From the NCBI GenBank assembly GCA_022226935.1, contig CP092081.1, positions 2,876,181-2,940,180 of the forward strand: a stretch of DNA of 64,000 nucleotides. Reading direction: 5' to 3'. Both the position numbers and the translations under genes were made by a program. Below the pieces are notes generated by a model. That model was not told the DNA's origin, did no database searches, and saw nothing but the letters and a program-made list of their open reading frames with translations. Below are positions 1 through 64,000 of the stretch, one piece after another. Position 1 is the first letter of the stretch; the number at the start of each line of letters is the position of its first letter. Origin of the DNA: Nitrospira sp. GTDB lineage: Bacteria; Nitrospirota; Nitrospiria; Nitrospirales; Nitrospiraceae.

Positions 1-153
1 GGTCATTACGATCCCGAACAGGATACTCCGTTGTTCCGCAAGCTGTCGGAGAACTTTGAGCTCTGTGTGACCGGACTGGGATTTGTCCGGTCTGACTTGG
101 ACCGTATGCAAGATCCTGCCTGCCGTCGCGTGAAAGATCTGCTCCTCAATTGA
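1..153 (+). CDS. 3' end of an unrecognised protein (partial)
   Basis: An open frame enters from the left edge and ends with TGA at 151-153, giving the last 50 residues (ending ...CRRVKDLLLN). I do not recognise the family from this fragment. Its stop overlaps the TTG start of the next gene (tTGA), so the two are probably cotranscribed and translationally coupled. The N-terminus and any catalytic motifs lie outside the window. Confidence 0.6.
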   Translation, partial: GHYDPEQDTPLFRKLSENFELCVTGLGFVRSDLDRMQDPACRRVKDLLLN

Positions 154-1088
154 AACGCCTACGACCGGTTCTCCTCATTCACGGGGGCGCGGGACGCCGC
201 GCCATGACCGTTGACCAAGCCGCCTGCGTTGAAGGCGCATTGGCCGAAGGCCATCGTCTGTTGAAGGCCGGTGTTCCCGCGTTGTCGGTGGTCGAGGAGG
301 CGATTCGCCTGTTGGAAGACTCCGGCCTGTTTAACGCCGGGCGTGGCTCTAACCGTCAGCTCGACGGCGTGCGCCGGATGGATGCCTCGATCATGGAGGG
401 CCGCGAGCTTCGGGCCGGAGCCGTGGCATCCATCGAGGGCATCATTCACCCTGTCACCGCCGCCCGGCTCGTCATGGAAAAAACCGCGCATGTACTCCTC
501 GTCGGGAAGTCCGCCACCCGTTTTGCCGACTATTTTGGATTGGAGCGCGCTCCGCGTTCGAAGCGAACGGCGGCGGCCAAGCCTAAGCAATTGAGACCAT
601 CTGCCGGCGTGAGCCGCACGTTGCGTCTGCACCGGGCGATCATGACCAGCGGTCGCCTGCGAACCAGGAGCTTAGGGAAAGAAACGGTGGGGGCGGTGGC
701 CCTGGATCTGACGGGAACGGTGGCGGCCGGCGCATCGACCGGTGGTGTCGATGTGATGTTGCCCGGTCGCGTCGGCGATACGCCGTTGATTGGCTGTGGA
801 GTCTATGCCGACAATGACGCCGGCGCCGTGTCCATGACCGGATTGGGGGAAAGCATCATTCGCGTCGCGGTCGCCAAGGAAATTGCGGATGGGTTGGCGA
901 GCGGTCTGAGCCCGGTGGCGGCGGCCAACCGGGTGCTGCGAAAAGTCGTCGAGCGTGTTCAGGGCGCCGCCGGCGTGTTGGTCCTTTCGCCGGACGGCCG
1001 CTGCACGATCCGCCACAGCACCCCGCATATGATCGCCGGCATTGTCGGTCCGGACGGACGAGCGATTGTGCGCGACCGGTTTGCCTAG
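150..1088 (+). CDS. Isoaspartyl peptidase / L-asparaginase (Ntn hydrolase)
   Basis: This 312-residue protein fits the plant-type asparaginase / isoaspartyl dipeptidase family, which hydrolyses beta-aspartyl peptides or L-asparagine. The N-terminal VLLIHGGAG motif, the FNAGRGS motif and the GKETVGAVALD segment are all visible. By family knowledge the precursor cleaves itself just before the Thr of ETVGAVALD (Thr179), which becomes the N-terminal nucleophile. GASTGG and the TGLGE region that follow belong to the beta subunit. The start is a TTG overlapping the upstream stop; it places the conserved beta strand seven residues in, as is usual. An ATG further in (204) would remove that strand. The substrate in vivo is not determined by sequence. 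Confidence 0.9.
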   Translation: MKRLRPVLLIHGGAGRRAMTVDQAACVEGALAEGHRLLKAGVPALSVVEEAIRLLEDSGLFNAGRGSNRQLDGVRRMDASIMEGRELRAGAVASIEGIIHPVTAARLVMEKTAHVLLVGKSATRFADYFGLERAPRSKRTAAAKPKQLRPSAGVSRTLRLHRAIMTSGRLRTRSLGKETVGAVALDLTGTVAAGASTGGVDVMLPGRVGDTPLIGCGVYADNDAGAVSMTGLGESIIRVAVAKEIADGLASGLSPVAAANRVLRKVVERVQGAAGVLVLSPDGRCTIRHSTPHMIAGIVGPDGRAIVRDRFA

Positions 1089-1128
1089 CGCTGCCCGCGG
1101 CTGATAGAGTGATACGAGGTCTCAGCCT

Positions 1129-1557
1129 ATGCCGGCGCTGTTTCATCTGGCCTTTCCCGTCCACGATTTGGCGGCTGCCAAACAATTCTACGTCGAGGGT
1201 CTCGGTTGTGTCCTCGGCCGGGAATCGTCAACGGCCGTAACCTTAGGCCTTGCCGGGCATCAACTCGTCGCCCACCTCTCTCTGGACGAAGTCGATCGCC
1301 AGAAGGGCATTTATCCGCGCCATTTCGGGCTGGTGTTGACGCGAGAGGAAGAATGGGAGGCGCTGGCCAATCGCGCGCAGGCCAAGCAGCTCAGTTTTTA
1401 TCAGCAGCCACGCCGCCGGTTTCCCGGGACACGGATCGAGCATCGCACATTTTTCCTGGAAGACCCGTCAGGCAATCTGCTCGAATTCAAATATTACGTC
1501 CATGAGTCGGCGATTTTCGGAGAGCGGGACTACACCGCAGTCGGCGAATTCACGTAG
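1129..1557 (+). CDS. VOC (glyoxalase / dioxygenase fold) family protein
   Basis: The 142-residue protein has the vicinal-oxygen-chelate signature: an opening FHLAFPVHDL strand carrying a His, LGCVLGRE in the first half, and FLEDPSGNLLEFKYY near the end with the typical Glu metal ligand. These proteins bind a divalent metal and act as lyases, dioxygenases or isomerases, so the exact reaction cannot be read from sequence. It follows the asparaginase gene by 40 bp in the same direction and probably shares its transcript. The length is normal for a single-domain VOC protein that dimerises. Confidence 0.8.
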   Translation: MPALFHLAFPVHDLAAAKQFYVEGLGCVLGRESSTAVTLGLAGHQLVAHLSLDEVDRQKGIYPRHFGLVLTREEEWEALANRAQAKQLSFYQQPRRRFPGTRIEHRTFFLEDPSGNLLEFKYYVHESAIFGERDYTAVGEFT

Positions 1558-1586
1558 CACTGGCGTCCTGTGTGGCGAGCGGTGTC

Positions 1587-2363
1587 TTATTCCACGGGAA
1601 CCACTTCGAGGCTCTCCGGAGGCATTCGGTTGATCGAGGCTGCTTTCCGGCCGTTCCCTCGCTCCAACCAGCGAACGATGTGGCGTTGCCGTCGAGCGAG
1701 ATAGGCGGTGTGCCGAATCGGGTCATAGCGTCGGGGAGAAGGAAGAATCGCTGCCAATAGGGCCGCCTCCTCAATGGTGAGATCCTCCGCCGATTTCCCG
1801 AAATGGTGCCGCGCCGCCGCTTCCGCTCCAAAGACGCCTTGTCCCCATTCAGCGACATTCAAATAGAGCTCGAGAATCTGCTTCTTCGTCAAATGGTGCT
1901 CCAAAGAACGGGTGATCAAGGCCTCCCGGGCTTTCCGCAGCAGAGACCGTTCGGAAGAGAGATACAAATTTTTCGCCAGCTGCTGGGTGATGGTACTGCC
2001 CCCGCGCTTGAATTCGCCGACCTCCAGATTATAGAGCGCCGCATCTTTGATGCCTTCCCAATCGAAGCCTTCGTGCGCGAAAAAGGAGGCGTCTTCAGCG
2101 GCGACGACAGCGCGCTGGAGCGCGGGCGCAATGCGAGACAGGGGAACCCAGGCGAATTTGATGTGCAGCGGATGGCCTTGCTCCTTGGCTTGGGCCCGCC
2201 GGGCTTCCATAACCGCCGTCTCGGTGGGGTGATGTTTCGTGAGGCGCGAGACGTCGGGCAGCGTGGCCAACCAATACAGCGCCAAAGCGGCCGCGGGCAA
2301 ACCGATCAGCACGGTCATCCACAACAGCATCCGCCCGAACCGACTGCCTGTTGACTTGCTCAT
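1587..2363 (-). CDS. mtgA: Monofunctional peptidoglycan glycosyltransferase
   Basis: A GT51 glycosyltransferase that polymerises lipid II into glycan strands at the periplasmic face of the inner membrane. It has one N-terminal membrane segment (about residues 12-32), then the family motifs in order: VVAAEDASFFAHEGFDW with the catalytic Glu90, RGGSTITQQLAKNLYL, and ELYLNVAEWGQGVFGAEAAA. No transpeptidase domain follows, and 258 residues is right for the monofunctional enzyme rather than a class A PBP. It converges on the VOC gene and diverges from engB, with about 100 bp between for both promoters. Confidence 0.93.
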   Translation of the reverse strand: MSKSTGSRFGRMLLWMTVLIGLPAAALALYWLATLPDVSRLTKHHPTETAVMEARRAQAKEQGHPLHIKFAWVPLSRIAPALQRAVVAAEDASFFAHEGFDWEGIKDAALYNLEVGEFKRGGSTITQQLAKNLYLSSERSLLRKAREALITRSLEHHLTKKQILELYLNVAEWGQGVFGAEAAARHHFGKSAEDLTIEEAALLAAILPSPRRYDPIRHTAYLARRQRHIVRWLERGNGRKAASINRMPPESLEVVPVE

Positions 2364-2461
2364 TCCCTACACTCTATCTATGAGCCTACGAGATGGCTCA
2401 CCTGTCCGCCTGTGTGGCTGAGGCTGGCGCGCATCCCGCATTGCCGACTGTTGCGATCACG

Positions 2462-3097
2462 ATGAAACTACTCAGCGCCGAGTTTATCAAAAGTTCCGTG
2501 TCCCCAGAACAGTTTCCTGCCGACCAGTTGCCGGAAATTGCATTCGTGGGACGATCGAATGTCGGCAAGTCGTCGCTGATCAATTCGCTCCTGCATCGGA
2601 AGAAATTGGCGAAGGTCAGTAAAACGCCGGGCAAAACACGCGCCGTCAACTTTTTTACCGTTCGGACCTCGGACCCGAAGCTGCCGCTCCTCTCATTGGT
2701 CGATCTTCCGGGATACGGCTATGCCAAGGTCTCCAAAACGATGCGCGCGCAATGGGGGCCGATGATCGAACAGTATCTGGAACAGCGGCAATCCCTCGGC
2801 GCCGTCATTTTGCTGATCGAGTCACGTGTCTGGATGCCGCAAGATGTCATGACCATCCAGTGGCTGCAGTCGCTGGGCTGCGGTCTGATTGTCGCGCTGA
2901 CGAAAGCCGATAAGTTGCGGCAGAGCGAGCGGAAGCCGACTCTGAGCGAAGTGCGCATCGCTTGCGGATTGCCGGCAGAGGTGCCGGTCCTTCTGTATTC
3001 GGCCGAAACCCATGAGGGGCGGGACGAGTTATGGGGCGAGATTCGCGCGCAGTTTAATGGACTGCGGAAATACGAGTGTGGCACGAGAGAACTTTGA
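2462..3097 (+). CDS. engB: Ribosome-biogenesis GTP-binding protein EngB/YsxC/YihA
   Basis: A TRAFAC-class small GTPase that helps assemble the large ribosomal subunit. G1 is GRSNVGKSSL, the switch I region has KTPGKTRAVNFF, G3 is DLPGYGYAKV and G4 is TKADK. The ATG at 2462 (MKLLSAEFIKSS) gives 211 residues, the usual length, and matches the usual EngB N-terminus. An in-frame ATG at 2393 would add 23 unlikely residues. The gene stands alone in this direction and ends about 40 bp before a dispersed repeat. Confidence 0.93.
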   Translation: MKLLSAEFIKSSVSPEQFPADQLPEIAFVGRSNVGKSSLINSLLHRKKLAKVSKTPGKTRAVNFFTVRTSDPKLPLLSLVDLPGYGYAKVSKTMRAQWGPMIEQYLEQRQSLGAVILLIESRVWMPQDVMTIQWLQSLGCGLIVALTKADKLRQSERKPTLSEVRIACGLPAEVPVLLYSAETHEGRDELWGEIRAQFNGLRKYECGTREL

Positions 3098-3134
3098 TGG
3101 CACGCATGTGTGACATCGCAAAAGAACACTCCCG

Positions 3135-3258
3135 CAGGATGCTCAAAAAGACCGAACAGCAAGGCCGCAGCGAGTGAAGGGCCGAAGCGTACTCTCGGGG
3201 GTACGTTGAGGGTCTGAACGAGGCGAGAACGCTGCTGGCGGACTTTTTCAGCATCCTG
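3135..3258. repeat. Dispersed intergenic repeat, copy 1 (inverted orientation)
   Basis: A 124-bp element bounded by near-perfect 19-bp terminal inverted repeats: CAGGATGCTCAAAAAGACC at the left and the complement of CAGGATGCTGAAAAAGTCC at the right. Read on the minus strand it shares a GCCAGCAG-GTTCTCGC segment and a CTGCGGCCTTGCTG segment with the copies at 29939, 57821 and 60112. It fills the gap between two convergent genes and touches the stop codon of the isomerase at 3259. It carries no transposase, so it is MITE-like or REP-like; folding as RNA into a long hairpin could also end transcription from both sides. Confidence 0.75.
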
Positions 3259-4281
3259 TTAAAACTTGATCTCGATGTAGGCCTTGTTTTTCAGATCAGC
3301 CATCCAGATTTGGTATTGATCTTCGGTCTTCTGCTGAAACACGAGGGACTGGATTTCCGCCTTCACTTGTTCGAAGGGGCGGAACTGGCGCGGCTTTTTG
3401 TCGTCGACGCGCACGATATGCAGCCCCTCCGACGTCTCCACGATGCCCGTGATCTGCCCCACCGGCACCGACGCCAGCGCCTGCTCCAGCGCCGGAATCA
3501 GTTCTCCCTGACGGACCAATCCTAAACGGCCGCCGCGCGAGGCGTCCGCTCCATCGGAGAAACGTAACGCCAGATCCTCGAAGGGTTCGCCTTGTTTCAG
3601 CGTGGCCAGGAGGGCTTCGGCCCGTCCTTGAGCGACCGAGAGGCCGTCCGGCGTCCGCGGTTTGATCAGAATTTGGCTCAACTGGTACTCCTCGGGGTAG
3701 GCGAAACGATCCTGGTGCTCCTCGTAGTACCGCTTCATTTCCGAATCGGCGACCATAATCAGGCCGCGGACTTCCCGGTCGACGACACGCATCAACGTCA
3801 GCTGCTCGCGTACGCTTCTGGTGGTGTTGGGGTCGGTTGTGTTGAGGGTTTCGCCCTGCTTCTTCATTTCCTGCACTGCCTGCGTGACTTCCTGGTCGGA
3901 CACTTCCACGCCCTTGTTCTTCGCGGCTTGGAGTTGCAACTTGCGCTCGATCATCTTCGTAACGGCCATGGCCTCCGCGGTCCTGAGGCGGCGTTCGAGA
4001 TCCTCGCCGGCGTAGAGTTTACGCAGGCGTTCCTGATCGGGAAGTAAGTCGCGCTTGAGCTCCGAGAGCATGATCAGGTCGGTATTCACGACCGCGACGA
4101 TGCGGTCTTCCAACCGGGCGGCGTCGACGGGACCGGCCGGGAAAATGCCTATCCAAAGGCAAAGGTACACGATGCCCATCGCCAGGCGGCCGAACGATTG
4201 CGCAGAGAAGGGGCTTACGGCAGGGACACAATGAGAGGCGAAAGACAATCGTTTGTTCATCACGGTAAGGGGATTGTACAC
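3259..4281 (-). CDS. SurA-like periplasmic peptidyl-prolyl isomerase
   Basis: A parvulin-type foldase of 340 residues. After a signal or anchor segment (about residues 34-54, ending GPVDAARLED) comes a SurA N-terminal-like helical domain (AVVNTDLIMLSELKRDL onward). One rotamase domain follows (YQLSQILIKPRTPDG through LRFSDGADASRGGRLGLV to EGLHIVRVDDKKP). It probably helps outer-membrane proteins fold. SurA of E. coli has two rotamase domains; this has one. A second start at 4260 (MNKRLSF) gives a cleaner N-terminus and may be the real one. It is the last gene of a run with another isomerase, mfd and rfaE2. Confidence 0.85.
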   Translation of the reverse strand: MYNPLTVMNKRLSFASHCVPAVSPFSAQSFGRLAMGIVYLCLWIGIFPAGPVDAARLEDRIVAVVNTDLIMLSELKRDLLPDQERLRKLYAGEDLERRLRTAEAMAVTKMIERKLQLQAAKNKGVEVSDQEVTQAVQEMKKQGETLNTTDPNTTRSVREQLTLMRVVDREVRGLIMVADSEMKRYYEEHQDRFAYPEEYQLSQILIKPRTPDGLSVAQGRAEALLATLKQGEPFEDLALRFSDGADASRGGRLGLVRQGELIPALEQALASVPVGQITGIVETSEGLHIVRVDDKKPRQFRPFEQVKAEIQSLVFQQKTEDQYQIWMADLKNKAYIEIKF

Positions 4282-4370
4282 AATCGAGACTTCAGAAAGG
4301 GAGCGATCTTGCGACGAAAACGATGGAGGGATGAAGCCGGAGCGAGGGCAGGAATCCGGTGCGCAGGGGA

Positions 4371-5285
4371 TTAGGGACGCCCTGCTTCATCGGTCACATA
4401 TCGGGCCGCATCAGCCATGCGAATCGTCGCGCCGGTGCGGAGTTCGGCGAAGACATCATCGAGGCGTTTCCGCCGCTTTTCAGCCAGGAGTTCCTGGCGG
4501 AGCCGTTCACGGGTGGCCTGGTCGGCCTGTAAAATTTCCGGCTCGAGGGGACTGACCTTCATCAGATAGTAGCCCTTGTCGGTTTTGACCGGATCACTGA
4601 CGACACCGGGGTGCAGCGAGGGAATCAACGCCTCCAGTTCCGGCTCCAGCAGGCCTTTTCGGTACGGGCCCAGGTCGCCGCCTTTGGCGCGACTGCGTTC
4701 GTCGATCGAATAGCGCAGGGCAAAGCGAGTGAAGTTCCCACCGCCTTCTACCTGGCGCTTGAGATCCTTGGCGGCGTAGACGTTCGGCAACAGCATGACC
4801 GAGACCTGGACCTTGGGATTGGCCAAGAGCTGGTTGGCATGTCTTTCCAGATAGGCGTCCAGTTCCTCCTTCGTCACTTCGACCTTGGTCTTGATCCGGT
4901 CTTTGAGAAGTTCATCCAGAATCAGCTGTTCGCGGTAGCGCAGGGTCTTTTCGCGGATGTCATCCGATTGATCCAAGCCCTGCTTGCGCGCTTCCTGCAT
5001 CAATAGCTCGCGCATGATCAATTCGTCGAGGAAGCGGCGTTTCCCGCCTTCTTTTTCATAGCGGGCGCGGGTAGCCTGGGAGAGTTCTTCCCACCGGATG
5101 TCGAACTCAGCTTGGGTGATGGAACGGCCGTTGATCATGGCGATCACCGGTTCCTCTTGCGGAGGTTCCGTGCAGCCGGTCAGTGCGGTCAGCGCACACA
5201 ACCCCAGCGCGGCGCCGGTCAGTCGTGCTCGCCAGTGAGAGATGTCTGGTGTCTGTGGTGATGTCATGCGGTCGGGGCGGAGCAT
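4371..5285 (-). CDS. PpiC-type peptidyl-prolyl isomerase lipoprotein
   Basis: A 304-residue exported lipoprotein foldase. The signal segment ends in a lipobox LTGC with the acylated Cys at residue 38. A SurA-N/PrsA-like helical region follows (AMINGRSITQAEFD), then a parvulin rotamase domain (VSVMLLPNVYAAKDL, LRYSIDERSRAKGGDLGPY, KGYYLMKVSPLEP) and a charged C-terminal helix. It resembles PrsA in design. Its start lies 12 bp after the mfd stop, and another isomerase gene follows, so the two foldases and mfd look cotranscribed. A start at 5267 (Met7) is also possible. Confidence 0.87.
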   Translation of the reverse strand: MLRPDRMTSPQTPDISHWRARLTGAALGLCALTALTGCTEPPQEEPVIAMINGRSITQAEFDIRWEELSQATRARYEKEGGKRRFLDELIMRELLMQEARKQGLDQSDDIREKTLRYREQLILDELLKDRIKTKVEVTKEELDAYLERHANQLLANPKVQVSVMLLPNVYAAKDLKRQVEGGGNFTRFALRYSIDERSRAKGGDLGPYRKGLLEPELEALIPSLHPGVVSDPVKTDKGYYLMKVSPLEPEILQADQATRERLRQELLAEKRRKRLDDVFAELRTGATIRMADAARYVTDEAGRP

Positions 5286-5297
5286 CCTCTGCGAAGA

Positions 5298-8200
5298 TCA
5301 GGTCGAGCCGGTCCGTGGCTCTTGATTGTTGGTACCACAGACGTGAAGGGTTTGCAAGGTTGCGTTGAGTTCTGGAAAGACCAAACTCCAGTCGTCATGC
5401 GGCATCTGGAGTTCAAACGACAAGGGCGACAAAAAGCGCAGCCGTTTTTTGTAGCGATCCATGAGGGCTTGCACGGCGGTTTCCGAGACTTTCGCCTTGG
5501 GATCGAACGTAATGACGACCGCGTGCGTCTGCTCGACCACGGAGCTCAGCCGGAGCTGTTTGGCCAGGAGGCGGATCTGCATCAGTTCGAACAGTCGTTC
5601 GACGGAATCCGGCGGAGGTCCATACCGGTCTTCGATTTCTCCATGCATGAGCGCGAGGTCGCCGAGTTGCCCGCAGGAGGACAGCCGTTTGTAAAGCGAC
5701 AGCCGTTGATGGCTGTCGACCACGTAGTCTTCCGGAATGTAGGCCGAGACACTGAGACGCAGCGTGGGATCCGGCTCTTCCTCTATGACCTGGCCTTTCA
5801 GGCGCTGGACGGCCTGTTCCACCATTTGCAGATAGAGATCGAGCCCGACGGCGGCAATATGCCCTGATTGTTGTTTGCCGAGCAGATTGCCCGCTCCGCG
5901 AATCTCCAAATCCGCCGCCGCGATCCGAAACCCGGAGCCTAATTCGGTAAACTGCTGGATGGCGGTCAGCCGCTTCTGGGCGTCGTCCGAGAGGTTGCCT
6001 TCATCCGGCACCAGGAAATAGGCGTAAGCCTGTTCACCGCCGCGTCCCACCCGGCCGCGTAATTGGTAGAGCTGCGCCAGGCCAAACGTATCGGCGCGAT
6101 TGACGATGATCGTGTTGGCGGTCGGCACATCGATGCCGGATTGAATGATCGCCGATGCGATGAGGATATCGGCTTCCCGGTGGAAAAATTTCAGCATCAC
6201 GGCTTCCAACGGTTTGGAATCCATCTGGCCGTGCGCCATGACAATGCGCGCCTCCGGCACCAACTCCTGGAGCCAGGCGCCCATCCGTTCCATGGTTTCC
6301 ACGCGGTTGTGAACGAAGTAGGTTTGCCCGCCCCGGCCCAGCTCGCGCAGAATCGCTTCGCGAATGGCTTTTTCACTGAAGCGAAGCACCTGGGTGCGGA
6401 TCGCGAGGCGCCCGGACGGGGGCGTGTCGATGATGGAGAGGTCGCGCACGCTGGCCATGGTCATTTGCAAAGTGCGTGGGATCGGCGTGGCGGTGAGCGT
6501 CAACACGTCGACCTGGGTGCGCAGCTGTTTCAGGCGTTCCTTGTGCTTGACGCCGAACCATTGTTCCTCGTCGATGATGACGAGGCCGAGATTGCGAAAT
6601 TGCACATCCTTCTGCAAGAGCCGGTGGGTGCCGATGAGCACATCGACCAGACCCGCCGCCGTATCCTTGATGATGGCCTTCGTGTCTTTGGGCGATTGAA
6701 AACGAGACAACAGCGCCACGCGTGTGGGGAAGGGTGCGAATCGCTCGGCGAAATTGTCGTAATGCTGATGGGCAAGCAGCGTGGTCGGCACCAGCACGGC
6801 CACCTGCCGGTTTTCCTCGACGGCCTTGAAGGCGGCCCGCATCGCCACTTCCGTTTTGCCGTAGCCCACGTCGCCGCAGACGAGGCGATCCATCGGCTTG
6901 GTGGAGGCCAGATCGTTGGCAATATCTTCGATGGCCTTCCGCTGATCCGGCGTTTCCTCATATTCGAAGGCCGCTTCAAACTCGTGATACAGCATGCTGT
7001 CCTTGCCGTACGACGTCCGATGGACCAGCTCGCGGTTGGCATAGAGATCGACGAGCTCATGCGCCATTTCTTCGATATCTTTTTTGACCCGCGCCGTCGT
7101 TTTTGCCCAACTTGTGCCACCCAGCCGGTCGAGACGCGGCACATGGGCGTCGGCCCCCGCATATCGTTGCACCTGACTCAACCGGTCGAGCGGTACATAG
7201 AGTTTGTCGGTCCCGGCGAACTCGAGCACCAGAAAGTCACTGTCGAAGTCTTGGACCGAGAGCCGGCGGAGGCCCTGATATTTTGCGATGCCGTACTGCA
7301 TGTGGACGACGAAATCGCCGATGTTCAGATCTTCGAGCGAAGAAAGAAAGGTGGCTGCTCTGCTCTTGTGTTGCGGTTTGTGCCGGGCGCCCTTCGCGAA
7401 CAGTTCTTCTTCGGTCAACACGACAAGTCGCAGGTCAGGGGAGAGGAATCCGGACGACACCTCACCGTTCACTACCGAGAATGGGGCCTTCTGCGCGCCG
7501 CCCGCCGAAAGGGCCGAGGGTTTCCATTCTGTCGCCGGTCGATCGTGCTCGCCGAACAGGGCGAGCAGCCGACCGACTTGCCCTTGGCTACGGGCGACCA
7601 ACACAACAGGTCCGGCTTCGCGCAGGCGGTCAAGGACTTCCAATGTCTGGCTGAACGCTGTGCCGCGCTGGCCGAGTCCTACGCTGGCCGGTGTTTGAGC
7701 CGGGCAGGCCAGCACAGGCTCCCAGCTCGCATCTGGGGCGGTGACCGGCTCCAGCGCGAGGGTTGCATACCCCTGGGTCGCGGTGACGAGTTGATCCCAC
7801 GTAAGGTAGAGCTGATCCGGGGTCGGATAGGGATTGGGATCTGAGCGATCTTCGTGGCGCAGGTAGCCTTCTTCGATGGTCTGCCAACATTCTGCCGTGT
7901 GCGCCTTGAGGGCTCCAGGCTGATCCAGTATCAGCACGGGCGGTTGGGGAAAATAATCCAGCAGGCTGTCCATCGCCCCATAGACCGACGGGGCATGCCA
8001 TTCCGCATCTGCTGCCAGCGGCGCGAGCGCGTCAGGCGCATCCTCGGGGCGAATCAGTTCACGCGCAGGTAATACCCAGGCCTGCTTGATCTTATCGGTC
8101 GATTTTTGCGTGGCGGGGTCGAAGAAGCGGATTGACTCGATCGTATCGCCCAAAAACTCCACTCGCAGCGGATCCGGATAGGCCGTCGAATAAATGTCGA

Positions 8201-8771
8201 CGATCCCGCCGCGGATACTGAATTCCCCCGGAATTTCGACCACCGACCCCTTGCGGTAACCAAGGCGCAACAGGCTCGACACCAGCACTTCTCTCTCCAG
8301 ATCGCTGTTCGGCTGAAACTGCAGGATGGCCTCGGTGAAGACCAGGGCCGGCAGCACCCGCTGCGTCAGCGCCGGCACGGACGTAAAGAGCACCGTGCGA
8401 GCCGTGGTGCAGAGCCGATTGAGCGTTTGCATGCGGCGGGCGACGAGATCAATGTGAGGCACCGTCGATTCGTAGGGCAGCGTTTCCCATTTGGGGAACA
8501 GGGCCAAGTCATCGCCTGATTGGCCGCAGAGCGTTCTGAAAAAGAGCGTGTCGCGATAGAGCCGCTCCGCTTCATCATCGGTTTTGGCGACGACCAGCCA
8601 GGAGCGATCGGCCAGAGGCTGAGCCGGCGCGCTCTGCGTGAGCAGGGCAAGGCCGAAGCCGGCTGTGGATCCGTGCAACCCCATCAGACAGGGTTTGCCA
8701 GACCCCGTGCGAAGGGCCTCTCGCGCAGGCGCGAGCCAATTCGTGAGATGCAATGGTACGACAGGTGGCAC
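5298..8771 (-). CDS. mfd: Transcription-repair coupling factor
   Basis: Mfd removes RNA polymerase stalled at DNA lesions and recruits UvrA. The order is as expected: a UvrB-like N-terminal part, the CarD-like RNA-polymerase-interaction domain (LNIGDFVVHMQYGIAKYQGL), then a RecG-like translocase with Walker A GDVGYGKTEVAM, the DEEQ box (IIDEEQWFGVKHKE), TATPIPRTL and QLRGRVGRG, and the TRCF C-terminal domain. The frame is open up to 8861, which would overlap rfaE2 by over 80 bp. I prefer GTG at 8771, which has an AAGGA five bases upstream, gives 1157 residues (usual size) and leaves a 7-bp gap. Confidence 0.95.
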   Translation of the reverse strand: MPPVVPLHLTNWLAPAREALRTGSGKPCLMGLHGSTAGFGLALLTQSAPAQPLADRSWLVVAKTDDEAERLYRDTLFFRTLCGQSGDDLALFPKWETLPYESTVPHIDLVARRMQTLNRLCTTARTVLFTSVPALTQRVLPALVFTEAILQFQPNSDLEREVLVSSLLRLGYRKGSVVEIPGEFSIRGGIVDIYSTAYPDPLRVEFLGDTIESIRFFDPATQKSTDKIKQAWVLPARELIRPEDAPDALAPLAADAEWHAPSVYGAMDSLLDYFPQPPVLILDQPGALKAHTAECWQTIEEGYLRHEDRSDPNPYPTPDQLYLTWDQLVTATQGYATLALEPVTAPDASWEPVLACPAQTPASVGLGQRGTAFSQTLEVLDRLREAGPVVLVARSQGQVGRLLALFGEHDRPATEWKPSALSAGGAQKAPFSVVNGEVSSGFLSPDLRLVVLTEEELFAKGARHKPQHKSRAATFLSSLEDLNIGDFVVHMQYGIAKYQGLRRLSVQDFDSDFLVLEFAGTDKLYVPLDRLSQVQRYAGADAHVPRLDRLGGTSWAKTTARVKKDIEEMAHELVDLYANRELVHRTSYGKDSMLYHEFEAAFEYEETPDQRKAIEDIANDLASTKPMDRLVCGDVGYGKTEVAMRAAFKAVEENRQVAVLVPTTLLAHQHYDNFAERFAPFPTRVALLSRFQSPKDTKAIIKDTAAGLVDVLIGTHRLLQKDVQFRNLGLVIIDEEQWFGVKHKERLKQLRTQVDVLTLTATPIPRTLQMTMASVRDLSIIDTPPSGRLAIRTQVLRFSEKAIREAILRELGRGGQTYFVHNRVETMERMGAWLQELVPEARIVMAHGQMDSKPLEAVMLKFFHREADILIASAIIQSGIDVPTANTIIVNRADTFGLAQLYQLRGRVGRGGEQAYAYFLVPDEGNLSDDAQKRLTAIQQFTELGSGFRIAAADLEIRGAGNLLGKQQSGHIAAVGLDLYLQMVEQAVQRLKGQVIEEEPDPTLRLSVSAYIPEDYVVDSHQRLSLYKRLSSCGQLGDLALMHGEIEDRYGPPPDSVERLFELMQIRLLAKQLRLSSVVEQTHAVVITFDPKAKVSETAVQALMDRYKKRLRFLSPLSFELQMPHDDWSLVFPELNATLQTLHVCGTNNQEPRTGST

Positions 8772-8778
8772 GAAATCC

Positions 8779-9288
8779 TTATGCCGTGGTGGAGCGAATA
8801 CGTTGTACCAGGGTTGTGGTTGAGACGCCGGGGACGAGAGGAATGGTTTGCACGCGCCCACCGCGCGCCTCGACGGTCTCCCTGCCGATGATCCGGTCGA
8901 GCGGCCAGTCTCCTCCTTTGACTAGAATATCCGGCTGGAGCGCTGCGATGAGGGCTCCGGGATCCGGCTCCGGAAAAATGATCACATAATCCACGCAGGC
9001 CAGCGCGGCGAGGACCTCGGCCCGTTGGACATCGGGCACGATGGGACGATCAGCGCCCTTGTGCAGGGCGCGTACGGAACCGTCGGAGTTCACGCCGACC
9101 ACGAGCAGGTCTCCCAGGTTGCGGGCAGCCTGCAGGTACCGGACATGGCCGATGTGCATGAGGTCGAAGCAGCCGTTCGTAAAGACGATCCGCTGTTGCT
9201 GCCGACGACGCTCTGACAGCAAACCAGCGAGTTGATCCCGAGTCGTGACTTTATCCGTCATGGTCTGCCGCCAGTACAACCCACGCAT
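8779..9288 (-). CDS. rfaE2: D-glycero-beta-D-manno-heptose 1-phosphate adenylyltransferase
   Basis: A single-domain nucleotidyltransferase equal to the C-terminal half of HldE. It makes ADP-heptose for the LPS inner core. Visible motifs are FTNGCFDLMHIGHVRYL (with the HxGH nucleotide-binding site), NSDGSVRALHKG, RAEVLAALACVDYVI and STTTLVQRI near the end. The kinase half (RfaE1) is absent here and must be encoded elsewhere. The gene is immediately upstream of mfd. Met10 (9261) is an alternative start. gmhA of the same pathway lies 3.5 kb away on the same strand. Confidence 0.92.
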   Translation of the reverse strand: MRGLYWRQTMTDKVTTRDQLAGLLSERRRQQQRIVFTNGCFDLMHIGHVRYLQAARNLGDLLVVGVNSDGSVRALHKGADRPIVPDVQRAEVLAALACVDYVIIFPEPDPGALIAALQPDILVKGGDWPLDRIIGRETVEARGGRVQTIPLVPGVSTTTLVQRIRSTTA

Positions 9289-9361
9289 CTTATGGGGAGG
9301 TCGCCTTGTGAATCAATGCCCGTTTCGTCGTCGTAAGAGTGGAGGTTGCGTGCCATCCGAG

Positions 9362-9826
9362 TCACAGCATGAGTTGCAAAAAAATGGTGCCTGGCACGGG
9401 ATTGAAGCGGTATTCGGCCACCGGTTCAAATCCAAGAGACTTGTAAAGAGACTGCGCTGTCGTCATGAATGGGAGCGTATCGAGCAAGATGCGTGTATAG
9501 CCGAGGTTGCGCGCATGGTCGATTAAGGCTGTGATGAGTATGCGCCCGATTCCTTGGTGTTGATGTGCGGGAATGACATAGAGCCGTTTCATTTCACAGG
9601 CAGATGGCGAAAATCGTCGAAGTCCTCCACACCCCACGTATGCCTCTCCTTCCTTCGCCAGGAGAAACACGCCGTCAGGCGGACCATATTCACTTGCCAG
9701 ACGTTGAAGCTCCTGGTCGAAGCATTGGAAAGTGAGGTCGATAGGTAAGGACGCGGCATATTGTGCTATGAGACAATGGGATACCTTCCAGAGATCAGTG
9801 GTGCCGGGTTGTACGAGAGTGGGCAT
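9362..9826 (-). CDS. GNAT family N-acetyltransferase
   Basis: A single-domain acetyltransferase of about 154 residues that uses acetyl-CoA. The core motif A is MKRLYVIPAHQHQGIGRILI, with the QGIGR pyrophosphate loop, and motif B (TAQSLYKSLGFEPV) follows. The ATG at 9826 has an AGGAGG six bases upstream, better than the ATG 45 bp earlier. The substrate is unknown; the family covers small molecules and protein N-termini. Confidence 0.82.
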   Translation of the reverse strand: MPTLVQPGTTDLWKVSHCLIAQYAASLPIDLTFQCFDQELQRLASEYGPPDGVFLLAKEGEAYVGCGGLRRFSPSACEMKRLYVIPAHQHQGIGRILITALIDHARNLGYTRILLDTLPFMTTAQSLYKSLGFEPVAEYRFNPVPGTIFLQLML

Positions 9827-9935
9827 AACCGCCTCCTGTCGGTGCCACTGAGACGTCAGGCAGATAGCCATTCACTACGAGTTGGCCGCTCGGTTCATCT
9901 TTGAACCGGTCCCATTCTCCTCACCGCCCCGGTCT

Positions 9936-11129
9936 TCATGTCTCCTTGCGCCTCTTTTGCTTGAGAGAGCCGTCTTCACCCTGCGGAAGCCCCCCAAGAC
10001 GGACCACGCTGCTGCCATATTGCTCGATCAGGCGATCCAACGCGGCAACCGCATCGCGTTGACGGCGGTCGAACAGCGGTTCAGGCGCCGGAGCCAGATC
10101 CGACAGGCCGAGACCCGCAAGACGATACCGCGATCGCGACTGTAACAAGTCCGCGAGGGCGAGGCGAATGTCCGGCCACATATCCGGGTCATAGTTCAAC
10201 GGCGCCGGGAATTTTCGTTGCCGCGTCGTGATGCGGAAGTGCGAATCCTTCAGCTTCACGGTGAACGAGCCGGCAGCCAGTCCCTCCAGTCGAAGATCGT
10301 GCGTCAGCGTTTCGAGAAACTCGTGGATGATCGGCTCCAGTACAGCCGGATCGTTGGTGTCCTCGTCGAAGGTCGTTTCATGGCTCACGCTCTTGGTCTC
10401 GCGGTCGGCCACAACAGGATCGGAATCAACGCCGCGAGCGAGTGATTGTAAGGCGGTCAGACGCGTGCCGAATAGGCGAAGGAGGGCGGATGCGAAGCGA
10501 GGGACGAGCAGATCACCGATCGTCCGCACCCCCAGCCGCTCGACGGCCTCTGTTGATTTGGGACCCATGCCCGGCAACGAGCGAATCGGCAGCGGGGCTA
10601 GGAAGGCCGCTTCCGCGCCCGGTTCTATCACCGCCAGCCCGTCCGGCTTATGCGCATCGGCGGCGATTTTGGCGACAGTTTTTCCGGAGGCCAAGGCGAT
10701 CGTGCAGGTGAGGCCGGTCGTGCGAAGAATGTCGGCCTTCAGGGCGCCGCCTAATGCGCGAGGCTCCGGATGGCGGGTTTGTAGCCTGGTCGTATCCGCA
10801 TAAAATTCATCGATACTGGTCCATTCGGTTTCAGGAAAACAGCGGTCCGTGACTTCTTGAAGTTGGCGGTGCAGGCGTGTGTACAGCGGTCGATCAGGCG
10901 GCACGAGGACCAGTTGAGGGCAGAGGCGCAGGGCTTGAATGGTCGGCATGGCGGATCGGACGCCGAATCGCCGGACCGCATAACTGGCGGCGGCAATGAT
11001 GCCACGCGGAGGCGGGCCTCCCACGGCGACCGGTTTCCCTGCCAACGACGGATCGGCGATCACGGCGGCCGAGGCAAACATGGCGTCGATATCGCCAAAA
11101 AGAATTTGTCGAGGCCAACGAGTAGACAT
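9936..11129 (-). CDS. dinB: DNA polymerase IV (Y-family translesion polymerase)
   Basis: A 397-residue Y-family polymerase for bypass of damaged template. Metal-binding residues are visible in FGDIDAMFAS (Asp13, Asp15) and SIDEFYAD (Asp107, Glu108); Phe18 is at the steric-gate position that excludes ribonucleotides. An HhH motif (IRSLPGMGPKSTEAVERLG) and a little-finger domain follow. The usual FFASVE is altered to MFASAA after the gate, a mild divergence. The start is 6 bp after the stop of the SprT-like protease gene, so the two form an operon. A terminal beta-clamp-binding peptide is not obvious: the protein ends in a basic tail. Confidence 0.9.
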   Translation of the reverse strand: MSTRWPRQILFGDIDAMFASAAVIADPSLAGKPVAVGGPPPRGIIAAASYAVRRFGVRSAMPTIQALRLCPQLVLVPPDRPLYTRLHRQLQEVTDRCFPETEWTSIDEFYADTTRLQTRHPEPRALGGALKADILRTTGLTCTIALASGKTVAKIAADAHKPDGLAVIEPGAEAAFLAPLPIRSLPGMGPKSTEAVERLGVRTIGDLLVPRFASALLRLFGTRLTALQSLARGVDSDPVVADRETKSVSHETTFDEDTNDPAVLEPIIHEFLETLTHDLRLEGLAAGSFTVKLKDSHFRITTRQRKFPAPLNYDPDMWPDIRLALADLLQSRSRYRLAGLGLSDLAPAPEPLFDRRQRDAVAALDRLIEQYGSSVVRLGGLPQGEDGSLKQKRRKET

Positions 11130-11135
11130 GAAACC

Positions 11136-11750
11136 CTAGCTCGAATGGAACGGGAGACTGAATTGCCGACCGATAGAGGCAGCAGGGACCGGGTCGGTTT
11201 GTGGCTCATCAACCGCGAATTCTCGCAACGGTCCCCGGCAAGCGCCGCAGAGGTGCCGACGTGGTTGAATGGTCCGGCGCTGGCGCCGGTAAATAGAGCC
11301 GCATTGTTGGCAGCGCCAGGCATACCTGGCCAACGCCGTGACCTCTTTGCCCAGCGAGTGATAGATCGTAATGCCGAGACCATCCTGATTCATGCGCGCC
11401 ATCATGCGGCGAAAATCAAGGCCATGATTCGGGCGGCGCTTCAGAATATCGTACTGCCATTGATGAATCATTTCATGCGCGAGGGTGACGAGGGTTTCAC
11501 GCTGTGACTCCGAGCCGCCCGTCCGCAGGAGGATCGCCGACAGCCTGATGCAGCGTCGTCGTGTCTGATCAAGGGTACTGTGTGTGTAAGTATGTCTTGG
11601 GCCGACTCGGCACACGAACATCCCCGCAGAGGAGGTCAGTCGCCGGCTCCATTCGATCGGAATCGGCGGTAAGGTACCCGCGAAGTATCGGTGGTTGAGG
11701 TCGGCCCACAGGGTCAGCAGCGGTTTGGCAGGGGATAGCATTTTCGTCAC
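11136..11750 (-). CDS. SprT-like zinc metalloprotease with C-terminal zinc ribbon
   Basis: A 204-residue protein with the SprT/Spartan catalytic motif HEMIHQW (His92, Glu93, His96) and a third likely ligand, His109, in RRPNHGLDF. A C-terminal four-cysteine ribbon (WRCQQCGSIY ... HLCGACRG) completes the usual SprT-like layout. Eukaryotic Spartan degrades DNA-protein crosslinks and works with translesion polymerases. Here the gene is directly upstream of dinB with a 6-bp gap, which supports a DNA-repair role by context. Bacterial members are poorly studied. Confidence 0.85.
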   Translation of the reverse strand: MTKMLSPAKPLLTLWADLNHRYFAGTLPPIPIEWSRRLTSSAGMFVCRVGPRHTYTHSTLDQTRRRCIRLSAILLRTGGSESQRETLVTLAHEMIHQWQYDILKRRPNHGLDFRRMMARMNQDGLGITIYHSLGKEVTALARYAWRCQQCGSIYRRQRRTIQPRRHLCGACRGPLREFAVDEPQTDPVPAASIGRQFSLPFHSS

Positions 11751-11795
11751 AAGGTGGTGCAGATGCTGTAAGAGGATAGAGCGTACCGCTCTAAT

Positions 11796-12827
11796 TCAGT
11801 GGCCGGACAATTCTTCAATGACCGCGGCGGCCAGGAGCGGCACCATGATTTCGTGATGGCCGGTGAGCGCATATCCCTTGCCGCCTTTCTGAGTCGGGCG
11901 GCGGACGACATTGGTCATGGGACGGTAGTGCGTGAGGAAATCCATGTTGACCGTGGTGATATTCGTCAACGGGTGGCCAAGGTTCCGCCCCAGCGACACG
12001 GCTTTGAGGAACACTTCGGGGAGGATAACGGCAGATCCCAAATTCAGGTAGACCCCGCCTTCCATCCCGGAAACCACGGCGGCCAAGCGGCGGAAGTCGA
12101 GCAGTGAGCCGGCGCCGATCGCCGCGCCGTCGGCGGAAGGATGCATGTGGATGATATCAGTGCCGACGGCCACATGCACCGTGACGGGGAGGCCCAATCT
12201 GGCGCCGGTCGCCAGCAAGCTGGTCGCGCGATTTGGAAATTGTTGCTTATGTCGATTGATATACAGGCCGAGTGATTCGCCCAGGCCCAAGCCCTCTTTC
12301 ATGCCCAGCGTGATGGCTTCGTTGAGCATGCGGCCCGTTTCTTCCGCCATGCCGAATCGACCGGAATCGATCTCCGCGTCGACTTCCTCAGAGGTGTGCC
12401 CCATGAAGGCGAGCTCGAAGTCGTGAATGATGACGGCGCCGTTCATGGCCAGCGCGGTCACGATGCCGCGCTCCATCAGGTCCACGAGCAGCGGGCCCAG
12501 TCCGACCTTCACCACGTGGGCGCCCATGCCGACAATGACTGGTCGGCCGCGACGATGCGCCTTTGCAATCGCCTGGGCCACCTCTCGCAGCGTCTTGACT
12601 GCCAGGATATCCGGAAGCGAATCGAGGAAGCGTTTGAACGAGCGGCCGCCGGTCCAGACCTTGGCGAAGTTGGAGACCCGCACCTTGCTGTGCCGACGCT
12701 GGAGCGGATAGGTCTTCAACCGAGACGCATCGATCGGCTTGATGATCGCAGGAGGCGTCGATGATCGGGCGGACCGTTTAGGCCGGGTTGGCAAGAACGT
12801 GATCCTCAATGAGTTCGCAGAGGACAT
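11796..12827 (-). CDS. Conserved protein of unknown function in the heptose cluster
   Basis: A 343-residue protein I cannot assign with confidence. It has alternating hydrophobic strands and Gly-rich turns such as RPVIVGMGAHVVKVGLGPLL, ALAMNGAVIIHDFELAFMG and GGVYLNLGSAVILPEVFL, suggesting a Rossmann-like nucleotide or cofactor fold. There is a faint resemblance to deoxyhypusine-synthase-like proteins, but this is only an impression. Its 5' end overlaps the gmhA stop by 50 bp, so it is coupled to heptose isomerase synthesis. The first 30 or so residues are Arg/Ser/Pro-rich and may not be translated; conservation probably starts near IIKPIDASRLKTYPL. No signal peptide or membrane segment is seen. 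Confidence 0.65.
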   Translation of the reverse strand: MSSANSLRITFLPTRPKRSARSSTPPAIIKPIDASRLKTYPLQRRHSKVRVSNFAKVWTGGRSFKRFLDSLPDILAVKTLREVAQAIAKAHRRGRPVIVGMGAHVVKVGLGPLLVDLMERGIVTALAMNGAVIIHDFELAFMGHTSEEVDAEIDSGRFGMAEETGRMLNEAITLGMKEGLGLGESLGLYINRHKQQFPNRATSLLATGARLGLPVTVHVAVGTDIIHMHPSADGAAIGAGSLLDFRRLAAVVSGMEGGVYLNLGSAVILPEVFLKAVSLGRNLGHPLTNITTVNMDFLTHYRPMTNVVRRPTQKGGKGYALTGHHEIMVPLLAAAVIEELSGH

Positions 12828-13356
12828 GCCCCAGCGTGATGTGACTTTCCTGAATGCGGGCTGTCAATGTGGAAGGGACGACGAAACCGTAGTCGGCCAT
12901 GCCGGCCAGTTTGCCGCCTGAACCGCCGGTCCAGGCGACTGTCGTGAGGCCCGCGGCCTTGGCCGCTTCGACTCCTTTCAGCACATTGGGGGAGTTGCCG
13001 CTGGTGCTGATCGCGATGGCGACATCGCCTGCCTGTCCGTGCGCCCGCACCTGACGGGCGAAGAGTTCCTCGAACCCATAGTCATTGGCGATACAGGTAA
13101 TGGCGGCGATGTCGGTAGCCAGGGCGATGGCCGGGAACGGCGCGCGTTCGCGCTTATACCGACCGACGAATTCCGCCGCGATGTGCGCGGCATCCGTCGC
13201 GCTGCCGCCGTTGCCGAACAGCAAGACTTTATGGCCGGTTTGAAAGGCACGGCCGATGACGTGCGCGACCTGCACGATTTTGTCGGCATGGTCTCGCGCA
13301 AAGCGCCGCTTGACCTCGGCGCTGTCGTCGAACGCCTTGATGGCGAAGTCTTTCAT
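12778..13356 (-). CDS. gmhA: Sedoheptulose 7-phosphate isomerase
   Basis: A SIS-domain enzyme (192 residues) that makes D-glycero-D-manno-heptose 7-phosphate, the first step to ADP-heptose for LPS. Conserved elements are VLLFGNGGSATDAAHIAAEF, AITCIANDYGFEELFARQV, AISTSGNSPNVLKG and the C-terminal ESHITLGHVLCELIE. Length and motifs match the family throughout. It leads a two-gene unit with the unrecognised protein downstream and shares the pathway with rfaE2. Confidence 0.93.
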   Translation of the reverse strand: MKDFAIKAFDDSAEVKRRFARDHADKIVQVAHVIGRAFQTGHKVLLFGNGGSATDAAHIAAEFVGRYKRERAPFPAIALATDIAAITCIANDYGFEELFARQVRAHGQAGDVAIAISTSGNSPNVLKGVEAAKAAGLTTVAWTGGSGGKLAGMADYGFVVPSTLTARIQESHITLGHVLCELIEDHVLANPA

Positions 13357-13411
13357 GGTGCGGAATTGTAGGGAAGCCCTCGGCCACTGTCAAACGACCA
13401 CGAGGCGGCGA

Positions 13412-14350
13412 TTACTTTGTCGGCGAGGCGGGCGAAGACCGTTTATTGATCATGTTCATCGCCAGCGTCAGCATGGAGCCGACATCCGATACATTCGCCG
13501 GCAGCACGAGGGTGTTGCTGGTTTTGGCCAGTTCCCCGAACTTCGTGATGTACTGTTCAGCGACACGCAATTGGACGGCTTCGTATCCTCCGGGGACTTG
13601 CGTGGACTCGGCGACTTTGCGCAGGCCTTCGGCGGTCGCGCCGGCGATGGCCATAATGGCGGCCGCCGCGCCTTCGGCCTCGTTGATTTGCTGCTGCTTC
13701 TTGGCCTCAGACGCTTTGATGACCTGTTGCTTTTCGCCTTCTGCCTGATTGATGGCCGCATCGCGTTCGCCTTCTGAGGTCAGAATCACCGCACGTTTCT
13801 CCCGCTCGGCGCGCATCTGCTTTTCCATGGCGGCCAGGACATCTTTCGGCGGCGTGATGTTCTTGATCTCGTATCGCAGAACCTTCACGCCCCAGGGCTC
13901 CGTGGCCTTGTCGAGTTCGTTCACGACCTGGCTGTTGATGTTGGTGCGTTCTTCAAAGGTGCGGTCGAGTTCGATTTTCCCGATCTCGCTGCGGAGCGCA
14001 GTCTGGGCGAGCTGAGTGATGGCAAAGCGGTAGTCGCTGATGCCGTACGAGGCGCGTTGCGGGTCGAGCACTTTCGAATAAAGAATGCCGTCCACGCCGA
14101 CTTGCACGTTGTCGCGGGTGATGCAGATTTGTTCGGGAATATCGATCGCGGTTTCCTTGAGAGAATGTTTGTATTGCACACTATCGAGAAACGGCCACAG
14201 GATGTGAAATCCCGCACCGAGCGTGCGCGAATAGCGGCCGAGCCGTTCGACCACGTAGGCACTCTGTTGCGGCACCACACGCGCCGTTTTGGAGATGACC
14301 AGGAGCACGAGGCCCGCAAGGAATATGACGACCCAGAGTCCGCCTGGCAT
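13412..14350 (-). CDS. SPFH/Band 7 stomatin-like membrane protein
   Basis: A membrane-anchored band-7 protein. One N-terminal hydrophobic segment (GGLWVVIFLAGLVLLVI) is followed by the SPFH domain (VPQQSAYVVERLGRYSRTL ... ITRDNVQVGVDGILYSKV) and a long Ala/Glu/Lys/Gln coiled coil (about residues 180-230, GERDAAINQAEGEKQQVIK). Such proteins form rings or microdomains and often control a membrane protease. The start at 14350 has a GGAGG eight bases upstream; 14365 is also possible. An NfeD gene lies just upstream, the classic NfeD/stomatin operon. Confidence 0.9.
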   Translation of the reverse strand: MPGGLWVVIFLAGLVLLVISKTARVVPQQSAYVVERLGRYSRTLGAGFHILWPFLDSVQYKHSLKETAIDIPEQICITRDNVQVGVDGILYSKVLDPQRASYGISDYRFAITQLAQTALRSEIGKIELDRTFEERTNINSQVVNELDKATEPWGVKVLRYEIKNITPPKDVLAAMEKQMRAEREKRAVILTSEGERDAAINQAEGEKQQVIKASEAKKQQQINEAEGAAAAIMAIAGATAEGLRKVAESTQVPGGYEAVQLRVAEQYITKFGELAKTSNTLVLPANVSDVGSMLTLAMNMINKRSSPASPTK

Positions 14351-14377
14351 GCCGCTATCCTCCATAATGGGGTGACC

Positions 14378-14812
14378 TCATTCGGGTTTGATCCACAGGG
14401 TGATACCGTCGACGTGATGGACGAGGCTGCGTTGGCCCTTGCTGAGTGGCTTGTTGCCGAGGTTATGCGCATTCCATGTGCTGCCACGACATTCCGCTTT
14501 GCCTCGGCCGTCGGGAGGAATGTCCTCCAGCACGATGGCCGTTTCACCGCCCATCGTATCCACCGGTGAGATCCCGCCTCGATCGGTCGCCATGAGTCGG
14601 CGGAGTGGTGGGCGTAAGACCAGCAGGGAGCCGACCGAAAGACCTGAGAAGAGAAGCCAGGACATCCACGCGCTGTGGATGACATCCAAGCCGACCAGGG
14701 CGCCGACCAGCAGCGCCCCGATGCCGAAGAACAACATATAAAAACCACCGGGCGTGACCATTTCCCCGGCGAGCAGCAGTATTCCTAGAAAAGCCCAGAG
14801 CCACCAGCTCAT
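14378..14812 (-). CDS. NfeD family membrane protein (short type)
   Basis: A 144-residue protein with three or four N-terminal membrane segments (WWLWAFLGILLLAGEM through WLLFSGLSVGSLLVL) and a small C-terminal OB-fold domain (GGETAIVLEDIPPDGRGK ... WIKPE). There is no ClpP-like protease domain, so this is the short, NfeD1b-like form. It is 12-28 bp upstream of the stomatin-like gene; the two proteins are known to work together in membrane microdomains. The C-terminal domain usually has a more regular beta barrel than the NAHNLGNKPLSKG stretch here suggests, so it may be divergent. Confidence 0.85.
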   Translation of the reverse strand: MSWWLWAFLGILLLAGEMVTPGGFYMLFFGIGALLVGALVGLDVIHSAWMSWLLFSGLSVGSLLVLRPPLRRLMATDRGGISPVDTMGGETAIVLEDIPPDGRGKAECRGSTWNAHNLGNKPLSKGQRSLVHHVDGITLWIKPE

Positions 14813-14953
14813 CGCATCTCCTCAGTCTGCACTGCGCGGAATTACAGAGGATTTCACGCGGCAGTCTATGCGTCTTTCCCAGGAGCGTCAAGGATTGCCG
14901 GGAAACGCGCGTTCGTTGAAGCCGTCGGACTGCAATGGTATAGTCCGCCGACT

Positions 14954-16210
14954 ATGCCTGCCGATACTCCCGTTAAAGCGCTCATCCTGGCCTTCACCGA
15001 TGCGCCGCCGCTCGCGGCTTATGTGATCAACCGGCTGCAGCCTGAATTGCTCTGCTTCTTTGTGCCGGAGTCGGCGAAGACGCAGGTCGAAGAAGCCGTG
15101 CAGCCGCTCGTGCAGCAAATGCCAAAGCGCTGGGATTGGGTCGTGACGCCCGATGCGACGGACATCATCGCCTGCCATCAGGCCTTGTCGCGAACCGTGC
15201 ACGATCTCCTTCGCACCTGGGCGGTGCATGTGGGTGAAGTGGTCGTCGATCTGACCGGCGCGACCCCGGCCATGGCTGCCGCGTTGGCGACAGTGAGCCA
15301 ACCCTGGACGTCCCGGATGATCAGTCTGGTTGATGCCGCAGGTTCTGAAGAGAGCGAACAGATCACGGTCGATGGTCTGACCAAACGCTGGGTCCAGGGC
15401 AATCCCTGGGACGAATCGGCCGTCGTCGTTCGCCGTGAAGCCAGTGAGGCATTTAATCAGGGATCGTTCAGAGCTGCTGCCACGTTGTTTCATACGTTGG
15501 AGGCTCGCGTGAGCGGGGGACAGAAGCCGCTGTATCGGGCCCTGGGTGAACTCGCGCTGGGTTACGGCCTCTGGGAGCAGTTTCTCTATCGCCAGGCTTG
15601 GGAAAAGCTGAAGACTTCGTTGAAAGCCCTCGACATGGCGTCGCTCTGGGGAGGGCCACCTGGACTGAAAGCGCTGCTGCCGTTGATCAAAGCCAACAGC
15701 GGTTTTCTGGAAAAGATGGTGCTTGACCCCGCCGAGGTCAAAGAAGGGGTCGTGCTCGATTTGCTGGCGCACGCGCATCGCCGCGCTCATGTGGACCACG
15801 ATCCGGAGCGGGCCATGGTTGCGCTGGTACGCGCCTTGGAAGCCTGTGCCCAGCGGCAGTTGTTCAAACAGTACAAGATCAAAACTTGGGACGTGCAGCC
15901 TGAACAGTTGCCCGACGCTTTACGCGAAGCTTGCCGCACCTGTTATCTGGACGATGTGGATGGCAAGTATAAGCTGCCGTTGCAGAGTCAGTGGCGAACA
16001 TTGGCCGGGCTTGGTGATCAGATGGCGCAGACGTTTCTCCGCGACTGGCCGAAGATGAAACCGCTGCTTGATGCCGCTCATCATGCGGTGTTGGGCCACG
16101 GGTTTGAGGCGGTCAAAGGCGAGCGGGTGCAGCAGCTTTCCGAGATGGTCATGAAGCTCACTGGCGTGAGCGAGTCCTCGCTGCCGAAATTTCCGGTGTT
16201 GAATCTGTAA
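14954..16210 (+). CDS. Orphan CARF protein of the CRISPR-associated TIGR02710 type
   Basis: A 418-residue protein. The N-terminal Rossmann-like domain (residues 1-150) carries VVVDLTGATPAMAAALA at 97-113, matching the D-T-G-x-T/K loop that in CARF domains senses cyclic oligoadenylate. The rest is alpha-helical; the block HAHRRAHVDHDPERAMVALV followed by RALEACAQRQL (about 275-305) matches the recurrent motif of the Cas02710 helical, HEPN-like region. By family knowledge such proteins are cOA-responsive ancillary nucleases of type III CRISPR systems. No cas gene, repeat array or cyclase is in this window, so the ligand and role here are unknown. It stands alone on the plus strand. Confidence 0.78.
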   Translation: MPADTPVKALILAFTDAPPLAAYVINRLQPELLCFFVPESAKTQVEEAVQPLVQQMPKRWDWVVTPDATDIIACHQALSRTVHDLLRTWAVHVGEVVVDLTGATPAMAAALATVSQPWTSRMISLVDAAGSEESEQITVDGLTKRWVQGNPWDESAVVVRREASEAFNQGSFRAAATLFHTLEARVSGGQKPLYRALGELALGYGLWEQFLYRQAWEKLKTSLKALDMASLWGGPPGLKALLPLIKANSGFLEKMVLDPAEVKEGVVLDLLAHAHRRAHVDHDPERAMVALVRALEACAQRQLFKQYKIKTWDVQPEQLPDALREACRTCYLDDVDGKYKLPLQSQWRTLAGLGDQMAQTFLRDWPKMKPLLDAAHHAVLGHGFEAVKGERVQQLSEMVMKLTGVSESSLPKFPVLNL

Positions 16211-16212
16211 GA

Positions 16213-16247
16213 GCGTATAGCGAATAGCTGGTGGCATATAGCACGGG
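16213..16247. repeat. Heptamer array, left flank of the four-helix-bundle gene
   Basis: Five consecutive 7-bp units each start with GC: GCGTATA, GCGAATA, GCTGGTG, GCATATA and a weaker GCACGGG. The array begins two bases after the CARF stop codon and ends 11 bp before the S23-type gene. A matching array in inverted orientation follows that gene at 16696-16730. Confidence 0.6.
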
Positions 16248-16258
16248 CAAAGAATCGG

Positions 16259-16624
16259 ATGGCATTTCGTTTCGAGACACTGGAAATTTGGCAGAGGGCG
16301 AAGGAGTATGCAACCAAGGTTTACACAGTGACGGCCAAGTTTCCTCGGCATGAAGACTACGGCCTAAAATCTCAGATGAATCGTGCCGTGAATTCAATCA
16401 GTCTCAATATTGCTGAGGGCACAGCTAAGAACTCCAACAAAGCATTCGATCATCACTTGGAGATTGCGTTAGGCTCCGTTTTCGAGGTCGTGGCGGCGTC
16501 AAATCTGGTTATGGATAGAGTCTACCTAACGAAGGAGCAACACGAAGATATCTACGCCAGCGGCGAACGACTTTCGAAGAGCATCAATGCTTTCAGGAAC
16601 ACTCTTTTGTCTCCAGATTCATAG
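16259..16624 (+). CDS. Four-helix-bundle protein (23S rRNA intervening-sequence type)
   Basis: A 121-residue S23/IVP family protein. Recognisable parts are the opening FETLEIWQRAKEYATKVY helix, LKSQMNRAVNSISLNIAEG and FDHHLEIALGSVFEVVAA. Relatives are found in intervening sequences of 23S rRNA genes and as Avd, the accessory protein of diversity-generating retroelements. The base composition is lower in GC than its neighbours, and it lies between inverted heptamer arrays, both of which suggest a small acquired unit. No reverse transcriptase or rRNA is nearby. Function unknown. Confidence 0.85.
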   Translation: MAFRFETLEIWQRAKEYATKVYTVTAKFPRHEDYGLKSQMNRAVNSISLNIAEGTAKNSNKAFDHHLEIALGSVFEVVAASNLVMDRVYLTKEQHEDIYASGERLSKSINAFRNTLLSPDS

Positions 16625-16695
16625 AAAAGTCGTTCACCAATACGATCTTCATCTATGCCATGGACTATTAGTCTTGGCACTTCGATCTTTTCAGG

Positions 16696-16730
16696 TCCGC
16701 GCCATACGCTATAAGCCATTGGCTACAAGC
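16696..16730. repeat. Heptamer array, right flank (inverted)
   Basis: Read on the minus strand: GCTTGTA, GCCAATG, GCTTATA, GCGTATG, then a degenerate GCGCGGA, again a 7-bp period with GC at each start. It is the mirror of the array at 16213-16247 and ends 5 bp before the ATG of ybgC, so that gene has no visible Shine-Dalgarno sequence and may depend on the repeat context. Confidence 0.6.
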
Positions 16731-16735
16731 TCATT

Positions 16736-17137
16736 ATGGAGATTCGCATCTACTACGAAGACACAGACTGCGGGGGGGTGGTGTACTATGCCAACTACCT
16801 CAAATATTTCGAACGGGCGAGAACGCACTATCTCGAAGAGCGGGGGCTATCGGTGGCGGGGTTGCGTGATCAGGGGACGCAGTTCATGGTCGTCCATGCG
16901 CAGTTGGACTATCGGTCGCCGGCTCGGTATGGTGACACATTGGTGATCGAGACGACCTTGGCGAATGTGGGGCAGGCGTCCTTCACCTTCGCGCATGTGA
17001 TCCGTGAACGGACGAGCGAGCGTCTGGTGGTCGAGGGCTATGCCAAGCTGGTGACGGTGGACGATCGGCTGAAAGTGAAGCGGCTCGACAAACTCACCCT
17101 CGGTGCGTTACAAGGACCACCACACACGAGGCACTAA
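16736..17137 (+). CDS. ybgC: YbgC-type acyl-CoA thioesterase
   Basis: A hot-dog-fold thioesterase of 133 residues that hydrolyses short or medium acyl-CoA and is often linked to the Tol-Pal envelope system. It begins with the signature YYEDTDCGGVVYYANYLKYFERAR, including the catalytic Asp of EDTD. No tol or pal gene is adjacent here. Its stop TAA overlaps the ATG of a small membrane protein (TAATG), so the two are coupled. Confidence 0.88.
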   Translation: MEIRIYYEDTDCGGVVYYANYLKYFERARTHYLEERGLSVAGLRDQGTQFMVVHAQLDYRSPARYGDTLVIETTLANVGQASFTFAHVIRERTSERLVVEGYAKLVTVDDRLKVKRLDKLTLGALQGPPHTRH

Positions 17138-17250
17138 TGGATAAACTCGGCACATGGCTGGCGGTGACGGGCGTGGCGATCGGTTTCGTCGTTCTCGCAT
17201 GGCTGCTCTTCTCCGATAATCCCTCCGACAAGAAAAAGAAGAAGCCGTAG
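17137..17250 (+). CDS. Small single-span membrane protein (37 aa)
   Basis: A 37-residue frame, MDKLGTWLAVTGVAIGFVV then LAWLLFSDNPSDKKKKKP, begins at the ATG overlapping the ybgC stop. It has one hydrophobic span (residues 6-25) and a very basic tail, so it should sit in the inner membrane with its C-terminus inside. Coupling to ybgC makes translation plausible. The function is unknown. Confidence 0.55.
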   Translation: MDKLGTWLAVTGVAIGFVVLAWLLFSDNPSDKKKKKP

Positions 17251-17316
17251 CCCTGAGTGGCTCGTTCACGCCGTTGCCCTGTCCCCGGTCCGACATTCCG
17301 GTTCGATGGTCATTCA

Positions 17317-17676
17317 GTGACGAGACGTGCTCCCATCCTCGCAGTCTTCACGCTGCTCTCTGCAATCAGTGCCTGCAAGACCGGTTCAGATCCTGGCGTG
17401 CCCGGAATTTATCAGACCTGGGACGATGTCATTTCGCGATGGATCGGCAAGCACAAAGAAGATTTGTATCTAGAGCTCGGCCCACCGAATCTCCATCCGA
17501 AGGAAACGGAAGACGGGACGGTCGAAATGGTCTGGGATATGACCATCGACCGTATGCCGGGACAGGCCGATGCCTATCATACTCTGCCGCTCTACGGCGG
17601 CGTGGATTGCCGGCTGAAATTTTTTGCCGACAAAGAAGGGCTCGTGATCAGCGGACGGCGAGACGGGTGCGAGTAA
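17317..17676 (+). CDS. Hypothetical lipoprotein
   Basis: The protein starts with a short basic N-region and a hydrophobic core ending LLSAISAC, a good lipobox, so it should be lipidated. The mature part (about 100 residues) contains WDDVISRWIGKHKEDLYLELG and MVWDMTIDRMPGQADAYHTLP, with a late Cys pair (VDCRLKF, RRDGCE). The opening WIGKHKEDL-LGPP pattern resembles small SmpA/OmlA-like outer-membrane lipoproteins, but this is uncertain. GTG at 17317 puts the signal at the very N-terminus; GTG at 17257 would add 20 residues. Confidence 0.7.
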   Translation: MTRRAPILAVFTLLSAISACKTGSDPGVPGIYQTWDDVISRWIGKHKEDLYLELGPPNLHPKETEDGTVEMVWDMTIDRMPGQADAYHTLPLYGGVDCRLKFFADKEGLVISGRRDGCE

Positions 17677-17704
17677 GGCTGAACGCGTGAAGAGCCGCGC
17701 CGAA

Positions 17705-18571
17705 TTATTTCTTCGCCTGCTGAGAAAGATAGCGGTACATACCTGCTACGTTCTCTGGGAACCAGTCTGCATAACTCTGCCAGGGCTCGTACTTCGGAAG
17801 CCGGACCTGGTGCTGCGCCTCTTCAAGTGTTGCGCCGTGCCGAATCTGTTCGCTCACGGCTAGGCGGAGTGCTTCGAGATACTCCCGAAACAGGCGCACA
17901 TGTTCTTTCGTGCCGACTTTGCCATGCCCGGGCACCAGGGTATCAAAGTCCAGCTGCTCAACTTGCTTCAGCGACTCGATCCAGTCATCGGGATAGGCGT
18001 CGGGAAGCGCACGGTAGGCGACCGTCTCGACGGGAATAAAATCCACGGCGAAAAGCAATCTATTTTGCGGCAACAACACGACGAGGCTGTTATCCGAGTG
18101 GTTTTTGCCGGTATAAATCAACTCCACCTGTTTGCCGCCCAGTTCGATGGTCATCCGGTCCGTGAAGGTCAGGTCAGGCACCGGAATATCGGGATCCGCC
18201 GCTTGCAGAATTTTTGGCCGCGCGGCTTGCTGACTCACGAAGTGAGCCGTCTCGGAAAAAACGCTGCCGCCGCTGATGTGATCATTATGATGGTGGCTGT
18301 AAATGACATACCGCACCGGCTGATCCGTGAGGGCGGCGATTTTTATTTTCAGCCAGGCGGTGGCATCGGGGCTGATGGGATCGGTGACGATCACACCAGC
18401 CGGCGTGACGATGAAGATGGCCTGATGCGACTGATGCCGGAAGAGGTACACATTCTCGGCCAGATTCGTAATTTCGTCGATTGGACGGGGTTGTTGGGCG
18501 TCGGTAGAGCAGACAAGAAAAAGCAACACAGCCAACGCACCGGGAATGGACCACCATTTCGAGAAGATCAT
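17705..18571 (-). CDS. Secreted MBL-fold metallo-hydrolase
   Basis: A 288-residue metallo-beta-lactamase-fold hydrolase with an N-terminal signal peptide (ALAVLLFLVCSTDAQ), so it works in the periplasm. The zinc site is visible: SHHHNDHISGG (HxHxDH), a His in GKNHSDNSLVVLLP, Asp in LLFAVDFIP and His in VPGHGKVG. The fold covers lactonases, thiol hydrolases and others; it resembles the quinoprotein-relay-associated group. There are no informative neighbours. Confidence 0.85.
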   Translation of the reverse strand: MIFSKWWSIPGALAVLLFLVCSTDAQQPRPIDEITNLAENVYLFRHQSHQAIFIVTPAGVIVTDPISPDATAWLKIKIAALTDQPVRYVIYSHHHNDHISGGSVFSETAHFVSQQAARPKILQAADPDIPVPDLTFTDRMTIELGGKQVELIYTGKNHSDNSLVVLLPQNRLLFAVDFIPVETVAYRALPDAYPDDWIESLKQVEQLDFDTLVPGHGKVGTKEHVRLFREYLEALRLAVSEQIRHGATLEEAQHQVRLPKYEPWQSYADWFPENVAGMYRYLSQQAKK

Positions 18572-18704
18572 CAGTCGCTCCCTCTGCGATTCCGACGACT
18601 CATCATATCAAATCAAGTCTACCCATGCGACCGGTTCCCATGGTCGAGTGTGGTCAAGAACGGCGACCGCCACGTCTTGGTTTGAATCATCGGAGGAAAA
18701 AGCC

Positions 18705-18761
18705 ATGCGGCACATTGTCTCAGCCACGAGCGGAAGTCGGCAGAGCCCTGATGACTGGTGA
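18705..18761 (+). CDS. Possible 18-residue ORF with strong ribosome-binding site
   Basis: A short frame (MRHIVSATSGSRQSPDDW) follows GGAGG with eight bases of spacing, an unusually good initiation signal in an otherwise empty gap between two minus-strand genes. There is no homology to argue for it and the length allows chance. It could be a leader peptide or simply unused. Confidence 0.2.
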   Translation: MRHIVSATSGSRQSPDDW

Positions 18762-18788
18762 AGGCGGGAGATGAATGAGTGTGGCGTG

Positions 18789-20045
18789 TTAGTTATGAAG
18801 AGGGGCAGCGGAAGAGCCCGCTGGAGCAGTTTGCCAAATCTTACGGAATAGTCGGGCCATACGCCCCGGCTGTGCCAAGGTGCCGGGGTCTTGTAACAGC
18901 ACGTTGGCAGCCACGACCCAGGCTCTTCGGGGAGAACCAGGCTTGAGGGCAATCGCCGCGGCTGACAGCAGATCTCCCAGGAGGCGACGGTCTTTCACCA
19001 AAGGGCCCGATTGATCGGCGCCTATCGTCTGTTCAATCTCATGCCAGAAGATCTTGACGGCCTGTTCGGGATTATTCGAGGCTGCTGCGAGTTCCCCTGC
19101 CACTCGTTCCAGCCATTGCATGACCGTCGGCTCGTTCATGAGCCACGGTGCCCTGTGGAGGGCCGTAAGAAGGTGCTGCCGCGTGGCGGCGACGCCCCCA
19201 TTCCACCACCGTTGCCCCGCAATAGTCGCGCACACAGCGGCTCGTGCTTTCTGTCGAACTCTGTCTGCCTCGGGAGTCGCGGGCAGATGCGTCAACGCAT
19301 TTTCGATGATTCGCGGGAGCCGCTGCTCGTTGGTGCCGTTGGCCACGTTGCTATACCACTTGCCCTTCTTCGAAAAACGTCCGCGCGCCACCGGGCCTCC
19401 GGCGAGAAATGTCCACGGGGTCAATGCCGCTAAACGGAGCGCCATATCATAATGCTCCATAGTGCGGTGTTGTTCATCGAACCATCCCGCAGCTTCAAAC
19501 AATTCGCGCCGGACCAGCCAGGTAGGAGGATGGAGAAAATCGTCCGTGCGGGTGAGGAACTGTTCAAAGACCTGACCCGACGGAGCCCAATCCGGCCAGA
19601 GGAGAAGTGGAACGTCGCTTCCTGTCACGACGCTTTGTCCATATACCACCCCCACGTCCGGGTTTGCTTCGAGGACCGGCACCTGCACCAGCAGTTTGTG
19701 GGTCAAAAACTCGTCGTCATCGTCGAGCAATGCGACGTATTTTCCCGTCGCCTGCTTGATCCCGACGTTTCGCGCGCCGGCTGCTCCACGATTTTCGGAG
19801 AGCCGGATGTAGTGCACGCCGGGAAACGCCTCCGCGATAGGGCTCATATTCTCGGACGAGCAGTCGTCCACAATGATGATTTCCATGTCGAACAGGTCGC
19901 CTGCCTGCTCTTGGGCCAGAGCGGAAGCAATGGCTTTCTTGAGTAACGGAGCGCGGTTATAGGTCGGGATGACGATGCTGACGAGGGGACGGCTGTGAGG
20001 AATGTCCTCAAGGGGGCGAGCAAATGCTTGTGGAATCGTCATCAT
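18789..20045 (-). CDS. Family 2 glycosyltransferase
   Basis: A GT-A fold glycosyltransferase. The N-terminal domain shows VSIVIPTYNRAPLLKKAI, the VDDCS motif, ENRGAAGARNVGI and the LLDDDDEF metal-binding DxD region. TMEHYDMALRLA lies in the acceptor part. About 170 C-terminal residues are helical, without a clear domain. ATG at 20045 (or 20042) follows AGGAG and is better than 20066. The product is unknown; surface polysaccharide or protein glycosylation is likely. The gene is isolated, so context gives no sugar assignment. Confidence 0.85.
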   Translation of the reverse strand: MMTIPQAFARPLEDIPHSRPLVSIVIPTYNRAPLLKKAIASALAQEQAGDLFDMEIIIVDDCSSENMSPIAEAFPGVHYIRLSENRGAAGARNVGIKQATGKYVALLDDDDEFLTHKLLVQVPVLEANPDVGVVYGQSVVTGSDVPLLLWPDWAPSGQVFEQFLTRTDDFLHPPTWLVRRELFEAAGWFDEQHRTMEHYDMALRLAALTPWTFLAGGPVARGRFSKKGKWYSNVANGTNEQRLPRIIENALTHLPATPEADRVRQKARAAVCATIAGQRWWNGGVAATRQHLLTALHRAPWLMNEPTVMQWLERVAGELAAASNNPEQAVKIFWHEIEQTIGADQSGPLVKDRRLLGDLLSAAAIALKPGSPRRAWVVAANVLLQDPGTLAQPGRMARLFRKIWQTAPAGSSAAPLHN

Positions 20046-20366
20046 AGGCTCCTGTTTGAAAAGCACGTCAGCACAACCTGTGACAACCGCCTCCTTAAGT
20101 AAGACGTTTCAGGTTCTCAACATAACAGGGGCCGCCCTCACCCATGGAATATGTCGAGACGAGTCCACCAACGGAGCCCAACGGAGTCTATCGCGGAACG
20201 TACGTTCATCATTTATCAATGAGCAGGCTCATGCTATCGATGTTGGAACCAATTTTGTGTCATGGTTTGTTCGACATCGGTTCATTTCTTCGCATCCGCC
20301 CGATTGAATTTTTCGGCCGACCTTCCGCTCGTGTGAGGAATCTGCCATCACTGCCAGTGCTCATCC
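20046..20366. other. Intergenic region, no gene recognised
   Basis: About 320 bp between the glycosyltransferase start and the end of the SGNH hydrolase gene. It must hold the glycosyltransferase promoter. Short frames on the plus strand lack ribosome sites and look random. I saw no hairpin, repeat or box of the families found elsewhere in the window. Confidence 0.5.
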
Positions 20367-21107
20367 TCATTCGTCCATCAGGCGTTTGACCACGTCTTCC
20401 ATGCCCTCGGCCCACAGGCGATAGCCGCGTTCGCTTGGGTGGAGCGCGTCGGGCATAATCTCCTCAGGCAGCCGCCCTTGATTGCCGAGGAAACGCCGGC
20501 TCAGATCGAGAAAGAATATCTGGCGTTGGTCGGCAAAGGTCTGCAGCCGGTCGTTGACGGCATTGTTCACCTGGCGGAGCGGGTCATCGGCAGAGAGGCC
20601 TCGTGGAAACAACGCCAGCAGCAGGATTTTTGTGTCCGGCAAGCGGGTGCGCAAGGTCGTGAGAATGGCCTGGATCCCGGCAGCAGTCTCTTCCGGAGGA
20701 TCCTCGCGTCTGGTGGCATTATTCGTCCCGATCAGCACGACGGCCAGTTTGGGAGTGATGCCCTCCAGTTCTCCATTCTGGAGCCGCCACAGCACATTGT
20801 CGGTCTGGTCGCCGTTGTAGCCAAGATTGGCGGCATGACGATGTTGATAAAAGACGTTCCATACCGGGTGCCCATCCTCTTCCCATCCCTGCGTGATGGA
20901 ATCGCCGATGAATACCAGATCGACCTGGCCCTGCCGTATGCGAGCCACAGCGCGTTCATGCCGTTCCATCCACCAGGCTTCGGGCTGAGGAGCGGGCATC
21001 GCAGCTCGGATCTGTTCCCCGGAGGCGCCTGTTGGTGCGAAGAAAACTTGCAGAGCACTGAGTAGCAAAGTGGGCAGGAACGGGACGGATACGATAGTCC
21101 GGCGCAT
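20367..21107 (-). CDS. Secreted SGNH/GDSL-type hydrolase
   Basis: An SGNH-fold esterase of about 246 residues with an N-terminal signal peptide (MRRTIVSVPFLPTLLLSALQ). Block I is VFIGDSITQGW with the nucleophile Ser, block II Gly is in NLGYNGDQTDNVLWRL, block III is IGTNNA and block V is PDALHPSERGYRLWA with the catalytic Asp and His. It resembles the PAF-acetylhydrolase-like subfamily. Likely substrates are acyl or acetyl esters of polysaccharides. The start at 21107 puts the signal peptide at the N-terminus; 21161 would precede it by 18 residues. Confidence 0.88.
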   Translation of the reverse strand: MRRTIVSVPFLPTLLLSALQVFFAPTGASGEQIRAAMPAPQPEAWWMERHERAVARIRQGQVDLVFIGDSITQGWEEDGHPVWNVFYQHRHAANLGYNGDQTDNVLWRLQNGELEGITPKLAVVLIGTNNATRREDPPEETAAGIQAILTTLRTRLPDTKILLLALFPRGLSADDPLRQVNNAVNDRLQTFADQRQIFFLDLSRRFLGNQGRLPEEIMPDALHPSERGYRLWAEGMEDVVKRLMDE

Positions 21108-21372
21108 GTCGGTCCTCACAAATCCTGCACCATGTGTATCGCAGGATACGGAGGAGATCAACCGTGCCGGGGTACCTCTCTGACTTCGGCGAAAGGATGA
21201 GGGGCGGAGGGGATGGTCATTCGATCTTCCCCTCTTGACAGATTGGTGCCCTGAGGTCTGTGTCGGCGAGATCTGGCGTAAGGTAATACCTTTCCCAACG
21301 GAGGTGTATTACGTCCAATCGAATGTCTGCCGAAAGTCGGCGGCTGCCGCAGCCTCGTACGGGACCGCCTGA

Positions 21373-22089
21373 TTATTTGGCTGCATCATTTGCCAGGCGC
21401 CGGCCCGAGAACGTAAACAAGAAGTTCAGGATAAGTCCTACCAGCGTGATATACAGGCCGCTGGTGAGCCACAGCTTGACGATGGTGGCGCAGCTGGAAA
21501 GTTGGATCCATCGGCTCTGCACATATTGTTCGTTCGACGACATGTAGTGACGAAGCTGCGCCAGTTGAATGAGATTCTCCAGCCAGTCAGCCATCGTGAT
21601 CATCACGAGCGGCGCGAGAATCCAGGCAGGATGGAAAGGCCGCTCCAGTGCCGTCCACACCCACCCCAAGCTCGCGGCGAGGGCCCCTCCATAAAGCAAT
21701 GGAAAGAGCAAGTCGAGAGCGAGGAACCTTTTCTCGACCTGGCGCCCTGCCGGTGTGAGCCAGCACCAGTAAGCTTGTGCGGCATCCGATCCATAACCGA
21801 ACCAGCGCTGGTTGAGTGGCCTGGGGCCATTCGGCTTCCCGTCGGTGAGCTGATGGATGGCAGCGGCGCGACCACTCGCGCCAGACATGACGGCATCGCC
21901 GCAAAACAGCACGGCGATCGGGAATCCAAGAGCGAGGAGTGCGCTGAAAATCTTGCCAGCCATCATGGGCATTCCCGGTTCATCCATTGATTGAGCAAGG
22001 GCGGTGCCTAAGAGATTGCGGAATAGAGGTGAAGCAAAAGCCGTCTTTGAGAGTGTGGATGCATCACAGAAGTCAGAATCGTCGGACAT
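21373..22089 (-). CDS. Hypothetical integral membrane protein
   Basis: A 238-residue protein of no family I recognise. It has about four membrane segments (KIFSALLALGFPIAVLFC, LDLLFPLLYGGALAASLGWVW, AWILAPLVMITMADWLENLI, LTSGLYITLVGLILNFLF). The AGRQVEKRFLALDLLFPL and DWLENLIQL segments suggest a conserved core. The first 35 residues are polar and no good ribosome site precedes the ATG at 22089, so the true start may be internal (Met35). Four 11-bp-phased GTATC/GATAC boxes lie 13-50 bp upstream, so expression is probably regulated. Confidence 0.7.
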   Translation of the reverse strand: MSDDSDFCDASTLSKTAFASPLFRNLLGTALAQSMDEPGMPMMAGKIFSALLALGFPIAVLFCGDAVMSGASGRAAAIHQLTDGKPNGPRPLNQRWFGYGSDAAQAYWCWLTPAGRQVEKRFLALDLLFPLLYGGALAASLGWVWTALERPFHPAWILAPLVMITMADWLENLIQLAQLRHYMSSNEQYVQSRWIQLSSCATIVKLWLTSGLYITLVGLILNFLFTFSGRRLANDAAK

Positions 22090-22101
22090 GTTAGCAGCGT
22101 C

Positions 22102-22139
22102 GTATCAGAAGCGATACGTTGTCGTATCGGAAGGGATAC
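22102..22139. promoter_or_regulatory. Four phased GTATC/GATAC boxes (operator candidate A)
   Basis: GTATC at 22102, GATAC at 22113, GTATC at 22124 and GATAC at 22135, each exactly 11 bp apart with 6-bp spacers. This makes two palindromes GTATC-N6-GATAC in tandem on the same DNA face. It lies just upstream of the membrane protein gene that starts at 22089. The same boxes occur at 30145 and 31630. Confidence 0.6.
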
Positions 22140-22178
22140 GCATTGAAGGACTCGATGCGTGAAATCAGAGAGGGTCTG

Positions 22179-22613
22179 CTATTCCAGGGGGCGCCGGTAA
22201 AACTCCAACGGCTGAGCGAGGGCACTCTCAAACGACAGGCTTTCCCCATCGAGACGATACCGGGTCGAAGCCTCAAAGGCACGAATGAAGGTCGCCTCGA
22301 ATTCCATTCGCTTGGGTTCGCAAGCCATGCGCGTGCTGATGCCGTGCGAGACCTTCAGTTCGCCCCTGCGAGGTCCGAAGGCAATGACCGCACTATACCG
22401 ATTGCAGCCGGCATGGTCCGACACTCGTCCATCCTTGAAGGAGAGAATCACGGGTTCTCCGTCGTCGCCGTAGGGAACCGCGTGGTTGCCCCAATGGGCG
22501 AGTTCCCAGCGGTTCCGTTCGGCGACCTGTTTCATCTCGTCGGGCGAAGGAATCGAGACGCACCCCATGACCACAGCTGTTGCGCACAAGGTGATGAGAT
22601 AGCGCGCGTGCAT
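22179..22613 (-). CDS. META-domain (HslJ-like) lipoprotein
   Basis: A 144-residue lipoprotein: the signal ends AVVMGC with Cys18. The mature part has the META/HslJ pattern: GEPVILSFKDGRVSDHAGCNR, VSHGISTRMACEPKRMEFE and LSFESALAQPLEFYR. Such proteins are small envelope beta folds linked in other bacteria to stress resistance; the molecular role is unknown. It precedes the membrane protein on the same strand, but the phased boxes between them suggest a separate promoter for the latter. Confidence 0.82.
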   Translation of the reverse strand: MHARYLITLCATAVVMGCVSIPSPDEMKQVAERNRWELAHWGNHAVPYGDDGEPVILSFKDGRVSDHAGCNRYSAVIAFGPRRGELKVSHGISTRMACEPKRMEFEATFIRAFEASTRYRLDGESLSFESALAQPLEFYRRPLE

Positions 22614-22660
22614 GGATTGTTCCTCAGCGAAAGCGTGCAGTCCTCTGTTTCTATGAAATA

Positions 22661-23236
22661 TCAGGTCGGACCGGTTTGTTTGTCTTTTGGTACATCATAT
22701 CGCAACTCTGCGAAGCCGGATCCGATCTTCCGCACGGCTACCAACTGAAGCGGCGGATTCGTAACACGGCGAGGAAAGAGTGGTTTCCCGCGTCCGAGCG
22801 TGACGGACCCGACCTGAACGATCACTTCGTCCAGCAAGCCGGCATCGTAAAACTGTCCGGCGAGGTCTCCACCCCCCACGATCCAGACGTTCTTCGTGCC
22901 GGCTGCCTGCCGCATGTGGGCATGAATAGGCCGAACATCTCCTCGCACCAGGCGAACATCAGCGTTTGGGATTAAAGGAAGCTGGCGAGTGGAGAACACC
23001 CATGCAGGTTGGGAATAGGGCCAGGGTGTGCCAGTCTGCTGGTCGGCAATCTTGTCGGTGTGACGGAGCATCCATTCATAGGTTGCCGACCCCATAGCTA
23101 ACGCTCCGACCTCCGAAATGAATGAGGGATAACTCGTCTCGTTCACGTCGCCCAGTGGGAAGAGCCACTCTAATGAGTCGTCTTCGGTGGCGATAAAACC
23201 ATCGAGACTGGTGGCCGTGTAGTACTGAGTTTTCAT
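22661..23236 (-). CDS. Dihydrofolate-reductase-fold (RibD C-terminal) protein
   Basis: A 191-residue protein of the RibD-C/DHFR-like family, which reduces pterin-like or pyrimidine substrates with NADPH. It opens MKTQYYTATSLDGFIATEDD, has GALAMGSATYEWML and the Gly-rich KNVWIVGGGDLAGQF, then DEVIVQVGSVTLGRGKPLF. These stand-alone members have no settled substrate. The start overlaps the GNAT stop by 4 bp (ATGA), so the two genes are coupled. Confidence 0.86.
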   Translation of the reverse strand: MKTQYYTATSLDGFIATEDDSLEWLFPLGDVNETSYPSFISEVGALAMGSATYEWMLRHTDKIADQQTGTPWPYSQPAWVFSTRQLPLIPNADVRLVRGDVRPIHAHMRQAAGTKNVWIVGGGDLAGQFYDAGLLDEVIVQVGSVTLGRGKPLFPRRVTNPPLQLVAVRKIGSGFAELRYDVPKDKQTGPT

Positions 23237-23775
23237 CGTGATTGGCTCAGACGATATAACACATGCCGCCGCAGTTCGGATTCGGCGGGCACCTGAGGAT
23301 GATCGAACTCGCAGGCAAGCCGCATCCCGAGACGTTCCATCACCGCGCGTGATTTCAGATTGTCGATGGCGGTAAATGCCACGAGTTCCCCCAGATGAAG
23401 GTGTTGGAAACCGAATGCAATGGCTGATTGCGCAGCCTCCGTGGCATAACCCAGGCCCCAGTAACGTTTGGCCAATCGCCAGCCGACTTCTACGCAGGGC
23501 GCAAACGGAAGTTCGTTGGAGGGCGTATGCAACCCGACGAAGCCGATGAACTGGCCCGATGGTCGTTCTTCGACCGCCCAGAAACCCCAGCCTCGTTCTT
23601 CGATCAGTTGCCTGACCCGTTCGGCAAAGCCGTCGCTCTGCTCTCTAGTCCACATTGCGGGGTAGTAGCGCATGACATCGGCGTCGGCATTCATCGCGGC
23701 GAATGGCTCAAGGTCTGACGCCCGCCACTGCCGGAGCGTCAAGCGGGGAGTGAGGAAGTCAGTGGGCTTGGGCAT
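23233..23775 (-). CDS. RimJ/RimL-type GNAT acetyltransferase
   Basis: A GNAT protein of about 180 residues of the Acetyltransf_3 type: TPRLTLRQWRASDLEPFAAM at the start, VEVGWRLAKRYWGLGYATEA as acetyl-CoA motif A, and TAIDNLKSRAVMERLGMRLA as motif B. The start at 23775 (MPKPTDFLTPRL) fits the family. The open frame continues upstream to 24000, but that extra part has no family similarity and lower GC. It is translationally coupled to the downstream RibD-like gene. Confidence 0.85.
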   Translation of the reverse strand: MPKPTDFLTPRLTLRQWRASDLEPFAAMNADADVMRYYPAMWTREQSDGFAERVRQLIEERGWGFWAVEERPSGQFIGFVGLHTPSNELPFAPCVEVGWRLAKRYWGLGYATEAAQSAIAFGFQHLHLGELVAFTAIDNLKSRAVMERLGMRLACEFDHPQVPAESELRRHVLYRLSQSR

Positions 23776-24190
23776 GAGGGGCGGATGAGCGACGTGCGAT
23801 GGCGTGTTGTCTATTCCAGTATTTTTGCATCCTGTCGTTTTCCTGATGCGGATCGATTCAAGGAGGGTACGCACCGTCCTCCAGTGATAAGGACATTCAC
23901 GTCTTGTTTGGCGTCGGTCAAACTTTGTATCCACACCTGAGCTATATCCATGCCTTGAAAATAATCCAATGCCTATGACGACGACAACCAAAATTCCCAA
24001 GTATCTCGCGCAGGAAGATGCGAATGGAAAGAGACGTATCTTGGTAAAAGTTTCAGTATCAGTAGCGCGCTCGGCGCGATCCAGGTTTAGGGCTGCACAG
24101 CGTGCTTACTGGTCTCCGCCTAGATTTTCAAACCCCAACGTTTATACAAATCGTGAAGTCACAGTTTTTGTCAACCTGACATGATCCGTT
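23776..24190. other. Intergenic region with lower GC
   Basis: About 415 bp upstream of the acetyltransferase. The minus-strand frame here starts MGILVVVVIGIGLF, which reads like a membrane segment, but it runs straight into the GNAT frame without a stop and has no recognisable family. A 71-codon plus-strand frame (23969-24184) has no ribosome site or homology. I see no supported gene. Confidence 0.4.
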
Positions 24191-24481
24191 TCATACCTTC
24201 GACCGTCGGCAGCCGTCCTGTATTGCTTCGGCTTCGGTCGCATAGCACCGTTCGGCTTTGGTGCGAAGATAGAAGCGCTGGCCGATCATATGGTAGATGC
24301 AGCGTTCGCCACTATAGGTGGTGAAGTTGCCTTTGATCGGATGTTCGTCGGGACACTCGCCGTTTTTGAATGGCTCGACACCGGTACGATGGACGACACG
24401 AGGGCGTTTCTTGGCTGCTTCCGCATGGGCAACGCTCATGAGCAGCGCGATCACAAGCAGACTTGCCAACACAGGTCGCAT
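24191..24481 (-). CDS. Small secreted Cys-rich protein
   Basis: A 96-residue protein with a clear signal peptide (LASLLVIALLMSVAHAEA). The mature part contains CPDEHPIKGNFTTYSGERC then IYHMIGQRFY, and TKAERCYATEAEAIQDGC, a pattern seen as a small C-terminal module in some secreted nucleases and as stand-alone proteins. The four Cys probably form two disulphides. It should act in the periplasm; function unknown. Confidence 0.75.
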   Translation of the reverse strand: MRPVLASLLVIALLMSVAHAEAAKKRPRVVHRTGVEPFKNGECPDEHPIKGNFTTYSGERCIYHMIGQRFYLRTKAERCYATEAEAIQDGCRRSKV

Positions 24482-24541
24482 GGGCTTGCAGATGTCTCTC
24501 TCGAGTAGTGACCGGCAGGTTACGGTAGGTTCCCCAGAGAG

Positions 24542-25051
24542 TCAATCTTGGGCTGATTGAATGTCCAATTCAAAGCAGTAGAATGGCCGCGAGCGGCGTG
24601 GGAAGAACACGTGACCGACCTCGCGATAACCGCGCTCACGGTAGAAAGCGAGCGCGAGGGGATTTCCCGAGTAGGCATCGAGACGTACGCTGCCAAAGCG
24701 ATGGTGCTCCGCGTGCGTTTCGACATAGTCCATCAGCTGCCCGCCGAAGCCATGGCCCTGCGCAGCCGGGTCAACACAGAGCCGATGGACGACGAGGGCC
24801 GGCTCCGGGCTTGTCCATGGCATGGTTGTGTATTGTGCTTCCTGCGTTTGGTCCACGGTGACCACGGCCTGCGGCCGAGTATGGACAATCAGCACATACA
24901 GCCGGCGCTCGGCAATATCGGCCGCCACGATCTCGCGCGTTGGGTACATCTCGTCCCATTGCAGGATGCCATGCACACGGAGCATGGTACGGCAGCGATC
25001 AATGAGCTCCCATGCCGCATCAAGATGGGATTCGTCTGCCGGAATGATCAT
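24542..25051 (-). CDS. GNAT family N-acetyltransferase
   Basis: A 169-residue GNAT enzyme. The acetyl-CoA-binding motif is VVHRLCVDPAAQGHGFGGQLM, and YSGNPLALAFYRERGYREVG is the C-terminal motif. The N-terminal DESHLDAAWELIDRC helix is typical. The substrate is unknown. It is the third GNAT gene counted from the left; a fourth follows 2 kb on. Confidence 0.83.
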   Translation of the reverse strand: MIIPADESHLDAAWELIDRCRTMLRVHGILQWDEMYPTREIVAADIAERRLYVLIVHTRPQAVVTVDQTQEAQYTTMPWTSPEPALVVHRLCVDPAAQGHGFGGQLMDYVETHAEHHRFGSVRLDAYSGNPLALAFYRERGYREVGHVFFPRRSRPFYCFELDIQSAQD

Positions 25052-25309
25052 CGCCCATCACCTCCGCCTATACATACTTGTTAATACCGGGCAACATTGG
25101 ACGTCGTCACGAACACAGGCCGAATGAGAGTTACTGCCCTTCCGGTGTATTCCCTTGTTCGGTTGTCTCTTGTAGCACCGCCGTGCGCCAGAGGGACTTT
25201 CGAGACACACTCGCCACTTATTGTCCGAGCCCTTGCGCATCACAGAGATTCCCACTCCTCGACGTTCATAGGGCCAGCCGTCAGAACTTATTCCGACAAG
25301 CTCCAGTCA

Positions 25310-25440
25310 GAATATAGAGCGCGACCGACAATAGACCACAGTGCTCGAATACAAATGTTGCGAATAAATCCAGGCTCGGCTCGTTGTGCCTAAAAATATC
25401 TCAACAGCGTATCGCGTTCTAGAGATGGCTCGCGCAACAG
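25310..25440 (-). pseudogene. Decayed fragment of a GNAT acetyltransferase gene
   Basis: About 120 bp matches the coding DNA of the acetyltransferase at 26985-27545 closely, for example TTGCGAATAA, CCAGGCTCGG and CAACAGCGTATCG in the same order (compare 25356-25425 with 27095-27160). The frame that reads LDTLLGFIFGHNAPS in the intact gene reads RDTLLRYF followed by a stop here. No start or acetyl-CoA motif survives. The rest of the 660-bp gap 25052-25713 has lower GC and only weak further matches, and I see no other gene in it. Confidence 0.6.
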
Positions 25441-25713
25441 TACCGGGATCGAGGCCAAGGTGTTGTCGAGCTAGCGCACCGCGCATAGGAAATCTAGAAC
25501 GGCTGTTCCTGTAGGCGATTGCCGCGGACGGCGTTAAGCGTGGCATCACAGAAGATCTGTGGGGCGCGCTTGCGCCCAGGTCACCAGCTAGCTATAACAG
25601 GGCCCAGCGATTGAAGCGGCGGAGAATGAGACAGGTCTAAACTGATTTTCTCAAGTGAATTAAGCGATAATTTGTCGCGCTACGCATCCGATACTTCAAC
25701 AAAGGAGCCGCAA

Positions 25714-26823
25714 TTGAGTGCGAAGACGGACCCATATGCCACAGCGGGAGTCGACTATGCACGCGTAGATGCCCTCAAGATACTGGCTCAGCGTAGCGCT
25801 CTCAGCACCGCGAGCAATCTTGGGAGAAACGGGACTCAGGAGGTCGAGGCTTCTCGCGGTGAATCCGCGTATGTCATGAATGTGGGTGGCACACTGATCG
25901 CTTCGATTACGGAATGTTTGGGAACCAAAGCCTTGATCGCCGATGCGGTCAGGTCGCTAACGGGACGCACCCACTACGACACGATTGCACAGGACACCAT
26001 CGCGTCGGCTGTCAATGATCTCGTTTCGGTGGGCGCCATCCCTCTCTCCATACAGGCGTATTGGGCTGCCGGCGGCAGCGAATGGTTCTCCGATATGGCG
26101 CGGATGCAAGATCTGGTTCAGGGCTGGCAAGCGGCTTGCGATCGGTGTGGAGTAGCGTGGGGTGGAGGGGAAACCCCCGCCCTGAAAGGCGTTATCGCGG
26201 ACAATTGTATCGATCTCGCGGCAACCTGTGTCGGCATTGTCAAATCGCGCGAACACTTGACGCTTGGTGAGAAACTGGCTGCCGGCGATGCCATCGTCAC
26301 ATTTGCCTCCAGTGGCATTCATGCCAATGGAGTGAGTCTGGCCAGGCAGCTGGCAGACCGTTTGCCCGAGGGCTATGCAACGAAGATCGATGACGGGCGG
26401 TGTTTTGGCGAAGCCTTGCTCGATCCGACCGCGCTCTACGCAGAAGTGATGCGAGCATTGTCGGAAGCGGGAATCATTCCGCACTATGCAGTCAACATTA
26501 CGGGGCATGGATGGCGAAAGCTCATGCGTCATAGCAGTCGGCTGACCTACCGGATTTCCCGATTGCCTGCAGTGCCTCCCGTTCTTGCCTTCATAAGGCG
26601 CGAAGCCGATTTGAATCAGCAGGATGCGTACGGTACGTTGAACATGGGCGCCGGATTTGCCATCTTCGTCCAAGCATCGGAGGTCGAGGCTGTTTGTGAA
26701 ATTGCGGCATCCGTGGGTATCAAAGCCGTGCACATAGGCGTGGTCGAACAGGGAAACAAGCAAGTCATCATTGAGCCTATCGGCGTGATATTTGATGCCA
26801 CCGAACTGCAGGTCAGAACCTGA
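25714..26823 (+). CDS. PurM-like AIR-synthase family protein
   Basis: A 369-residue member of the PurM/AIR-synthase fold, whose enzymes close the imidazole ring in purine synthesis using ATP or do similar ATP-dependent chemistry. Family parts visible are TIAQDTIASAVNDLVSVGA (metal and nucleotide site), VAWGGGETPALKG, AIVTFASSGIHANGVSLAR and AYGTLNMGAGFAIFV. The start TTG at 25714 follows AAGGAG by six bases; an earlier TTG at 25672 lacks this. It is slightly longer than usual PurM, and no other pur gene is near. A lone gene in a lower-GC accessory stretch suggests a paralogue rather than the housekeeping enzyme. Confidence 0.78.
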   Translation: MSAKTDPYATAGVDYARVDALKILAQRSALSTASNLGRNGTQEVEASRGESAYVMNVGGTLIASITECLGTKALIADAVRSLTGRTHYDTIAQDTIASAVNDLVSVGAIPLSIQAYWAAGGSEWFSDMARMQDLVQGWQAACDRCGVAWGGGETPALKGVIADNCIDLAATCVGIVKSREHLTLGEKLAAGDAIVTFASSGIHANGVSLARQLADRLPEGYATKIDDGRCFGEALLDPTALYAEVMRALSEAGIIPHYAVNITGHGWRKLMRHSSRLTYRISRLPAVPPVLAFIRREADLNQQDAYGTLNMGAGFAIFVQASEVEAVCEIAASVGIKAVHIGVVEQGNKQVIIEPIGVIFDATELQVRT

Positions 26824-26984
26824 GTGATTGACGGCACCTAGTACAGTTTCCTTTCTTATAATTCGACCATCTTTGTGACGCTGCCTTTATCATGCGCTTA
26901 CGGTCCAATCGTCAGCAGAACATCGTGCTGCGGCCGGCCCGCGCTGACGGTTGAAGCGTGGCGCTGGTGGCCGATCCGCACCAG

Positions 26985-27545
26985 TTATGGGTCAGGCGTC
27001 TCATACGCGCGCCGTCCCACGATGACGAGATCACGCTCGATGCCATCTAATGTGGCGACCTTGGGCAGCAGCCCCCAGCGCTCGAACCCGAATTTTGCGA
27101 ATAACCCCAGGCTCGGGGCGTTGTGACCGAAAATGAACCCCAACAGCGTATCGAGTTTGAGAGATGACGCTGCTTTCAAGGCTTCGACGAGAAGATAGGA
27201 GGCGAGGCCTTGCCCTCGGTGCGCCTCATGAACGTAAACACTTATTTCAGCCGTCTTGCTATAGGCGGGGCGTCCGTAGAAGGATGAAAAGCTCAGCCAT
27301 GCGCCGATATGTCCATTCACTTCGAGCACCCAGAGCGGACGACATTGTGCCGTGTGATCGTTGAACCACGGGAGTCGGCTTTCCACTGAGACTGGCTCGG
27401 TATCTGCAGTGACGAGGCGAGACGGTATCGTTGCGTTGTAGATCTCGACGATCTGCCGCAGATCGTCTCGCTTTGCGACTCGGTGAGCGGATTGCAGAAC
27501 GTGGTCCATCAGAGACGCCTGAGGTTCAAGCGAACCGATTTGCAC
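26985..27545 (-). CDS. Phosphinothricin-acetyltransferase-like GNAT
   Basis: A 186-residue GNAT protein of the PAT/Pat-like group: LRQIVEIYNATIPSRLVTAD, TAEISVYVHEAHRGQGLASY (acetyl-CoA motif) and FGHNAPSLGLFAKFGFERWG. Such enzymes acetylate amino-acid-like amines, including phosphinothricin or methionine sulfone. Met13 (27509) may be the real start. A degraded copy of part of this gene lies 1.7 kb upstream at 25310-25440. Confidence 0.85.
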   Translation of the reverse strand: MQIGSLEPQASLMDHVLQSAHRVAKRDDLRQIVEIYNATIPSRLVTADTEPVSVESRLPWFNDHTAQCRPLWVLEVNGHIGAWLSFSSFYGRPAYSKTAEISVYVHEAHRGQGLASYLLVEALKAASSLKLDTLLGFIFGHNAPSLGLFAKFGFERWGLLPKVATLDGIERDLVIVGRRAYETPDP

Positions 27546-27601
27546 GGTTTCCCCTCACAGTCAAAACCCATGGAAGCAGAACTCCTCAGTGAGGGCGACT
27601 C

Positions 27602-28279
27602 TCAAGTACGTTTAAGCATTATGTCGCTACCGAACCACAACGGAACGTATTCAAGGGCCTCATGCAACGTGTTTAATATGATGAGTCGCTCAGTCGCGTG
27701 GGCGGACGGCAGTTTCAGATCGGGAACCATCACTACGCGCATGCCCGCCGCCGTTGCAGCTGCAATGCCGTGCTCACTGTCTTCGAAGGCAAGGCATGCT
27801 TCAGGAGAAACTCCGAGCCGATTGGCGGAAAGCTCGTAGACGGCAGGATCTGGCTTACCGCGAAAAACTTCATTGCCTCCAGACACAGCCGAGAAGTAAT
27901 CGCGCACACCAACAGTGCGGAGGCGACGCTCGATTTCCCTGATATGGGTAGAAGACGCCACGGCGCAAGGTACTTGCCTGACGTGTAGAGCCGACAAGAT
28001 CTCCTGGGCTCCGGGTTTCAAGGGAAATATCGGCTCGGATGTCTGGCGCGCCAACAATTCCTCGACGCGGGTCATCACACGGCAAAACATATTCGGGCCG
28101 CCGAGCAGGGAGGCCAGCATCGCATCGGACTCCACATCAGCCTTCCCGACGACGGGAAGGTAGTCAGCAGGCGATAGGTGCACGCCACACTCGCGTGCCG
28201 CATCAAGCCACGCTTGCATGATGACGCGTTCGGAGTCAAGGAGCAGGCCGTCCATGTCAAAAATGGCGGCGGCAAACAT
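27602..28279 (-). CDS. HAD-superfamily hydrolase (beta-phosphoglucomutase-like)
   Basis: A 225-residue HAD phosphatase. Motif I is IFDMDGLLLDSE (nucleophile and acid Asp), motif II is CAVASST, motif III is the Lys in FRGKPDPAVYELSAN and motif IV is AFEDSEHGI. An alpha-helical cap lies between motifs I and II. This type acts on sugar phosphates. A truncated sigma-factor remnant lies immediately upstream. Confidence 0.88.
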   Translation of the reverse strand: MFAAAIFDMDGLLLDSERVIMQAWLDAARECGVHLSPADYLPVVGKADVESDAMLASLLGGPNMFCRVMTRVEELLARQTSEPIFPLKPGAQEILSALHVRQVPCAVASSTHIREIERRLRTVGVRDYFSAVSGGNEVFRGKPDPAVYELSANRLGVSPEACLAFEDSEHGIAAATAAGMRVVMVPDLKLPSAHATERLIILNTLHEALEYVPLWFGSDIMLKRT

Positions 28280-28299
28280 CTTGGGATTCCCTACCGGTT

Positions 28300-28687
28300 A
28301 GCAGAAAGGCCGTCCCCTCCTTCGGCGTCAACCGTTCGAGTAACAGCAGGAAGGCGGTCGACAACGACGATGCGAGTTCCAATCGGACTTCTGCCTCGTT
28401 GTGAATGAACGTGTGAACCGGCTCCGGTAGCCAGTTGCCCATGTAGTCTATACGGCTGCGGATGGAGGCGCGGAGCATGTCGATTGCGCGACGGGTGCAA
28501 GCGGTCGTCAGGAAACACCGGGTGAGTCAGCCGTCGCGATGGCGGTTTCCTGCCAGCGTAGAAATGTTTCTTGAACGGCATCTTCCGCCTCAGCACGTGA
28601 ACCGAGGATGCGGTAGGCGAGACCGAGCAATCTGGGCCGCGCCTGTTCGAAGAGCTCGACCGGCGATGGCGGTTCATTCTTGGCCAT
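28300..28687 (-). pseudogene. Frameshifted, truncated ECF sigma factor (SigJ-like)
   Basis: From an ATG at 28687 the frame reads SPVELFEQARPRLLGLAYR then ILGSRAEAEDAVQETFLRW, the sigma region 2 of SigJ-type factors. It stops at 28508 after DSPGVS. The sequence continues in another frame: FLTTACTRRAIDMLRA, then IDYMGNWLPEPV and LASSLSTAFLLLLERLTP, the linker and start of region 4. A one-base shift near 28510 breaks the gene, and the region 4 helix-turn-helix and the usual SnoaL-like tail are missing where it meets the HAD gene. It cannot encode a working sigma factor. Confidence 0.7.
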
Positions 28688-28862
28688 GTTCCCTGCCGCG
28701 CGATGGAACAAATTGCGTGCCGTGATATTACCGAGGGCCTGCAGCCAGACTCCGCAGTGCCAATGATCTATTGTCGCTTCAGGGAGGTTATCTGTGACAT
28801 GGTCGAAGAGTATATCTTGCGCCCTTAGTTCCAGCGCTTCACGAAATCGCTGCATGTATCCA

Positions 28863-29492
28863 CTACCCCCTCCGCCCGAATCCTTCCCCCGTCATCACGT
28901 CCGCGACGTTCTGCCCGTTCACGAAGACATCGGCGAGCGTACGGCCATAGACGTCACGGCCGTGGGGCACGATGCTGATCGTGCCTTCCTGCATCAGTTG
29001 CTCCAGTCGAAATGCCGCATCTCGCCCACCCGGTTCAGACAACTCCGGCGCGTTGTAGCCGCGAATGCGGATGCGGTCGGTGCCATAGCGAATCGTATCG
29101 CCGTCGACGGTGCGGACCTGCCAGGGCTCCACGCTTCGCTCGAATCCACCTATCGACAGCGCATGACGCGGAAGAGACCGGAGACCACGGCTATGATGAT
29201 GCGATTTTTTTGCGAACGGGTTCTTGTGCGGGCGCGGGCCCCGTTCGTGATGTCCGCGCCGATACCGTTGGGGTTGATGCTGGGGAAGCGCTGGGCGCTG
29301 GTCCGGTTTCAACTCCCAGCAATCGGTGCAGTGAAATGGGCTCGGCTCATTCTTGATCGCCGGGGTATAGGTGTGGAGCGTGGATCGGCTTTCTTCCACG
29401 GCACTGACAGCTGGCGGGGTAGGTGAGGCGATCAAGAACAGCAGCGTGAATCGACTGAGCAGACGGGATACACGTTCGTTTCTGTGCAGCAT
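28863..29492 (-). CDS. Secreted thermonuclease-family (SNase) protein
   Basis: A staphylococcal-nuclease-like protein with a signal peptide (LSRFTLLFLIASPTPPAVSA). The catalytic domain is at the C-terminus: VDGDTIRYGTDRIRIRGYNA then PEL, with Arg and Glu at the active-site positions, and GRDVYGRTLADVFVNGQNVA. Between them lies a long region rich in His, Arg, Pro and Gln (about residues 40-110), with no fold evident. Met22 of the open frame (29492) is used as start because it precedes the signal peptide and has GGAGC upstream; 29555 is the alternative. Confidence 0.78.
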   Translation of the reverse strand: MLHRNERVSRLLSRFTLLFLIASPTPPAVSAVEESRSTLHTYTPAIKNEPSPFHCTDCWELKPDQRPALPQHQPQRYRRGHHERGPRPHKNPFAKKSHHHSRGLRSLPRHALSIGGFERSVEPWQVRTVDGDTIRYGTDRIRIRGYNAPELSEPGGRDAAFRLEQLMQEGTISIVPHGRDVYGRTLADVFVNGQNVADVMTGEGFGRRG

Positions 29493-29702
29493 GGAAAGAT
29501 GCGCTCCGAATCGTCGAGCGCGGATGAAGCACGCTCTGTGCCATGTACCGGCCATTGATGCTTGCGGTTGACAAGCCGAAAAACCGCGTGCTCAAATGCC
29601 GACGAAGCGTATCTCGTGAAACGCAGTTCGCCGGAAGGTCCGAGCGTCTAGCGCTCTCTACGAGATACGAACGACGAGCGACGATTCACGGAGGTTCAAC
29701 TC

Positions 29703-29936
29703 ATGGATATGTTTGGAAAAGTCGGGCTGGTCGAGGTGCCGATCTTGATTGCCCCCGATCAAAAGGCCTGGATGGATCGCATGATCAAGGAAGGCAAGAT
29801 CGCGATTCCCCCGGGCGGAACCCTGGAAAAAGGTTCGTTGTATTCAATGTTTGTCCGCATGCTCCTGCACAACGCGATGGAAGAGCAGAAACGGCAGGAA
29901 GCTCTGGAGATGGATGACGAGGACGACGACGAATAG
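29703..29936 (+). CDS. Small acidic-tailed hypothetical protein
   Basis: A 77-residue protein with a good ribosome site (GGAGG, 8-base spacing). The middle, APDQKAWMDRMIKEGKIAIP, is helical and the tail EALEMDDEDDDE is strongly acidic. No membrane segment or signal is present. The family is unknown to me. A 10-bp inverted repeat (CGTATCTCGT at 29608 and ACGAGATACG at 29660) lies in its upstream region. Confidence 0.6.
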   Translation: MDMFGKVGLVEVPILIAPDQKAWMDRMIKEGKIAIPPGGTLEKGSLYSMFVRMLLHNAMEEQKRQEALEMDDEDDDE

Positions 29937-29938
29937 AC

Positions 29939-30106
29939 CAGGATGCTGAAAACAGTCTCCAGCATCGTTCTCGCAGCACTCGGCCCCTCAACGTACTGCT
30001 CATGGGACAAGAATCTGTCTCGGCAGGTTTGGGGTGGGCGGGTAAGAAAGTCACGCCTCGGGGTCTCATTCGCTGGCCTCGCCGGGTAACCGTTTTGAGC
30101 ATCCCG
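29939..30106. repeat. Dispersed intergenic repeat, copy 2
   Basis: A 168-bp member of the family seen at 3135, 57821 and 60112. It starts CAGGATGCTGAAAACAGTC two bases after the small gene and ends GTTTTGAGCATCCCG. It keeps the CCAGCATCGTTCTCGC block and CCCCTCAACGTACTG, which is shared with copy 1. The extra length is internal. Confidence 0.72.
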
Positions 30107-30144
30107 AGGTCAGGGGGTGAATTCGGTGGGATATGCTGCGATCT

Positions 30145-30181
30145 GTATCCGAATGGATGCATTTCGTATCAGTTTCGATAC
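30145..30181. promoter_or_regulatory. Phased GTATC/GATAC boxes (operator candidate B)
   Basis: GTATC at 30145, GATGC at 30156, GTATC at 30166 and GATAC at 30177. Spacings are 11, 10 and 11 bp, so the array is a slightly degenerate version of those at 22102 and 31630. It lies between repeat copy 2 and the 3' end of hemL; no start codon of a convincing gene is close, so its target is unclear. The 306-bp gap 29937-30242 otherwise holds only the repeat. Confidence 0.45.
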
Positions 30182-30242
30182 GGGAGATTTTGCGAATGAC
30201 GCTTCACGAAAGACGAACGACGCCCCATACTCTCACGCCGCC

Positions 30243-31526
30243 TTAGAGGTTCTTGAACGCCGCTTGAGCGGCGTTGAGCGTGCGCTCAATGTCCCGCGGT
30301 GTATGGGCTACGGACATGAAGGCGGCTTCAAATTGTGATGGCGCCAGATAAACCCCTGCATCCAGCATGTGGTGAAAGAATTTCGCATAGACTTTCGTGT
30401 CGGATTTCTTGGCAGTCGCCCAGTCCACGACCGGTCCCTGAGTAAAGAACGCACACATCATGGAGGCGAGCCGCGTCTGGGTGAGCGGAACTCCCGCTTT
30501 GCTCGCGATCTTTCCTAATCCTTCAGACAGCGCGACGGACCGTTGTTCGAGTTGTTCGTAGGTGCCTGGTTTCTTCAACCGCTTCAGCGTTTCGATACCT
30601 GCCGTGACAGCCAAGGGATTTCCTGACAGGGTCCCTGCCTGATACACCGGTCCTGACGGAGCGATCATCTTCATGATGTCCTTCGCGCCGCCGTACGCAC
30701 CCACGGGTAGTCCTCCGCCGATGATCTTGCCCAGGATTGTCAGATCCGGCTTGATGCCGTACAGCGTTTGGGCGCCGCCGTATTGGACCCGGAATCCCGA
30801 GATCACTTCGTCGAAGATCAGCAGCATGCCATGGGCATCGGTCAGCTTGCGCAGGCCATCCAGGAATTCCGGTGATGGAGGGACTACGCCCATGTTTCCG
30901 GCGATCGGTTCGACGATCACGCAGGCCAGCTGCCGGTGATGTTTTTTGATCAGTTTCTCCACCGTCATCAGGTCGTTGTAAGGGGCGGTCAAGGTGTGTT
31001 TGGTGAAGTCCTCGGGGACGCCAGGGCAGTCGGGAATACCTAATGTGGTCAGGCCGGAACCGGCTTTGGCCAACAGGTAGTCGCTATGACCGTGGTAACA
31101 ACCTTCGAATTTCAGGATGCCGTCGCGTTTGGTATAGGCGCGGGCCACGCGGAGGGCGCTCATCACTGCTTCGGTTCCTGAACTCACTAGTCTGACCTGC
31201 TCCATCGAGGGCAGGGCCTCGCGAATCATCGTGGCTAGTTGAATTTCCAATTCGGTCGGCGCGCCATAACTGGTGCCGTTGGCGGCGGCCTGTTGAATGG
31301 CTTTGGTCACGGTGGCCGGCGCATGGCCAAGAATCATGGGGCCCCACGACAGCACATAGTCGAGATAGCTGTTTCCATCGACGTCATAGAGGCGCGCGCC
31401 TTTGGCACGGGCGATGAAACGGGGTTGCCCGCCTACTGAGCGAAAGGCTCGAACCGGACTATTGACGCCCCCGGGAATGATCTGCTGTGCCTGTGCAAAG
31501 AGTTGTTCCGAACGTTGTGTTTTCAT
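30243..31526 (-). CDS. hemL: Glutamate-1-semialdehyde 2,1-aminomutase
   Basis: A PLP enzyme (427 residues) that makes 5-aminolevulinate in the C5 route to heme, siroheme and cobalamin. It begins with IIPGGVNSPVRAF, has the cofactor Lys267 in LGKIIGGGLPVGAYGG, LVSSGTEAVMSALRVAR for phosphate binding, and FDEVISGFR. The sequence is complete and of normal length. A possible promoter lies at 31562-31590 and three phased GTATC/GATAC boxes at 31630-31656 upstream, suggesting control of tetrapyrrole synthesis. Confidence 0.96.
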   Translation of the reverse strand: MKTQRSEQLFAQAQQIIPGGVNSPVRAFRSVGGQPRFIARAKGARLYDVDGNSYLDYVLSWGPMILGHAPATVTKAIQQAAANGTSYGAPTELEIQLATMIREALPSMEQVRLVSSGTEAVMSALRVARAYTKRDGILKFEGCYHGHSDYLLAKAGSGLTTLGIPDCPGVPEDFTKHTLTAPYNDLMTVEKLIKKHHRQLACVIVEPIAGNMGVVPPSPEFLDGLRKLTDAHGMLLIFDEVISGFRVQYGGAQTLYGIKPDLTILGKIIGGGLPVGAYGGAKDIMKMIAPSGPVYQAGTLSGNPLAVTAGIETLKRLKKPGTYEQLEQRSVALSEGLGKIASKAGVPLTQTRLASMMCAFFTQGPVVDWATAKKSDTKVYAKFFHHMLDAGVYLAPSQFEAAFMSVAHTPRDIERTLNAAQAAFKNL

Positions 31527-31561
31527 GGGCCTCTTTCATCGAGGGGTGAAGTGGGGCGCCA

Positions 31562-31590
31562 ACCTAACATGGGAAATTCAAAACGGTCAA
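31562..31590 (-). promoter_or_regulatory. Candidate sigma-70-like promoter of hemL
   Basis: On the minus strand TTGACC (31590-31585) is followed after 17 bp by TTAGGT (31567-31562), 36 bp before the hemL ATG. The -35 is good, the -10 is poor, which would fit an activated promoter. The phased boxes end 40 bp upstream of the -35. Confidence 0.35.
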
Positions 31591-31629
31591 TTGACGAGCT
31601 GCTTTTCCATTCGGTCCGGTGGAAGATTC

Positions 31630-31656
31630 GATACAGCTTGGTATCTGAATCGATAC
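31630..31656. promoter_or_regulatory. Phased GATAC/GTATC boxes upstream of hemL (operator candidate C)
   Basis: GATAC at 31630, GTATC at 31641 and GATAC at 31652 are each exactly 11 bp apart. They lie 104-130 bp upstream of hemL and about 120 bp upstream of the divergent small Cys-rich gene, so they could serve either. Same motif and phase as at 22102-22139. Confidence 0.58.
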
Positions 31657-31776
31657 ACCAACCGGAACGCTGGGAAGATTCAATCAGATTTTCTCTAAAA
31701 AATCATGGTTTTTGTTCAAAGAAATTGGTGGCGCAAGTCTTGCTGAACACTGGGTGTCATTGCGTAGGAGAACATG

Positions 31777-32004
31777 ATGAAAGTAATCTGCTCCTGGTGT
31801 GAAAGCGAAGGGCGACCGGCTGTCGTACGAGAAAAGGCTCCTCTTGCCGATGGACGCGAAACCCATGGAATTTGTTCCAGCCATCTTCAGCAGATGGGGA
31901 TCGGGCGGGACCCTCTGGTTCCTGGTTATGAAGAGGGCTTGCGCCCACGGTATGAGCCTGCGGTGATTCGCCGAAGATCTGAATTTGTTCCCGTGTTGCT
32001 GTAA
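31777..32004 (+). CDS. Small CxWC zinc-finger-like protein, paralogue 1
   Basis: A 75-residue protein starting MKVICSWCESEGRPAVVREK, with ETHGICSSHLQQM further in. CxxC plus CxxH look like a single zinc site. A second gene at 32214 encodes a close relative. The C-terminal 25 residues are Arg/Pro-rich. The second of two adjacent ATG codons is preferred, because GGAG is six bases before it. Function unknown. Confidence 0.65.
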   Translation: MKVICSWCESEGRPAVVREKAPLADGRETHGICSSHLQQMGIGRDPLVPGYEEGLRPRYEPAVIRRRSEFVPVLL

Positions 32005-32213
32005 GTGATTGGGCATGAGGCTCGCCGTGGGAAGCGACAAAAAATGTCATTCGTCGCCATAATGCCACACGATTGTCACCCGGAAGGTTCAAATCCTGCC
32101 GAGATATTTCCTCTAACCATCTGAAAAATTAGTAAACCTGTTGCTCGTGTCCCCTGGTGCGGCTCTTGCGCCTGTAGGACTGTGAGTCGGATTGCAACGA
32201 ATGGAGTGACCCA

Positions 32214-32456
32214 GTGAGAGTGTTGTGTGCCTGGTGTGTGCGAGATGGGAAGCCGGCGTTCCTCCGTGAAAAGTTGCCACTCGAGGATCTCAGCGAAACG
32301 CATGGGCTGTGTGCGGATCATTTCACGTCGTTAAGCGCGAGCGTAAAGCGGGTCGTCACGCCGAAAGTCTGGTTGTTCTCACGCGCCAACGACCTGTCCT
32401 GGGGACTGACCCGGTGGATACAGCGACAGATGGGACGATTGCTTTTCCTTTCCTAG
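32214..32456 (+). CDS. Small CxWC zinc-finger-like protein, paralogue 2
   Basis: An 80-residue protein: MRVLCAWCVRDGKPAFLREK and then SETHGLCADHFTSL, aligning with the gene 200 bp upstream over its first 40 residues. The C-terminal half differs (LSWGLTRWIQRQMGRLLFLS, amphipathic). The GTG start has GGAG seven bases upstream. The CxxC/CxxH set suggests a zinc-bound knob. The pair probably arose by tandem duplication. Confidence 0.65.
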   Translation: MRVLCAWCVRDGKPAFLREKLPLEDLSETHGLCADHFTSLSASVKRVVTPKVWLFSRANDLSWGLTRWIQRQMGRLLFLS

Positions 32457-32477
32457 CCATCGGTCAGTGACAATGAT

Positions 32478-32499
32478 CCGGCTACCCAAACGTAGCCGG
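32478..32499. terminator. Strong hairpin between convergent genes
   Basis: CCGGCTAC (32478-32485) and GTAGCCGG (32492-32499) form a perfect 8-bp stem with a 6-base loop. It lies between the stop codons of two convergent genes (32456 and 32509), where a bidirectional terminator is expected. There is no long T run on either side. Confidence 0.55.
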
Positions 32500-32508
32500 G
32501 CATCGGAC

Positions 32509-32919
32509 CTATCCGAGTTTTCCTCGTAACAAATTCAAGCCCTGTTCAATCAACTTTGAATCCGGCAGCTTGCCGTCCGGTGTCAGCTTATCGATCAAGC
32601 CAGGCAGGAGACTTGCCAACTGACCCCCGGCAGCCTCGGTACTGAGGCCTGCCTGCGATGCCACTTGCTTGAGAAGGTCGCCTCCCAAGCCCTGTTGGAT
32701 CTGTTCCGGTGAGATCGGCAGATTCTTGCCCGTGCCGACCCAGGAATTGACGATGTCTCCCAGTCCGTTTTTCTGAAAGGCTTGAATAAGTCCGTTGAGC
32801 CCGCCAACATTGCTGTTCTGCGCGAGCAGGCCGATCACTGCTTGCAGCAGCGGATTGTTATTACCCGTCTGTCCCAACATTCCTGCTGCCGCCTGGCCGA
32901 GTTGATCGAACAGTCCCAT
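32509..32919 (-). CDS. YidB/DUF937 family protein
   Basis: A 136-residue protein starting MGLFDQLGQAAAGMLGQTG, with the helical repeats typical of YidB-like proteins (NPLLQAVIGLLAQ, LNGLIQAFQKNGLGDIVNSW, QIQQGLGGDLLKQVASQAGL, LPGLIDKLTPDGKLP). The ATG at 32919 has a strong AAGGAGG upstream; frames open further left are not translated in my view. The role of the family is not established. It lies 35 bp downstream of the barstar gene. Confidence 0.85.
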   Translation of the reverse strand: MGLFDQLGQAAAGMLGQTGNNNPLLQAVIGLLAQNSNVGGLNGLIQAFQKNGLGDIVNSWVGTGKNLPISPEQIQQGLGGDLLKQVASQAGLSTEAAGGQLASLLPGLIDKLTPDGKLPDSKLIEQGLNLLRGKLG

Positions 32920-32954
32920 CATACCCTCCTTACATAAGTCGAAGTGATTGCCGC

Positions 32955-33494
32955 CTAACGACCGCCGGTTTTTGATCCCTTTGCCCCGCCGCTGGATTTC
33001 GTTGTCTTTCGCTCCATGGCCAACGGCGGTGCGAACCAATTGTGGCGGGTACGTTTATGCCGTTCCTGGACCGCCAGCACCGCATGGAACGGCAGGCCAT
33101 TGCCGGTCGCATCGTCGGATTCTTTGAGGCTCCACGCTTCACCCGCTTCGCTCAGAATTTCGACGAAGGTTTCAAAGTCGTCTTCTTCGTCGGGTTTCGT
33201 CAGGACCTGGTCGGCATCCGTGACGACGACGAGGTAGCCTTTGGCCGGCAGCCAGTCGAGGTCGGCGAGACATTCTTCCAGGGCATCCCAGTTGTGGCCG
33301 AAATAGTCGGGAAAGGAGAAGACTCGGCTGAATTCATCCAGAAGCCCGGCTTTGGTTTTACATTTTTTCCCAGAGATGGTTTTGGTGACAAACTGGGCGG
33401 GGACCGACAGCAGCTTATCCAGCGCCTCTCCCTCGGGATGCACCAAGAGATGGGCCCATGGTTTCTTGATCGATTGAAGCGCGGTAATCGACAT
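32955..33494 (-). CDS. Barstar-family ribonuclease inhibitor
   Basis: A 179-residue cytoplasmic protein with a central barstar fold: TISGKKCKTKAGLLDEFSRV, FSFPDYFGHNWDALEECLAD and LVVVTDADQVL. FPDYFGHNWDAL is the family's best-known motif. Barstars bind and block barnase-type RNases; the immediately upstream gene encodes such an enzyme with a 6-bp gap. The protein is longer than barstar (about 90 residues), with N-terminal and basic C-terminal extensions (KTTKSSGGAKGSK). Confidence 0.85.
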   Translation of the reverse strand: MSITALQSIKKPWAHLLVHPEGEALDKLLSVPAQFVTKTISGKKCKTKAGLLDEFSRVFSFPDYFGHNWDALEECLADLDWLPAKGYLVVVTDADQVLTKPDEEDDFETFVEILSEAGEAWSLKESDDATGNGLPFHAVLAVQERHKRTRHNWFAPPLAMERKTTKSSGGAKGSKTGGR

Positions 33495-33500
33495 GTATCC

Positions 33501-33962
33501 TCAATTCATCGGAACAAATGAGCGATAATGATCGGCGGTGTAGTAGGCCTTGCCGTTGGCCTGGTTGATGACGATCCGTTCGGCCCCGCGGTTTTTCCCC
33601 GGCACCTTCGGATGCACATCATATTCGCGATAGCGGCCCCGTGGGAGCACGCGTTCGCGATTGTGGAAGTTGCGCCCCCCGACATAGCCCGGTAAGGGCT
33701 CTCCGTGCCGCGCTTCAATCGCTTTGAGGGTTTCGCGTGCACCCGAAGGAATGCTGTCGCGCATCTCACGTTGCGTCGGGTCCGGACCCGCGCGCACGGA
33801 GCCGTCGGCCGCGGGCGGTGTTTGGGCAGGTGCTGAAGTGAGATGCGGAACCGGGGTATCGAGAAGCGCGGGGCCCGGCTCAGCTGTGAAGGCGACGCTC
33901 AGGTGGCAAAGCAACGTCGCGCAGATCCAAAGGACAAGTCGTGTGAAGCGCGGGACAGACAT
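33501..33962 (-). CDS. Secreted barnase/RNase T1-type ribonuclease
   Basis: A 153-residue exported RNase. A signal peptide (LVLWICATLLCHLSVAFTA) and a Pro/Ala-rich linker precede the catalytic domain (about residues 74-153). The motifs PGYVGGRNFHNRERVLP, YREYDVHPK, NRGAERIVI and YYTADHYRSF correspond to barnase. Likely catalytic residues are Glu113 (general base), Arg125, Arg129 and His145 (general acid). The next gene encodes a barstar-type inhibitor that would protect the cell before export. The target of the exported enzyme is unknown. Confidence 0.87.
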   Translation of the reverse strand: MSVPRFTRLVLWICATLLCHLSVAFTAEPGPALLDTPVPHLTSAPAQTPPAADGSVRAGPDPTQREMRDSIPSGARETLKAIEARHGEPLPGYVGGRNFHNRERVLPRGRYREYDVHPKVPGKNRGAERIVINQANGKAYYTADHYRSFVPMN

Positions 33963-34055
33963 GGTGATTCACAACTCGTGACAGCAACAGGGAAGACCCT
34001 AACACGTCACATAGGAGCGGTCAACGTGGCCAACGTCCAGCGGGATAGCAGGCCT

Positions 34056-36395
34056 TCACACGCGGTCGTGCTGCAGCTCCGCGACGTGCATCCGCGTAAA
34101 CAATTCCCAATCGAACGGCTTGGGCGACACGGCGTGAAGCGGAATCGTTTCGATCCGGTTTGAATCGTGATAGGCCACCATGCAGCCGACGATGGTGTCC
34201 GGTTGTTCAACGAGCCGGCGCACCGTTTCATAGGCGAGATGTTGCGCGATCATTTTATCTTCCGGAGTGGGGGGTGCGCCTCTCAGGGTATGGCCAAGAA
34301 TCGTAGCCTTCGTGGCCGAGGCCAGCGAGTACGGGCCCGTTGCTTCACGACGCTGGGGCCACGTGGCAATCGTCTGCGCGACATAATCGACCAGCCCGTG
34401 AACACCACCTTCCCGGTGATGCCGGTGAGGAGTCCGTTCCGCCACCACAAAGATATGGCTTTTGTTCGGCACCCCCAACGTGCGTTGTAACGTGCCCAGG
34501 ACAATGTCTTCGATATAGGTATCCGGATCGGGATGCTCATTGACCAGGATTCCTTCCGCTCTGGCTTGGTAGGCGCAAGCCAAGGCCAGGTGGCCTGACC
34601 CGGCACCCATCACCTCGACGAAAAAGATGCTGCCCATGGCGGCACTGGTGGCTTTCAGTGATTCAATGGATTGATTCGCGAGGGCGATCGCTGAATGAAA
34701 TCCCAGCGAGGTGGTGCCGGCGATATTGTTGTCGATGGTGCCAGGGATGCCGACCACTTGCACGCCATAGGTCTCGTGGATCGCCCGCGCGCCGCGCAAG
34801 CTGCCGTCTCCTCCCAAGACCACGAGCGCCGAGTCTTCGAGATAGGGGGCGAGGGAGCGCATGGCGGCCCGTTGCACCTGCTCGTCTTTGAAATCCTCGA
34901 ACCGGCTGCTGCCGATGGGGCTGCTGGCATGGCTGCTCATGCCGCGCGTATCCTCCTCGGTGACGGCGTCGATCCAATTGTTGGCCAGACCGAGAAATCC
35001 ATGGCGGACAAACAAGACGTCCAGGCCGAAGCGGTTGCCGGTGACCCGCAACTCCTTCAAGGCCGCCCCGCCGCCGCCGAAATCTCCGCCCGACACTAAG
35101 GCGATCAGTCGTTTGATGCGCCCGGGCTTGAGCGTGACGCGCTGACTGCGCTCCCGTTCGACTGTGACCCAGGCCTCGCGCGCGACCCGGTCGCTTTCAA
35201 TCAGCCCTACCGCGGTCGAATAGCCGGAGAGTTTGCCGTTCTCCAAGGTGAGGAGCACGACATTGTCCTGCCCTTCCTTGTATTCACCGAATTCCGAAAA
35301 CGCTTCGCGGAAGGGGCGCGGGTCGAGATAGATCCGGAGCGCGCGCAGCGTCGAGCTGTGTGTATAGAGACACAAGACTTCGCCCGGGTGGGATCGGCCA
35401 AGCCGGTGGAGACCGTCGATGACATCGACGTAGAGATCAAAGAATGAATGCCCGCCGGGATAGCTGTAGAACGGATGCTTGATCAGCCGTTTGGCGGTCT
35501 TCGCGTCCACCCCGAACGCGTGTGCCGCTGCGTCGAGTTCCGCCTGTTTCTCCATGCCGGTGACCCAGCCGAAATCCTGCGATTCCAAGGTCGGTTCAAT
35601 GTGGGGATGCACCGCATCCGCCCGGTCGGGCAGCAACGCCTTCGTGATGCGCCGGCAGAGTTGCTCCGTATTCGGGCTGTGACTGATGAGGTGAAGAAAT
35701 GTCCGCGGATCGAGATAATTGCGCAATTGCAGATAGCCCAATTGCTGGCCGACCACTCCCACCATGCGAGCCAGCGCGGCGCCCACGGCTTCGGCTCTTG
35801 GGACACCCCGCTCGGTATCCAACACATTCGCCAGTCGCCGGCCCACACGATAGGTTTTGCTTTCGACTTCGGAGACACCGTGCCGCATGGTGAGGAACAG
35901 CGTGCGGTCGCCGAGATCGCGTGGAAGCAACCAGAAACGATCATCCCCCAGATCCAGCACGATACGGCCTTCGGCCAGCTGCGGAGTCAATTGCGTCCGG
36001 GGCACGATGGCAACCGGGCGGCGGTGCGCCGGTTTTTGGGTCGCGCCGATCGGCGCTCGATACAAGGGCGAGAGTTCTCCGCGGGCGAGCAATAGGTTCC
36101 ACGCGGCGAAGAATACCAGGGGGTCATTCCCGCAGGCGTTGGCGAGCAGTTCTTGCCGCGCGGCGCGATAGGCCTCGGCGCTGGGTAGGCCCTTCTGAAC
36201 CTGCTGAATGAATGCTCGCATCGCGTCGGCCGCCGCTTGCGTGTGCTGCAGCCGGTCGGACGAAGGCGGGGGCGGAGGCGGTAACACGTACCTGCCGCTT
36301 GATGAACGTTGCGCGAGGGCTTCTCCGTAAGCCAGCAGGCCCTCCATCGTGACAAAGTCCAGCTGCTCCGTTGCTTGCTTGTCCGATGCGCTCAT
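34056..36395 (-). CDS. Fusion: histidine-phosphatase-like domain + phosphofructokinase
   Basis: A 779-residue two-domain protein. Residues 165-395 look like a histidine phosphatase: MRHG at 170-173, SYPGGHSFFDLYVDVIDGL at 311-329 and YTHSSTLRALRIYLDP at 344-359, close to the bisphosphatase of PFK-2/FBPase-2, but the usual Glu of PxGESxxDL is His316. Residues 428-779 are ATP-PFK-like: VSGGDFGGGGAA, VLGGDGSLRGA, PGTIDNNIAGTTSLGFHSA and VEVMGAGSGH. Asp555 matches the catalytic base, but the next acidic residue is Asn557, and the Arg after VEVMG is Ala. The N-terminal 160 residues include a proline run and are of unknown fold. It diverges from pyruvate kinase. Confidence 0.82.
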   Translation of the reverse strand: MSASDKQATEQLDFVTMEGLLAYGEALAQRSSSGRYVLPPPPPPSSDRLQHTQAAADAMRAFIQQVQKGLPSAEAYRAARQELLANACGNDPLVFFAAWNLLLARGELSPLYRAPIGATQKPAHRRPVAIVPRTQLTPQLAEGRIVLDLGDDRFWLLPRDLGDRTLFLTMRHGVSEVESKTYRVGRRLANVLDTERGVPRAEAVGAALARMVGVVGQQLGYLQLRNYLDPRTFLHLISHSPNTEQLCRRITKALLPDRADAVHPHIEPTLESQDFGWVTGMEKQAELDAAAHAFGVDAKTAKRLIKHPFYSYPGGHSFFDLYVDVIDGLHRLGRSHPGEVLCLYTHSSTLRALRIYLDPRPFREAFSEFGEYKEGQDNVVLLTLENGKLSGYSTAVGLIESDRVAREAWVTVERERSQRVTLKPGRIKRLIALVSGGDFGGGGAALKELRVTGNRFGLDVLFVRHGFLGLANNWIDAVTEEDTRGMSSHASSPIGSSRFEDFKDEQVQRAAMRSLAPYLEDSALVVLGGDGSLRGARAIHETYGVQVVGIPGTIDNNIAGTTSLGFHSAIALANQSIESLKATSAAMGSIFFVEVMGAGSGHLALACAYQARAEGILVNEHPDPDTYIEDIVLGTLQRTLGVPNKSHIFVVAERTPHRHHREGGVHGLVDYVAQTIATWPQRREATGPYSLASATKATILGHTLRGAPPTPEDKMIAQHLAYETVRRLVEQPDTIVGCMVAYHDSNRIETIPLHAVSPKPFDWELFTRMHVAELQHDRV

Positions 36396-36606
36396 GAATC
36401 GCCTCGTGCTATGTGACTTCGGAAGAATTATTTCATGAGTCCGGCTTCGACGTTCTCCCGGACGCCATGCAGATGTTCTTTTGCGGCATGCGGACCGGTT
36501 TGTTAGAATGACCCGTTGCCGACCGAATCAGGGATGCGTCGAGCCTCACCGCATACGTACAAGATGGTGTGCCGGGCCGATCTTGTCAAGACAGAAGAAC
36601 AGCAGC

Positions 36607-38058
36607 ATGCGAAAAGCGAAAATCGTCTGTACCATCGGTCCTGCGAGCGATGGCATAGGCGTGCTTGAGCAACTCATCCGGCGCGGCATGAATGCGGCGC
36701 GGCTGAATTTTTCCCATGGGACGCATGCCTCCCACGGTCAGGCCATCAAGGTCATTCGCGAGGCCGCTGGCCGTCAGGGCGCAGCAGTGGCGATCATTCA
36801 GGACCTGCAGGGGCCGCGCATTCGCGTCGGAGAGATCGACGGAACAGTGGAACTGCGCGTCGGCCAACGCGTGCGGTTGCGGACGATGACCTTGCGATCC
36901 GGCGGACAGATCGGCGCCAGGAAGGTCATACCCGCCGACAGCGCGCAAGACATACCCGTGACCTATCAAGCCCTGACTAGGGACATTCGGCCGGGGGCCA
37001 AAATACTGATCGACGACGGCCTCGTGGAATTGACGGCTGATCGCATCGTCGACGGTGCGGTGGAATGCACGGTGGTGGCGGGCGGGCGGGTCACGTCCCA
37101 TAAGGGCATGAACCTCCCAGGCACGGTCGTGAGTGCGCCCACGTTGACGGACAAAGACCGTGAGGACGTACGATTTGGTGTCGCGCAGGGCGTCGATTAT
37201 ATCGCCCTCTCTTTTGTGCGCGGCGCAGAAGACATCATCGCGGCCAAACGGCTGATCGCCGAGTGCGGCGGGGACGTACCGGTGATCGCGAAAATCGAGC
37301 GGCAGGAGGCGGTGACCGATTTAGACGCCATCCTGCAGCAAGCGGACGGGGTGATGGTCGCGCGGGGAGATTTGGGCGTCGAATTGGGACCGGAAGCTGT
37401 GCCGGTGTTGCAGAAGCGCATTATCGCCACCGCGAATCGCCATCGACGGCTGGTCATCACCGCCACGCAAATGTTGGAATCGATGACACAGCATCTGCGG
37501 CCGACCAGAGCGGAAGCCTCGGATGTGGCCAATGCTGTGTTCGACGGCACCGATGCCGTGATGTTGTCCGCAGAAACGGCCGTCGGGCACTATCCGGTGG
37601 AGGTCGTGCAGGTGATGGATCGGATCGTACGGGCGGCGGAGGTCGAAACGGGGCCGGGATTTGTCCGGCGGGCGTCGCCGGATAACCGGCGTCTGACGTT
37701 TGAAGAGGCGATCTGTTTGTCCGCCTCCTCCGCGGCCGCCGCGACCGGTGCCACGGCTATTGTGGCGTTCAGCGAGCGTGGTACGACGGCCCGGCTGGTC
37801 TCGAAACAACGTCCGGCTGCGCCGATCATCGGCTTCACTCCGTTTGAACCGGTCCGCCGGCAGATGGCCCTCTACTGGGGTGTGATGCCGCACACCATGC
37901 CGCAGATTTCGACGACTGATGAGCGAGTCAACGAGGCTGAGCGACGATTGAAGGCCGAAGGTCTTGCGACGGCAGGGCAACGCATTGTCATCCTCTCCGG
38001 GACGAGAGTCGGTCAGCCGGGCGGAACGAATCTCATGAAACTGCACGAGGTCGGTTAG
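36607..38058 (+). CDS. pyk: Pyruvate kinase
   Basis: Converts phosphoenolpyruvate and ADP to pyruvate and ATP. Motifs: RKAKIVCTIGPAS, NAARLNFSHG, QDLQGPRIRVG, the active-site IAKIERQEAV with its catalytic Lys, and GDLGVELGPEAVP. ITATQMLESM and NAVFDGTDAVMLSAETA follow. ATG 36607 gives 483 residues and the standard N-terminus; the frame is open upstream to 36481 but that part is unrelated. It starts 211 bp from the divergent phosphofructokinase fusion and is followed within 5 bp by a secreted protein gene. Confidence 0.95.
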   Translation: MRKAKIVCTIGPASDGIGVLEQLIRRGMNAARLNFSHGTHASHGQAIKVIREAAGRQGAAVAIIQDLQGPRIRVGEIDGTVELRVGQRVRLRTMTLRSGGQIGARKVIPADSAQDIPVTYQALTRDIRPGAKILIDDGLVELTADRIVDGAVECTVVAGGRVTSHKGMNLPGTVVSAPTLTDKDREDVRFGVAQGVDYIALSFVRGAEDIIAAKRLIAECGGDVPVIAKIERQEAVTDLDAILQQADGVMVARGDLGVELGPEAVPVLQKRIIATANRHRRLVITATQMLESMTQHLRPTRAEASDVANAVFDGTDAVMLSAETAVGHYPVEVVQVMDRIVRAAEVETGPGFVRRASPDNRRLTFEEAICLSASSAAAATGATAIVAFSERGTTARLVSKQRPAAPIIGFTPFEPVRRQMALYWGVMPHTMPQISTTDERVNEAERRLKAEGLATAGQRIVILSGTRVGQPGGTNLMKLHEVG

Positions 38059-38062
38059 CGGT

Positions 38063-38623
38063 ATGATATCTCTGCGCGGAGCGATCATCGGATTCATGGC
38101 GGGAATCGTCGGGCTGACGGCCTGGGCCTCGCCAGGGCTCGCGCAAAGCAATGCGGTCTCGCATTCACCGGCCAAAGTGGTGGAGAAATATTTTGCCCTC
38201 GACAACAAGGGGGTGCGCCTCGACGCGAGTTCCTTCGAATCGGTGGCCGGCTATGTCGATTGGAAAGAAGAGCCGGCCTGGGGAAAAGTGGTCGTCATCA
38301 ATGGCTTCACGGTGCCGGATGATTTTCGCCAGTGGGAGATCGTGAACCGGCTGGAAGTGGTGGTGCCGGTAGAATTCCGCGTCCTGGGTATCATGTACTT
38401 GGATACCGCGGGGTTCGTGCCGGAGCCTGGGACGGAGCAGGCGCGTGTGCGGCTCAAGGTGATGAATGGGCGGTGGAAAATCATGGAGCCGATTCTCCCG
38501 CCTCACGTCGGTCAGAAACGCATGTTGAATGTGGTGCGGCAGGCCATGCTGGAGGAAAAAGACGGAACCCGGCAGGCCTCGTTGGCGGCGTTGCAGGCAG
38601 AATTGCGAAAGGCAAAAGAATGA
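38063..38623 (+). CDS. Hypothetical secreted protein
   Basis: A 186-residue protein with a signal peptide ending GLAQSNAVSHSP. The mature part (AKVVEKYFALDNKGVRLDAS then EYSAG-like beta regions, VVPVEFRVLGIMYLDTAGFV, VRLKVMNGRWKIMEPILPP) looks like an NTF2-like or cone-shaped alpha/beta domain, but I do not recognise it. The gene lies between pyk and a HAD phosphatase with a 4-bp overlap at its end (ATGA), so all three are one operon. Confidence 0.7.
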   Translation: MISLRGAIIGFMAGIVGLTAWASPGLAQSNAVSHSPAKVVEKYFALDNKGVRLDASSFESVAGYVDWKEEPAWGKVVVINGFTVPDDFRQWEIVNRLEVVVPVEFRVLGIMYLDTAGFVPEPGTEQARVRLKVMNGRWKIMEPILPPHVGQKRMLNVVRQAMLEEKDGTRQASLAALQAELRKAKE

Positions 38624-39270
38624 CGAAAAAGTCTGAGATCGATTTGCTCATCTTCGACCTGGACGGCACCCTTATCGAATCGAAATGGGATATCGCTGAT
38701 AGCGTCAATTTGACGTTGCGCGAGCTGGGAGTACCGGAGCGGCCGCAGGAGGAAATTTTCGGATTCGTCGGCGACGGCGTGAAAAAATTGCTGCGCCTGG
38801 CCGTCGGGGAAGAGAACCAGGATCTATTCGACCAAGCGCTCCGCGTCTTTCGCCGGCATTATTTGGAACATTGCCTGGATCGCACCGTGTTTTATCCTGG
38901 CATCGACCGGGTCCTCGCGCATTACGCCGCCAAGTCCAAAGCCGTGGCCACCAATAAAGCCATCGAATATACGAATGTCATTTTGAAAGGGCTCGGTCAT
39001 CACCACTTCGCCTATGTGGTCGGCGGCGACAATGGGTTCGGTCTGAAACCAGAGCCGGGCATGCTGGTGCATGTCATGGAACAACTCGGTGTGAAGAAGG
39101 ATCGCACGGTGCTCATCGGCGACAGCACCAATGACATCAACGGCGGGCACAATGCGGGCATTCGGGTCTGTGCGGTGGGGTATGGTATGGGCAATCGTCA
39201 GAAGATGGCGGCTTGCCAACCGGATTGGTTTATTGAACGACCGGAGGAACTGATGGAGCTCTTCATATGA
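38620..39270 (+). CDS. Phosphoglycolate-phosphatase-like HAD hydrolase
   Basis: A 216-residue HAD hydrolase of the Gph type. Motif I is IFDLDGTLIESKWDIADSVN, the helical cap follows, AVATNKA is motif II, the Lys lies in GFGLKPEPGML and motif IV is VLIGDSTNDINGG. By family knowledge it removes phosphate from 2-phosphoglycolate or similar phosphates. The ATG overlaps the stop of the preceding gene, and its own stop overlaps the next start (4 bp), so it is in the middle of a coupled unit. Confidence 0.86.
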   Translation: MTKKSEIDLLIFDLDGTLIESKWDIADSVNLTLRELGVPERPQEEIFGFVGDGVKKLLRLAVGEENQDLFDQALRVFRRHYLEHCLDRTVFYPGIDRVLAHYAAKSKAVATNKAIEYTNVILKGLGHHHFAYVVGGDNGFGLKPEPGMLVHVMEQLGVKKDRTVLIGDSTNDINGGHNAGIRVCAVGYGMGNRQKMAACQPDWFIERPEELMELFI

Positions 39271-40838
39271 TCAGCATCACACGAGCGCGCACAATCAGTG
39301 TTGTGATCCTGTCTGGCATGCTTGCGGCAGTGGCGCCGGGATACGCGGAGTCCCCGAGTCTGGCCGACCGGGTCATCGAACATAAGCTGGCCAATGGTAT
39401 GACCGTGCTGATGGTTGAACGGCATCAAGCGCCGATCGTCAGCATTAATATGACGTTCGGGGTCGGCGGCGTGAATGAACAGGTCGGGTTGACCGGCTTA
39501 GCCCACCTCTACGAACACATGGCATTTAAGGGCACGCGGACTGTCGGGACGCGAGATTACGAGCGGGAACAGGCCGTGCTGGACGAACTCACCGTGGTCG
39601 GGAATGAGCTTGACCACCGCGAGCGCGACGAGGCCGCTCGCGCACAGATGGAAGGCAAGCCGCATGTTACATCGCAAGAGGTGCAGCAGTTGCAGCGCCG
39701 ATTCAAGGAATTGCAGGACAAGGCGGGCGAGTTCGTCGTGGGCAATGAAATGGCGCTACTCTATCAACGCCATGGTGGAGTCGGCCTGAATGCGTCGACC
39801 GGAAAAGATATCACTCGCTACGTGATCAGCCTGCCCGCCAATCGCTTGCCCTTGTGGGCGGCCCTGGAATCCGACCGCATGGCGCATCCGGTGTTGCGCG
39901 AGTTCTATAAGGAGCGGGGTGTGGTCATGGAGGAGCGCCGACTCCGGACCGACGACAGTCCCAACGGTCTGCTCTATGAGACCTTTACCTCCACGGCCTT
40001 CCAGGCCCATCAGTATGGTGTGCCCACGATTGGGTGGGGCTCCGATATCATGGCCCTCACACCGGCCGCCACGGAAGCCTTCTTCAAAACCTATTACGGC
40101 CCGAACAACGCGACGGTCGCCATTGTCGGCGATATCCAGCCGAAAGAGGTCATTGCGTTGATCGAGCAGACCTTCGGTAAGATCCCGGCCGCGCCTCCCA
40201 TTCCGGCCTTGGTCACCGAAGAGCCGCCGCAGCGCGGAGAGCGCCGGGTCGAAATCGAATTCGATGCGGAACCGGCACTCGCGATCGGATATCACAAACC
40301 CACCATCGGCCACCCGGACGATTTTGTGTTCGATGTGATCGACGAAGTGCTGACTGAAGGCGTGACTTCTCGTTTGTACAGCACACTGGTGCGGGATAAG
40401 CGGCTGGCGGCGTCCGTATTGTCGGATACGAACTACCCGGGCGTTCGCGCGCCGAATCTGTTCGTGATTGCGGCAACCCCCTTGGCGCCGCACACGACGG
40501 CGGAAGTGGAATCGGCAATTTATGAAGAACTCGAACGGTTGAAGACGGAACCGATCTCGGCGAAGGAGTTCGAGCGGGTCCTCAATGGACTTGATGCGGA
40601 TCTGGTGCGATCGTTGCGCTCCAATAGCGGTCTGGCCTCGCAGCTGGCGTTTTATCAGACCGTCGCCGGCAGCTGGCGCTATGTGGTGAATGCGCGCGCC
40701 CGGATTGCCGCCGTGACGCCTGCTGATGTGCAGCGGGTGGCCTCCCAATATTTGACCAAACCGAATCGGACAGTAGGGGTCTTGGTGAAAAAGGCGCCTG
40801 AGAAGAAAATGGCGGCCGTGGGTGAGGTGGCTCGATGA
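39267..40838 (+). CDS. M16 zinc peptidase, catalytic subunit
   Basis: A periplasmic or envelope M16 protease (523 residues) with a signal peptide (VVILSGMLAAVAPGYA). The inverted zinc motif HLYEH (His80, Glu83, His84) is intact. A charged helical insert (about residues 98-150, DELTVVGNELDHRERDEAAR) sits between it and the downstream ligand region. The second M16 half follows (GPNNATVAIVGDIQPKEVIA and beyond). The next gene encodes a related protein without the zinc motif; together they likely form a pitrilysin-type heterodimer. Confidence 0.9.
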   Translation: MISITRARTISVVILSGMLAAVAPGYAESPSLADRVIEHKLANGMTVLMVERHQAPIVSINMTFGVGGVNEQVGLTGLAHLYEHMAFKGTRTVGTRDYEREQAVLDELTVVGNELDHRERDEAARAQMEGKPHVTSQEVQQLQRRFKELQDKAGEFVVGNEMALLYQRHGGVGLNASTGKDITRYVISLPANRLPLWAALESDRMAHPVLREFYKERGVVMEERRLRTDDSPNGLLYETFTSTAFQAHQYGVPTIGWGSDIMALTPAATEAFFKTYYGPNNATVAIVGDIQPKEVIALIEQTFGKIPAAPPIPALVTEEPPQRGERRVEIEFDAEPALAIGYHKPTIGHPDDFVFDVIDEVLTEGVTSRLYSTLVRDKRLAASVLSDTNYPGVRAPNLFVIAATPLAPHTTAEVESAIYEELERLKTEPISAKEFERVLNGLDADLVRSLRSNSGLASQLAFYQTVAGSWRYVVNARARIAAVTPADVQRVASQYLTKPNRTVGVLVKKAPEKKMAAVGEVAR

Positions 40839-40873
40839 GGCGCGTAGATTGTGAACTGGGAAGAAGGAAGGTC

Positions 40874-42322
40874 ATGAGACAAGCTACGAGATGGATGTCA
40901 TATCCGGTGTTCGTGCTCGTGTTCCTCGTCCAAGCGTCTCTCGTGATGGCAGGGGATCTGGCATTGGATAATCCTCGTTCCATGCGATTCCCAACGGTGG
41001 AATTCAATCCACCGGATGCGGAGCGGCTCGTGCTGGACAACGGCATGGTGGTCTACCTGCTTGAAGACCACGAGTTGCCGTTGGTGACGATGAATGCGAC
41101 GCTCAGGACCGGCAGTTGGCTGGATCCGGCGGACAAGGTCGGCCTCGCGGGGATGACCGGCGCCGCGATGCGCACCGGTGGATCGGCCGCGATGTCACCG
41201 GACGAGGTCGATGAAGAGCTGGAACAGTTGGCGGCCACCATTTCCATCGGCTTCAGCAAGGAGTCCGGATCGGCCTCGCTCGATGTGTTGAAGAAAGACC
41301 TGAAGCGCGGGCTGCAGATCTTTGCCGACCTGTTGCGCCGGCCGGCCTTCGAGCAAAGCCGGGTGGAGCTGGCGAAGTTGCAGGCGCTGGAAGGGATCAG
41401 GCGGCGGCAGGACAGTCCCGGGTCTATCGTGGGACGGGAATTCGCCAAACTGCTCTATGGCCCGACCCATCCGAGCGCGCGTGAAACGTCGGGGCGTTCG
41501 ATCGAATCGATCACCCGCGAAGATCTGGTGGCGTTTCATCAACAGACCGTTCACCCCAACGGGATTATTCTCGGCGTAACCGGCGATTTCGACAAGGCCG
41601 GCATGTTGGCGCTGTTGCGCGACGCCTTTGGCGATTGGGCAAAAGGGGCCGTGCCTGCTGTCACGATTCCGGCTGTGGCGGAGTCCGACTTCAAAACCGG
41701 TCTCGTGCGGTTCGTGAACAAGGATACGTCGCAAACTCACTTGCGAGTGGGGCACTTGACGGTCAAGGAAACCCATCCCGATTACGTTGCGGTGGCGATC
41801 GCCAACGATATTTTGGGAGGAAGCTCCTTCCGTAGCCGGCTGTTTAACGATGTGCGCACCAAGCGAGGGCTGGCCTATTCCGTTGGCAGCGGCCTGCGGG
41901 CCAGTGTGTATGATGAAGGCGTGTGGCTGATGCGGGCGGAGACCAAACTTTCGTCCACCCAGGAAGTGGTGAACCGCTTCGTGGCGAATATGGAGCGAAT
42001 GCGGAACGAACCAGTGACCGATGCCGAGCTGGAGGAAGCCAAGGAAGCCTATGTGAATTCCTTCGTTTTCTCATTCACCAGCGCGTCCAGCATCGTCGCC
42101 CGTCTGATGGATCTCGAGTATGACGGCTTGCCGAAAGACTGGCTGCAGCAGATTCGGGATAAAGTGGTGAAACTCACCAAAGATGATATTCAACGGGCCG
42201 CGAAGATGCATTTTAACCCCGACCGGCTGCGGATCCTCGCGGTGGGTTCCGGCGACGCCTTGTCGAAAGTGCTGGCCAGTTTCGGTGAGGTGAAGGAGAT
42301 TACGCTGGCGCCGGAGAGTTGA
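40874..42322 (+). CDS. M16-family partner lacking the zinc motif
   Basis: A 482-residue M16 protein with a signal peptide (VFVLVFLVQASLVMA). At the position of HxxEH it has GLAGMTGAAMRTGG, so it should be catalytically inactive. M16 features are LVLDNGMVVYLLEDHELP, LLYGPTHPSARETSGRS and ILGGSSFRSRLFNDVRTKRG with the substrate-groove Arg/Tyr region (GLAYSVGSGL). ATG 40874 has AAGGAAGG just upstream and puts the signal peptide at the N-terminus; 40835 overlaps the previous gene. It likely pairs with the catalytic subunit. Confidence 0.9.
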   Translation: MRQATRWMSYPVFVLVFLVQASLVMAGDLALDNPRSMRFPTVEFNPPDAERLVLDNGMVVYLLEDHELPLVTMNATLRTGSWLDPADKVGLAGMTGAAMRTGGSAAMSPDEVDEELEQLAATISIGFSKESGSASLDVLKKDLKRGLQIFADLLRRPAFEQSRVELAKLQALEGIRRRQDSPGSIVGREFAKLLYGPTHPSARETSGRSIESITREDLVAFHQQTVHPNGIILGVTGDFDKAGMLALLRDAFGDWAKGAVPAVTIPAVAESDFKTGLVRFVNKDTSQTHLRVGHLTVKETHPDYVAVAIANDILGGSSFRSRLFNDVRTKRGLAYSVGSGLRASVYDEGVWLMRAETKLSSTQEVVNRFVANMERMRNEPVTDAELEEAKEAYVNSFVFSFTSASSIVARLMDLEYDGLPKDWLQQIRDKVVKLTKDDIQRAAKMHFNPDRLRILAVGSGDALSKVLASFGEVKEITLAPES

Positions 42323-42448
42323 GGGGGAGGGGGCAGATCGAGTGGTTCTTTGCTCGCGCAACGCGCGGCCTCAGAAGGCCCTCGTTGGACGCGCAGTGAA
42401 GGGCCCCGCGGCCATGCGCCCATCGACATGAACCTGGACAGAACTGCT

Positions 42449-43285
42449 ATGCCTCTTGAAGACGAGTTAAGCGATATCATCAAGAAGGCCCGCACGGGGC
42501 AGCAGCGGTCGGTAGCCGACGTCGCCCGGGCCGCCGGTCTTCCGGAGGCGGACCTGGCCGGATTGGAACGCGGTCAGTCTGCGCGGAATCGAGAGCAAGT
42601 GCAGGCGGTGGCCCGTGCATTGGGGTTGAGGGCAGAGCAGCTGGCCCAGGTGGCAGAGGGCTGGACTCCGGAGGCTCTGCCAGCCTCCACCCCTCACGTG
42701 GAGACGATTCTAGGTTCGATCGGCGGCTACGAGGTCAAAGGCTATATCGTGCATGATCGCGGGGAAGCGGTGATCGTGGATACCGCGTACAACGCCGGCG
42801 CCATGTTGGAGATGCTGGCCGCGCGAAAGCTTCGCTTGCGGGCAATCTGCCTGACACATGGTCATTCCGACCATGCCGATGGAATCGACGCCATTCTGAA
42901 GGTTCATCCGGTTCCTGTCTATCTCGGTCCTGATGATCTCGATCTCCTCAGCTGGCGTCCCTCACAAGAATCACTTCATGTGCCCAAGGAGGACGGAACG
43001 CTGCAGGTCGGTGGGTTGACGCTGCGGTTCATGCCGACGCCCGGCCATACTCCGGGCGGGGTCTGTTATCGCCTTGAGCAGGCAAGGGAGCCCATGTGTT
43101 TTGTAGGCGACACGCTGTTTGCCGGCTCGATCGGCCGTTCGAATCCAGCTGGACTGTATCAGACACATCTTGCTTCCGTCCGCCGGCATGTGCTCGCCCT
43201 TTCTCCGGATACACGCCTGTTCCCCGGGCATGGACCGGCCACGACGGTTCGCGAAGAACTGCTTCATAATCCGTTCGCGACGTAA
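42449..43285 (+). CDS. MBL-fold hydrolase with an N-terminal HTH-like domain
   Basis: A protein of about 278 residues. The first 65 residues (LEDELSDIIKKARTGQQRSV then ADVARAAGLPEADLAGLERG) look like an XRE-type helix-turn-helix. The rest is a glyoxalase-II-like hydrolase: LTHGHSDHADGIDAIL (THxHxDH zinc motif), a His in PTPGHTPGGVCYR, Asp in FVGDTLFAGSIGR and LFPGHGPATTV. DNA binding is inferred from shape only. Starts at 42428 (MNLDRTAM) or further left are possible. It is followed by an M50 peptidase gene 15 bp away. Confidence 0.8.
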   Translation: MPLEDELSDIIKKARTGQQRSVADVARAAGLPEADLAGLERGQSARNREQVQAVARALGLRAEQLAQVAEGWTPEALPASTPHVETILGSIGGYEVKGYIVHDRGEAVIVDTAYNAGAMLEMLAARKLRLRAICLTHGHSDHADGIDAILKVHPVPVYLGPDDLDLLSWRPSQESLHVPKEDGTLQVGGLTLRFMPTPGHTPGGVCYRLEQAREPMCFVGDTLFAGSIGRSNPAGLYQTHLASVRRHVLALSPDTRLFPGHGPATTVREELLHNPFAT

Positions 43286-43300
43286 CGCCAGAGGCCTGTG

Positions 43301-44260
43301 ATGAACCGTGATGAGTCGGATCACAACCGGTCTTCTGGTGAACGGATATCTTCCTCTTTCGAAAACGGCGAGGAAGACGAATGGGTGGAGGAAGAGCGTC
43401 CGGCTTTCTTCGAGCGGATGCTCCCGGGGCTGCTGTTTCTGCTCACCGTGTTTACCGTGTTATGGGCCGGTGCCTATCAAACGAACACGAATCCTCTGGT
43501 CGGCCCGTGGAACTTTCTTGTCGACGACCCCGGTTCGTTATGGAGGGGAATTCCTTTTGCGGCGACGCTGCTGGGCATTCTCGTCACCCATGAACTGGGC
43601 CACTATGTGTTGTCGCGTCTGCATGGCGTGCCGACTTCCCTGCCTCTGTTCGTGCCGGGGCTACCGCATTTTGTCGGCACGTTCGGGGCGATTATCCGCA
43701 TGCGCGCGCCGCTGACCGATCGCCGAGCGCTGTTCGATATCGGAGTCGCCGGTCCGATCGCCGGGTTTGTGGTCGCGGTGATCGCCCTCGTGATCGGGCT
43801 CCGGCTGTCGACGGTCGTGCCGATTCAAGGCAATTACGGTATGCACCTGGGCGAACCGTTGTTGCTTCAATTCGCGTCCTGGGTCGTGATCGGCCCGCTG
43901 TCGCCGACTGCGGATGTCATTCTACATCCGGTCGGATTTGCCGCCTGGTTCGGCCTTTTCATTACCTCACTGAATCTCTTGCCGATCGGCCAACTCGATG
44001 GTGGGCATGTCGCCTACGCTCTCCTGGGAGAGCGCCAGCGCAGTGTGGCCGTCGCCCTCGTTCCGATCCTCATGGTGTTCGGTTGGATCGGCTGGAAAGG
44101 GTGGTTTTTGTGGGTGGGGCTCGCCGGCTTGATGGGCTTGGCCCATCCGCCGGTGCGGAATCCCGATCGCGAATTGGGAACCGCCCGCGTGCTGATCGGG
44201 TGGATCGCCCTACTGATTTTTGCCGTGACCTTCTCCTGGGAACCGTTCATTCTGCGCTGA
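43301..44260 (+). CDS. Site-2-protease-like M50 membrane metalloprotease
   Basis: An integral membrane zinc protease of 319 residues. The zinc motif VTHELGHYVLSR has His97, Glu98 and His101, and the third ligand lies in LNLLPIGQLDGGHVAYALL. About seven hydrophobic segments are present. An acidic N-terminal stretch (SSSFENGEEDEWVEEERP) faces the cytoplasm. It is close to EGY-like and FtsH-associated S2P proteins. GAGG precedes the ATG at 43301. The next gene, four bases on, encodes another membrane metalloprotease-like protein. Confidence 0.88.
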   Translation: MNRDESDHNRSSGERISSSFENGEEDEWVEEERPAFFERMLPGLLFLLTVFTVLWAGAYQTNTNPLVGPWNFLVDDPGSLWRGIPFAATLLGILVTHELGHYVLSRLHGVPTSLPLFVPGLPHFVGTFGAIIRMRAPLTDRRALFDIGVAGPIAGFVVAVIALVIGLRLSTVVPIQGNYGMHLGEPLLLQFASWVVIGPLSPTADVILHPVGFAAWFGLFITSLNLLPIGQLDGGHVAYALLGERQRSVAVALVPILMVFGWIGWKGWFLWVGLAGLMGLAHPPVRNPDRELGTARVLIGWIALLIFAVTFSWEPFILR

Positions 44261-44263
44261 TCG

Positions 44264-44986
44264 ATGCACTGTTCACAATGCGGATGGGAACAGGAAGACG
44301 TGAGGACAGAGTGCGTTCGCTGCGGCATCATCTTCGCCAAGATGCACCGGCCTCCGCCTCCGGCTGCGGTGTCACGCCCGCCGGTTGACGAATCGACTTT
44401 GGCACGCGTCGCGAAGGAATGGCTGTTCATCACGGAAGAGTCGGTCAATCCATTCTACTTCGCCGGACGCGTGCTGGTCTTTCTCTTGCTGGCTTGGTGG
44501 GGTTGGCGATTCATCACCATCCCGCTCGAGACCAATTACGCGGGCGAATCCTTCCTGCACCTGATCAATCTTCCGTTTCATGAGGCCGGGCACCTGGTCT
44601 TCATGCCCTTCGGGCGATTCATGATGATCCTCGGCGGCAGTCTTGGGCAAATCCTCATGCCGCTGGTCTGTTTGGGCACGTTTCTCCTCAAGACGCGTGA
44701 TCCCTTCGGCGGATCGGTGGCGCTCTGGTGGACGGCGGAAAATTTCATGGATGTCGCGCCCTATATCAACGATGCTCGCGCGATGGATCTGATCCTGCTC
44801 GGGGGATTTACCGGCAAAGAGGTGGATGCGCACGACTGGAATAATCTCCTCACCATGCTGGGATGGCTGCAGTACGATCATAGTTTGGCGAAGCTGGCCT
44901 ACGGTATCGGCACCGTCTTGATGTTGGTGTCGTTGCTGTGGGGCGCGGCGCTCCTCCGGCGGCAATATGGGCGGTTGGACTGGTAG
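44264..44986 (+). CDS. Membrane protein with zinc ribbon and HEAGH metalloprotease motif
   Basis: A 240-residue protein. The N-terminus has four Cys (MHCSQCGWEQEDVRTECVRC; residues 3, 6, 17, 20), a zinc-ribbon pattern. After a linker come membrane segments (VLVFLLLAWWGWRF) and INLPFHEAGHLVFMPFGRFM with a HEAGH motif (His106, Glu107, His110) as in M50-type proteases. Two or three further segments follow. The third zinc ligand is not obvious; His216 or Asp215 in KEVDAHDWNNLL is a candidate. Its position 4 bp after the S2P-like gene suggests a shared role. Confidence 0.72.
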   Translation: MHCSQCGWEQEDVRTECVRCGIIFAKMHRPPPPAAVSRPPVDESTLARVAKEWLFITEESVNPFYFAGRVLVFLLLAWWGWRFITIPLETNYAGESFLHLINLPFHEAGHLVFMPFGRFMMILGGSLGQILMPLVCLGTFLLKTRDPFGGSVALWWTAENFMDVAPYINDARAMDLILLGGFTGKEVDAHDWNNLLTMLGWLQYDHSLAKLAYGIGTVLMLVSLLWGAALLRRQYGRLDW

Positions 44987-45044
44987 GCCAGTCTTATTCA
45001 CCTCATTCTTGAAAAGCCTTGAAACATCGGGCACACTGCGAGGT

Positions 45045-45527
45045 ATGTCTACCGTGTGGATGCTCTGCCGAATGTCTGCCTGTGTGTGTTTCCTGTGGGC
45101 CGGCTTCTCGCTGAGTCCGCTCCATGCTGAAGAGAGGGCCTCGCGATTTACGTTGGTGCTGGACGGGGAAGCGGTGAAAGATTCGGCGAGCGGCCTGGTC
45201 TGGGAGCGGGAGCCGGATTACATTTTTGATGTGTGGGATCGCTCCATTGCGCGCTGCGCGACGAAAACCGTCGGAGGGACGCAGGGCTGGCGCGCGCCGA
45301 GCATCGACGAAATCAAGACCTTGGTCGATCTTGATCAGCAGGATCCCTCGCTACCGGCCGGCCATCCTTTTCGCAATATCAAGTCCGGCATCTACTGGAC
45401 CGCCACACCCCATCCCAAAGACGAGATCGTTGCCTGGCAGCAGAGTTTCTTTTCCGGTCAGGCGGTGACCGATCAGAAATCCGGCACCAGGCGATTGTGG
45501 TGTGTGCTGGGACAGGCCGACAGATAA
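45045..45527 (+). CDS. DUF1566-type secreted protein
   Basis: A 160-residue protein with a signal peptide (CRMSACVCFLWAGFSLSPLH then AEE). The mature domain matches DUF1566 (Lcl C-terminal type): DSASGLVWEREP, WRAPSIDEIKTLVDLDQQDP, IYWTATPHPKDE and RRLWCVLG. Such domains are surface or periplasmic and may bind partners like a C-type lectin. The start at 45045 is one of two or three possible (44967, 45045). Confidence 0.7.
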   Translation: MSTVWMLCRMSACVCFLWAGFSLSPLHAEERASRFTLVLDGEAVKDSASGLVWEREPDYIFDVWDRSIARCATKTVGGTQGWRAPSIDEIKTLVDLDQQDPSLPAGHPFRNIKSGIYWTATPHPKDEIVAWQQSFFSGQAVTDQKSGTRRLWCVLGQADR

Positions 45528-45776
45528 CGCCTCATCTTCTTTGCGGTCAGGCTCTTCCTCTCCGCCGCCGCGCATTTTCCTACAGCTTCACGCGTGACTC
45601 ACTCAAACTGCGCGGCACTTTCGCGGCGGAAACATTGCGCCGCGGCCAAGAAGGTGATAAATGAAGAGGTGATACCGCTCGTTCTACTTGTACTTTGACA
45701 ACTGCAAGAGCTGACGTGTCTCTTGATGATTCGGTGAGCATTGCGATGCTGCGTGTGAGCAGAGGGTAGTGTCGTA

Positions 45777-47801
45777 ATGACCACCCTCCTGACCGTCCTT
45801 CTCGCCTGTTACCTCCTCGGAGGAGTGCTCCCTCTCTGCACATCGCGCCCGTCGCTTCAGACTATTCTGGCCCATAGTGGTGCCGCTGCGGCCGGTGTGG
45901 CCGGAATCGCGTTGGGACTCCTCGGGCTTTTCGCGGCCCAACCACTGACGCTCTCCGTTCCCTCCAACATCCCCTCTCTCACGTTTGCCCTGCGCCTCGA
46001 TCCGTTGGCGGCGTTCTTCGTCCTGACCATTTCATTGGTCGGGTTGGCCGCCTCGATCTATGCGTATGGCTACGTGCGCGAGTTCACCGGCCGCGTATCG
46101 GTGGGCCTGCTCGGTTCCCTCCTCAACGGGTTTTTGCTTTCCATGACGCTGGTGGTCTTGGCCGACAATGGGTTCTTCTTCCTGATCTTGTGGGAAGCGA
46201 TGTCCCTGCTCTCCTATGTGCTGGTGGTGACGGATCATGAGCGGCCCGGCGTCCGTGAGGCGGGGTTGTTCTATCTGATCATGACGCACGTGGGAACCGC
46301 GTTCATCATTCTGACGTTCGTGATTTTCTCGCAGGAAGCCGGATCCTTTTCCTTCGACGACTTTCGTCATCCCGACCAGCGGCTGCCCGAAGGGCTGCGA
46401 TCGATCGCTTTCTTCACCGCCTTGATCGGATTCGGCGCCAAGGCCGGCATCGTTCCCTTGCATGTGTGGCTGCCCTACGCCCACCCTGCGGCACCGTCCC
46501 ACATTTCGGCGCTGATGTCCGGCGTCATGATCAAGACGGCCGTTTATGCGTTGATCCGGGTGTACTTCGATTTTCTGGAAGGGGTGTTTCCCTGGTGGTG
46601 GGGATTTACGGTATTGAGCGTCGGCGCGTTGTCTGCGCTCCTGGGCGTCATGTACGCGCTCATGGAACACGACTTGAAGAGCCTGCTCGCCTTTCACAGC
46701 GTGGAGAATATCGGGATCATTCTCTTGGGTATCGGCGCGGGCATGATCTTTCACACCTATGGCCTGCATGAATTGGCCGCGCTCGGCCTGTTGGCCGGTT
46801 TATACCATACGATCAATCACGCGACGTTCAAAGCCCTGCTGTTCCTCGGCGCCGGCGCCGTGCAGTTCGCCACGCACACGAGGGATATCGAGGAGTACGG
46901 AGGCTTACTGCGCCGCATGCCATGGACGGGGCTGTTCTTCTTGATCGGAGCCGTATCCATTGCGGCGCTGCCGCCCACCAACGGCTTCGTGAGCGAATGG
47001 TTGGTCTTTCAGAGCCTGTTTCTCAGCGTGCAATTGCCGACCTTGTTTCTCAAGCTGATGTTGCCGATCGCCGCTGCGATCCTGGCGCTGACCGGCGCGC
47101 TGGCCCTGGCTTGTTTCGCGAAAGCCTTCGGCATGTCGTTTCTGGCGCAGCCGCGCAGCGCTCATGCCCGGCAGGCGGTGGAAGTGCCTCTATCGATGCG
47201 AATCGGAATGGGGCTCCTGGCCGGGAGCTGTGTGGTGCTCGGCCTGGCTCCCATGCTGATCGTGCCACTGTTGGATCGAGTCACCGGTCCGCTGACAGGG
47301 GTGGCGATCAGCGAAAAGGTCTTGGCGCTCGACGGTTGGGTGGTGGCCCCGGTGACGGTGGAATTCTCCAGTATCTCGACGCCGGTGCTGGCGGCGCTCT
47401 TAGTCGGCGGGGGTCTGGTGGGGTTGCTGATCGCCCGCTGGCTTGGGAAAGGGCTGCCGGTGCGGTACTCCAGAACGTGGGGCTGCGGCCTCCCGCTCAC
47501 GCCACGCATGGAATATACCGCAACCGGTTTCGTGCAACCGATCAAACAGGTGTTTGAGACCATCTATCAACCGACGGTGAAGCTGGAGCGGGAATTTCTG
47601 GAGCAGTCGAAGTATTTCATCCGGCATCAGCGGTTCGAATTTCACATCGAACCGATCTTCGAGACGTATATGTACCGGCCGGTCGTCACGAAGCTGCTGG
47701 CCGTTGCGGAGCGTCTGCGGGTCATTCAGGTCGGGAGCCTGCATCTGTACCTGACCTATATTTTTGTCACACTGGTGCTGTTGCTCCTGTGGGCGGGGTA
47801 G
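45777..47801 (+). CDS. hyfB: Hydrogenase-4-type membrane subunit B (NuoL/M/N family)
   Basis: A 674-residue, about 16-span ion-translocating antiporter-like subunit of a complex-I-like enzyme. The essential segment LILWEAMSLLSYVLVV has the conserved Glu, and FGAKAGIVPLHVWLPYAHP and APSHISALMSGVMIK hold the Lys and His residues of the channel. The C-terminal ribbon (RYSRTWGCGLPLTPRMEYTA) is typical of HyfB/HycC. It is the first of six genes (hyfB, C, E, F, G, I), with hyfA, hyfD and hyfH missing. About 250 bp upstream are free for a promoter. Proton or sodium pumping is inferred from the family. Confidence 0.9.
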   Translation: MTTLLTVLLACYLLGGVLPLCTSRPSLQTILAHSGAAAAGVAGIALGLLGLFAAQPLTLSVPSNIPSLTFALRLDPLAAFFVLTISLVGLAASIYAYGYVREFTGRVSVGLLGSLLNGFLLSMTLVVLADNGFFFLILWEAMSLLSYVLVVTDHERPGVREAGLFYLIMTHVGTAFIILTFVIFSQEAGSFSFDDFRHPDQRLPEGLRSIAFFTALIGFGAKAGIVPLHVWLPYAHPAAPSHISALMSGVMIKTAVYALIRVYFDFLEGVFPWWWGFTVLSVGALSALLGVMYALMEHDLKSLLAFHSVENIGIILLGIGAGMIFHTYGLHELAALGLLAGLYHTINHATFKALLFLGAGAVQFATHTRDIEEYGGLLRRMPWTGLFFLIGAVSIAALPPTNGFVSEWLVFQSLFLSVQLPTLFLKLMLPIAAAILALTGALALACFAKAFGMSFLAQPRSAHARQAVEVPLSMRIGMGLLAGSCVVLGLAPMLIVPLLDRVTGPLTGVAISEKVLALDGWVVAPVTVEFSSISTPVLAALLVGGGLVGLLIARWLGKGLPVRYSRTWGCGLPLTPRMEYTATGFVQPIKQVFETIYQPTVKLEREFLEQSKYFIRHQRFEFHIEPIFETYMYRPVVTKLLAVAERLRVIQVGSLHLYLTYIFVTLVLLLLWAG

Positions 47802-47862
47802 TTCGCGTCGGGCTTGTCGGATGGAGCGATGCCGGTGTACCGGCGTGGAGGTGAGACGCGCG

Positions 47863-48819
47863 ATGTATGCGATGGTGCAACTGGTGCTGATCGTCGTGCA
47901 GTTCGTCATGCTGCTCGCGCTGGCTCCGTTCATCGTCGGGGTGATCCGGAAGGTGAAAGCCAGGCTTCAATGCCGCCGCGGCGCGGGTCTCCTCCAACCT
48001 TATGCCGATCTGGCGAAACTGTTCCGCAAACAGCCGGTGCGCTCCTCGACCACATCATGGATTTTTACGGCTGCGCCGTACATCGTGTTCGCATCCACGG
48101 TGGCCGCCGGTCTCTTGATGCCCGTGTTCCTCTCGCACACGCCGCTCAATTTTGCCGGCAACATTATTGCGCTGGTGTACCTCCTAGCTCTGGGAACCTT
48201 TTTCCTGATTCTGGCCGGACTGGATGCCGGGTCGGCATTCGGCGGCATGGGCAGCAGCCGGGAAGCCATCGTCGCGACACTGGCTGAACCGGCCATGATG
48301 CTGTCCATTTTGGCCATTGCGCTGACGGCGGGGTCCACGAATTTGAGCACAATCGTCCACCAGTCGGCGTTGCTGGAAGGCGTGGTGCTCGCTCCGCCCG
48401 CCCACCTCATGGCCTTGGCCGCCATGTTTATCGTGACATTGGCCGAGACCGGGCGTGTGCCGGTGGACAATCCGGCGACGCATCTTGAACTGACGATGAT
48501 CCATGAGGCGATGTTGCTCGAATACTCCGGCCGGTACCTGGCGCTGATGGAATGGGCGGCGGGAATCAAGTTGTTGGTGTTTCTGACGCTCATCGTGAAT
48601 GTCTTCGCTCCTTGGGGCATTGCGACGAGCGTGGCGCCCTTGGCCCTGGTGACGGGCACAGCCGTGTATGTAGTCAAAGTGGCCGGATTGGCGGTTGTCA
48701 TCGGGGTGATTGAATCGATGTTTGCCAAATTACGGCTGTTTCGTGTGCCGGAACTGCTCGGTGCGGCCTTCATTCTGGCTCTGCTGGCGTTGGTGTTCTT
48801 CTACACGTTGAGGGGATAA
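47863..48819 (+). CDS. hyfC: Hydrogenase-4-type membrane subunit C (NuoH family)
   Basis: A 318-residue NuoH/HycD-like subunit that links the membrane arm to the soluble catalytic part. ARLQCRRGAGLLQPYADLAK is the signature, with KLFRKQPV, IFTAAPYIVFAST and ETGRVPVDNPATHLELTMIH then EAMLLEYSGR for the quinone-like cavity region. Eight spans are expected. The ATG at 47863 follows GGAGG by 11 bases; a frame opening at 47764 within hyfB is not believable. Confidence 0.92.
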   Translation: MYAMVQLVLIVVQFVMLLALAPFIVGVIRKVKARLQCRRGAGLLQPYADLAKLFRKQPVRSSTTSWIFTAAPYIVFASTVAAGLLMPVFLSHTPLNFAGNIIALVYLLALGTFFLILAGLDAGSAFGGMGSSREAIVATLAEPAMMLSILAIALTAGSTNLSTIVHQSALLEGVVLAPPAHLMALAAMFIVTLAETGRVPVDNPATHLELTMIHEAMLLEYSGRYLALMEWAAGIKLLVFLTLIVNVFAPWGIATSVAPLALVTGTAVYVVKVAGLAVVIGVIESMFAKLRLFRVPELLGAAFILALLALVFFYTLRG

Positions 48820-48823
48820 GACG

Positions 48824-49489
48824 TTGTCGGAATCCACACATCTCGGGTCCCAGCTCGTCAACCTCTGTTCGGTGCTGCTGCTGTTGAGTTGTTTCGCCGT
48901 CGTCGCGCAGCGACGGCTCTCGGCGTGCGTCGATCTGTTCGCGCTGCAATCGTTCTTTCTGGCCACCACGGCGGCGCTGGTCGCCTTCCTGACGGGGCAT
49001 CGGCACATCTATCTTGCCGCGGCGCTGACCGTGGTGGTCAAAGTGATCGTGTTGCCACGGATACTCCGGAAGGTCATCGAGCGTCTGAACGTGTCTCGGG
49101 AATTGGTGATGAACATCAACATTCCGGCCGGGTTGTTGATCTGTGGCGGGCTGGTGGTGGTGGCGTTTTTCATCACGCAGCCCATTATTCCGCTGGGGTA
49201 TCTTCTGACGCGGGATTCGCTGGCCATCGCCCTGGCCATCATCCTGATCGGATTTTTTACGATGATTGCCAGAAAAAAGGCGGTCACGCAAATGGTCGGG
49301 TTTCTGGTGATGGAGAACGGTGTGTTTCTGGGAACCACGGCAGCGGCCTACGGCATGCCGTTGATCGTCGAATTAGGGGTATTTTTCGACGTGCTCGTCG
49401 CGGGCCTGATCGCGGGGATTTACACCCATCGACTCCAAGATGCCTTCGATAGCGTGGATACCAGCGAGTTGACGGCATTGAAAGAGTGA
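48824..49489 (+). CDS. hyfE: Hydrogenase-4-type membrane subunit E
   Basis: A 221-residue membrane protein of the HyfE family (partly NuoK-like) with seven or so spans: NLCSVLLLLSCFAVVAQRR, RHIYLAAALTVVVKVIVLP, FFTMIARKKAVTQMVGFLVM then ENGVFLG. The start is TTG with GAGGGG upstream, 4 bp after hyfC. It completes the ion-channel set with hyfB and hyfF. Confidence 0.9.
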   Translation: MSESTHLGSQLVNLCSVLLLLSCFAVVAQRRLSACVDLFALQSFFLATTAALVAFLTGHRHIYLAAALTVVVKVIVLPRILRKVIERLNVSRELVMNINIPAGLLICGGLVVVAFFITQPIIPLGYLLTRDSLAIALAIILIGFFTMIARKKAVTQMVGFLVMENGVFLGTTAAAYGMPLIVELGVFFDVLVAGLIAGIYTHRLQDAFDSVDTSELTALKE

Positions 49490-51060
49490 GCGCATTCATG
49501 ACGGACGTGTCAGGAATAGAGTCCCCCATGTGGCCGGTGATCGTCTTGCTGGCAGGGCCGGTCCTCGCCGGGTTGTTGAGCTTGGTGATCCGTCGTGCGC
49601 GGGTGCTACATGCCGTCAATTTGACGACGATGCTGGCCTTGGGCGTCGCGGAGACCGTCTTGACCAGACGGGTGTTGGCGGAAGGATCGGTCACGACCTT
49701 GGGCACGCTCGTCTATGTGGATGCCCTGTCGGATTTTATTCTGATCATCATCACCGCCATCGGGCTGTCCTGCTCGCTGTACATGTGGTCGTATATGGAC
49801 GAGCAGGTGGCGCGCGGCGTGATTGCGCCGAAGCATCTCGGGGCCTTCTTTTTTTTGTTCCATATGTTTTTGTTCGCCATGGTGGCCGCGACGATGGCCA
49901 ACAGCCTCGGCGTGCAATGGGTGGCGGTGGAGGGGACTACGCTGGCAACGACCTTCCTGATTGCGTTTTTCCGGAGGCGGGAGTCGCTGGAGGCGGGCTG
50001 GAAATATCTGATTCTCTGCTCGGTGGGTATCGCCCTGGCCCTGTTTGGCGTCGTGCTCACCTATTACTCGTCGGTGCGGGTGCTTGGCGACGCCAGTTCG
50101 GCGTTGAATGTGACGGAGCTGATCGGAGTGGCGGATCGATTGGATCCGAACGTCCTGAAGTTGGCGTTTCTCTTCATTCTTGTCGGGTACGGTACCAAGG
50201 TCGGCTTGGTGCCGATGCACACTTGGTTGCCGGATGCGTACACGGAAGCGCCGGCGCCGATTGCGGCGATGTTGGCCGGAGTGTTGGAAACGGTGGCGGT
50301 CTATACGCTGCTGCGCAGCAAGGCCATCGTCGATCAGGCTCTCCCGTCCGAGTTCACCGGCAATTTATTGCTCGTCTTCGGGTTCGTCTCGTTCATGGTG
50401 GCCTCGCTGTTCATCCTGCTCCAGCACAACTATAAGCGGCTCTTTGCCTATTCGAGCATCGAGCACATGGGGCTGGCCATGATCGGCTTCGGGGTGGGCG
50501 GCCTCGTCGGCACCTTCGGCGGGTTGTTCCACCTGCTCAACCATGCCCTCGCCAAGGCCCTCGCGTTTTTCGTCGCCGGCAATATACACCGGCGCCACGA
50601 CACTCTGGAAATCGACGGGGTGCGGGGGCTGGCCAAGTCTCAACCGGTGACGGCGGTGGCGACTCTGATCGCCGCTTTCGCGCTGGTCGGGCTGCCTCCC
50701 TTTTCGCCGTTCGTGAGCGAGCTGTTGGTGGTGTCGGCCCTGTCGGCCCAGAACTTTGCGTCCGATACGATGCATGTGGGGCGGTTCGTGGCGTTGACCA
50801 TTTCGGATGAGATGCGAAGCGTGGGGCTCGTTGCCGTCTTCTTGCTGTTCGGGGTCGTCTTGTTCGGAGGCATGATGTCGAAAATCGGTTCCATGGTGTG
50901 GGGCTCCCCTCGAGAGGGTGTTGCTCGGGGCGAGTCCTGGACGGTGGGACATGTGCCTCTGCTGGTCATGGTGGCGGCGTTGATCGGGTTGGGGTTCGCA
51001 CTCCCTGAGCCGGTACGGATGCTGCTGACCCGGGCCGTCACGGTGATCGTCCAGAGGTAA
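49486..51060 (+). CDS. hyfF: Hydrogenase-4-type membrane subunit F (NuoM/N family)
   Basis: A 524-residue second antiporter-like subunit. The key Glu is in VQWVAVEGTTLATTFL; YGTKVGLVPMHTWLPDAYTE and APAPIAAMLAGVLETVAVY hold the channel Lys and charged residues; RLFAYSSIEHMGLAMIGFG is characteristic of HyfF. It overlaps the hyfE stop (GTG 49486 within GTGA) and hyfG starts 4 bp after its stop. ATG 49498 could also be used. Confidence 0.92.
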   Translation: MSAFMTDVSGIESPMWPVIVLLAGPVLAGLLSLVIRRARVLHAVNLTTMLALGVAETVLTRRVLAEGSVTTLGTLVYVDALSDFILIIITAIGLSCSLYMWSYMDEQVARGVIAPKHLGAFFFLFHMFLFAMVAATMANSLGVQWVAVEGTTLATTFLIAFFRRRESLEAGWKYLILCSVGIALALFGVVLTYYSSVRVLGDASSALNVTELIGVADRLDPNVLKLAFLFILVGYGTKVGLVPMHTWLPDAYTEAPAPIAAMLAGVLETVAVYTLLRSKAIVDQALPSEFTGNLLLVFGFVSFMVASLFILLQHNYKRLFAYSSIEHMGLAMIGFGVGGLVGTFGGLFHLLNHALAKALAFFVAGNIHRRHDTLEIDGVRGLAKSQPVTAVATLIAAFALVGLPPFSPFVSELLVVSALSAQNFASDTMHVGRFVALTISDEMRSVGLVAVFLLFGVVLFGGMMSKIGSMVWGSPREGVARGESWTVGHVPLLVMVAALIGLGFALPEPVRMLLTRAVTVIVQR

Positions 51061-51064
51061 GCAG

Positions 51065-52657
51065 ATGAACGACGGACGGGGAGCGGTCGAGCAGGTACGA
51101 GGGGCATTCGCCAGGGCCATCATGGAGATCGGTGTCGTTCACGGTGTGCCGATGCTCCGCCTGCGGACGCAGGACGTGCCGGCGGTCGCCCGCTATGTCC
51201 ATACAGACCCTGGCTTGCGCGGCTCGCTCTCGCTGCTCTGGGTCGTCGATCATCGTCCCCGAGAAGCTCGCCATGAACTTTGTTATCTGTTCACGTTGGC
51301 GGAACGCAAAGACTGGCTGCTCCTTTCGGTTGATCTTACACAGGGCGAGCGCGAGTTTGCGTCGATCACGCCGATGGTGCATGCGGCGAAGTGGTATGAA
51401 CGGGAGATTCGCGATCTCTTCGGCCTGATCCCTGTGGGCCATCCGGACATGCGGCGGTTGGTTCGTCACGAACATTGGCCGAAGGGATCTCATCCGCTCA
51501 ACAAAGATTTTGCCTGGGATCAGGTGCTGGAGCGTGCGCAGGGGGAATACGCCTTCAGGAAAATTCACGGCGAGGGGGTCTTCGAAGTTCCTGTCGGTCC
51601 GATCCACGCAGGAATTATCGAACCGGGCCATTTCCGGTTTTCGGTGGCCGGAGAACCGATCCTGCAGCTTGAAGTGCGTCATTTCTGGAAGCATCGCGGA
51701 ATAGAAAAACTGTTCGAGCAACAGCGCCTGACGGACGCCGTGCCGCTTGCGGAGCGTGTGTCGGGCGACACTTCGGTCGGCCATAGCCTGGCCTATTGCC
51801 AGGCGGTGGAGACGCTCCTGGGGATCGCTGTGCCGCCGCGAGCCCGGTATCTGCGCAGTCTCTTTCTGGAGCTCGAGCGGCTGCACAATCACCTCGGCGA
51901 TGTCGGCGCCATCTGCAATGATACGGCCTATGCCCTGGCGCATGCGCACTGCGGTCGTCTGAAGGAACAGCTCATGCAGTTGAACGATCGCCTGACCGAG
52001 TCGCGCTTTCTGCGAGGGGTGAATACGGTCGGCGGCGTGGCAATGGATCTCTCCGGCGCGCAGCTGGCGCACGTCGACGCGGAGTTGCACACCATTGAGC
52101 AGGAGTTCGGCGGAATTGAAAAAATTCTCTTCGCGAATGCCTCTCTGACCGAACGGTTGGAGAACACGGGTGTGCTGTCGGAACGGATCGCGTGGGACCA
52201 TGCGGTCATGGGGGTCGTGGGCCGCGCCTCCGGCATCGATCGAGATCTTCGTCGAGACCGGCCATTCGCTGCCTATCACGAGTGTCAACCGAAGGTGGCC
52301 GTCTATCGGTACGGAGATGTCCGCGCCCGCATGCGGGTGCGGCTGGATGAAGTACATGATTCGATTCGTCTGATACATGCGCTTCGCCGGCAGTTGCCGA
52401 TGGGGCCGGTGATCACGGGGCCAGTCAAGACTCCGGAGCCCGGACAGTGGGCCCTGTCTGCCGTCGAAGGCTGGCGTGGCGAAATCCTGTATGTCGTCAT
52501 GGCGGGAGAAGAGGGACGGATTCACCGGTGCAAAGTCCGGGACCCGTCGTTCGTGCATTGGCCGGCGATTCAATGGGCGGCACTGGGAAACATCGTGCCG
52601 GATTTTCCGTTGATCAATAAGAGCTTCAATTTGTCTTATGCGGGCAACGATCTGTGA
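51065..52657 (+). CDS. hyfG: Hydrogenase-4-like large subunit lacking the Ni-Fe ligands
   Basis: A 530-residue fusion of a NuoC-like N-terminal part (residues 1-140, with MVHAAKWYEREIRDLFGL) and a NuoD-like large subunit. Real group-4 hydrogenases have RxCGxC near the start of the large subunit and DPCxxC at the end. Here the first reads RVSGDT (Ser233, Thr236) and the last residues are SFNLSYAGNDL (Ser524, Gly527), so all four cysteines are gone. It therefore cannot bind Ni-Fe as a hydrogenase does, and belongs with hydrogenase-related (Ehr-type) complexes or NuoD-like ones. The substrate is unknown. hyfI follows after an 84-bp gap. Confidence 0.9.
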   Translation: MNDGRGAVEQVRGAFARAIMEIGVVHGVPMLRLRTQDVPAVARYVHTDPGLRGSLSLLWVVDHRPREARHELCYLFTLAERKDWLLLSVDLTQGEREFASITPMVHAAKWYEREIRDLFGLIPVGHPDMRRLVRHEHWPKGSHPLNKDFAWDQVLERAQGEYAFRKIHGEGVFEVPVGPIHAGIIEPGHFRFSVAGEPILQLEVRHFWKHRGIEKLFEQQRLTDAVPLAERVSGDTSVGHSLAYCQAVETLLGIAVPPRARYLRSLFLELERLHNHLGDVGAICNDTAYALAHAHCGRLKEQLMQLNDRLTESRFLRGVNTVGGVAMDLSGAQLAHVDAELHTIEQEFGGIEKILFANASLTERLENTGVLSERIAWDHAVMGVVGRASGIDRDLRRDRPFAAYHECQPKVAVYRYGDVRARMRVRLDEVHDSIRLIHALRRQLPMGPVITGPVKTPEPGQWALSAVEGWRGEILYVVMAGEEGRIHRCKVRDPSFVHWPAIQWAALGNIVPDFPLINKSFNLSYAGNDL

Positions 52658-52741
52658 GAAACGAGCGTTCAGCGATCCGCTCTGAGCAGCCGGCTCTGAC
52701 CAGAGACCTGATCGCTGACTGCTGACATCTAAGGAGGTGCC

Positions 52742-53263
52742 ATGTTTCGGATCATTAAAAAGAGTCTCGCGACCGGTGTCGTGACGGGGCAGTATCCAGC
52801 AGCAAAGGCACCCTCTGAACCGGTAAGCCGGGAGGCGATCGAAAAGGCCAAGCCGTTCAGGCGGTCCCTGACGATTCGTGAAGTGGATACCGGGTCGTGC
52901 AACGCCTGCGAGATGGAAATGAATGCGCTGGCCAATCCCGTCTACGACGTGGAGCGATTCGGGGTGCACATCGCTGCGTCGCCGCGCCACACCGATGCGC
53001 TGGTGGTGACCGGGCCGGTGACCGTGAATATGGAGCGTGCGTTGAAGGATGCCTATAAGCAGACGCCCGATCCGAAGCTCGTCATTGCACTGGGGGATTG
53101 CGCGATCAATTGCGGGGTGTTCAAGGGCAGTTATGCGGTGACGGGTCCGGTAGAACGCCACATTCCAGTCGATGTGCGTATTGCCGGTTGCCCCCCGCGC
53201 CCGGCGGAGATCCTGGCGGTGCTGGGAGAGCTACGTAAAGATCGGCCGAATTCAGATCGCTAG
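52742..53263 (+). CDS. hyfI: Hydrogenase-4-type small subunit (NuoB family)
   Basis: A 173-residue iron-sulfur subunit. The [4Fe-4S] ligands fit Cys53 and Cys56 (DTGSCNACEMEM), Cys120 (ALGDCAINCG) and Cys150 (IAGCPPRPAEIL), so the electron-transfer cluster is kept although the large subunit has lost its metal site. The start follows AAGGAGG. It ends the operon; no HyfH-like ferredoxin, HyfA or maturation gene follows, so the electron donor is not encoded here. Confidence 0.92.
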   Translation: MFRIIKKSLATGVVTGQYPAAKAPSEPVSREAIEKAKPFRRSLTIREVDTGSCNACEMEMNALANPVYDVERFGVHIAASPRHTDALVVTGPVTVNMERALKDAYKQTPDPKLVIALGDCAINCGVFKGSYAVTGPVERHIPVDVRIAGCPPRPAEILAVLGELRKDRPNSDR

Positions 53264-54122
53264 CTCTCAGAGGCAGTCATGCTTCACGCGTTCACCTGAG
53301 ACATCTTTGCGACCCGCTCACTAGACCATCACACCTGCTCGGCATCTCTTCTTCTGCGCCGCCCCACGATCTGATGTCTTTCGACTGATCAGTCGTGTGT
53401 GGCGGCCGAATTCGACCTCCATGCATCACAGGTGCACATCGGAAGACGGAAAGATCCTGACAGCTCGATTCTCTATCGTCATACCCCGACGTTGATCCTG
53501 TTCCGCGGCGACGGGAGCTGGCGCGCCGGACTGGCGCGTTGAACCAGCGTGATATCGTTCGCTGGCTTCGTACACATAGTTAGTTCGCATATCCCACCCG
53601 ATCGGTATGGTCATCGGCAACGGGTGCTTCTCCGAATATTCCTCTTCTGAAACCTGTCACTCCAGTCGAGAAATTGACTCATGGTCGCTCCATGAAATGG
53701 GGCGTGGTGCGGCAGCTGTAGAGGGGGGGCTGTTGCGTTTATCCCCCAGAGGCGTTTGATGAACATCCTTCCGCAGATGCTCGTATCTCGCCTACGCTCA
53801 CCCCTTTGCTGGGCGGGAGGTGGCATACAGCTTGGGAGCATGAGGCATTCGACGTATGCGTAGCAGTCTTATCACGGACCTGTTGGTCATAAGATTTTTC
53901 GGAGGATGTGCCGCATCCCACGATCCAGAAACCGACAGGCAATCTCGCTGATCGACGAAAGCACCTACCAAGTCGGCACGTTGGCTGAACGCATCAAGGA
54001 AAGTATTGAGCGGACCTTAAGCGGCATCGTCCCAAATCTTTGAACAGCTGTTCGGGAAGATCCTTTTCGGAAATCTATTCTTGTAGCGACCTCACACGAT
54101 TTCCTTCTGAAAGCCTTCGCTT
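53264..54122. other. Long intergenic region before the porin operon, no gene supported
   Basis: About 860 bp with no frame that has both a ribosome site and a recognisable product. A short minus-strand frame (53739-53942) begins like a lipoprotein signal (MPVGFWIVGCGTSSEK) and a short plus-strand frame (53906-54043) reads STYQVGTLAERIKESIER; neither is convincing. It may hold a decayed gene, an untranslated leader or an RNA. Confidence 0.45.
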
Positions 54123-54140
54123 TTTATATCGTCTTTACGC
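54123..54140 (+). promoter_or_regulatory. KdpE-like direct repeat upstream of the porin operon
   Basis: TTTATAT at 54123 and TTTACGC at 54134, 11 bp apart, resemble the E. coli KdpE site (TTTATAC and TTTACAC at the same 11-bp spacing). A second copy with identical spacing precedes the kdp genes at 55687. It lies 119 bp upstream of the first ORF of the porin unit, within usual activator reach. Confidence 0.45.
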
Positions 54141-54258
54141 ACGCACGCACCGGTTTAACACCATTCTGACATGGCAATTAGTAGGCTTCCATCATGCGAA
54201 ACATCCTGGAGTTGGGGACTGCATATACAGGGGCAACTCAAGCACGAAGGAGTCATTG

Positions 54259-54351
54259 ATGATGTTGGTGGTACTGGGCTTGCTGTTGGGGATGGCCGGA
54301 CTGCTGTGGATCCTGGTGATCTCCATCCTGAAGTCGGATGGACAAACCTAG
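54259..54351 (+). CDS. Small hydrophobic KdpF-like protein (30 aa)
   Basis: A 30-residue frame (MMLVVLGLLLGMAGLLWILV then ISILKSDGQT) with one membrane span, preceded by AAGGAG at seven bases. Its shape and size are like KdpF, which stabilises the Kdp complex, but it lies before the porin gene. The KdpE-like repeat upstream and the porin 105 bp on make it a likely first gene of a potassium-responsive unit. Confidence 0.55.
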   Translation: MMLVVLGLLLGMAGLLWILVISILKSDGQT

Positions 54352-54456
54352 AGGAAGGGATCGCGAGAAGCGAAGCAACCGGATATGGGGCCGGTGCCTT
54401 GCGGTCAATGGTCGCGTACCGCAAACGAAGGCGGAGAGGAAGGAAGGGCAGCAATC

Positions 54457-55677
54457 ATGACGTCGATAGTGTGGTGGATTAGCAGAGCGGTATGGCTTGC
54501 GGTGGGGATCACGACGACGCCGGTGCTTGGTCAAGACCTCATCGGGCCTTCTGATGGAGTTCTGTCGCAACCGGGTGCCTCTTCTGAACCGCCAGAGCAG
54601 GGGAAGACTCAACAAGCGGACTGGCACTATGGCGGATTCGTGGACCTGGGATACTCGTTAAATTTCAACTTTCCCGAGACCCATCTGTTTCGGAACCGCG
54701 GCACAACGCCGCGCGTCAATGAATTGGATCTGAACATGGCGGGCATCTATGGCCGCAAGGATCCGACGGAGCAATCTCGATGGGGAGCGGAGCTGCTCGT
54801 CCATGGCGGACAGGATGCCCTCGCGTTTGGGTTTGGAGCCAATTTGCCCCACGTCCAGGGTTCCGATGCCTTGCGGCATTTCGGTCGCGCGAACCTGTCT
54901 TATCTTGCTCCGGTCGGAAACGGCCTGACCGTTCAAGCGGGACTGTTCAACAGTTTGATCGGGTACGAGTCACTCTACGCCAAGGACAATGTCAACTATA
55001 CACGTGCCTGGATCGCCGACTACTCTCCTTATTTGATGTTCGGGGTCAATGCCGTGTACCCGTTTAGTGATCAATGGACCGGGGCGGTCTTCGTGGTGAA
55101 TGAGTATTTCCATCTCCAAAACTCGAACAACCTTCCGAGTTATGGCGTGCAGGTCGCCTATAAACCCAGCGGCTCCTGGACCTTCAAAGAGACGGTCTAT
55201 TACGGGCCCGATCAATTGAACACCTCCCTGGAGTTCTGGCGGTCCTTCTCGGATTCCATCGTGGAGTGGAAGGTGCATGACGATGTGATTATTGCCGGCG
55301 ACTATCAAATCGGAACACAGAAGAATGCCACGGCTCCAGGCAACCCTCGTGAGTTTTACATGGGGGCAGCCTTCCCCGTGCGTTGGCATATCGGTGGACC
55401 ATGGGCCGTCGCGGTGAGGCCGGAGTTTTATTGGGATCGGAACGGACTCATGACCGGATCAGAACAGTTGGTCAAGGCGGTGACGACGACAGCTGAGTAC
55501 AAGGTCCCCTACAAATGGACCAACATGATCATGCGTCTGGAATATCGCTACGACGAATCCACTGGAGCTGGCGGAGGTTTCTTTAAGGGCAACGAAATAG
55601 CCCCCGGCGTGATCGGCCTGACACCGGCACAGCACATGCTGATCGTTGGCCTGATCTGGACACTGGATTCGCCGTAG
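54457..55677 (+). CDS. Outer-membrane beta-barrel porin (BBP2-like)
   Basis: A 406-residue exported barrel. Signal peptide MTSIVWWISRAVWLAVGITT then TPVLGQ, a short linker, then strands starting WHYGGFVDLGYSLNFNFP. Many alternating hydrophobic/aromatic strands follow (VQAGLFNSLIGYESLY, WRSFSDSIVEWKVHD, YKWTNMIMRLEYRYDES), ending with HMLIVGLIWTLDSP, a terminal strand as in outer-membrane proteins. Family resemblance is to putative beta-barrel porin-2. The ATG at 54457 has GGAAGG upstream. It lies just before kdp with a KdpE-like repeat upstream, so it may carry potassium or small solutes. Confidence 0.82.
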   Translation: MTSIVWWISRAVWLAVGITTTPVLGQDLIGPSDGVLSQPGASSEPPEQGKTQQADWHYGGFVDLGYSLNFNFPETHLFRNRGTTPRVNELDLNMAGIYGRKDPTEQSRWGAELLVHGGQDALAFGFGANLPHVQGSDALRHFGRANLSYLAPVGNGLTVQAGLFNSLIGYESLYAKDNVNYTRAWIADYSPYLMFGVNAVYPFSDQWTGAVFVVNEYFHLQNSNNLPSYGVQVAYKPSGSWTFKETVYYGPDQLNTSLEFWRSFSDSIVEWKVHDDVIIAGDYQIGTQKNATAPGNPREFYMGAAFPVRWHIGGPWAVAVRPEFYWDRNGLMTGSEQLVKAVTTTAEYKVPYKWTNMIMRLEYRYDESTGAGGGFFKGNEIAPGVIGLTPAQHMLIVGLIWTLDSP

Positions 55678-55686
55678 GAAGCAGTT

Positions 55687-55704
55687 TTTACACCGTTTTT
55701 ACTT
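55687..55704 (+). promoter_or_regulatory. KdpE-like direct repeat upstream of kdpFABC
   Basis: TTTACAC at 55687 and TTTACTT at 55698, 11 bp apart on a T-rich background, match the layout of the E. coli KdpE site. It is 145 bp upstream of the first small kdp ORF and 10 bp after the porin stop codon. KdpD and KdpE are encoded downstream in the same cluster. Confidence 0.5.
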
Positions 55705-55831
55705 TTTGGGCGTTACCTTGAAGATCGAATGAACGGGGACGTGGAGAAGTGGGACGGATGGCGCCGGCTTGGAATGTGCGTCGGGCAACACGCGTCACTC
55801 CAAATTTTACGTCCCGGCAAGGAGCCTATAC

Positions 55832-55912
55832 ATGGATCTGATCTTTTTGGCGGTCGTCGCGGTGTTTTTTCTGCTGTCCGGTTGGCTCATCTCGGCGTTG
55901 GACAGACTTTAG
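55832..55912 (+). CDS. Small membrane protein preceding KdpF (26 aa)
   Basis: A 26-residue frame ([20 protein letters not shown] then SALDRL) with AAGGAG at seven bases and one span with a basic end. Similar short ORFs are known just before kdpF in many proteobacteria, though they are usually left out of annotation. It is followed 11 bp later by kdpF, so it is probably translated with the Kdp proteins. Confidence 0.65.
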
Positions 55913-55923
55913 GGGGTGTCGTC

Positions 55924-56013
55924 ATGAATGCGATGTACGTGATCGGTGCGGTGTTGTCACTGGGGTTGTTGGTGTACCTCATGATTGCGCTGCTGAAAGC
56001 GGAGTGGTTCTGA
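55924..56013 (+). CDS. kdpF: Kdp potassium ATPase subunit F
   Basis: A 29-residue peptide ([20 protein letters not shown] then IALLKAEWF) with one membrane span and the KdpF end (AEWF). It stabilises the KdpABC complex. Its stop overlaps the ATG of kdpA (TGATG), so they are coupled. A run of G (GGGGGTG) upstream is the ribosome site. Confidence 0.85.
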
Positions 56014-57815
56014 TGACGATCAATGGGTTCGCTCAAATTGGACTGTTCTTTCTCGTCCTGGTGGCGTTGGTCAAGCCGCTGGGCTGGTACATGGCACGTG
56101 TCTACGGGGGCCAGTCCTGTGGAATGGACCGGGTGATGGGTCCCATCGAACTCCAGATCTATCGTCTCTGTGGCGCGCGCGCAACCGAGGAGATGAACTG
56201 GAAGAGCTATGCGGTGGCCATGCTGTTGTTCAACATAACGGGGCTGGTCGCGCTCTACGCATTGCAACGGCTGCAGGGATTTTTGCCGCTCAACTCGGCG
56301 GCTCTCGGGGCGGTTGCGCCCGACCTCGCGTTCAATACGGCCTCGAGCTTCATCACCAATACGAACTGGCAGGCCTATGCCGGTGAGTCGACGCTCAGTT
56401 ACCTCACGCAAATGCTCGGCCTGACAGTCCAGAACTTCGTCTCTGCCGCCACGGGCATGGCCATCTTGGTCGCGCTGATTCGGGGGTTCATCGCTCGAAC
56501 GGCCGCGACCATCGGCAATTTCTGGGTCGATCTGACCCGCAGCACGTTGTATATCTTGCTGCCTCTGTCAGTCATTCTCGCATTGGTGCTTGTCTCGCAA
56601 GGAACGGTCCAGACCTTCGGGCCCTCTCACCAAATCGCGCTCCTTCAGCCCGTGACCTACGACAAGCCGCTCGTCGATGCTGCAGGGCAGCCAATCTTGG
56701 ACGAGAAAGGCGTTGCCAAAACCGAAGCCACGACCGCAACTGAGCAAGCCGTGGCTGTAGGGCCGGCAGCCTCACAAGTGGCCATCAAGCATCTGGGGAC
56801 CAACGGCGGAGGGTTTTTTAATGCCAATGCGGCCCATCCCTATGAAAACCCGACGCCGTTGACTGATGTCATTCTGATCCTGGCCGAAACCTTAATCGCC
56901 GCGTCTCTTACGTACACATTCGGAAAGATGGTCGGCGACACCAGGCAGGGTTGGGCCATCCTCGCTGCGATGTTGAGTGTGCTGGCCCTCTTCGTTCTGG
57001 GGACCTATTGGGCCGAGTCCGCAGGCAATCCACGCCTGACTGCGCTGGGTGTCGAGCAGACCGCCGCGAATGCGCCCGGTGGCAACATGGAAGGGAAGGA
57101 AGTTCGATTCGGGGTGGCTCGTTCAGCGCTGTTTGCCACTGCGACGACGGCGACATCGACCGGAGCGGTGAATTCGATGCATGACTCATTCACGCCACTC
57201 GGGGGATTGGTGCCGCTGTTCATGATGCAATTCGGCGAGGTGATTCTAGGAGGGGTCGGGTCCGGCCTCTGCGGAATGCTGGTTTTCGCCATCATAGCGG
57301 TATTCTTGGCTGGCCTGATGGTCGGTCGGACGCCGGAGTACCTCGGGAAGAAGATCGAGACCTATGAGATGAAGATGGCAGCGTTGGTGATCCTGATCAT
57401 GCCCATCATCGTTCTTGGATTCACGGCCTTAGCGGTCGTGACCGAGTTCGGCACGTCATCCATTCTCAATCCCGGCGCGCATGGCTTCAGCGAAATTCTC
57501 TATGCCTATACTTCGCAGGGAAACAACAATGGCAGCGCTTTTGGAGGCCTGAATGCCAACACGCCGTTCTACAACCTAACCGGTGCCCTGGCGATGCTGG
57601 TGTCCCGGTTTTGGTTGGCGATTCCGACGTTGGCGCTCGCCGGATCACTGGCGCACAAGAAGATCGTGCCGCCTGGGCTGGGTACTCTTCCGACGCACAC
57701 GCCGCTGTTTGTAAGCTTGTTGGTCGGGGTCGTGATCATGGTCGGCGCGCTGACCTTCGTTCCGGCTCTGGCATTGGGGCCGGTGGTAGAACATTTGCTA
57801 ATGGGCGCTCGATAG
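56013..57815 (+). CDS. kdpA: Potassium-transporting ATPase subunit A
   Basis: The potassium-binding, channel-like subunit (600 residues, about ten spans). The selectivity loops are [60 protein letters not shown] and [20 protein letters not shown]. Together they form the ion filter, an SKT-superfamily pattern. The start ATG overlaps the kdpF stop. A dispersed repeat begins 6 bp after its stop, separating it from kdpB by 182 bp, unusual for a kdp operon. Confidence 0.96.
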
Positions 57816-57820
57816 CCTGA

Positions 57821-57957
57821 AGGATGCTGAAAAAATCCGCCAGCAGAGTTCTCGCGAGGCACTGCCGCCTCATCGGCTCGCGGTGGGCGGGCAAGAATGT
57901 GACGCATCGCCTCTTCGCCTGCTGCGGCCTTGCTGGACGGCCATTTTGAGCATCCTG
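57821..57957. repeat. Dispersed intergenic repeat, copy 3, between kdpA and kdpB
   Basis: A 137-bp element with AGGATGCTGAAAAAATCC at the left and TTTTGAGCATCCTG at the right. The blocks GCCAGCAGAGTTCTCGC and GCTGCGGCCTTGCTGGACGG match copy 1 read in reverse. It starts 6 bp after the kdpA stop and ends 40 bp before the kdpB ATG. Confidence 0.78.
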
Positions 57958-57997
57958 TGGGAAGGTTTCTGCCGTCTGAACGAGGAGAGGGAGTGAT

Positions 57998-60109
57998 ATG
58001 ACTACATCGACGAAAGCCAGACCGCTCTTTGATCCACCGCTCGTTCGACAGGCCATCCTCGATGCGCTACGAAAGCTCGATCCTCGTGTCCAGGTCCGCA
58101 ACCCGGTCATGTTCGTGGTTTTCGTGGGGAGCATCTTCACGTCGCTGCTGTTCCTCCAGGCGCTGGTCGGGGCAGGCGAAGCGCCGACCTGGTTCATCCT
58201 CGCCATCTCGCTGTGGCTTTGGTTCACCGTGCTCTTCGCGAACTTTTCCGAAGCAATCGCCGAAGGGCGAGGAAAAGCACAGGCGGATTCTCTTCGGAGA
58301 ACCAGGACAGAATTGACCGCCAAGCGATTCGGGAGACCCATCTCCGGGGGAGACTATCTAGCGACGCCTGCCGCCATCGGCAAAGCGGGCGAAGTCTATT
58401 CGCTCGTGCCGGCCAGTCTACTCAAAAAAGGCGACATCGTGCTGGTGGAGGCCGGTGATTACATTCCCAGCGATGGAGATGTGATCGAGGGGATTGCGTC
58501 CGTCAACGAAAGCGCGATCACCGGCGAGAGCGCGCCGGTGATTCGAGAGTCCGGTGACCGGAGCGCGGTAACCGGCGGCACGCGGGTATTGTCCGATTGG
58601 CTGGTGGTGCGGATCACCGCCGGCGCCGGTGAAACCTTTCTCGACCGGATGATCGCGATGGTCGAGGGGGCCAAGCGCCAGAAGACGCCGAATGAAATCG
58701 CGCTCAATATTCTGTTGTCGGCGCTTACCGTCGTTTTTTTGCTGGCGACTGTGACGGTACTGCCCTTTTCGCTGTACTCCGTGCATGCTGCAGGTCAGGG
58801 GGCTCCTATCACGGTGACCGTGCTCGTCGCCCTGCTGGTCTGCCTCATACCGACGACGATCGGCGCACTTTTATCGGCCATCGGCATTGCGGGCATGGAC
58901 CGCATGGTCCAGGCGAACGTGATCGCCATGTCGGGAAAAGCCGTGGAAGCGGCGGGTGATGTGGACGTGCTGCTCCTCGATAAAACCGGCACGATCACGC
59001 TGGGGAATCGGCAGGCCACGGCATTTATTCCAGCCGAGGGAGTGCTGGAAACGTCTGTGGCCGATGCGGCCCAGTTGGCTTCCCTCGCAGATGAGACGCC
59101 TGAAGGCCGCAGTATCGTCATTCTGGCAAAGGAGCGTTATGGAATCAGAGGGCGTGACATCCATGCGATGGGTGCGACCTTCCTCCCGTTCACGGCGCAA
59201 ACGAAAATGAGCGGCGTCAATCTTGAAGACCGACAGATCAGAAAGGGCGCGGCGGAAGCGATCGAAGACTACGTGACTCAACGAGGCGGGTCGTTTCCTC
59301 CGGCAGTACGGGATGCAGTCGAGACGATTGCCATGCAAGGTGGAACTCCTCTGGTGGTGGCCGAAGGCAGGTCGGTGCTCGGCGTGATTCATCTGAAAGA
59401 TGTGGTCAAGGGGGGCATCAAGGAACGGTTTGCCGAGTTGCGTCGCATGGGCATCAAAACGATGATGATCACCGGTGACAACCAGAAAACGGCGGCGGCA
59501 ATCGCTGCCGAGGCCGGCGTGGATGATTTTCTCGCGCAGGCCACGCCCGAAGCCAAATTGAAACTCATCCGGGATCTTCAGTCAGGAGGCCGACTTGTGG
59601 CGATGACGGGCGATGGCACCAATGACGCGCCGGCATTGGCCCAAGCCGATGTGGCCGTGGCCATGAATACCGGTACCCAGGCTGCCAAAGAAGCGGGCAA
59701 TCTCGTCGATTTGGATTCCAACCCCACCAAATTGATCGAGATCGTCGAAATCGGCAAGCAGCTCCTCATGACGCGCGGCGCACTCACGACCTTCAGTATC
59801 GCCAACGATATCGCGAAGTATTTTGCGATCATTCCGGCCGCGTGTGTCACCACCTACCCGGCCCTCGGAGCGTTGAATGTGATGGGCCTGGCGACGCCGG
59901 AAAGCGCGGTGTTATCGGCCGTCATTTTCAATGCCCTGGTCATCATCGCGCTGATTCCGCTCGCGCTTCGAGGGGTCACGTTCCGGCCGATCGAAGCTTC
60001 CCTGCTGCTGCGCCACAATGTGCTGGTGTATGGGCTGGGAGGGATCATTGCTCCTTTCATTGGAATTAAGCTGATAGACCTGGTCTTGGTCGCGTTCCAC
60101 CTGGTGTGA
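57998..60109 (+). CDS. kdpB: Potassium-transporting ATPase ATP-binding subunit
   Basis: The P-type ATPase subunit (703 residues). Phosphorylation is at Asp328 in [23 protein letters not shown] is the actuator loop, [11 protein letters not shown] and [17 protein letters not shown] the hinge, and [17 protein letters not shown] the transmembrane ion-path helix. Length and motifs are complete. It sits between two copies of the dispersed repeat. Confidence 0.97.
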
Positions 60110-60111
60110 GA

Positions 60112-60241
60112 CAGGATGCTGAAAAAGACCGCTGGCATCGTTCTCGGCTCCGCAAGCATCTTCAACGGCGTGCCCTTTGAGGGGGCGCCTCCGGTTCCTG
60201 ACTCGCCTGCGGCCTTGCCGATCGGCCATTTTGATCATCCT
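60112..60241. repeat. Dispersed intergenic repeat, copy 4, between kdpB and kdpC
   Basis: A 130-bp element starting CAGGATGCTGAAAAAGACCG three bases after the kdpB stop and ending GGCCATTTTGATCATCC. Internal CATCGTTCTCGG and GCCTGCGGCCTTGCCG blocks match the other copies. The right end is mutated (GATCATCC for GAGCATCC). It ends 30 bp before the preferred kdpC start. Confidence 0.72.
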
Positions 60242-60270
60242 TAGTCGTCATGAAACAGAAGAGGAGCCGT

Positions 60271-60852
60271 ATGAAGAAGCAGCTCAAACCGGCGTTGGTG
60301 ACCTTTCTCATCCTCACGGTGGTGACGGGATTGATTTATCCAGCAATAGTGACAGGTCTCGCGCAGCTTCTGTTTCCGTATCAAGCCAACGGCAGCTTGA
60401 TCGTGCGGGAGGGCAAGCCGATCGGTTCCATACTGCTCGGCCAACCCTTCGACGATCCCAAATATTTTTGGGGTCGTCCTTCCGCGACCGCTCCGTTTCC
60501 CTATAATGCGGCCGCCTCATCCGGTTCGAATCTCGGTCCGACCAATCCCGCGCTGATGGAAGCCGTCACAACACGAGTGGCTGCCTTGAAAACAGCGGAT
60601 CCCGGCAACGAGGCGCCTGTTCCAGTGGATCTCGTGACCGCTTCAGGCAGCGGCCTCGATCCGCACATCAGTCCCGCTGCGGCCGAGTATCAAGTGCGCC
60701 GGGTTGCTCGTGCGCGGGGGATGGAGGAAACCGTTGTCCGGACAGCGGTGAGTCAGCATATCGAAGGACGTCAGCTCGGGATACTCGGCGAACGCCGGGT
60801 CAATGTGCTGGTGTTGAACCTCGCATTGGATGCATCCGCCCAGCGTCGTTGA
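60271..60852 (+). CDS. kdpC: Potassium-transporting ATPase subunit C
   Basis: A 193-residue subunit with one N-terminal span ([20 protein letters not shown]) and a periplasmic domain: [54 protein letters not shown] and [10 protein letters not shown]. It helps potassium binding by the complex. The start ATG at 60271 has GAGGAG four bases upstream; 60250 is an alternative seven residues longer. kdpD follows after 84 bp. Confidence 0.95.
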
Positions 60853-60936
60853 CGCCCTGCTGTCTGTCTTTTAGAATCCACTCGGCCAATCGTGTCCCCT
60901 CGCAGCCATCATCAGATTTCCTCGTTGAGGATTGCC

Positions 60937-63639
60937 ATGGAGAACCAGCGTCCGGATCCCGATGCCTTGTTGAGGCGCGTGCAGGCTGAAGAGGCCGATC
61001 AGACTCGAGGCAAGCTGAAAGTCTTTTTCGGCGCGACAGCAGGGGTCGGGAAAACCTACGCCATGCTGGAGGCCGCCCATGAGCAGCAACGGGACGGCGT
61101 CGATGTGATGATCGGTTGGGTTGAGACTCACGGCCGGTCCGAAACGGAGGCGCTCGTCCATGGATTGCCGGTTCTGCCACCCCGAGAAGTGGTCTATGGG
61201 GGCTCCGGGCTCCGGGATTTCGATCTAGACGCCGCTCTGGCGCGCCGGCCGCAGCTCTTGGTGATGGATGAACTGGCGCATACGAATGTTCCAGGAGCCA
61301 GACATCCTAAGCGGTGGCAAGATGTGAGGGAACTCCTCCAAGCAGGCATTCACGTCTATACCACCGTCAATGTGCAGCACATCGAGAGTCTCAATGACGC
61401 GGTCGCTCAAATCACCGGTATTCGTGTGAATGAAACCGTGCCGGATTCCATTCTCGATCAGGCAGATGACGTCGAATTGGTGGACCTTCCACCGGACGAT
61501 CTCCTGCAACGGCTCAAGGACGGCAAGGTGTATCTGCCGGAACAGGCGCAGCACGCCATCAAGCATTTTTTTCGAAAGGGCAATTTGATCGCGTTGCGTG
61601 AGATGGCCTTGCGTCGGACGGCCGAACGGGTCGATCAGCAAATGGAAGTGTATCGTCGGGACCATGAGATCGTCGGCACCTGGCCCGCGGCAGAAACCAT
61701 CCTGGTTTGCGTGAATCTGAAATCCCGTGGGCCGATGCTGGTGCGCGCGGCCAGAAAGATGGCCACGGGCCTCCACGCCAGGTGGATCGCGGTCTATGTG
61801 CAAACCTCGAAGCATCTGCGGTTGACTGAACTCGACCGGAGTCAAGGTGTCGACACGCTGCGATTGGCCGAGCGCATGGGCGCAGAAACGGTGACGTTGA
61901 CCGGGGACGACGTAAGTGCCCAGCTGTTAGCGTATGCCAGAAGCCGCAATGTCACCAAAATCATTGTCGGAAAGCCATTGCGTTCACGCTGGAAGGAATG
62001 GCTGTTTGGTTCGGTTGTGGATGATCTTGTTCGGGGAAGTGGCGACATCGATATCTATGTGATAACCGGTGAGGCCGGTACCGGTAAACCTCTCGTGGCG
62101 GGATTGCTTCAACGGACCAGCGAACGCCGGAACTACGGCTATGCTTTCGCCGTGGTACTGGGCTGTACGGCATTGAGTCTGGTCATGTCTCCATACTTTG
62201 GGCAGGCCAATCTCATTATGGTCTATCTGTTCGGGGTCGTCGTTATTGCCACCAGGTGGGGACGAGGCCCCTCGGCGCTGGCTTCATTGATGAGTGTCGC
62301 GGCCTTCGATTTCTTCTTCATTCCTCCCTACTATTCATTTGCCGTGTCGGATGCGCAGTATCTACTGACATTTGCCGTCATGCTCCTCGTGGCGTTACTG
62401 ATCAGCCGGCTGGCTGCTCACAAGAGTCAACAGGCGGAGGCGGCCTTGATTCGTGAGAAGCGAACCGCCGCACTCTATGCCATGAGCAGGGAATTGACCA
62501 CTCAGCGTGGGGTGGAGAAACTGGCTTCAGTAGCGTCCCGTCATATCCACGACGTCTTTCATTGCCAGGTGGCGGTGTTTCTTCCTGATCGGGAGGGGCG
62601 GGTGCATCTCCATCGGGGTGAAGCGCTGCATTTCGACCTGGATCCGAAGGAGGCCGGCATCTCGCAATGGGTGTTCGACCATAAAGAATCCGCTGGTCAT
62701 GGCACGAATACCCTTTCCGGATCTGATTCGCTGTATCTGCCACTGTTGGGATCTCATGGGGCGGTTGGGGTCCTTGCGGTCCGATCGTTGCGACCTGCCG
62801 AACTGCTTGCTCCGGAACAACTGCATCTCCTGGAGACTTTCGCGAATCAGATGGCGTTGGCGCTGGAGCGCGCGCGATTAGCCGAAGAAGCTCAAGAAGC
62901 TCACGTGCAGACGGAAACGGAGCGCATGCGCAATGCCGTCCTGAGTTCCGTCTCCCATGACTTACGGACGCCGCTGGCGACCGTTGTCGGGGCCAGCAGC
63001 GCATTGCTGAATGCCACCTGTCCCTTATCGATCGAGAGTCAGCAGGAACTGGTCCGGTCCATCAGCGATGAAGCCGGCCGGCTTGATCGGTTACTCAAGA
63101 ATCTCCTCGATATGACCAGATTGGAAGCGGGAGCCATGCAACTGCGCAAGGAATGGCATGCGCTGGAGGAAGTGGTCGGTACGGCGTTGGCACGGGTGAA
63201 ATCTCGCATTGCCTCTCATCCGGTGTCAACCACACTTCCGGCCGACCTCCCGCTGGTGCGTATCGATGGCGTCTTGATCGAGCAAGTGTTGATTAATTTG
63301 TTGGAGAATGCTGCGAAATATTCTTCTTCGGCATCACCAATCGACGTCACGGCGATCGTCAAAGATGGGGTCATCGTGACAGAAGTGGCCGATCGAGGCC
63401 CGGGTATTCCACGAGGAGAAGAAAAGCGGATCTTCGAGAAGTTTTATCAGCTCCATCCGGAGCCTGAGAGCGGTGTCGGACTAGGATTGACGATCTGCCG
63501 TGGCATCATCGAATCCCATGGCGGGCGTATTTGGGTGGAGCACCGCTCCGGCGGAGGAGCGATTTTCCGTTTTACGCTCCCGACAGAAAAGAATCAGCCG
63601 ACGGTCGAACCGGAACATCACGACCGCGCTGCCACCTAG
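60937..63639 (+). CDS. kdpD: Potassium sensor histidine kinase
   Basis: A 900-residue sensor. The N-terminal KdpD domain has a P-loop (GATAGVGKT at 32-40) and VMDELAHTN; a USP-like domain follows (ETILVCVNLKSRGP ... SRNVTKIIVGKPLRSRWKEW). Four membrane spans come next (FAVVLGCTALSLVMS to YLLTFAVMLLVALLI), then a GAF-like domain, HisKA (SVSHDLRTPLATVVG, phospho-His674) and the ATPase (NLLENAAKYS, DRGPGIP, GVGLGLTICRGII). ATG 60937 has GAGG at six bases; GTG 60892 would add 15 residues. It phosphorylates KdpE. Confidence 0.96.
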   Translation: MENQRPDPDALLRRVQAEEADQTRGKLKVFFGATAGVGKTYAMLEAAHEQQRDGVDVMIGWVETHGRSETEALVHGLPVLPPREVVYGGSGLRDFDLDAALARRPQLLVMDELAHTNVPGARHPKRWQDVRELLQAGIHVYTTVNVQHIESLNDAVAQITGIRVNETVPDSILDQADDVELVDLPPDDLLQRLKDGKVYLPEQAQHAIKHFFRKGNLIALREMALRRTAERVDQQMEVYRRDHEIVGTWPAAETILVCVNLKSRGPMLVRAARKMATGLHARWIAVYVQTSKHLRLTELDRSQGVDTLRLAERMGAETVTLTGDDVSAQLLAYARSRNVTKIIVGKPLRSRWKEWLFGSVVDDLVRGSGDIDIYVITGEAGTGKPLVAGLLQRTSERRNYGYAFAVVLGCTALSLVMSPYFGQANLIMVYLFGVVVIATRWGRGPSALASLMSVAAFDFFFIPPYYSFAVSDAQYLLTFAVMLLVALLISRLAAHKSQQAEAALIREKRTAALYAMSRELTTQRGVEKLASVASRHIHDVFHCQVAVFLPDREGRVHLHRGEALHFDLDPKEAGISQWVFDHKESAGHGTNTLSGSDSLYLPLLGSHGAVGVLAVRSLRPAELLAPEQLHLLETFANQMALALERARLAEEAQEAHVQTETERMRNAVLSSVSHDLRTPLATVVGASSALLNATCPLSIESQQELVRSISDEAGRLDRLLKNLLDMTRLEAGAMQLRKEWHALEEVVGTALARVKSRIASHPVSTTLPADLPLVRIDGVLIEQVLINLLENAAKYSSSASPIDVTAIVKDGVIVTEVADRGPGIPRGEEKRIFEKFYQLHPEPESGVGLGLTICRGIIESHGGRIWVEHRSGGGAIFRFTLPTEKNQPTVEPEHHDRAAT

Positions 63640-63651
63640 GATCTATCGCAG

Positions 63652-64000
63652 ATGTCATCGACGATGGGCCATGAGGTGACGGTGCTACTCATCGAGGACG
63701 AAGCGGAAATTCGACGATTTCTCCGCGCCACGCTCCCACCCCACGGCTATCGGGTATATGAGGCTGTGAGCGGTGGGGAAGGAGTGGCCCAGGCTTCCGC
63801 TCGAAATCCCGACATGATCCTGCTGGATCTTGGTCTTCCGGACATGAACGGCACCGCAGTGATTGCGAAAGTTCGTGCCTGGTCCACCATGCCGATCATC
63901 GTGCTTTCTGCGCGAGATCAAGAACAGGTCAAAGTGGCAGCGTTTGATCTTGGCGCTGACGATTATGTCACCAAACCCTTTGGCGTGGAGGAGCTCTTGG
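63652..64000 (+). CDS. kdpE: Response regulator KdpE (partial, cut by window end)
   Basis: The N-terminal 116 residues of a response regulator. The receiver domain shows VTVLLIEDEAEIRRFLRATL, the phospho-acceptor Asp in MILLDLGLPDMNG, Ser in IVLSARD and Lys in YVTKPFG. The DNA-binding winged helix lies beyond the window. It begins 12 bp after kdpD, so it is the expected partner; a start at 63664 (Met5) is also possible. Confidence 0.93.
   Translation, partial: MSSTMGHEVTVLLIEDEAEIRRFLRATLPPHGYRVYEAVSGGEGVAQASARNPDMILLDLGLPDMNGTAVIAKVRAWSTMPIIVLSARDQEQVKVAAFDLGADDYVTKPFGVEELL

Follow-up and report, generated by a model that had tools for sequence, protein, structure and literature searches.

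We describe a protein of Nitrospira in which a domain with the fold of the histidine phosphatases is joined, within one chain, to a C-terminal phosphofructokinase (PFK). Our leading interpretation, to which we give somewhat less than an even chance, is that this fusion is an ATP-dependent catabolic PFK in which the classical allostery has been replaced by a sensor domain derived from a phosphatase. Both domains are remodelled, not decayed, and this domain arrangement has long been established in the class Nitrospiria.

PFK is a textbook control point of glycolysis, and Nitrospira are the dominant nitrite oxidisers, including the comammox bacteria. Genome papers judge glycolysis by the presence or absence of PFK (PMC9239080). 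The fusion is an obvious candidate for the poorly known switch in Nitrospira between carbon fixation and gluconeogenesis on one side and glycolytic use of organic carbon on the other. Its unusual active sites, fixed throughout the class, and its usual adjacency to pyruvate kinase suggest a control of glycolysis that is probably of an undescribed kind.

Methods

The window is the whole stretch of DNA analysed, 64,000 nucleotides in length (contig CP092081.1, positions 2,876,181 to 2,940,180); the coordinates of the fusion and its neighbours are positions in the window. The phosphatase domain was aligned with GpmA and YtjC of Escherichia coli and with two canonical members of its family encoded in the same genome. 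The kinase domain was compared with E. coli PfkA (32% identity) and 18 other PFKs, using E. coli residue numbering. Residue conservation was counted over 63 distinct fusion sequences. A first model of the fusion was obtained with AlphaFold, using an alignment of 30 sequences.

Results

The fusion gene (34056-36395, minus strand) is a single uninterrupted ORF with an ATG start, encoding 779 amino acids, in a genome made up of a single contig of 4,229,538 bases. A truncation, a frameshift or a chance ORF was ruled out by 63 distinct full-length homologues. The protein begins with a helical region (residues 5-121; 36033-36383, minus strand), which is its least conserved part, with 16% of the columns invariant. 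It is followed by a histidine-phosphatase fold of branch 1 (about residues 160-396, with about 164-395 encoded at 35211-35906, minus strand), in which the background invariance is 39% of columns, and by a PFK-A kinase domain (residues 424-772; 34080-35126, minus strand). The Pfam family PF00365 matched residues 431-726 with 193 bits (cut-off 30.9), which places the protein in the PFK-A superfamily, and the kinase domain aligned with 1pfk_A with a Z of 23.1 (VIA-align). The NCBIfam equivalog for ATP-dependent PFK-A, TIGR02482, gave 175.3 bits, below its cut-off of 371.35. No Pfam match to the 6PF2K P-loop kinase was found in the fusion, the C-terminal kinase being of the PF00365 type. His_Phos_1 (PF00300) matched the whole protein weakly (20.6 bits against a cut-off of 21.7) and the phosphatase domain scanned alone with 24.6 bits, above the cut-off; scanned as a domain, it was found with E<=1 in 30 of 30 aligned relatives.

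In the AlphaFold model the N-terminal and phosphatase parts were usable, except for the first residues, and the kinase active site was poor, with a pLDDT below 50 over most of residues 554-613. Residues 164-395 of this model aligned with PhoE (1ebb) with a Z of 16.1 (VIA-align). A second model, covering residues 5-400, had a pLDDT of 88.5 and a pTM of 0.90; it aligned with 1ebb over 196 residues (Z 16.3, rmsd 2.7, VIA), and Foldseek matched it to Rv2419c, TIGAR, PFKFB, PhoE and PGM. As modelled, the N-terminal half of the fusion contains a branch-1 histidine-phosphatase fold. The absence of such a fold, considered in the original prediction as a possible refutation, is excluded by the PhoE and Foldseek matches, and the predicted joining of a phosphatase-like domain to a PFK is real, with an intact ORF and both folds confirmed. 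All the motifs on which it was based are present in the ORF: MRHG at residues 170-173, PGGHSFFDL within YPGGHSFFDL at 312-321, YTHSSTLRAL at 344-353, TIDNN within PGTIDNN at 551-557 and VEVMGAG at 593-599.

The RHG motif and the C-terminal His of the branch-1 superfamily are present in all 63 fusions. Arg171, His172 and Gly173 (35877-35885, minus strand), with His172 at the phosphorylatable position, are invariant, and so are the second active-site His, His346 (35358-35360, minus strand), the Ser347, Ser348 and Arg351 that follow it, and Asp274. The second Arg of the phosphate pocket is missing: the aligned position, 239, is variable, and the motif SxxxRAxxT is replaced by S-P-N-T at residues 240-243 (35667-35678, minus strand), in which Pro, Asn and Thr are invariant and Ser is found in 62 of 63 sequences. 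The Glu of the L-x-E motif of histidine phosphatases aligns with Ser272 (35580-35582, minus strand), again invariant, so that the general-acid Glu/Asp appears to be lacking, as judged from the alignment. Of the five residues that a branch-1 phosphatase site should contain, two have been substituted throughout the class, namely the second Arg and the general-acid Glu. In addition, the SHG of canonical phosphatases reads THS. The original prediction had noted His316 (35448-35450, minus strand) where Glu is usual. This substitution, in the GES motif, is real, with His in 49 and Asn in 14 of the 63 fusions (GES to GHS or GNS); the position is not the one aligned with the general acid, which is that of Ser272.

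In the kinase domain, D103, G104, R72, D127, E222, H249 and R252 are kept. The donor motif GGDGSLRG (residues 528-535, containing D103, G104 and G108; 34791-34814, minus strand) is of the ATP type, according to a scheme in which GGDGSxxG stands for ATP, GGDGSxxI for ADP and GGDD for PPi (PMC11609450). GGDGSxxG and Asp555 are invariant in the relatives of the fusion, one Ser to Thr change aside, and the predicted donor is therefore ATP. PPi, as a case of the other phosphoryl donor considered earlier, was ruled out by GGDG and by PGTIDNN, which has PG and not PK, the PPi-PFK signature GG(D/E)D with PKTIDxD being absent from the fusion; the presence of a separate PPi-type PFK in the genome also speaks against it. 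Within PGTIDNN (34725-34745, minus strand), Asp555 corresponds to D127, the general base of PFKs (PMC12203962), and Asn557 represents D129N. This change belongs to a fixed set with R162S (Ser589; 34629-34631, minus strand; Ser, or Thr in a few, in all relatives), R171A (Ala598; 34602-34604, minus strand) and R243K (Lys696; 34308-34310, minus strand). Hence D129, R162 and R243, which serve F6P and Mg in ATP-dependent PFK-A, are Asn, Ser or Thr, and Lys in all fusions examined. Asn557, Ala598 and Lys696 are invariant in 63/63 fusions and, as a set, absent from the 18 control PFKs. The substitutions in TIDNN and VEVMGAG noted earlier are accordingly borne out in 63 distinct relatives; this invariance, and the restriction of residue 316 to His or Asn, speak against sequencing errors or chance. 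R162S and R243K in the kinase, and the lost second Arg and Ser272 for Glu in the phosphatase domain, go beyond the original prediction.

R162 and R243 are the two neighbouring-subunit arginines that bind the 6-phosphate of F6P. With both of them changed and D129 replaced by Asn, F6P kinase activity is not guaranteed, and the change of both arginines leaves room for another sugar as acceptor, as had been suggested. Arg162 of the neighbouring subunit holds the phosphate of F6P in the R state (PMC12203962), and D129 binds Mg or NH4 (PMC10339645). PPi-PFKs in which R162 is replaced by Met, Tyr or Cys still use F6P, and also S7P (PMC10339645). R171A by itself means little, since R171S in E. coli is mild, lowering kcat by about 75% with a negligible change in Km (PMC11808435); R171A was also found in one canonical-type control PFK. 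From its sequence, the fusion kinase is predicted to accept F6P or a near relative with altered affinity. The fusions have other residues in place of R21, R25, R54 and K213 of the effector site, R21 and R25 in particular being retained in the closest class-level canonical PFKs, and the textbook control by ADP and PEP is therefore probably absent.

The fusion was found in 28 of the 29 genomes of the genus; the complete genome that lacks it (G004) retains a PPi-PFK and one pyruvate kinase. It is spread through the families of the class Nitrospiria at one copy per genome, the 63 distinct sequences being 63-97% identical, and the relative on the chromosome of Candidatus Nitrospira defluvii shows 91% identity. 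A search of 198 Nitrospirota genomes with the alignment of the N-terminal and phosphatase parts resulted in one match in each of 41 genomes, all of them fused, in open frames of 764-887 amino acids. Neither an unfused module nor a match outside the class Nitrospiria was found in these 198 genomes. The module was not found in the plasmids searched, and no relative of it was confirmed in viral contigs. Among the 80 of 113 confirmed loci listed in a contig search, all had titles of the Nitrospira, Nitrospirae or Nitrospirota type, including one mistitled Nitrosospira, except for one labelled Nitrospinota, probably because of a taxonomic label issue.

In a tree with canonical PFKs the fusion kinases form one clade with a support of 100/100. 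Its stem has about 6 changes per column and its inner branches fewer than 0.3, which suggests a single burst of change followed by strict constraint. The attachment of the clade among the canonical PFKs has a support of 44/39, with long branches.

As originally predicted, the fusion lies next to a pyruvate kinase gene (PF00224), which is divergently transcribed (36481-38058, plus strand, as the longest ORF); because the PF00224 match starts only at residue 43, the true start is probably further downstream. Of about 88 context loci, 58-59 contain a pyruvate kinase, which is the immediate neighbour in 54 of 88; the loci are mutually related and the counts not independent. The 54 adjacent pairs are divergent (40), tandem (12) or convergent (2), and the median gap over all pairs is 134 bases. 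In about a third of the loci, from several lineages, there is no pyruvate kinase within the stretch examined. In one family (f1) the neighbour is of a single pyruvate kinase type throughout. Another family (f2), and a few relatives without a family placement, have a different, non-orthologous enzyme in this place (tree split 100/100), whose orthologues in f1 are located elsewhere, including a second copy in the genome of the window. Rearrangement with proximity kept, together with two unlike partners, indicates that fusion and pyruvate kinase are functionally linked. The pfk and pyk genes of Lactococcus belong to one operon (PMC1890298). The two pyruvate kinases of the window's genome are about 37% identical, the second being located at 3625647-3626612 (L183). 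On the contig labelled Nitrospinota (L124), the fusion is 70% identical and a pyruvate kinase of the f2 type lies about 2.4 kb away. Also beside the fusion is a guanyl ribonuclease gene (PF00545; 33501-33962, minus strand) directly followed by a barstar inhibitor gene (32955-33494, minus strand), a pair whose synteny is kept throughout the genus and extends to several further lineages of the family.

The other PFK of the window's genome (L002, 603706-604668) is of the PPi type, with the motifs GGDD and PKTIDND, and is accompanied by a class I fructose bisphosphatase (FBPase) separate from the fusion; GlpX and FBPase_3 were not found in this genome. Class I FBPase is present in 123 of the 126 class genomes sampled, which rules out the fusion as the organism's sole FBPase and, together with the replacement of two of the five phosphatase residues, weakens the earlier proposal of a cycle-forming switch. 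Most genomes with the fusion encode a further PFK, either a PPi-PFK or a canonical ATP-PFK, and the role of glycolytic PFK does not necessarily fall to the fusion. It is the sole PF00365 protein in 14 of the 78 fusion-bearing genomes of this sample, some of them closed or nearly closed, a count that covers PF00365 proteins only and not PfkB-type kinases. A link to glycogen use was set aside as uninformative, since phosphorylase-family genes are found in 104 of 126 genomes, with and without the fusion. The small genomes of genus g13, of the same order, lack PFK, pyruvate kinase and phosphorylase genes and keep FBPase.

Discussion

We propose that the fusion would be a Nitrospiria-specific member of PFK-A operating in the glycolytic direction. 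Its kinase would bind ATP and, with Asp555 as the general base, phosphorylate F6P or a closely related sugar phosphate. The classical bacterial control, consisting of the R/T switch of Arg162 and the Arg-rich effector site for ADP and PEP, would have been dismantled. It would be replaced by the module made of the N-terminal helical region and the histidine-phosphatase fold, the pocket of which is rebuilt yet strictly conserved. The proposed sensor role of the module rests on this conservation. Its ligand would probably be a phosphometabolite, whose binding may involve transient phosphorylation of His172 or very slow hydrolysis, and it would switch the kinase so that glycolysis is kept from opposing the gluconeogenesis of these autotrophs. 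The self-controlled glycolytic enzyme imagined at the outset is plausible. A more specific version, in which the phosphatase domain is an allosteric sensor or a phosphohistidine switch of a PFK-1-type kinase, class-wide, previously undescribed and linked to pyruvate kinase, is possible and can be advanced only hesitantly. The same hesitation applies to the view that bacteria have in this way arrived, by convergence, at a counterpart of PFKFB regulation within PFK itself.

The invariance of both catalytic His residues and of the RHG Arg would also suit a bifunctional kinase/phosphatase using Glu271, Asp274 or His316 as a non-standard acid, which we regard as unlikely; its target, an equally unlikely proposition, would be the phosphate added by the kinase or a signalling bisphosphate. 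Arg351 falls, in the alignment, on the final Arg of SHQAVMR in PFKFB, and the fold relatives include TIGAR, PFKFB and Rv2419c. Loss of the Glu does not prove inactivity, since the proton donor is Ala in MINPP and the Glu to Ala change E991A makes yeast Vip1 more active (PMC11836120). However, the second Arg is lost as well, an invariant Ser occupies the Glu position, and nearly every genome has a dedicated FBPase. The four kinase changes, fixed together, could instead reflect a pocket rebuilt (R162S, R243K, D129N) for another acceptor, to which we assign a low probability; S7P, tagatose-6-P, a larger phosphosugar or a non-phosphorylated sugar would be the candidates, with no better prospects. 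The S7P-accepting PPi-PFKs with R162 replaced, and the coexistence of other PFKs with the fusion, are in line with this, but H249, R252 and E222 are kept, F6P use is compatible with R162 replacements, and a glycolytic PFK is favoured by the pyruvate kinase linkage and by the genomes in which no other PF00365 protein accompanies the fusion.

The departures in both active sites and the persistent adjacency might also suggest a double pseudoenzyme that senses ATP as well as sugar phosphates and acts as a regulator of pyruvate kinase or of some other partner. We find this improbable: the entire class has preserved D127, D103 and the ATP motif, which is unusual for a dead kinase, and 14 genomes would be left without a PF00365 PFK, PfkB-type kinases not counted. 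Least credible, and very improbable in our opinion, is an ordinary PFK with a tolerated fusion and neutral substitutions. The mildness of R171S and the R171A of a control PFK agree with it, but not the invariance of N557, A598 and K696 as a set foreign to the control PFKs, nor a long stem followed by constraint.

A review of the PFK superfamily mentions yeast and tandem fusions and no histidine-phosphatase fusion, and expects further domain fusions from new structures (PMC12203962). Our literature search, which did not reach subscription papers, found no paper joining PFK, histidine phosphatase and Nitrospira. An ATP-dependent PFK controlled by a phosphatase-derived sensor, as we favour, would have several partial parallels. 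With E. coli PfkA (PFK-A, EC 2.7.1.11) the fusion shares the PF00365 fold, 32% identity, GGDGSxxG and the residues D103, D127, R72, E222, H249 and R252; it differs by D129N, R162S, R171A and R243K, by the changed effector-site arginines and by an N-terminal extension of about 425 residues. Branch-1 phosphatases (PhoE/YhfR, the Hydrogenobacter phosphoserine phosphatase, Rv2419c, TIGAR and dPGM) agree with the fusion in fold (Z 15-16), in RHG and in the last His, whereas the fusion has replacements for the second Arg and the general-acid Glu, reads GHS or GNS for GES and carries an attached kinase. Enlargement of PFK by fusion is also known from eukaryotic and yeast PFK-1, with duplicated halves and, in yeast, a glyoxalase-like N-terminal domain (PMC12203962); here, the added domain has a histidine-phosphatase fold. 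PPIP5K/Vip1 likewise combines a kinase and a histidine phosphatase with a replaced proton donor in one chain (PMC11836120), but its kinase is unrelated, its phosphatase belongs to branch 2 and its substrates are inositol pyrophosphates. Eukaryotic PFKFB (6-phosphofructo-2-kinase/fructose-2,6-bisphosphatase), finally, likewise has its kinase and its histidine phosphatase on a single chain and shares with the fusion the motifs YPGG(E/H)S and (S/T)H....R..L. In the fusion, by contrast, the domain order is reversed, phosphatase catalytic residues are missing, and the kinase is a PFK-A (PFK-1) and not a P-loop 6PF2K.
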